This document shows, piece by piece, positions 1 through 23,127 of a stretch of DNA of 23,127 nt; within the stretch, counting starts at the first letter, position 1, and every line of letters begins with the position of its first letter. This DNA comes from a virus. The position numbers and the translations under genes were made by a program. The notes below the pieces were generated by a model that was not told the DNA's origin, made no database searches, and saw only the letters and a list, made by a program, of their open reading frames with translations. Location of the stretch: IMG/VR virus record IMGVR_UViG_3300023170_000182, positions 1 through 23,127 of that record. One strand, written 5' to 3'.

Positions 1-10
1 AACTTTTCAT
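1..10 (-). CDS. 5' end of a downstream gene (only three codons visible)
   Basis: After the TGA of the modular basic protein, an ATG lies three bases downstream on the minus strand and reads ATG AAA AGT before the window ends. A GGAAG sequence about nine bases upstream could be its ribosome binding site. In T4-like phages the large terminase gene 17 follows gene 16, so this could be gp17. However, an MKS start is also common in small marine-phage virion proteins. Three codons cannot decide, and it is listed only because position and spacing fit a gene start. Confidence 0.35.
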
Positions 11-13
11 TGA

Positions 14-1456
14 TCAGCACTTCCAGCGACGACGGGCTTTGCAAATTGCTTTATCGGGGTCTTTTGAGCAATCGATGTTATGCATGTCTTGCTGCCCCTT
101 AGAGCGTGAGCAGAAGGACTTTCTGCGTTTAGCATCCTTACTACCTGGTTTTGGATCACCAGTTACAGCAGTTTTAAGTTTGGAACCTGGGTTCTCACGG
201 CGATAAGCATTAACTGCTTTCTGACTCATACCATCAGTTTTATCACCCTTGTTGACCTTCTGCCAATCCTCTCCAAGTTCTTCTCTCCAATTAGAAAAAC
301 TTTCCTTAGCAGTCTTTGGTCTTGTTGTACTATAAAGTCTTTTATTTCCTACACCTGGAACGAATTCACCAAGTTCACCTTTTGCTTTATCATTATGATC
401 AACATCACCATCTGCATCAGTATCAATTCTGGTAACCGCCTTTTTAACAAGTTTTTTTAGGTTTGTTGATGGAACTTCATGTGGAGTGTGTGCTTGTTTA
501 TGAATCTCATTCAGTTCTTCTTCTTTGACGCAGTTGGGAACTACTTTGTCTCCTTTTTTCTTCATTCCAACCTGCTTATATCCAACCCAACACTTCTCAT
601 CAATGGGTTGACCACCTTGAATTGGTTCTGGTTCAATGAGATTTACCGTTTCAATTTCAAGTGCCTTGAAGTCATCTCTCCAATTTGAAAAATCATAAGA
701 CTCTGACTTATTTCCCCAATTGGCAGCACCGACTTTACGACACTTTACAAGTGCTCCTGAGGCATATGCACTTGGCCAAACAGAATAACGAGACTTGACC
801 TTATTATAGCAAGCGTCCTTCTTGCCACTACCCTTACCTGGTTTATCTTTTGCTTCTGTTACTTCTACTTCTTCTTTTTTCATTTTTTTCTTAGGGTCTG
901 TAGAGACATATGTTGGTTTTGCGGCACCAGACTTTTGTTGTTGACCAGGATCTGCTTTCTTCTTTCTTCTTTGAGCAGAAAGTCTTTCTGCCTTAGTCAT
1001 ACTTGCTCTTTTTGCAGAAGAGACGCACTTGGGAGTTCCTTCACCGGGTTCATCACTCGCACAAGTTCCACCTGTTACAACATTAACCCAACCGGATTTG
1101 CCATCTTTTGATTTGGACTTTCCGAACCAATCGCGGAGTCCTTCTTCACTTACGGTTTCTTCATTGGTCACATAATCTGCGGCAGTATCAATATAATCTG
1201 CTGCTTTTGTGATTTTGGATTGCACCCAAGCTTGCAGATTGCCCTCACCTTTTTTACCCATCTTCTTTTGAAGACGCTTTGCAGCATTAGTCACAGTTTT
1301 CAACTCAGACCGTGCCATTGAGTATTCGTGATCTTTCTTTTCTTCTGACATTTTTTTCTTCTTACCCTGACAATGGGCACGTTGACTAAAACCTTTTGGG
1401 TTGTCACAATCAATTGATTTTTTATATTTTTCTGACCAACCCATTGGGGAAAACAA
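14..1456 (-). CDS. Lys/Cys-rich modular phage protein with an EF-hand-like loop, next to the small terminase gene
   Basis: Function unknown. The 480-residue protein is very basic and looks like a string of short modules, most with a Cys pair. These are GWSEKYKKSIDC...HC (residues 6-29; C17, C29); GWVNVVTGGTC...KC (122-144; C132, C144) followed by a basic tail; DACYNKVKSRY...VKC (214-239); CWVGYKQVGMKKKG...NC (289-309); an acidic loop DTDADGDVDHND (345-356) with calcium-ligand spacing; and a C-terminal block from WQKVNKGDKTDG through SFCSRSKG to the last residue (398-480; C449, C463, C472, C480). FSNWR occurs twice (256, 387). From memory, such modules occur singly or combined in marine phage proteins, and the GWVN...C part resembles DUF5872-type sequences. 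It starts two bases after gp16, so it is probably late-expressed. The TTG start (1456) has AAGAG at good spacing; ATG at 1444 (Met5) is the alternative. A virion, scaffold or DNA-associated role is inference. Confidence 0.75.
   Translation of the reverse strand: MFSPMGWSEKYKKSIDCDNPKGFSQRAHCQGKKKKMSEEKKDHEYSMARSELKTVTNAAKRLQKKMGKKGEGNLQAWVQSKITKAADYIDTAADYVTNEETVSEEGLRDWFGKSKSKDGKSGWVNVVTGGTCASDEPGEGTPKCVSSAKRASMTKAERLSAQRRKKKADPGQQQKSGAAKPTYVSTDPKKKMKKEEVEVTEAKDKPGKGSGKKDACYNKVKSRYSVWPSAYASGALVKCRKVGAANWGNKSESYDFSNWRDDFKALEIETVNLIEPEPIQGGQPIDEKCWVGYKQVGMKKKGDKVVPNCVKEEELNEIHKQAHTPHEVPSTNLKKLVKKAVTRIDTDADGDVDHNDKAKGELGEFVPGVGNKRLYSTTRPKTAKESFSNWREELGEDWQKVNKGDKTDGMSQKAVNAYRRENPGSKLKTAVTGDPKPGSKDAKRRKSFCSRSKGQQDMHNIDCSKDPDKAICKARRRWKC
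389..424 (-). other. EF-hand/dockerin-like calcium-binding loop
   Basis: Codons 345-356 of the modular basic protein encode DTDADGDVDHND. Acidic residues stand at loop positions 1, 3, 5, 7, 9 and 12, with Gly at 6, the canonical 12-residue calcium loop. Only one loop is present and no clear EF-hand helix pair flanks it, so it may be a single dockerin-like Ca2+ site rather than a full EF-hand. Confidence 0.6.
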
Positions 1457-1458
1457 GT

Positions 1459-1884
1459 TTACTCTTTATTATTTAGAAAACCTTGTTTGAGTAGTTTTTG
1501 TAGTTCGGTAGTTGAACCAACAAACACTGCATTATTAGTAACATTGTTATTGGTAGTTTTTACAGATTCATCCTCAACATCTTTGAGTTTTTTCTGTAGG
1601 TCAATAAGTTTGTCTGTAGTATCGGCAACACTTTTAATCAACTGACCAGCAACTTCATACGCTCTTGGACTTCCACCCTCACCAGCAAGTTCCATAATTC
1701 CGTTGATTGCTTCTTGTCCTTTTTCAATCAAGGAATACAAATTGGCACGAGTATACTCATAGTCCTTTTCAATATCAGGACCTTTTGGTTTTACATTTTG
1801 AATTTCTGATGAAACTTTTTCTGGTTTCACAATACTACTCTCAACATTGAGAGCATTGTCTATAGAATCATAATTATCAGACAT
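1459..1884 (-). CDS. 16: Small terminase subunit gp16 (T4-like)
   Basis: This is the DNA-recognition and regulatory subunit of the packaging motor, which works with the large ATPase/nuclease gp17 at the portal. Its 141 residues compare with 164 in T4. The pattern matches remembered T4 gp16 along its length: an N-terminal acidic stretch, then DIEKDYEYTRANLY (37-50; T4 DLEDDYGVVRRNMH), a predicted helical core with GSPRAYEVAGQLIKS (71-85; T4 DSPRHMEVFATLM) and DLQKKLKDV (95-103; T4 KLHKDMKDI), an Asn-rich linker, and NNAVFVGSTTELQKLL (117-132; T4 QNATVFMGSPTELMDE). The helical middle is the oligomerisation region in this family. It starts at an ATG five bases after gp15, with no strong Shine-Dalgarno, so translation probably depends on coupling. 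Position directly after gp15 is as in T4. Confidence 0.92.
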   Translation of the reverse strand: MSDNYDSIDNALNVESSIVKPEKVSSEIQNVKPKGPDIEKDYEYTRANLYSLIEKGQEAINGIMELAGEGGSPRAYEVAGQLIKSVADTTDKLIDLQKKLKDVEDESVKTTNNNVTNNAVFVGSTTELQKLLKQGFLNNKE

Positions 1885-1889
1885 AACTA

Positions 1890-2690
1890 TTAAATATCAG
1901 TTTGTTGAGTTGGACTATAAGTCTTAGAATCTGTAAAATCTTCCCAAACTTCACTAAACCCAAAGTCATCATCAGGTTCAGCATTAATAGGATCTGGTGT
2001 TACTGTATATCTGACCTCTCTCTTAGCAGTCTGAGTATTGGTATCCGCATACATATCAACCTGAACCTTACGAATAAGACCTTCTGTAGAATCTGCAATA
2101 GGACCATACATGTATGACTTTGCCGTGAATCTTAAAGTATAAATCAGTGCTCTTCTTACAGTGAAGTCCCCCTCATAATCATCCTGCATATCAATACTGT
2201 CAAGAACAATTGGGATATCTTTCTTCTCTCCAATAGAGTCAATTAAATCTAAAGTTAAATTAAATGATGGTTGGAAAAAAGGAAGTATTTGCTCGATAAT
2301 TTGTAAAGCATCATCACTAAGTTTTGAATAAATGCTTAACTCAAATCCAATATTATAAGGAACTGGCATATAAACTTTTTTTATATTGCCAGCACCATCC
2401 GATGCTCTAAAGGTTTGGGTTACGCTAGTTTTTCTTGTTGGATCATACTGTAAAGAAACCATTTCAAAAGACATTCTTGGTAAAGTAATCGCAATGGGTT
2501 TTTTTAAATCTGCCTGTTGCTCCAACTTTGCCAAAAACTTTTGCATTGGACCATATGAAAGTCCAACCTTTGTTTCATCTACTACGTTGTTGTTTTTATC
2601 CTCATGTTTAATGTAAATGTTGTTAAAAAGAGTTCCGAAACTAACAATCGTTTTTCTTATAATTTCGTGATAAAAATAAGTTCCTAACAT
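1890..2690 (-). CDS. 15: Tail terminator / tail sheath stabiliser gp15 (T4-like)
   Basis: gp15 forms the ring that caps the finished tail tube and sheath and docks the tail to the neck. The 266-residue length is close to T4 (272). Matches to T4 gp15 run from end to end: the start MLGTYFYHEIIRK...LFNNIYIK (1-28; T4 MFGYFYNSSFRR...LFSNIQIK), LPRMSFEMV (70-78), QIIEQILPFFQPSFN (130-144; T4 QIVEQILPYFQPHFN), RRALIYTLRF...MYGPI (179-198) and EGLIRKVQVDMYADT (203-217; T4 EGLIRTTYTDFHANT). The C-terminus is acidic and diverges. The ATG overlaps the gp14 stop by one base (TAATG), with GGAGA six bases upstream, which supports this start. No truncation or insertion is seen. Confidence 0.95.
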   Translation of the reverse strand: MLGTYFYHEIIRKTIVSFGTLFNNIYIKHEDKNNNVVDETKVGLSYGPMQKFLAKLEQQADLKKPIAITLPRMSFEMVSLQYDPTRKTSVTQTFRASDGAGNIKKVYMPVPYNIGFELSIYSKLSDDALQIIEQILPFFQPSFNLTLDLIDSIGEKKDIPIVLDSIDMQDDYEGDFTVRRALIYTLRFTAKSYMYGPIADSTEGLIRKVQVDMYADTNTQTAKREVRYTVTPDPINAEPDDDFGFSEVWEDFTDSKTYSPTQQTDI

Positions 2691-4117
2691 TAATATTCTC
2701 CAAATGGATTAGTTTCGGTAAAATCTAAAATTCCGTCTGCCTCTGTTTCAATCTCTTCATTATTATCAAAAGATTCTTCATAACTATCATTATCATATGA
2801 TTTAAGTATATAGGAAGCAGAAGAATCTGAACCAGTTATTACTTCTCCAGCAGAGAACTGTCCATCATTTACAGCAACATACAATTCTATCGGTGGATCA
2901 TTCAAATCAATATCTGTTCTGAATACTATATTTCTAATTTCTGCTGTTGTTCCAGAAAGTGAACCCGTTATAGTTTCTCTGAGTTGATATGTTCCTATTC
3001 CTGTAGTTGATACTCCTGCTATTGATACTGTTGGTGCGGATGTGTATCCTGTTCCAGCATTTGTTATTTGAAGTTGAGAAACAACCCCAGTTGAAGAATT
3101 TACAATTGCCTCTGCCGTTGCTGTTGTTCCTACTGCAGGAGCAGAAATGGTAACGATAGGAGCATAGAAATATCCAGTACCAGCAGTAGAAATTGAAAGT
3201 GTTTGTACTCCATTATCAACAATTATTGCTGTAGCAGCTGCTCCTGTCCCACTTCCTCCAGTTATAGTAACTGTCGGAGGATCTGATGAGGTATATCCAG
3301 ATCCAGCATTTGTTATTCTAATTTCTTTTACAGATTTAATACTGCCAATGGATGTTGTTATAGCAACTGCTGTTGCTCTAGTTCCACTGGTTGGAGCAGA
3401 AATGGTAACATTGGGAGTTGAGGAATAGTTATATCCATCATTAGTCAGACTAATTCTTCCAACCATTCCAGCACCACCAATAGTTGCCGTTGCACTTGCG
3501 TCAGCACCAACAGGTTCCAATGTTAAAGTTGTAATATAACCTTCGTCTTGAACTGTGTTATCGATTTCTTCTACAGATACATCAATATCTTCATTTTCAT
3601 ATTCATAAAGTTCGCACTGCAGTTCATATACATATGTTTTTCCTAATTGATAAAAAGGTTTTTCTGCTTCAACTCTTTTAATTTCAAATAGTCTTTCTCC
3701 TAAAGGAAAATATATTAAATCACCCTCTCTTGGCCTGGAGGTGAGCGTCATTGTTTGATCGGTAATATTGCCATCTTCAATTCCAAGTTTTATTCCTTCC
3801 AAATATGGCGTTATAAATTCTTCAAACCTTTCTTGAGAAATTATCAGATTTATTTCATTTTTCAATCTTATTCCAAATTTGGTCATTATATCAGATCCAG
3901 GAGCATATCCCTCATAATTGTCCAGATATGCCTCAATGACAAAATTATCATCAAATCTAGAAGATTGAACTTCTCCCAAAATATCATCAGTCTTTAAAAA
4001 TTTTCTGGGGAGATAATAAACATCAATCCCATAAATTTTCAGTTGTTCATTTATCAAATCTTGTATTAAGAATTGCTCTCTAGGAGATCCTTGTAAGAAA
4101 AATGGATTGAGTGTCAT
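2690..4117 (-). CDS. 14: Neck protein gp14 (T4-like) with an inserted GYT-repeat block
   Basis: gp14 forms the head-completion/neck ring with gp13 that joins the DNA-filled head to the tail. Residues 1-180 match T4 gp14: an N-terminal NPFF..., VYYLPRKFLKTDDILGE (33-49; T4 CYYVPREYVSPDLIFGE), YLDNYEGYAPGSDIMTKFG (64-82) and EGDLIYFPLGERLFEI...PFYQLGK (131-160; T4 EGDLIYFPMDNSLFEI...PFYQLGQ). T4 gp14 has 256 residues and this one 475. The extra length is mainly an Ala/Thr/Gly-rich segment (about 205-370) with four repeats around NDGYN, NAGSGYT, TAGTGYF and NAGTGYT. A further beta-like domain (375-440) holds ETITGSLSGTTAEI and GEVITGSDSSASYI. The family-like end is DFTETNPFGEY. It starts two bases after gp13. 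The insertion is in frame and the gene looks intact. Confidence 0.93.
   Translation of the reverse strand: MTLNPFFLQGSPREQFLIQDLINEQLKIYGIDVYYLPRKFLKTDDILGEVQSSRFDDNFVIEAYLDNYEGYAPGSDIMTKFGIRLKNEINLIISQERFEEFITPYLEGIKLGIEDGNITDQTMTLTSRPREGDLIYFPLGERLFEIKRVEAEKPFYQLGKTYVYELQCELYEYENEDIDVSVEEIDNTVQDEGYITTLTLEPVGADASATATIGGAGMVGRISLTNDGYNYSSTPNVTISAPTSGTRATAVAITTSIGSIKSVKEIRITNAGSGYTSSDPPTVTITGGSGTGAAATAIIVDNGVQTLSISTAGTGYFYAPIVTISAPAVGTTATAEAIVNSSTGVVSQLQITNAGTGYTSAPTVSIAGVSTTGIGTYQLRETITGSLSGTTAEIRNIVFRTDIDLNDPPIELYVAVNDGQFSAGEVITGSDSSASYILKSYDNDSYEESFDNNEEIETEADGILDFTETNPFGEY
2697..2701 (-). promoter_or_regulatory. Ribosome binding site of gene 15
   Basis: GGAGA on the minus strand, six bases before the ATG at 2690 and inside the last codons of gene 14. 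It supports the chosen gp15 start and coupled translation across the TAATG overlap. Confidence 0.7.
3008..3505 (-). repeat. Four tandem GYT-type beta repeats inside gp14
   Basis: Residues about 205-370 of gp14 contain four degenerate units of about 40-45 residues. Each has a strand such as IRITNAG, a Gly-Tyr turn (GYN, GYT, GYF, GYT at residues 228, 274, 315, 357), a strand of the type PTVTI, and an Ala/Thr-rich stretch. The units diverge from one another at DNA level, so this is an old protein repeat. T4 gp14 lacks this segment. Confidence 0.8.
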
Positions 4118-4119
4118 AA

Positions 4120-4956
4120 TTATCCAATAAAGTCTAGTGGTGGAAGTTCATATTCCATCGTCATTCTTTGTTTAATATCTTCAAGTTCTCTTTCCGCATC
4201 TTCGTAAAGTTGCCTTCCATTCAATTCAATTCCTCCAGGCAACTTAACTCCATTAAATTTGATGAGGTTTTGACCCCACTGTCTTTTAATAAGAGAAGTT
4301 AAATATTTTTTCAAGAAACTATCATTATATATTTGAGTAAATGATGCTGGATCAAGTGCTCTATAACATTCAATGACTATAAATTCGTTTGCTACCTGAG
4401 AACCCCAATCAATATCCAAATATAATCTGTCTTGTCTTTTATTGAATCTAACTTGTTTATCTGTTGTTAGTAAAAAGTCAATGTCTTCCAAATAAGATTT
4501 GACCATAGAATATTGGAGAAGTTCTACGGAATTAAAATAATATAAGTCGTTTAAGAATAACTGATACTTGATACTGAACATTCCACCAGAAATTGAACTG
4601 GTATCAAATTTAAATATCCTTTCAATTCCTATTACAGAATCTGGAACTTGTATAAAATTAGAAGTTTCATAAAAATTGAATGTAGTAGCAGCAATTCCTG
4701 TGGAAGTTCCCGTAGTCGTTACAATACCAACACCATCAGTTCCTTGTGCTCTACCTCTAGCAACATCATCGCTAGTTATCTTGTACTTTAAGTACATTTT
4801 TTCAACGCCGTCAAAATGACGTTCATTGAAATATTGTATTGCATCATCAACTAAGTCATCAATCTGTTCATCATCAACATTAATTTCCAATACAGGAGCA
4901 CCTAATTTTCTAAGACAGTAATCTATTAGTCCTTGCCTTGTACTTGGTTTTGCCAT
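4120..4956 (-). CDS. 13: Neck protein gp13 (T4-like head completion)
   Basis: gp13 is a head-completion protein that binds beneath the portal and, with gp14, seals the packaged head. At 278 residues it is slightly shorter than T4 gp13 (309). The N-terminus CLRKLGAPVLEINVDDEQID (14-33) and ALQ-like helix ending HFDGVEK (47-53) match T4 [20 protein letters not shown]...HFDGVNK. The C-terminus KLPGGIELNGRQLYEDAERE (about 234-253) matches T4 [20 protein letters not shown], and both end in a PP...G tail. A short Gly/Thr-rich loop, GVGIVTTTGTSTGIAATT (75-92), resembles the VGIGTT runs of the neighbouring giant proteins. The ATG overlaps the stop of the preceding gene by one base and has a strong GGAGGAGA Shine-Dalgarno, so the start is secure. 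Confidence 0.95.
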   Translation of the reverse strand: MAKPSTRQGLIDYCLRKLGAPVLEINVDDEQIDDLVDDAIQYFNERHFDGVEKMYLKYKITSDDVARGRAQGTDGVGIVTTTGTSTGIAATTFNFYETSNFIQVPDSVIGIERIFKFDTSSISGGMFSIKYQLFLNDLYYFNSVELLQYSMVKSYLEDIDFLLTTDKQVRFNKRQDRLYLDIDWGSQVANEFIVIECYRALDPASFTQIYNDSFLKKYLTSLIKRQWGQNLIKFNGVKLPGGIELNGRQLYEDAERELEDIKQRMTMEYELPPLDFIG

Positions 4957-6326
4957 TAGTATTCTCCTCCATCAATTGTTGAAGTCCATTTTGGAACTCC
5001 ACTTGATTGTTCTATTGTTAATATGTAGTAACTTGTTGATAATAAACTTTCTGTACTAGCTGCTCCAACTAGTTTTCCGCTATCATCAAAATATGCAACA
5101 CCATTTGGACCATCATAAGTTCCAGCATAATAATTTGGTGCATAAACATCAGTGTTGAATGCTAATCTAGAATTAGAATTATCCCACGATAAAGTTTTGT
5201 CACCATCTAATCCATGAATTGTGATTCCAGCACCATCAAGTTGCGAATTATTTAATTTTGGTACTGCAGAAGCAATTCCAATGTTAATATCTTCAACCTC
5301 AAGAATCTCAGTGTTTATGACTGTCTGAGTTCCGTTGACAGTAAGATCACCAACAACTGTAAGATTATCATCAACAGTGACAGTTCCAGATGCAGAATCT
5401 AGAGTTAATCCGCCAGATGAAGTATCAATTTCATTTCCATTGATCCTTACATTATCTACGTTAGCGGAACCATTAACTGAAAGATTGGATCCATTAAAAG
5501 TTAAATCAGAACTATCCTGAACCGATCCACTACTCCCAGCAAGAAGAACTCTTCCTGAGGTTAAATCTGTGATTCTTGCCGAATTTACAATTAAATCTGA
5601 TCCATCATAAGCAAGATTTACATTATCCTCTAGAGATCCACCAGGACCCGAAATAACGATCCTATTATTGGTTAAATCACTAACTGTTGCGGAAGAAAGT
5701 ATTGTTTCTCCACCAGAAATATCTGCTCCACCATTACCATCAATAGCAGATGTAAATGTGGCAATCCCTACAAATTGAGATTTCTGACCAACATAAATTC
5801 CACCAGAAACGGTTAGATTTTTGGCAATGCCAGCACCACCATCAAGTTGTACTGAACCAGTATTGGAATTTCCTAATGTATTTTGTGTTGTATTAGTAAA
5901 AGTTGTTACACCAGATATTTGTGTAGCACCACTTACAACTAAATCATTTAAAATGTTAACAGCAGCATTAATATCAACATCGGAAGAAAATGTCGATATT
6001 CCAGTTACTTCTAAATTTTCGCCAACATTGAGGTTTTTGGCAATTCCTACTCCACCACTAACAATTAAAGCTCCAGTCGTGGTAGATGTAGAATCCTCCG
6101 TGTTTGTAAAATATGCAATTCCTTCAATTGTAGTTAATGACGAATCAATGCGACTCGTCATTATAAAAGATTCTGATGGGAGATCCCAAACAAGAATCAT
6201 TCCATCTATACCTCTATATGCCTTATTGACATCATCGAGGTTTATAAGTCTTGTTGCCGGAGAAGACGCATTAGATAATACACGAACTACATTTTGAGAA
6301 CCAACTCTTGCTTTTATAGTAGGCAT
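4956..6326 (-). CDS. Repetitive beta-structured fibre-like protein in the whisker (wac) slot
   Basis: A 456-residue Asn/Ser/Gly/Thr-rich protein with almost no Cys. It has an N-terminal head (1-75, including GIDGMILVWDLPSESFIM), then two pairs of internal repeats. TGALIVSGGVGIAKNLNV (84-101) pairs with TGSVQLDGGAGIAKNLTV (156-173), and VSDLTNNRIVISGPGGSLED (215-234) pairs with ITDLTSGRVLLAGSSGSVQD (252-271). Next is VVGDLTVNGTQTVINTE...VEDINIGIA (324-352), a motif common in phage fibre shafts, then DGAGITIHG...LSWDNSN. The C-terminal part (about 395-456) has no recognised fold. The gene lies just before gp13, where T4 carries wac (fibritin), but I see no fibritin coiled coil. A neck or tail fibre role is inferred from position and repeats. 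Its ATG overlaps the preceding TAA by one base, with AGGAG ten bases upstream. Confidence 0.8.
   Translation of the reverse strand: MPTIKARVGSQNVVRVLSNASSPATRLINLDDVNKAYRGIDGMILVWDLPSESFIMTSRIDSSLTTIEGIAYFTNTEDSTSTTTGALIVSGGVGIAKNLNVGENLEVTGISTFSSDVDINAAVNILNDLVVSGATQISGVTTFTNTTQNTLGNSNTGSVQLDGGAGIAKNLTVSGGIYVGQKSQFVGIATFTSAIDGNGGADISGGETILSSATVSDLTNNRIVISGPGGSLEDNVNLAYDGSDLIVNSARITDLTSGRVLLAGSSGSVQDSSDLTFNGSNLSVNGSANVDNVRINGNEIDTSSGGLTLDSASGTVTVDDNLTVVGDLTVNGTQTVINTEILEVEDINIGIASAVPKLNNSQLDGAGITIHGLDGDKTLSWDNSNSRLAFNTDVYAPNYYAGTYDGPNGVAYFDDSGKLVGAASTESLLSTSYYILTIEQSSGVPKWTSTIDGGEY
4963..4970 (-). promoter_or_regulatory. Strong ribosome binding site of gene 13
   Basis: GGAGGAGA on the minus strand, six bases before the gp13 ATG and inside the last codons of the fibre-like gene. 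It is the strongest Shine-Dalgarno I saw among the gene starts in the window. Confidence 0.8.
5472..5681 (-). repeat. Tandem duplication B in the fibre-like protein
   Basis: Residues 216-249 and 251-285 form two adjacent units of about 34 residues with the shared frame DLTxxRxxxxGxxGSxxDxxxLxxxGSxLxVNxS/G. They diverge at nucleotide level. Confidence 0.75.
5748..6089 (-). repeat. Repeat pair A in the fibre-like protein
   Basis: Residues 80-115 and 153-193 share the frame TGxxxxxGGxGIAKNLxV, followed by a strand and a VGI/TGI-xTFxS end. The copies are separated by about 37 residues containing a third, partial GVTTFTNT end. Confidence 0.75.
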
Positions 6327-6664
6327 TATCTAGTTACTCCTGCTCTGACAAGTGCAGCACCCTCAACAGCTTTGGTAACTGTACCACCACTAGTAGTTAA
6401 TTTTACATCATAAACGTATCTACCTGGTTTCAAATCTGCAGTTTCTGAAGACGTTAACGATATTTGAATTGAACCGCCACTAAATGATGTAATTGTTGAC
6501 GCAAAAGATACAGATGAAGAACTACTATATGTTTTTCTGAGTTGGGCATCCATGCTGTATCCGGTCAGATTTAGAAGAGCATTTGTGGTAGTATCTTCTA
6601 ACTGAAAAGTAGTATCAAAATCAAACCCCTGCTCAATTACTATATTTGATACAAATACCGCCAT
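6326..6664 (-). CDS. Small Ig-like beta-sandwich protein, probable virion accessory
   Basis: A 112-residue protein rich in Ser, Thr and beta-formers. It shows the run IVIEQGFDFDTTFQLED (8-24), LTGYSMDAQLRKTY (33-46), a Ser-rich stretch, SIQISLTSSETADLKPGRYVYDVKLT (65-90) and a VEGAALV end. The LTGY...QLRK...PGRYVYDV pattern is familiar from small proteins in phage tail and fibre regions, where it looks like a single Ig-like or BppU-like beta domain, but I cannot name a characterised homologue. It is the first gene after an exact late promoter box and heads the run through the fibre-like gene to gp16. A role as a virion decoration or fibre-accessory protein is inference. The ATG at 6664 lies about 20 bases after the expected transcript start, without a clear Shine-Dalgarno. 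Confidence 0.75.
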   Translation of the reverse strand: MAVFVSNIVIEQGFDFDTTFQLEDTTTNALLNLTGYSMDAQLRKTYSSSSSVSFASTITSFSGGSIQISLTSSETADLKPGRYVYDVKLTTSGGTVTKAVEGAALVRAGVTR

Positions 6665-6692
6665 TATTCAGATGAGCATGTGTTTCTATAGA

Positions 6693-6700
6693 TATTTATA
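6693..6700 (-). promoter_or_regulatory. T4-type late promoter (TATAAATA)
   Basis: An exact TATAAATA on the minus strand, in the 55-bp gap between the 65-residue gene and the 112-residue gene. T4-like late promoters consist of only this box, read by the phage sigma gp55 with gp33 and gp45. The transcript would start about six bases further on and serve the 112-residue gene, the fibre-like gene, gp13 to gp16 and beyond. Confidence 0.82.
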
Positions 6701-6719
6701 TCAACCAAATACCGTGAAA

Positions 6720-6917
6720 TTATTTCCTATTTAGGATCTCTTTTAGTAGTGTTTTTATTTCGTCAATATCTTCTTTCATCTTATCTAATTCTTGCCTCTG
6801 CATTTCTTTATGATTGAGAGAATTGACATATTGATTATATGAAGTGGTGTCACAATTTACTATGGCACCACTTTTTTCATCTCTGTAAAGATTTTTATGT
6901 CCTTCTACTCTTATCAT
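6720..6917 (-). CDS. Small conserved-looking protein with a C-terminal coiled coil
   Basis: A 65-residue charged protein of unknown function. The N-terminal half, MIRVEGHKNLYRDEKSGAIV (1-20), looks like a small folded unit. Residues 35-65 form a likely coiled coil with hydrophobics in heptad spacing (L44, M47, I51, I54, L58, I61). Its ATG overlaps the TGA of the giant upstream gene in an ATGA, so it is probably made by coupled translation with that protein. I recall very similar small proteins in the same place in cyanomyoviruses. The coiled coil suggests oligomerisation or binding to a fibre or baseplate partner. The strict overlap and non-random composition make it a real gene despite its size. 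Confidence 0.8.
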   Translation of the reverse strand: MIRVEGHKNLYRDEKSGAIVNCDTTSYNQYVNSLNHKEMQRQELDKMKEDIDEIKTLLKEILNRK

Positions 6918-9900
6918 CTCAATGCAATTGTTCTAAGATCCTTTATTCTAGGAGCATGTGCCTGATCAGTACCAGACATTACAATTTTGATTGTATATCC
7001 AGTAAACAGATCTAAATTGTTTGCTGTAAATTCATACTCAAGATACTGATTTTCCAAACTTGCTGGAACAAATGTATCAGGTCTTCCATTATTTTTGGAA
7101 GAATCGACTGGTGTAATGGTTCCATCAGCGCCAATCGTCAAATTATCATATCCTGGGAATAATTCAAACTCTTGCGTCACCTCACCAGAGTCTGCTCTAA
7201 TCAAATTATAAAGGACTCTAAAATCGGCAGATTCATGTCTATATGCAGCAAGAATTACTTTAAGTGACGTTGCTTCTTGCGTCAGATTAACTGTATTGGA
7301 AACATAAACTGCCGCATGTGGATCAAATAGCAGTGAATTAACTCTATTGTCTGTAGAATAATCAGAAATTGGTTGATTCAATCTGTTTAATCTAAACTCC
7401 GTCATTGCAGTGTCGGTATAGATGATTGGTGACAGATTAGTATCTGTTGTACTTAAGGTTATACCAGTTGTGAATGATTTATTTCTTGGTAGAGTAGTAA
7501 GTCTTGTGGTTTCATTAATATTAGAAGCAACCATTCTTACAGAACTCAATTTGTTAACTTCATTTAATTCAACATTTTCAAAACCCTTGTCAACAAAAGG
7601 TGTCTCTGAACCATCAACACTTCTTCCAGTGGTAGTTCTTATCGAAGCTGTCACGGAAGTAGAGGACCCTGGTGTTAAAACATCATAATTTGGAACAATT
7701 TCATTAAACTGGATATTTTCTGTTGCCTTACAGTTATTTCCACCAATTGATGCCTCTGATGTGAATGATAATTGTGGTGCTCCAGAAGTATCTCCATCAT
7801 TGGATCTATCATTTCCATTTGTTGACATATCAACCGCAATATGATAATGATCAAGTTCATTTCCAAGTGAATTTACATCATGAGTAATACCATTAATTCT
7901 TCTTAGAGAAACACCATTTAACTCATACTTTGTAATCAAACTTCCAACTTCATGAGGTTGTACTTTACCTTCTACTGCTCTTGCACTTATTGTAAGAGTT
8001 CCACTACCAACTTCACTGTAAGAAATAATTTCATCTCCAATTTTCGCATATCCAAGATAAGTACCAGTAACAGTTTGCCCTTCAAAAGTAGCAAAGTTTG
8101 AAGTACTAGCAACACTAATTGTTGCAGACTCATCAATTGATAAAGCGGAGTCTAAAGTTGTTGAGGGAACATTTGGTTCTATGTCAGAAATAATAACCTT
8201 ATTGGTTGAATAATGCATTCCATGATCAAAATGGTCAACCTTCAAATAATTTCCAGAATTTAATCCAGATCCCTCAGAAGTTCTATCGGTAATTGTTGTA
8301 CTTGCGAGAGAAACAATAGTTCCAGAATCGTTGTAGTAACTTACTGCTGCTCCTACTTGGAAGGTCTTAGACGCTCCCTTTTCTCCTTGCACATTGGAAA
8401 GATATAGAGTATCTAATCCTGTAATAGAATCAATTGTAATTCTAGCATTTCTTCCAAGAGTTGTCACAATACCAACAACATCCCCAACCTGATATCCATT
8501 TCCAGTTGTGGTCGTTCCAGCGATTCCTGTAATGACACCATTTGTTGTGGTAACACTGAGTTTGAGACCAGAACCATTTCCAACAAGAGTTGTAGTTTCC
8601 AAATCAGATGCGTCTACATAATTTACTCCACCATCAGTAATTGAGACATTATCAACAGAACTTCCCTGGCCAGTAACATAACCATATCCAAATCCATTAG
8701 ATCCTGCAATTTTTCTGCCAACTGTCAAAATACCAATATTTCCATTACCAGCAGCAATTGTTGATATTCCAAGAGTTACTGTTTTTGGTAATGTTGTAAT
8801 TGGATTACCTCCCAAATTCTCAACATATCCATTACTTTCGTCCAGGGTTGGATTGTAGAAGAATGCAGTTCCTGTAGTTGAAGTGAAGTTTGCCTTATAT
8901 AATTTGAACTTAAGATCTTGATATTGGTTTGCTGTCCAAATAGACCCATTTTGAGATTTAAACAGACTTCCAAGTGCAAATTGTTTGGAGTAAATAATTG
9001 CTTCCGAATCTGGTAAATTTGAGGTATTAATGGTTCTTTCACCCATTTCAGCAATCCACAGTTCATATTCATCTGTTGTTTCTGCTACAGCAACAATCGC
9101 ATATTCTTGTCCAGGTGCAAGATAAATTGGATAATCAAATGTTACCTTTGTTGCAACTGCACCAATTGATGAAGTTGTAATATCACTAGGTCTTAGTGTT
9201 TTTGGATTTCCTACAATTGTTCTTGTTGGTGTTCCCAACTCAACGGTTCTTATTTCAATTCTTACAGGATCGTTTCCAGATGGTTTGCTAGCAAAGAAAA
9301 GATCTACCGCAGTTAAGAAAGCTCCATTAGAATCATTATTTTGTCCATTTAAATCTGGAGCATCAATTGTTCCACCAACACTGAACGATTGTGCCAGAGG
9401 ATCATAGAATCTGGCGGTAACTCTTCTAGTTCGGCGTTGAAAAACTTGAAATCTGCCTTCAGATCTATAAGATGCTTCTGCAGTAGATTGTAACTTGCTT
9501 CCAGGAAGAGGAGCAGCGTTTGTGGAACTATTTGTTAGTTTATAAGTCTTAGTTCCTGTAGATATTCTAACGGCAGGAGCTGGAACAGTATATGGATCTC
9601 TCAAGAAGAATGATCCTAAAAGATCGCCATAGTTATCAGAAATTAAACGAAGATCTTTTACATATGCGACAGCGCCACTTGTTTGACCAACTAACTTTGT
9701 TCCAGACTTCACATATCCAGAATATTTACCTTGTGCTTCTTCGGAAAGAGCAAAAACATCAACATTAAGAACTTTGGAAGATTGACTATATTCTGAAGAA
9801 AGATTTTCTGACTTTACGTAAGGATTTATGTCAAAGGTTTTTGATGGAGCATTAAATGTTCCTTCTTTATGATTTCCAGAACACAATCTAAATGTGATTA

Positions 9901-12900
9901 CAGACTCTCCATCACTATAACCAATCACAGTTTCTCCAACTTCAAAAGAACCCGTAGAACCATAATTTACTAGTGTCGAATCGTTAGATATTTCAAGTAA
10001 TTTTGGAATAAAATCAACACTACCATTTCCATCAAAGAACTGATAGAACTTTGTTAAAGGTTTCAGATTATTGGCAGAGAATTGAGTATTTCTAGAACGC
10101 ATGTATGCATCTCTGCCAGAAGAAACTACAACGGTTCTGGAAGTCACCCTCGTTCTTGTTGTTCCTCTACGATTTGGATCTGGAATTCTTCTTCTAACTG
10201 AAGAATTGGAGTCTGGAAGTCTAACAGTTCTAACCCAACTATCACTAGTAGGAGAAAGTTTAACAAATCCATTATAAGAAACAACATGGAATGGATTTAC
10301 ATTTTCTACTTTAGTTGCCAGTGGTTGTTCAATCCAACCAACACTACTATATTTTAATGTGATGGCACTTCCTGTCTTCTGAACATTTGAGTCTAATAGG
10401 TCAAAGTTTGTGGACAGATCCAAATTTTCATCAGTAATGTCAGTTGAAGGTGCTATTTGACTCTTAAGAGAATTATCACTGATTATAGTTGTAAGTTCTT
10501 GAGCGTCAGTATCTACTTCTATTGAGGAAACATTTAAATCAATTAAAGAATTATTTTTAAAATCATCTACAAAGAATCCTGTCTTAAATCTATTATTTCC
10601 TTGTGCATCCTGAACTTGAAGGGTTTGGGTATTTACTTCCAAAAGGGAAAGTGACGTAACTCTTTCCAGATTTTCAATCCTATCTTCAAGTTTTCCAATA
10701 TCTCTCATAGTATATCTTCTATTATCTACAAGAGAAATATCAGCATCACTTGGATCATACAAATATGCAGGAAGAGTTATGGTCCCCAAGTCCATTAATC
10801 CATCAGGATTCTTATTTGTTGGAACTTTTGGATTAACCTCAGAAATTCCTTTCTGAACAATAAAGTTTCCAAATGTGTCCAGATATACCTTATCAATTCT
10901 TGGGAGGTAATAATTATACCCAATTAAGGAACTTTCTTTTGGTTTTAAAATAAGTTTTGGTAGAGTTCCAAAACTTCTTGAGTCAAAGTCAAATGGAGAT
11001 TTATCGATAGCAGTGAACTGTGATACTCTTGGTCTAAAATCAAGTGTATCAGAAGCTCTTACTTGTCTTGGTCCAATTGAAGGAATATCTTCTGCAAATC
11101 TCTCATCACCATAACTCAAAACAGTGTAGACATCACCACTATCTGAAGCAGGAACAATGTAATGGTCAAATACAATCTTCAATCTTCTGGAAGGAATTGG
11201 TGTATTTGAACTTCTAACAATTCTGGAGTAATCATAATATTGGTCTTTTTGTCCTTTGTCTAAGGTAAAGGATGAAGTAACATCTTTATAAGAACCGTTG
11301 GTGACAGACTGAAGTGAAGCAGTATTGTTAGATTCTTCTAATGTAACAGTTTCTCCTGCGATAAATCTATCTTGATTTAAATATACAACAGATAAAACAA
11401 GTGAAGATGGTTTAGCAACTACTCTTGCTACAGTATTGCTTGTAGAACTTGTAATACTTTCACCGATAATTGCATTACTTACAACAGAACTATCAAAGAA
11501 TTGAATTTGATCCAGTGTTGGTGCATTCTCATTTAAAGATTCGTGAATTGCAAGAACCTTAACAACATCTGGCCAATTCAATGAAATTTCTTCATCCTGA
11601 ACTCTCAATCCATAATTTGCATTATAAGTGAGACCATCATTGATAGACGTATTGACACCAACTCCAGATTGTGGGTGCTTGGAGTATGCTACATCAAGTG
11701 TAGCACTTCTGGTGTAGTCTTTTATCTTACTTTGAATACCATTCTTTGTTAATGAGGTATTTACTACAACACTAGATTCACTCGCATCTAAACCATTAAT
11801 AGTAACTGTATTGTTACTGATAGAGAAAGCATCGGAAGTTACTGTTCCAATTCCACCACCTGTGTAATGAACAGAATATCTTTCTTCGTCAAAAGGATCA
11901 AAGAATGCGCTAGTAATACCACTAACAGCAGACAAATCAAATGTTAAAACACCACTAGAATCTGTTGTTTCTCCAGTGATCTGTTCCGATATCTTTAAAG
12001 TAGAACCCGAAAGATTTACTGATTCAATATTGGAATCTGGAAGTTCTGCATAAAGATATCCCTTATCTTGATTTCTCAATGCTGGAACACCAAGTTTGAT
12101 TTGAGAATATGTTCCATTAGAAACTGTTCCTACATGAACACCGGAAACAGTTGTGGATGCTGCAATTGTTAAAGACGATCCGTTATTTGCTGTTACTCTA
12201 TTGAAAGTTTCATCACCAGAAGCAGTTTGATATCTGATAATATCACCAACTTTAACACCTGTGAATACTTTTCCTGGACTTACGAGAGTGTTTCCACCGC
12301 TGATGGTTCCACCAATAACACCATTAGGAAGATTAATAGAATCTAAAAGGGAATCTGCAGTAAATGATGGAAATCCAGAAATACCAGATTGGGAAGCAGA
12401 TTTAATATCTCTAGTTCCATATACAATAACAGATGCTACTGTAGCAGAAGCATCAACACCATTAATAATCAGTTGCTCTCCTACAGAAAATGTTCCAGAA
12501 GTTTGTCTAATACTTACCGTACTGCCAGAACCAGAGGAAACTGCATATCCACTTGCACCGCTACTCTTTCCTTTAATATAAGATGAAGTTATTAATCCCA
12601 GAGGTGCTACTGGTGTGTTTAGTGTAAGAGATGTATAAGTCTGAACATCATAAAGATATAAATCCCAATTTGTAGATGCATCTTGATATGCAGAACCAGT
12701 CAAGTTAAATGTATAAACTCTGGCGTCACCAATTTGTGTTCCACCGCCAGCAAATTGATTGTAAAGATCAATAGATTCTTTCTGCTTTGGTGCTCCACTT
12801 ACATTATTAACTCTAAGAAGGTTCCCCATTTCGAAGGGAATGTTTGCGGCAGATATTGTTGCAGTATCTCTTGGTTTTTCTACGTCAATAATTGTATTTG

Positions 12901-14005
12901 ATACTGTTTCTACATTGTAACCACCAACATAAGCTTCTCCAGGAGAAACTTTTACACACATAAGATCATCGGAAGGTGTGTTAAGTTGATCTGTAGATTG
13001 ATTGTCAAAGAACAATCCATCATTACCCAACTTGTCATTGAGTGAATTGTGCAAAGATACTTTAAAATTGTCTAATGCATAATGACCAGACTCTTCATAT
13101 GTTCTTTCTGCAATATAGTCTCCAAGTCTGTTGAGTTGGGTTTTATTTTCAATTTTCTTTATCTTACCATCTTCTACTCTAAGAAGTTCTACAAAGTCCG
13201 TATCATTGGTGTCTGTGAGTAACTTCTTAGATAATGTTAAATTAATTTGTAATCTATCTGCACCTGGTGCCGAATAATTTGTAAATCCTTTTGCATTATC
13301 ATAGAGTGAAGAATCGTCCTTAGCATTTACAAGAAGTTCACTAATTGTTAAACCAACTCTATAGGATGGTGTATTTGTATAATTGTCTAAAATTAATGTT
13401 TGTTTTGAAACACTTGCAAAATATCCTCTAATAAAATATACACCTTCTCCAATTGATGCTGCCGATCCAATAGAAGTTGCATTTAAACTAATAAGAGATG
13501 CAAATGGAGTTCCTGCACTAATAGTTGTGTTTCCATAAACTACGTTTTCATCAGCATACAATAATTCTCCATCTTCAAATTGATCAAAAACAAAATTGTT
13601 ATTGGAATCTACATATTTTACATAAATTGTTGGATTTTCAATATTGGAATTATTTGCAAATGCAACATATTGTATAGTTGCAGTTGTTCCAGAAGTTTGA
13701 CCAGTAATTTTTTTACCAATAAAACTATTGAGATATAAAGATATGTCAACACCAAACTCTGTTGAGTTCAACTTAACTGCATAAAATTGACCATCATACG
13801 ATATATTACCTGGAACTACTACAGTTCCATCTTTGAAGGTATAACTACCAAAAGATTCAATCTGATTTTGTAATATTGATTGTAAAGTGGTTAATTCTCT
13901 TGCCTGAACTGGAAATCCTGGCTTAAATAAGACTTTATAAAAGTTTTTACCCGAATCAAAATCATCATAGTATGGGTTGATATTTAAGTCTGTTTTTTGT
14001 GCCAT
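6914..14005 (-). CDS. Giant DUF4815-type virion structural protein in the gp9-gp12 slot
   Basis: A 2,363-residue, mostly beta-predicted protein. The N-terminus has INPYYDDFDSGKNFYKVLF...FPVQARELTTLQSILQNQIE (9-50), the hallmark of what I recall as the DUF4815 family of marine T4-like phages. Further in are an Arg-rich stretch VRRRIPDPNRRGTTRTR (about 1268-1284) followed by FSANNLKPLTKFYQFFDG; DPLAQSFSVGG (about 1533) leading to a galactose-binding-like sandwich with AVDLFFASKP and YLAPGQEYAIVAVAE; a GYT-type repeat (near 8480-8660); and a C-terminal domain with SLLFDPHAAVYVS, FELFPGY and a final APRIKDLRTIALR. It follows gp8 by five bases and takes the place of T4 gp9 to gp12, so it may be a baseplate-edge or tail-fibre attachment protein. 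That role is inferred from position. The reading frame is unbroken. Confidence 0.85.
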   Translation of the reverse strand: MAQKTDLNINPYYDDFDSGKNFYKVLFKPGFPVQARELTTLQSILQNQIESFGSYTFKDGTVVVPGNISYDGQFYAVKLNSTEFGVDISLYLNSFIGKKITGQTSGTTATIQYVAFANNSNIENPTIYVKYVDSNNNFVFDQFEDGELLYADENVVYGNTTISAGTPFASLISLNATSIGSAASIGEGVYFIRGYFASVSKQTLILDNYTNTPSYRVGLTISELLVNAKDDSSLYDNAKGFTNYSAPGADRLQINLTLSKKLLTDTNDTDFVELLRVEDGKIKKIENKTQLNRLGDYIAERTYEESGHYALDNFKVSLHNSLNDKLGNDGLFFDNQSTDQLNTPSDDLMCVKVSPGEAYVGGYNVETVSNTIIDVEKPRDTATISAANIPFEMGNLLRVNNVSGAPKQKESIDLYNQFAGGGTQIGDARVYTFNLTGSAYQDASTNWDLYLYDVQTYTSLTLNTPVAPLGLITSSYIKGKSSGASGYAVSSGSGSTVSIRQTSGTFSVGEQLIINGVDASATVASVIVYGTRDIKSASQSGISGFPSFTADSLLDSINLPNGVIGGTISGGNTLVSPGKVFTGVKVGDIIRYQTASGDETFNRVTANNGSSLTIAASTTVSGVHVGTVSNGTYSQIKLGVPALRNQDKGYLYAELPDSNIESVNLSGSTLKISEQITGETTDSSGVLTFDLSAVSGITSAFFDPFDEERYSVHYTGGGIGTVTSDAFSISNNTVTINGLDASESSVVVNTSLTKNGIQSKIKDYTRSATLDVAYSKHPQSGVGVNTSINDGLTYNANYGLRVQDEEISLNWPDVVKVLAIHESLNENAPTLDQIQFFDSSVVSNAIIGESITSSTSNTVARVVAKPSSLVLSVVYLNQDRFIAGETVTLEESNNTASLQSVTNGSYKDVTSSFTLDKGQKDQYYDYSRIVRSSNTPIPSRRLKIVFDHYIVPASDSGDVYTVLSYGDERFAEDIPSIGPRQVRASDTLDFRPRVSQFTAIDKSPFDFDSRSFGTLPKLILKPKESSLIGYNYYLPRIDKVYLDTFGNFIVQKGISEVNPKVPTNKNPDGLMDLGTITLPAYLYDPSDADISLVDNRRYTMRDIGKLEDRIENLERVTSLSLLEVNTQTLQVQDAQGNNRFKTGFFVDDFKNNSLIDLNVSSIEVDTDAQELTTIISDNSLKSQIAPSTDITDENLDLSTNFDLLDSNVQKTGSAITLKYSSVGWIEQPLATKVENVNPFHVVSYNGFVKLSPTSDSWVRTVRLPDSNSSVRRRIPDPNRRGTTRTRVTSRTVVVSSGRDAYMRSRNTQFSANNLKPLTKFYQFFDGNGSVDFIPKLLEISNDSTLVNYGSTGSFEVGETVIGYSDGESVITFRLCSGNHKEGTFNAPSKTFDINPYVKSENLSSEYSQSSKVLNVDVFALSEEAQGKYSGYVKSGTKLVGQTSGAVAYVKDLRLISDNYGDLLGSFFLRDPYTVPAPAVRISTGTKTYKLTNSSTNAAPLPGSKLQSTAEASYRSEGRFQVFQRRTRRVTARFYDPLAQSFSVGGTIDAPDLNGQNNDSNGAFLTAVDLFFASKPSGNDPVRIEIRTVELGTPTRTIVGNPKTLRPSDITTSSIGAVATKVTFDYPIYLAPGQEYAIVAVAETTDEYELWIAEMGERTINTSNLPDSEAIIYSKQFALGSLFKSQNGSIWTANQYQDLKFKLYKANFTSTTGTAFFYNPTLDESNGYVENLGGNPITTLPKTVTLGISTIAAGNGNIGILTVGRKIAGSNGFGYGYVTGQGSSVDNVSITDGGVNYVDASDLETTTLVGNGSGLKLSVTTTNGVITGIAGTTTTGNGYQVGDVVGIVTTLGRNARITIDSITGLDTLYLSNVQGEKGASKTFQVGAAVSYYNDSGTIVSLASTTITDRTSEGSGLNSGNYLKVDHFDHGMHYSTNKVIISDIEPNVPSTTLDSALSIDESATISVASTSNFATFEGQTVTGTYLGYAKIGDEIISYSEVGSGTLTISARAVEGKVQPHEVGSLITKYELNGVSLRRINGITHDVNSLGNELDHYHIAVDMSTNGNDRSNDGDTSGAPQLSFTSEASIGGNNCKATENIQFNEIVPNYDVLTPGSSTSVTASIRTTTGRSVDGSETPFVDKGFENVELNEVNKLSSVRMVASNINETTRLTTLPRNKSFTTGITLSTTDTNLSPIIYTDTAMTEFRLNRLNQPISDYSTDNRVNSLLFDPHAAVYVSNTVNLTQEATSLKVILAAYRHESADFRVLYNLIRADSGEVTQEFELFPGYDNLTIGADGTITPVDSSKNNGRPDTFVPASLENQYLEYEFTANNLDLFTGYTIKIVMSGTDQAHAPRIKDLRTIALR

Positions 14006-14010
14006 CTTTT

Positions 14011-15540
14011 TTAGAATTCCAGAATGATTTTAACGTCTTCTTTTTGCCTAAGATTTCTTTCAACCTCGGGTCTGTTATCAATGTAGATAATGTCCCCCGT
14101 CTTTTTATTTATCTCTGGATTTGCAAGTCCACTAGTGAAATTAGAACCCAAAGTAATTCCATTTTCTGAACTACCAGTAAATCCAGATGCTACTGTTGTA
14201 GAAGTTGCAGATGTAAATGAGATGCTATCAGTATTATTAAAATCAACAACTTTAGAATCTACACCAATGGTTGTTCTATCTTCTTGATTAACACCATCAG
14301 TTAAGAATAGTGATCTATCTTGAAAATATTTTAATACTTTAGTACTACTATCATATGACGAAACCCAACCCTTCGCAATCTCTGTAGATGATTGAGTTTG
14401 AGTAACTTTTTCTCCTACTGTTGGTGTTCCTGTATATGAATTATCAAGTTTTAATGCGTATGAAGACGAATAAGTAGAACCTGTAAATGTAGTTACACCA
14501 GAAGAATATTCTTTTGGATTTTTAACAATTCCAACTTGAGCAAATTTTGTATCTACTGGAAAATCTTTAGTAGAATCGTCAAATCTTGCATAGATTAAAA
14601 CTCTATCAGCACCTAGTTCAGTATAAATGTCATATCCATGTCCCTTAGATGGTGGGATAATTGGAATAAGGTTTGCTGGACTTGATATAGTTCCAGTTCT
14701 TTCTAGATCAACAATACCAAATGTATATCCTTTACCCCCAGTAACAACGTTAGTAGAAGTAATAGCACCATTACTATCTACATTTATGGAAACTTTTCCT
14801 CCTGTACCGTCACCTAAAATATCATACGTCGATGCCGTATATCCCAAACCAGCATTTTTAATATAAACTTTTTTGATCTGATTATTATTTGTGTCAGAAT
14901 CACCAGACTCTCTAACAGATTGAATTTGCGAATCTGTAGATGTTGACCAATCGTTAGGAAGAGCAATATATTCGATAGAATCGAATTTGATTATATCACT
15001 TGGAGAAATAGAAAATAGATACTTCCAGGTATATCCATCAGATCCTGCAGTAAATGGTTGCAGATCAGTTGAGGTTGGTTCAAATTTTGATCTGGCACCT
15101 TTTAAATTAGTTCCAGAAGATCCATTATCAATACAAATATAAACTCTAAAATCACTATTAATTACATAATAGTTTGAATCATATAATCTACTGGTTCCAG
15201 AGTTTGGTGTTGTATTAGTGGAACTATAATCATGCCTATACATGTCATAGGCAGTATTTGATGTCCATTGAACCTTTCTTATTACCCTTCTAATATTTGT
15301 ACTAGTAACTCTTTTTCCAAATATTCCAGTATCTCTATAATGTGTTAGATACTCAAAATTATCAGTTGGACTTGGAGGTCCACTAGTAGCAGTGCTCCAA
15401 TCAGAAGTTCTACCAAACCCAACAGCAGATGAATTTGGTAGACCTAAGAAAACATAATAAGAATTATTATCATCCAATACAGAATCTATAAAGTTACTCG
15501 CATTCAGTATTCTAAATTGATCTGTTACGACAGCAGCCAT
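14011..15540 (-). CDS. 8: Baseplate wedge protein gp8 (T4-like), enlarged
   Basis: gp8 is a subunit of the baseplate wedge. In T4 it forms a dimer that binds gp10 and gp7 and is built from beta domains. This protein has 509 residues against 334 in T4. The ends match T4: VTDQFRILNASNFIDSV (5-21; T4 VTSKFRTEKMLNFYNSI), FGRTSDW (42-48; T4 FGRSEPW), PPSPTDN (55-61), SDGYTWKYLFSISP...EYIALP (167-195; T4 GDGYVWEYLFEIPP...EYIVVP), QVGIVKNPKE (335-344) and the C-terminal TGDIIYIDNRPEVER...ILEF (481-509; T4 SGEMIYMENRPPIIM...LFTF). The extra length is two in-frame insertions: about 225-285 with GYT-type turns (NAGLGYT, GGKGYTF), and about 345-470, Ser/Thr-rich. It is preceded by an exact late promoter. 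Start ATG at 15540. Confidence 0.93.
   Translation of the reverse strand: MAAVVTDQFRILNASNFIDSVLDDNNSYYVFLGLPNSSAVGFGRTSDWSTATSGPPSPTDNFEYLTHYRDTGIFGKRVTSTNIRRVIRKVQWTSNTAYDMYRHDYSSTNTTPNSGTSRLYDSNYYVINSDFRVYICIDNGSSGTNLKGARSKFEPTSTDLQPFTAGSDGYTWKYLFSISPSDIIKFDSIEYIALPNDWSTSTDSQIQSVRESGDSDTNNNQIKKVYIKNAGLGYTASTYDILGDGTGGKVSINVDSNGAITSTNVVTGGKGYTFGIVDLERTGTISSPANLIPIIPPSKGHGYDIYTELGADRVLIYARFDDSTKDFPVDTKFAQVGIVKNPKEYSSGVTTFTGSTYSSSYALKLDNSYTGTPTVGEKVTQTQSSTEIAKGWVSSYDSSTKVLKYFQDRSLFLTDGVNQEDRTTIGVDSKVVDFNNTDSISFTSATSTTVASGFTGSSENGITLGSNFTSGLANPEINKKTGDIIYIDNRPEVERNLRQKEDVKIILEF
14106..14113 (-). promoter_or_regulatory. Possible variant late promoter (GATAAATA) before the DUF4815 gene
   Basis: GATAAATA on the minus strand lies within the end of gene 8, about 100 bases before the start of the giant DUF4815 gene. 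It matches the late box at seven of eight positions. It also encodes EINKK of gp8, so it could be chance. Confidence 0.3.
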
Positions 15541-15559
15541 ATTAACGTAGTTTTTTAGA

Positions 15560-15567
15560 TATTTATA
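15560..15567 (-). promoter_or_regulatory. T4-type late promoter (TATAAATA) before gene 8
   Basis: An exact TATAAATA on the minus strand that overlaps the TAA stop of the upstream giant gene and lies 19 bases before the gp8 ATG. It is one of only two exact copies I found on the coding strand, both in intergenic gaps. The predicted leader is short, about 13 bases. Confidence 0.82.
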
Positions 15568-18500
15568 ATAGTTTAGGGAGAGCTCCAGTAGATCTTATTC
15601 CAACGTTTCTTCTTTGAATAATTGGATATGTTGAAAGACCTGATACGATGTTTCCTGTCACTCCAATAGAAATTGGATTAGAAGACCTTTCTAATCCTGA
15701 TGTGTTGGATAATCTACCCCAAGAATATCTACCAACTGGATAATTTATAGTTCCAGTAGTGTTTATTCCAACAAGGTTTGATGCGGAATGAACGCGACAA
15801 GTTATAATACCAGTAGCATTATTCAGTGCCTCAACATAATAAACATTATTGATATAAGTTGTTCCAATACCAATAACTTCACTATCCGAAGAATTGATAG
15901 AAGTAACACCAGATCCAACTAAAGTATCAAAGATGTATATTGGATATCCAACCTGTAATTGAGAAGTTGTTAAATCATCTAATGTAAATTCTATGGCAAG
16001 GTTTGGTGAAGATGTAGATGCAATTCCTACAACGGGTCCAATATCTCCTTGAATAGTTGTGAAATTCTTTACAAGTTCAATTGAGTCATTTCCAGTTAAT
16101 GTAGATATTGCGACGGTTGATGCGCTACCAACTATCAACACATCAAAAGAATTTAAATCAGGATCTTCATACTTAAATAATTCAACACTATCAACGAATA
16201 TTTGAGTATCAGTTGTAGATACGTCATCAATAATGTTTGCAATTGGGAAAATCAGTGGTTCGATAGAATCTCTTGCCTTAGAAACAATCTCACCATTGAT
16301 ATTTTTATCAACTTTTTGTTTTATCAAATTCAATGGTCTATCAGTAATTTCATCAACCCCAGGTCCTGAATACAAGTTCGTTTCAAATTTATCTGAGAAT
16401 GATAGATCAGTAACAGTTCTCTTTTCTTGTGATAATAAATTTGGAGCACCATTGAATTTTGGAACTTGAACAATATCACCTTTCTTTATGGTTTCATTGA
16501 CATTTGTGACTACACTAGCATCTGCAGAAGTTCCCTTGTAAAAATAAATTGAGACATTATCATTTGGTTTGGGGGCAGTGGTAAATATGAACGAAGTTCC
16601 TCCACCAAATATGTAATTGACTCCTGGTTCTTGAAGAACACCATTTATAAAGATTAATAAACAATTTTGTAAGTTGATTCTAGAATCTGATTCTTGTTCA
16701 AAACTAAGAAGTTCGCCATTGTAGAATAATGGGAATGTCTTTTTAACACCATCTTGAAGATCTGAGATAGAATCAATAAAGTCCAATTCTCCAAATTCCC
16801 AAGCGGCAAATTTGTCTGAGTATGTCTCCAAAACTGTCAATTCAAACTCATTAATAGGAGATGCTAATCTGGAATCTGTAACTAATCCAACTGGTTTAAA
16901 TACATCTCCTCTTTGGAAAGAATAACCATTTCTAGAAATTTCAAAATCATCTACTCCAAAATAAGTTGATCCAATTCCAACATATCCAACACTCAAACTA
17001 ATTGATAAACCAATACCAGTTGTGGTTGTTGTCCCAACCCCAAGTCTTGAAACTCCAATAACGGAAAGATTTTCATAAGATGGTGATGATACATATACTG
17101 ATGGATTTGTATATCCAGTTCCACCAGCACCAATGTTAAAGGAAAGTGAACCTCCAGCACCAACAACTGCGGTAATACTTGCAGGATCTCCACCAGCATC
17201 CTGATTGGAATCATAAACAGTAACACCGATAGAATTTAAACCATTGTAACCAGATCCAAAAGATCCTCCAGGAATTTCTGTTGTAATACCTGTAATAGAT
17301 CCTCCTGCGCCTACTATAGCGGTTACAGATGCCCCTACAAGAGGTGCAAAACCAAGTCCTGGTGTAGATCCTAGTGAAACAATAATTCCACCTCTTGGAG
17401 TTTCATTTTGATTTATATCACTATCTGAAGTAATATATTCTAATGGATCAGTTACAGGAACTGTAATTCCTGAGAATATAACGGTGCTTATTCCAACACC
17501 TTCTGTTATTTCAAAATTACCTCTTGGATTATTTGGAGTTGTTGGTTGTTGGAAAATTCCATTAATTAAAACAATTCCACTACCACCGATAGTTCCAATA
17601 CCAGTAGTATTTGCACCACCAACTGTTAAAGTGAACGTTCTACCAATACCATTAAACTCATTTGATAAATCATCATATATTTTGTTTGTGGTATAATCAG
17701 ATCTTAGGAAAACTCTTCCATTGAATGAAGAAGTTTCGTAATCCAAATTAAACTTAGTTTTATCTATTTGAGGATTTCCTCTTGGAGCATCTGCAAAATG
17801 TATTTCGTTTTCTACAATATTAAAAGCACCTCTATAGATATCAACCTGTGTTGATGATGTATGAGAAGTTGCAGAAGTTCCAACAAATCCTCTATCAGTT
17901 TGAACTAAATTAAATACTCCATTGTTAGTAATTGGTCCAGTACTTGACGTTCCCAAACCAACATTAGTGACTCCAAGATACTCATCATCTATTTTTAATA
18001 TATCTGATGGATTGATGGAAGATATTCCACTTAAATTAAATATTGTGGTTGCGGTTCCAATAGATCCAGATAATGTATGAGAAACATTGGTAAAAATTAA
18101 TGGATGTTGAATGAGATTATCAATTACAATTATTGACCTACCATTCTTTTTAACCATTTCAAATTGGTGAGCATTTCCTCCCCCAAGATCTGTGAATGTT
18201 ACTGCAGTTCCACTTCTTGTTGTTGATATTTGGAATTGATCATAATTGCGATCAGTTACAACAGCAAAAACAGCAGATGGTAAAGTATCAGTTACTCCAC
18301 TATTTACATTACTGTATGTTAGTGCAGTAGTAGCAACACCAACAATAGTTGATTTTGGTGTGTAAATTAATTCTTCACCATCTTTAAAGAAATGATTTGT
18401 GACATTAAACGTTCCTGTAGTTGCAATTAATGCACTAGTGTCTTGTGGGTCAACTACCTTAACAAAAATAGGTGTTCCCTCAGAAGTCAATGTAAAATTA

Positions 18501-21500
18501 GTTCTATTGATTCTATCTCCATTAATTGAGTTGTAGAATTTCAAGTCTACAGATTCTTGAATATTTCCATACTCTAGTGTTGGTGGTGTATTTTGAGTAT
18601 CTAAAATATCATAGAAGCACTGAGTGAATGCTGAAATAACTATATTTTCCGATGAATAGGCAGAATCTGGATAGAACTTAAGTTCTAAGTTTGATCCAGA
18701 ATTATTTCCACCAAATGTTCCTATGCCGATTGCAGTATCAAATGTTGTTATTCCACTAACACTTAACAAAGCTGATTGTTGCAAATAAACATCACTATTG
18801 TCCTGTAACATCATAATTTGATGAACAGATTTTGTAGATCCTATGCTAACCTCTACAAGAGATTTTACAGAATTAAATAGTGTCTTATCTAATGAAACTA
18901 CAGTTGCTATTCCAATTCCTGCAGTAAAATCTGATTTATAGATAGCAGATCTTTCAGACCCTTCTGGTTGCCTATCCAATCTAAATCTATGAGTTCCAAT
19001 TCCAGACGTAGTTGTTCCAAATCCAACAACTCTTGCTCTAAAAGTATTGTTGTTGGAAGAAGTGTTAGTGTAATTTAATGATAAAACTCCACCAGAAAGA
19101 TCGGCACCAAAAGATCCTATAAAGTTATTTGAGAAACTTGATGTTTCTTCACTATCAAAATAGTATTCTGAGAGGTATGTATTTGATCCATCAGATGATA
19201 CATACAATTCAACAAAATTCATGTCATTGGAAACATCATCAATGATTTGTACATTCGCATACAAAGATTCAAATTCTGTATTATCGAATGATGCGATGGT
19301 TCCAGTTGCTCCTGAAGTTGTTACACCAGTGGAACTTACCAAATCGATAAATCCTATCGAGGTTGTGCCAACGCCAGAAACAGAATCCATAAATCTATTT
19401 CTTACAATCTTTAGATCATAGTCTGTATCATAAGCATCCTCAGGAATAAATCTTAAATAACTGTCATTAAATTCATCTACTACTATGGACAAATCACCAT
19501 ACTGCTCACCTGGAATGTGAGATGTTGTTCCAGATCCAATATTGACAACTCCACCCTTTTCCACAAGGAAAGTATTAGATCCATCATTCAATACTACTAC
19601 TTCGGAGAATTGTACTTCGCTATTATTGGTATTTGTAATTCTAACTAAAAGATTTTCAAAAGTAATTGAGGAATCTAACTTAAAGAGATTTAAGAATTCA
19701 CTAGGACTATCCTCAAAATATGAGAACTGATCGCTGATATTGTCTATCGCAAGAACATCATTTCCAATGTTGTCAGTATAGTCCGTCAGCTTTGTATTTA
19801 ATAATTTTAAATACTTAGAATTTCCTTCAGAATCAACATCAATATCTTTTACAAAATCAAAGTCATAAATTGTATCAACTCTAAGGTCACCTACAAAATC
19901 ACGAACCACAGTTGTTCCATCAATTCCAAAAAGATCTGATGCATCTGATGTGGAAGTTATACCTGTGTCAGCAAAATCTTTCAGTCCACTAGTATGAAGA
20001 AGAGGTTTGATTGATTTTTCTACTTCTTTATATTCTTTGCTACTCTTTATGGAGTATGAGAGATTTTGATAGTAATCGTTATTAGGAATTACTTGACTAT
20101 CGAAATTTAGTTTCCCAGTTTCATTGGTCCAACCAGAATTTTTGGGAATGGAATAATTAACATTAAAAGTTCCAGAATTTTTCTCTATCTCATTAATTGT
20201 TGCTATGGTTCCTGATGATTTTCCTGTTATTATTTCGCCAACTGATAATTCATAACTTCCAGAAACCTTTAACCTTGTTCCATCATAACTAAAAACAAAT
20301 AAATCTCTCTCTATTTGGTTAGAAACTAATTGTTCTCCAATACTGAAATCTAATCTTTTTTGAGTTGTCTCAAATGTTGGATAATCATTAAACTTTATCA
20401 ACGAACCAAAACTTCCCGATGAAGTCTTAGCGATACCTGTGTTAGTAGTCAATCCACTATTGGCAACACTTGACAAGTCAAACACTACTTTGTGATATGG
20501 GGAATCTTCAATATAACTATCGACAACAAAGAATTTGTATTGATAATCTTCAGAATTAAATCCAGATCCACTGGAATTAAATTTTTCTATACCCTCAACA
20601 AAAACTTTATCACCTGAAGCAAATGGGAAGGTACTAAATCCTAGTGGAGGAACGGTTATAGCACAAGTGAATATTCCAGTAGAACTGGATTCAACTCTCT
20701 GAATACTTATTCCATTGGTATTATTAATAGTAATAATTTTAACAGAAGATTCTGGAAGACCCTTTGGAGTATCTTGTATTTCTATTCTTTGTATAGATTC
20801 GCCAACTACAATGGCGTTCAAAACTCCAGAATTAATTTTTTCTCCTGTTATTGGATTTACAATAATAACATCTGGTGATTGTGTATAACCACTACCACCA
20901 CTTTCGACCAGAACAGACTCTAATGTATTTGAATTTATTGTGGTAATATTTGGTGGTATAAACGCGGTTGGTCTTAAGGTTGGATCAAAAGAATATTCAA
21001 ACTCTTCATTTATAATTCTCAATTCTTTCACATTGCCAACAGAATTTGATTTTGCTAACAAGTAAGCATCTTTACCATTTGAAGAAGTGATGTCATTAAC
21101 TATTGGTAATTTTTCGTATCCATATCCACCAGAGATTATTCTTAATTTATCAATTCCACCTGTTGCAGTGGTAGATGATGTCGTATATTTTAGATCATCA
21201 CATTGACTTTGTGTATATGTCAGTTTTTCTGGAACACGATTCAAAACTAAATCAAAGGTAGTTGCTGCCACACTAACAACACTATGAGTTCCATTATATA
21301 CACTATTTACGAACAGAATTTCTGAGTAGTTATTTACATCTTTATCTGATGTGCTTATAAATCCAGATTTTTCTAAAGTATAATATAATTTTTCTGGTAA
21401 AGAAGCACTATAATTTATAGTTAGAGAAGCGTTTGCTGATACACCAATGGTCCCTACACTAGACAGATTGAATGGAGTTGTTGATCCAGTAGAAACAAAC

Positions 21501-23127
21501 TCATCTTTGAAATTTCTATCTCTATAAATTCCAAAATCATATCCAGAAAGAGATGAGTCTGACAAATCAAATACCAGATTATTATTCTTTATTGTTGATA
21601 TTCTTGGATTGACTAAAGATATGAATTGCGAACTCCCTCCAGTTCCTGCAATACTTACTATTGTTGGTGAAACCTTTGTAGTGTCCAAATATGTTTCACA
21701 TAATTTTATACTGTTAGAATCTACTTCAAATACGTAATAGTCTCCAGTAGACAAACCAGAAGCAACCAAATCAGCAGAATAATAAACTTTATCTCCTGTT
21801 TTTAATTCATGATCTATTAATGTTATAGTATTTGTAGTCGTATTAATTCCAGTAGAATTGAATCCTATTGGATTAACTAAAATTCTATCTTGGTTTCTAG
21901 AAATTCTTACAGCAGTAGATGTACCAATTCCAACTGACAAATTAGGATTTATGGTTAAATCAATTACATTACCAACTGACATTCCATGAGAAGTTGAAAC
22001 GGAAACTGTAGTTTTTATTTTTTCAACTGTTCCTGTGATTTGAGTATAATCAGATTCAAATGAATATAAGTCACTATCACTTCCGCCACTATGGAAAAAT
22101 ACTTCCTCAGAATTTAAGGTAGTTTTTATTCCAATTAAATTTTTACCTTTACTGATGGCAAAGACACTCGAAGGCAAACTGCTCGTTGTTACTCCATCTG
22201 TAGAAATTGAGATATTGGATCCATCTGCAGTATAAACAATTTGTTGATTGTTTTTAAATGGATGATTTTCCAAATAAATTGACTTTGTTGGAATACCTCT
22301 TTGAATTCCTGTTTCGTCACCAAAATCAAATGTTGTCAGATATGAAGTTCCTGCAGTTGTTCCATATCCCACTGCTTCTGTAGGATTGAAAAAGACTTTA
22401 TCATCAACTTTAGAATCAAAGAAATCGATATTTTGTTTGACTGTAAATGAGTCTGGTTTAAAGGTTATGAGTGAATTTGCATCATGAGAAACATTTATCA
22501 ACCCTCTTTCAACTCTTATTATGTTCTGATTTCTGAATAATCCTAAAACTTTGAGAGTTTCTGTTCCAATTCCAATACTACTTCCTATAGAAATATTGTC
22601 TGGGATTCTGGAGACATATATTTCAGTTCCACCAATACTTGCTACTGAAGATATTGATGATATTGCAACAGAACTCTTAGAATTAACACTTATTTGATGC
22701 GTACCATTTAGTCTGGAAAGATCTGTAGATAATCCAGAGATAGTTACATAATCATTATCACTTAAAGTGTGGTTTGGTAAAATTGAAACTTTTACAGTTT
22801 CTCCGTCAATCCATGTAAATATTGATTCCTCATAAGATGTAACTGTAGTCTCCAAATTGGTAATACTTTTTCCTTCTACAGATGAAACAATGACATTTGC
22901 TCCACCACCATTGGTTCCGGTATTATTAAAATCTAAAATATCATTGACTTTGTAATCAGACCCAGAATTTTTAACTTCAAATCTTTCTACATTCCCTTGT
23001 GTTACAGATTCTACAATTATTTTTTGTGTTCTAATATCATCTATTTCCGATATAAAGTCATATCCAGCATTCTTGTCGGAAACTTTATATGGTAAAGTAT
23101 TTCTGAGAAGACCAGAATTTGAAAAAT
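15563..23127 (-). CDS. Giant beta-rich virion protein in the gp7 slot (partial, 5' end beyond window)
   Basis: The frame is open from the TAA at 15563 to the right window edge, at least 2,520 residues, so the gene is truncated by the window. The TTG at 22855 is internal: the 90 codons before it are open and read as the same kind of protein (VKNSGSDYKVND...). The product is rich in Ser, Thr, Gly, Asn and Asp and beta-predicted, with no transmembrane segment noticed. It carries GYT-type repeats (SGGYGYEKLP, SGGSGYTQSP, PGGSFGSGYN, AGGTGYTNPS), at least ten GIGT/GVGTT motifs, and two NG-QxP modules (LINGIFQQP near 17560, FINGVLQEPG near 16640). T4 has gp7 (1,032 residues) directly before gp8, so a baseplate wedge or fibre role fits by position, but I see no sequence match to T4 gp7. 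It resembles the giant structural proteins found here in cyanomyoviruses. Confidence 0.82.
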   Translation of the reverse strand, partial: FSNSGLLRNTLPYKVSDKNAGYDFISEIDDIRTQKIIVESVTQGNVERFEVKNSGSDYKVNDILDFNNTGTNGGGANVIVSSVEGKSITNLETTVTSYEESIFTWIDGETVKVSILPNHTLSDNDYVTISGLSTDLSRLNGTHQISVNSKSSVAISSISSVASIGGTEIYVSRIPDNISIGSSIGIGTETLKVLGLFRNQNIIRVERGLINVSHDANSLITFKPDSFTVKQNIDFFDSKVDDKVFFNPTEAVGYGTTAGTSYLTTFDFGDETGIQRGIPTKSIYLENHPFKNNQQIVYTADGSNISISTDGVTTSSLPSSVFAISKGKNLIGIKTTLNSEEVFFHSGGSDSDLYSFESDYTQITGTVEKIKTTVSVSTSHGMSVGNVIDLTINPNLSVGIGTSTAVRISRNQDRILVNPIGFNSTGINTTTNTITLIDHELKTGDKVYYSADLVASGLSTGDYYVFEVDSNSIKLCETYLDTTKVSPTIVSIAGTGGSSQFISLVNPRISTIKNNNLVFDLSDSSLSGYDFGIYRDRNFKDEFVSTGSTTPFNLSSVGTIGVSANASLTINYSASLPEKLYYTLEKSGFISTSDKDVNNYSEILFVNSVYNGTHSVVSVAATTFDLVLNRVPEKLTYTQSQCDDLKYTTSSTTATGGIDKLRIISGGYGYEKLPIVNDITSSNGKDAYLLAKSNSVGNVKELRIINEEFEYSFDPTLRPTAFIPPNITTINSNTLESVLVESGGSGYTQSPDVIIVNPITGEKINSGVLNAIVVGESIQRIEIQDTPKGLPESSVKIITINNTNGISIQRVESSSTGIFTCAITVPPLGFSTFPFASGDKVFVEGIEKFNSSGSGFNSEDYQYKFFVVDSYIEDSPYHKVVFDLSSVANSGLTTNTGIAKTSSGSFGSLIKFNDYPTFETTQKRLDFSIGEQLVSNQIERDLFVFSYDGTRLKVSGSYELSVGEIITGKSSGTIATINEIEKNSGTFNVNYSIPKNSGWTNETGKLNFDSQVIPNNDYYQNLSYSIKSSKEYKEVEKSIKPLLHTSGLKDFADTGITSTSDASDLFGIDGTTVVRDFVGDLRVDTIYDFDFVKDIDVDSEGNSKYLKLLNTKLTDYTDNIGNDVLAIDNISDQFSYFEDSPSEFLNLFKLDSSITFENLLVRITNTNNSEVQFSEVVVLNDGSNTFLVEKGGVVNIGSGTTSHIPGEQYGDLSIVVDEFNDSYLRFIPEDAYDTDYDLKIVRNRFMDSVSGVGTTSIGFIDLVSSTGVTTSGATGTIASFDNTEFESLYANVQIIDDVSNDMNFVELYVSSDGSNTYLSEYYFDSEETSSFSNNFIGSFGADLSGGVLSLNYTNTSSNNNTFRARVVGFGTTTSGIGTHRFRLDRQPEGSERSAIYKSDFTAGIGIATVVSLDKTLFNSVKSLVEVSIGSTKSVHQIMMLQDNSDVYLQQSALLSVSGITTFDTAIGIGTFGGNNSGSNLELKFYPDSAYSSENIVISAFTQCFYDILDTQNTPPTLEYGNIQESVDLKFYNSINGDRINRTNFTLTSEGTPIFVKVVDPQDTSALIATTGTFNVTNHFFKDGEELIYTPKSTIVGVATTALTYSNVNSGVTDTLPSAVFAVVTDRNYDQFQISTTRSGTAVTFTDLGGGNAHQFEMVKKNGRSIIVIDNLIQHPLIFTNVSHTLSGSIGTATTIFNLSGISSINPSDILKIDDEYLGVTNVGLGTSSTGPITNNGVFNLVQTDRGFVGTSATSHTSSTQVDIYRGAFNIVENEIHFADAPRGNPQIDKTKFNLDYETSSFNGRVFLRSDYTTNKIYDDLSNEFNGIGRTFTLTVGGANTTGIGTIGGSGIVLINGIFQQPTTPNNPRGNFEITEGVGISTVIFSGITVPVTDPLEYITSDSDINQNETPRGGIIVSLGSTPGLGFAPLVGASVTAIVGAGGSITGITTEIPGGSFGSGYNGLNSIGVTVYDSNQDAGGDPASITAVVGAGGSLSFNIGAGGTGYTNPSVYVSSPSYENLSVIGVSRLGVGTTTTTGIGLSISLSVGYVGIGSTYFGVDDFEISRNGYSFQRGDVFKPVGLVTDSRLASPINEFELTVLETYSDKFAAWEFGELDFIDSISDLQDGVKKTFPLFYNGELLSFEQESDSRINLQNCLLIFINGVLQEPGVNYIFGGGTSFIFTTAPKPNDNVSIYFYKGTSADASVVTNVNETIKKGDIVQVPKFNGAPNLLSQEKRTVTDLSFSDKFETNLYSGPGVDEITDRPLNLIKQKVDKNINGEIVSKARDSIEPLIFPIANIIDDVSTTDTQIFVDSVELFKYEDPDLNSFDVLIVGSASTVAISTLTGNDSIELVKNFTTIQGDIGPVVGIASTSSPNLAIEFTLDDLTTSQLQVGYPIYIFDTLVGSGVTSINSSDSEVIGIGTTYINNVYYVEALNNATGIITCRVHSASNLVGINTTGTINYPVGRYSWGRLSNTSGLERSSNPISIGVTGNIVSGLSTYPIIQRRNVGIRSTGALPKLL

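Follow-up and report, generated by a model that had tools for sequence, protein, structure and literature searches.

The window analysed here, the whole stretch of 23,127 nucleotides, is a 23 kb IMG/VR fragment whose T4-like genes lie on the minus strand and run from baseplate and neck genes through gp13, gp14, gp15 and gp16 to a gene for a mosaic protein (table 1). Coordinates of 14..1456 for this gene run from a TTG codon; the common start of homologues is the ATG at 1444. Because relatives begin there, the mosaic protein has 476 residues. Its 12 cysteines fall at residues 13/25, 128/140, 212/235, 285/305 and 445/459/468/476, which reproduces exactly the spacings (11, 11, 22 and 19 residues) and the C-terminal block of four Cys described in an earlier note made from the letters alone. 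The chain is also as rich in Lys and Arg as that note had it: the two residues make up 21%, the net charge is +33 and the pI is 9.5. Eight other proteins of the window that were checked have pI values of 4.1–5.0, and together they contain 7 Cys in about 4,660 residues. Another structural gene has grown in a similarly mosaic way: the gp14-like protein (475 amino acids; positions 2690–4117, minus strand) has a repeat-rich insert at about residues 180–380, with GYTSAPTVTI-type repeats, and this insert matches PHROGs of tail-fibre, baseplate and structural virion proteins. Head-decoration and structural PHROGs match only separate pieces of a protein of 456 amino acids (4956–6326, minus strand), whose gene lies between gp13 and a small tail-fibre-assembly-like one.

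Table 1. Features of the mosaic gene and its upstream neighbour (positions in the window).
Feature	Residues	Positions	Strand	Remarks
gp16, terminase small subunit		1459..1884	−	gene directly upstream; phrog_445, E = 1e-56; Pfam DNA_Packaging, E = 1.8e-10
Complete mosaic protein gene	1–476	14..1444	−	ATG at 1444, stop at 14–16; 476 aa
Module 1	1–34	1343..1444	−	Cys pair 13/25; GWSEKYKKSIDC...FSQRAHC
Module 2	35–92	1169..1342	−	helical, Cys-free; position shifts in some relatives
Module 3	98–190	875..1153	−	Cys pair 128/140; distant kin of DUF5872 C-terminal half
Module 4	204–247	704..835	−	Cys pair 212/235, VWPSAYASGALVKC; distant kin of DUF5872 N-terminal half
First FSNWR motif	248–266	647..703	−	acidic
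Module 6	278–313	506..613	−	Cys pair 285/305; CWxGYxxxGMKKKGxxxVPNC
Module 7	326–372	329..469	−	holds DxDxDG calcium-type loop
DTDADGDVDHND loop in module 7	341–352	389..424	−	EF-hand/dockerin-like spacing
Second FSNWR motif	378–394	263..313	−	
Module 8	395–476	17..262	−	Pfam DUF6321, four-Cys form 445/459/468/476

The protein is a linear array of short modules. At least five had been proposed, and these are present; the count proved too low, as it omitted a Cys-free helical module, a module with a DxDxDG loop and two FSNWR motifs. A single-domain family spanning the whole protein was considered and rejected: only DUF6321 matches in Pfam, and the modules move independently of one another. Searches of PDB sequences, made with the full chain and with profiles of four modules, returned chance-level matches only. 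Pfam and profile searches found no catalytic domain, DUF6321 being the only match above its Pfam cut-off. The full-length AlphaFold2 model was left out of fold inference because its mean pLDDT is 42.

DUF6321 (PF19846) matches residues 401–474 with E = 2.9e-11 and 44.3 bits, against a gathering cut-off of 28.5. The window copy differs from the usual form in having four Cys rather than two and in being part of a long mosaic rather than a protein of about 90 amino acids. Modelled alone from 60 diverse sequences with AlphaFold2 (mean pLDDT 79.7, about 90 in the core; pTM 0.63), the domain is confidently predicted to adopt a small helical fold. A Foldseek search of this model against the PDB gave one match, not a convincing one (E = 5.8), and recognised no DNA-binding fold; against a viral library it returned essentially DUF6321 proteins. 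Modules 3 and 4 are linked to a second Pfam family, DUF5872 (PF19197). Its C-terminal half is matched by 13 of 17 stand-alone module 3 proteins and its N-terminal half by 7 of 11 stand-alone module 4 proteins. Neither the window protein nor the cyanophage copies of module 3 match DUF5872 directly at E-values up to 10. Profile–profile alignment with hhalign spans 72 columns of module 3, at 97.4%, and only 21 columns of module 4, at 93.5%. By these profile comparisons, the two modules are distant relatives of the DUF5872 halves, connected through intermediate phage proteins. The order is reversed in the window protein, where module 3 precedes module 4, and in one further locus (L280) the two are fused in a single protein of 113 residues. 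DUF5872 has been annotated in the alga virus CpV-BQ1 (PMC12085832); in the literature searched it appears as that bare annotation only, and no paper on DUF6321 was found.

The loop of module 7 follows the strict pattern DxDxDGxxDxxD in 30 of 36 unique copies, and this module probably binds calcium. Searches for an EF-hand or dockerin domain in the window protein gave no Pfam match and weak PDB sequence matches (E at least 0.28). In the full-length model the module 7 region has pLDDT values below 50, so its flanking helices are not readable there. The FSNWR motifs were considered as T4-like targeting and cleavage signals. This is not supported, as both motifs are internal, and a regular expression for FSNWR run on four complete cyanophages found two proteins of one phage only, plus one weaker match.

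The window protein belongs to the T4-GC119 family of cyanomyoviruses, known as phrog_727 (E = 4.8e-94, the match spanning most of the chain) and also matching phrog_3477 (E = 4.3e-75). A total of 452 phage records match the family, and cyanophages are the majority. Seven cyanomyoviruses carry one DUF6321 copy per complete genome; S-PM2 and HTVC008M have none. Related IMG/VR loci have gp15 upstream in 50 cases, gp16 upstream in 52 and gp17 downstream in 16, and in P-SSM2 the family gene lies between gp15 and gp16. Gene family and genome position are those of Syn9 gp114, S-SM1 SSM1_115 and S-SM2 SSM2_109. Modules 1, 2 and 7, both FSNWR motifs and the four-Cys form of DUF6321 are present in the window protein and absent from those of S-SM1 and Syn9. 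The family is already known; in the cyanomyovirus literature it is labelled hypothetical or structural only, and no description of its module composition was found in the papers searched.

Ten profiles derived from the window protein served to scan its relatives, and sub-profiles were merged before orders were counted. There are 23 distinct module orders among 86 relatives, in proteins of 271 to 712 residues. The order in P-SSM2 is 3-6-4-8. Module 2 is placed after module 4 in S-SRM01 (L100) and in L074 and L077, module 7 is present in two copies in L012, and module 6 is found in further cyanophage proteins too. In Bellamy and S-SM2, module 1 occupies a separate open reading frame (ORF). These ORFs (L097:3971-4126 and L096:3668-4096, respectively) overlap the start of the mosaic gene and may represent either a split or a state preceding fusion. 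The proposal that shuffled units recur in marine phage proteins is strongly borne out by these orders, by the duplications and by the single-module genes described below. The S-SM2 protein (L096:4093-6216) has a complete DUF192 domain among its modules (E = 3.6e-24). Many relatives have another Cys-rich module at the N-terminus, KCKxGYYYCY...KCKxIPxGxxxG, which mostly replaces module 1 (L055, L063, L064, L065, L067, L070, L074 and L092). A Flavobacterium phage protein of 841 amino acids (L090:2387-4912) combines two copies of module 2 with a weak dockerin match.

Conservation of the Cys pairs was counted over unique aligned copies in an enlarged alignment. An alignment of whole proteins mixed with separate modules was dropped, since it misplaced modules 1 and 3. 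Module 1 has the full pair in all 24 copies and module 6 in all 39; of 162 copies of module 3, 145 have it, 16 have neither Cys and one is truncated. The outer pair of module 8 is kept in 225 of 237 copies, the remainder being cut or gapped; its two extra inner Cys occur in 29 sequences, always together and never singly. Module 4 has both Cys in 30 copies and neither in 23; in a further 15, counted as a group, the second Cys is shifted by one column and the first is unaligned. The Cys pairs are therefore conserved far beyond chance. In every resolvable pair the two Cys are retained or lost jointly, the pattern expected of a disulphide or of a common site. The existence of Cys-free forms of modules 3 and 4 means that the pair is not essential to these two modules. 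The earlier description of the modules as metal-, disulphide- or nucleic-acid-binding units is plausible: the strict coupling supports pairing of the Cys, and the isolated modules are extremely basic by their sequences.

Many marine phages outside the cyanomyoviruses encode modules 3, 4 and 8, and at times module 1, in separate adjacent genes. A scan of GTDB genome contigs for DUF6321 gave 62 loci, mostly on marine metagenome-assembled or single-cell contigs, many with small ORFs for modules 4, 3 or 1 beside the DUF6321 gene. Two more scans, of viral contigs, raised the count to 226 loci, four annotated phage loci included. In 88 of these, modules 3 and 4 are encoded by separate ORFs on the same strand as a separate DUF6321 ORF; the median gap is 365 bp for module 4 and 530 bp for module 3. 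The 88 loci are related to one another and do not count as independent. Module 1 is separate as well in six of them; it forms a small gene of its own in L156–L159, L248 and L297. The gene order is 8-4-3 in 42 loci and 4-3-8 in 40. A reversed-sequence control gave no profile match. Isolated genes for modules 3, 4 or 8 were not found in four complete cyanophage genomes, where these modules lie inside the mosaic gene only. The separate proteins of modules 1, 3, 4 and 8 are short (median lengths 52–93 amino acids) and very basic, with median net charges of +17 to +27 and pI values of 10.6–12; the median net charge of the mosaic family is +37. The genes occupy two settings. In one, they are found at or around the stretch between the terminase large subunit and portal genes (L202). 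In the other, they follow the major head protein gene, and no terminase gene is recognised nearby (L248, L264, L297). The mosaic resembles a fused version of a conserved set of head-region genes, and the direction of change was probably fusion rather than fission. The presence of both fused and separate forms in the head and packaging region argues for a shared job in the particle.

Relatives are present in purified virions, one according to published mass spectrometry and one according to its record label. The mass-spectrometric detection is that of S-CREM2 gp137, whose gene is flanked by gp16 and gp17 and whose C-terminus is the four-Cys DUF6321 (module 8); 4 unique peptides cover 4.1% of it. 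This protein is acidic overall (net charge −20, pI 5.0) and keeps DUF6321, so overall basic charge is not essential. S-SCSM1_29, with modules 3, 4, 6 and 8, is labelled 'virion protein'; the S-SCSM1 study identified 45 virion proteins by mass spectrometry, and the label presumably marks such a detection. A second S-SCSM1 'virion protein', encoded at L088:3644-5206 beside the virion NMNAT gene, contains module 7 and an FSNWR motif, so modules are common to different virion genes. The S-CREM2 protein adjoining gp137, gp136 (L378:2402-3115), is basic (pI 10) and Cys-free and yielded 8 peptides from the virion. It begins with MQTFSMFFSEDAG, a possible capsid targeting peptide.

The most likely role of the mosaic protein is that of a virion protein inside the head which binds the packaged DNA, a reading given a probability of roughly one half. 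DNA binding in the head is favoured because the separate forms are very basic and lie beside head genes. Points against it are the acidic S-CREM2 gp137, the lack of a recognised DNA-binding fold, an N-terminus with no evident capsid targeting peptide, the low peptide coverage in S-CREM2, virion detections that give no site within the particle, and the P-SCSP1u shell described below. The protein would string together small modules, mostly basic, with flexible linkers between them; a Cys pair of its own would stabilize most of the modules. The pairs would probably be disulphides in the mature particle rather than metal sites, and one module would probably bind calcium. Cyanomyoviruses would make one fused chain, and other marine phages the same units from separate small genes in the head and packaging cluster. 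Three roles had been suggested previously: DNA condensation, internal head protein and terminase accessory. The data do not separate these three; the gene neighbourhood and the proteomes of two virions point to a virion or head protein.

The alternative that fares best, though it is unlikely, is a packaging accessory that works with terminase or portal during DNA loading, for example by holding DNA or the terminase small subunit, and is carried in the particle incidentally. Such a role fits the position next to gp16 and gp17 in cyanophages and, in L202-type phages, between the genes for portal and large terminase subunit; it is harder to reconcile with the genes that follow the major capsid gene with no terminase recognised nearby, with the P-SSM2 position between gp15 and gp16, and with the relatives in purified virions. 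Somewhat less probable is a capsid or neck stabilizer, in which Cys cross-links would toughen the particle in oxidizing seawater and the calcium loop would add stability. The strictly coupled Cys pairs, the DxDxDG loop and the adjoining head-completion genes are as expected for such a protein, but its strong positive charge would be unnecessary, and modules 3 and 4 have Cys-free forms. The cryo-EM paper on P-SCSP1u, a podovirus tied to P-SCSP1n by close name and host group, also counts against it: the icosahedral shell consists of the major capsid protein only, so the stand-alone protein would be no ordered part of the shell there, if the gene is present. That paper mentions neither hypothetical proteins nor mass spectrometry. 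Least probable is a protein packaged in the head and injected with the DNA to act early in infection on host nucleic acids or defences: fast module turnover, the gene-variable genome region around gp16–gp18, the virion presence of relatives and the DUF192 domain gained by one of them are in its favour, but the window protein has no catalytic domain, no N-terminal targeting peptide is seen, and the core modules occur on contigs of very different marine bacteria, unlike a host-specific effector.

The DNA-binding head protein may belong to something broader. Modules 1, 3, 4 and 8 could be an unrecognized virion nucleoprotein kit, widely shared among marine viruses, that neutralizes and organizes the packaged DNA; this extension is tentative and on balance doubtful. 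The kit would exist as adjacent small genes in many tailed phages, as fused pairs in DUF5872, which is annotated in at least one alga virus too, and as a full fusion in cyanomyoviruses. If correct, this reading would amount to a protamine-like role, which is rarely described in tailed phages. Were the job DNA condensation, abundant ocean viruses in general would share a trait that current virion models leave out. Relative to the literature searched, the module map, the coupling of the Cys pairs, the relation between fused and separate genes and the joining of DUF6321 with DUF5872 are new. They join an unexplained cyanophage gene with two Pfam families of unknown function in a single connected and testable problem. 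The separate genes, short and single-module, lend themselves to expression, to DNA-binding assays and to the solving of structures.

Two further known systems invite comparison. The internal head proteins IPI–IPIII of T4 (PMC9026906) are, like the window family, basic, virion-associated and fast-evolving proteins of T4-like phages. Profile searches gave no family match between them, and the window protein differs in having Cys-paired modules. No N-terminal capsid targeting sequence is recognised in it; its N-terminus is module 1, which stands alone elsewhere. The polyvalent proteins described by Iyer et al. (2017, PMC5512222) are phage proteins that share with the mosaic a variable make-up of several units and probable packaging. 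The window protein, by comparison, carries no enzymatic domains, and its modules are tiny and basic.
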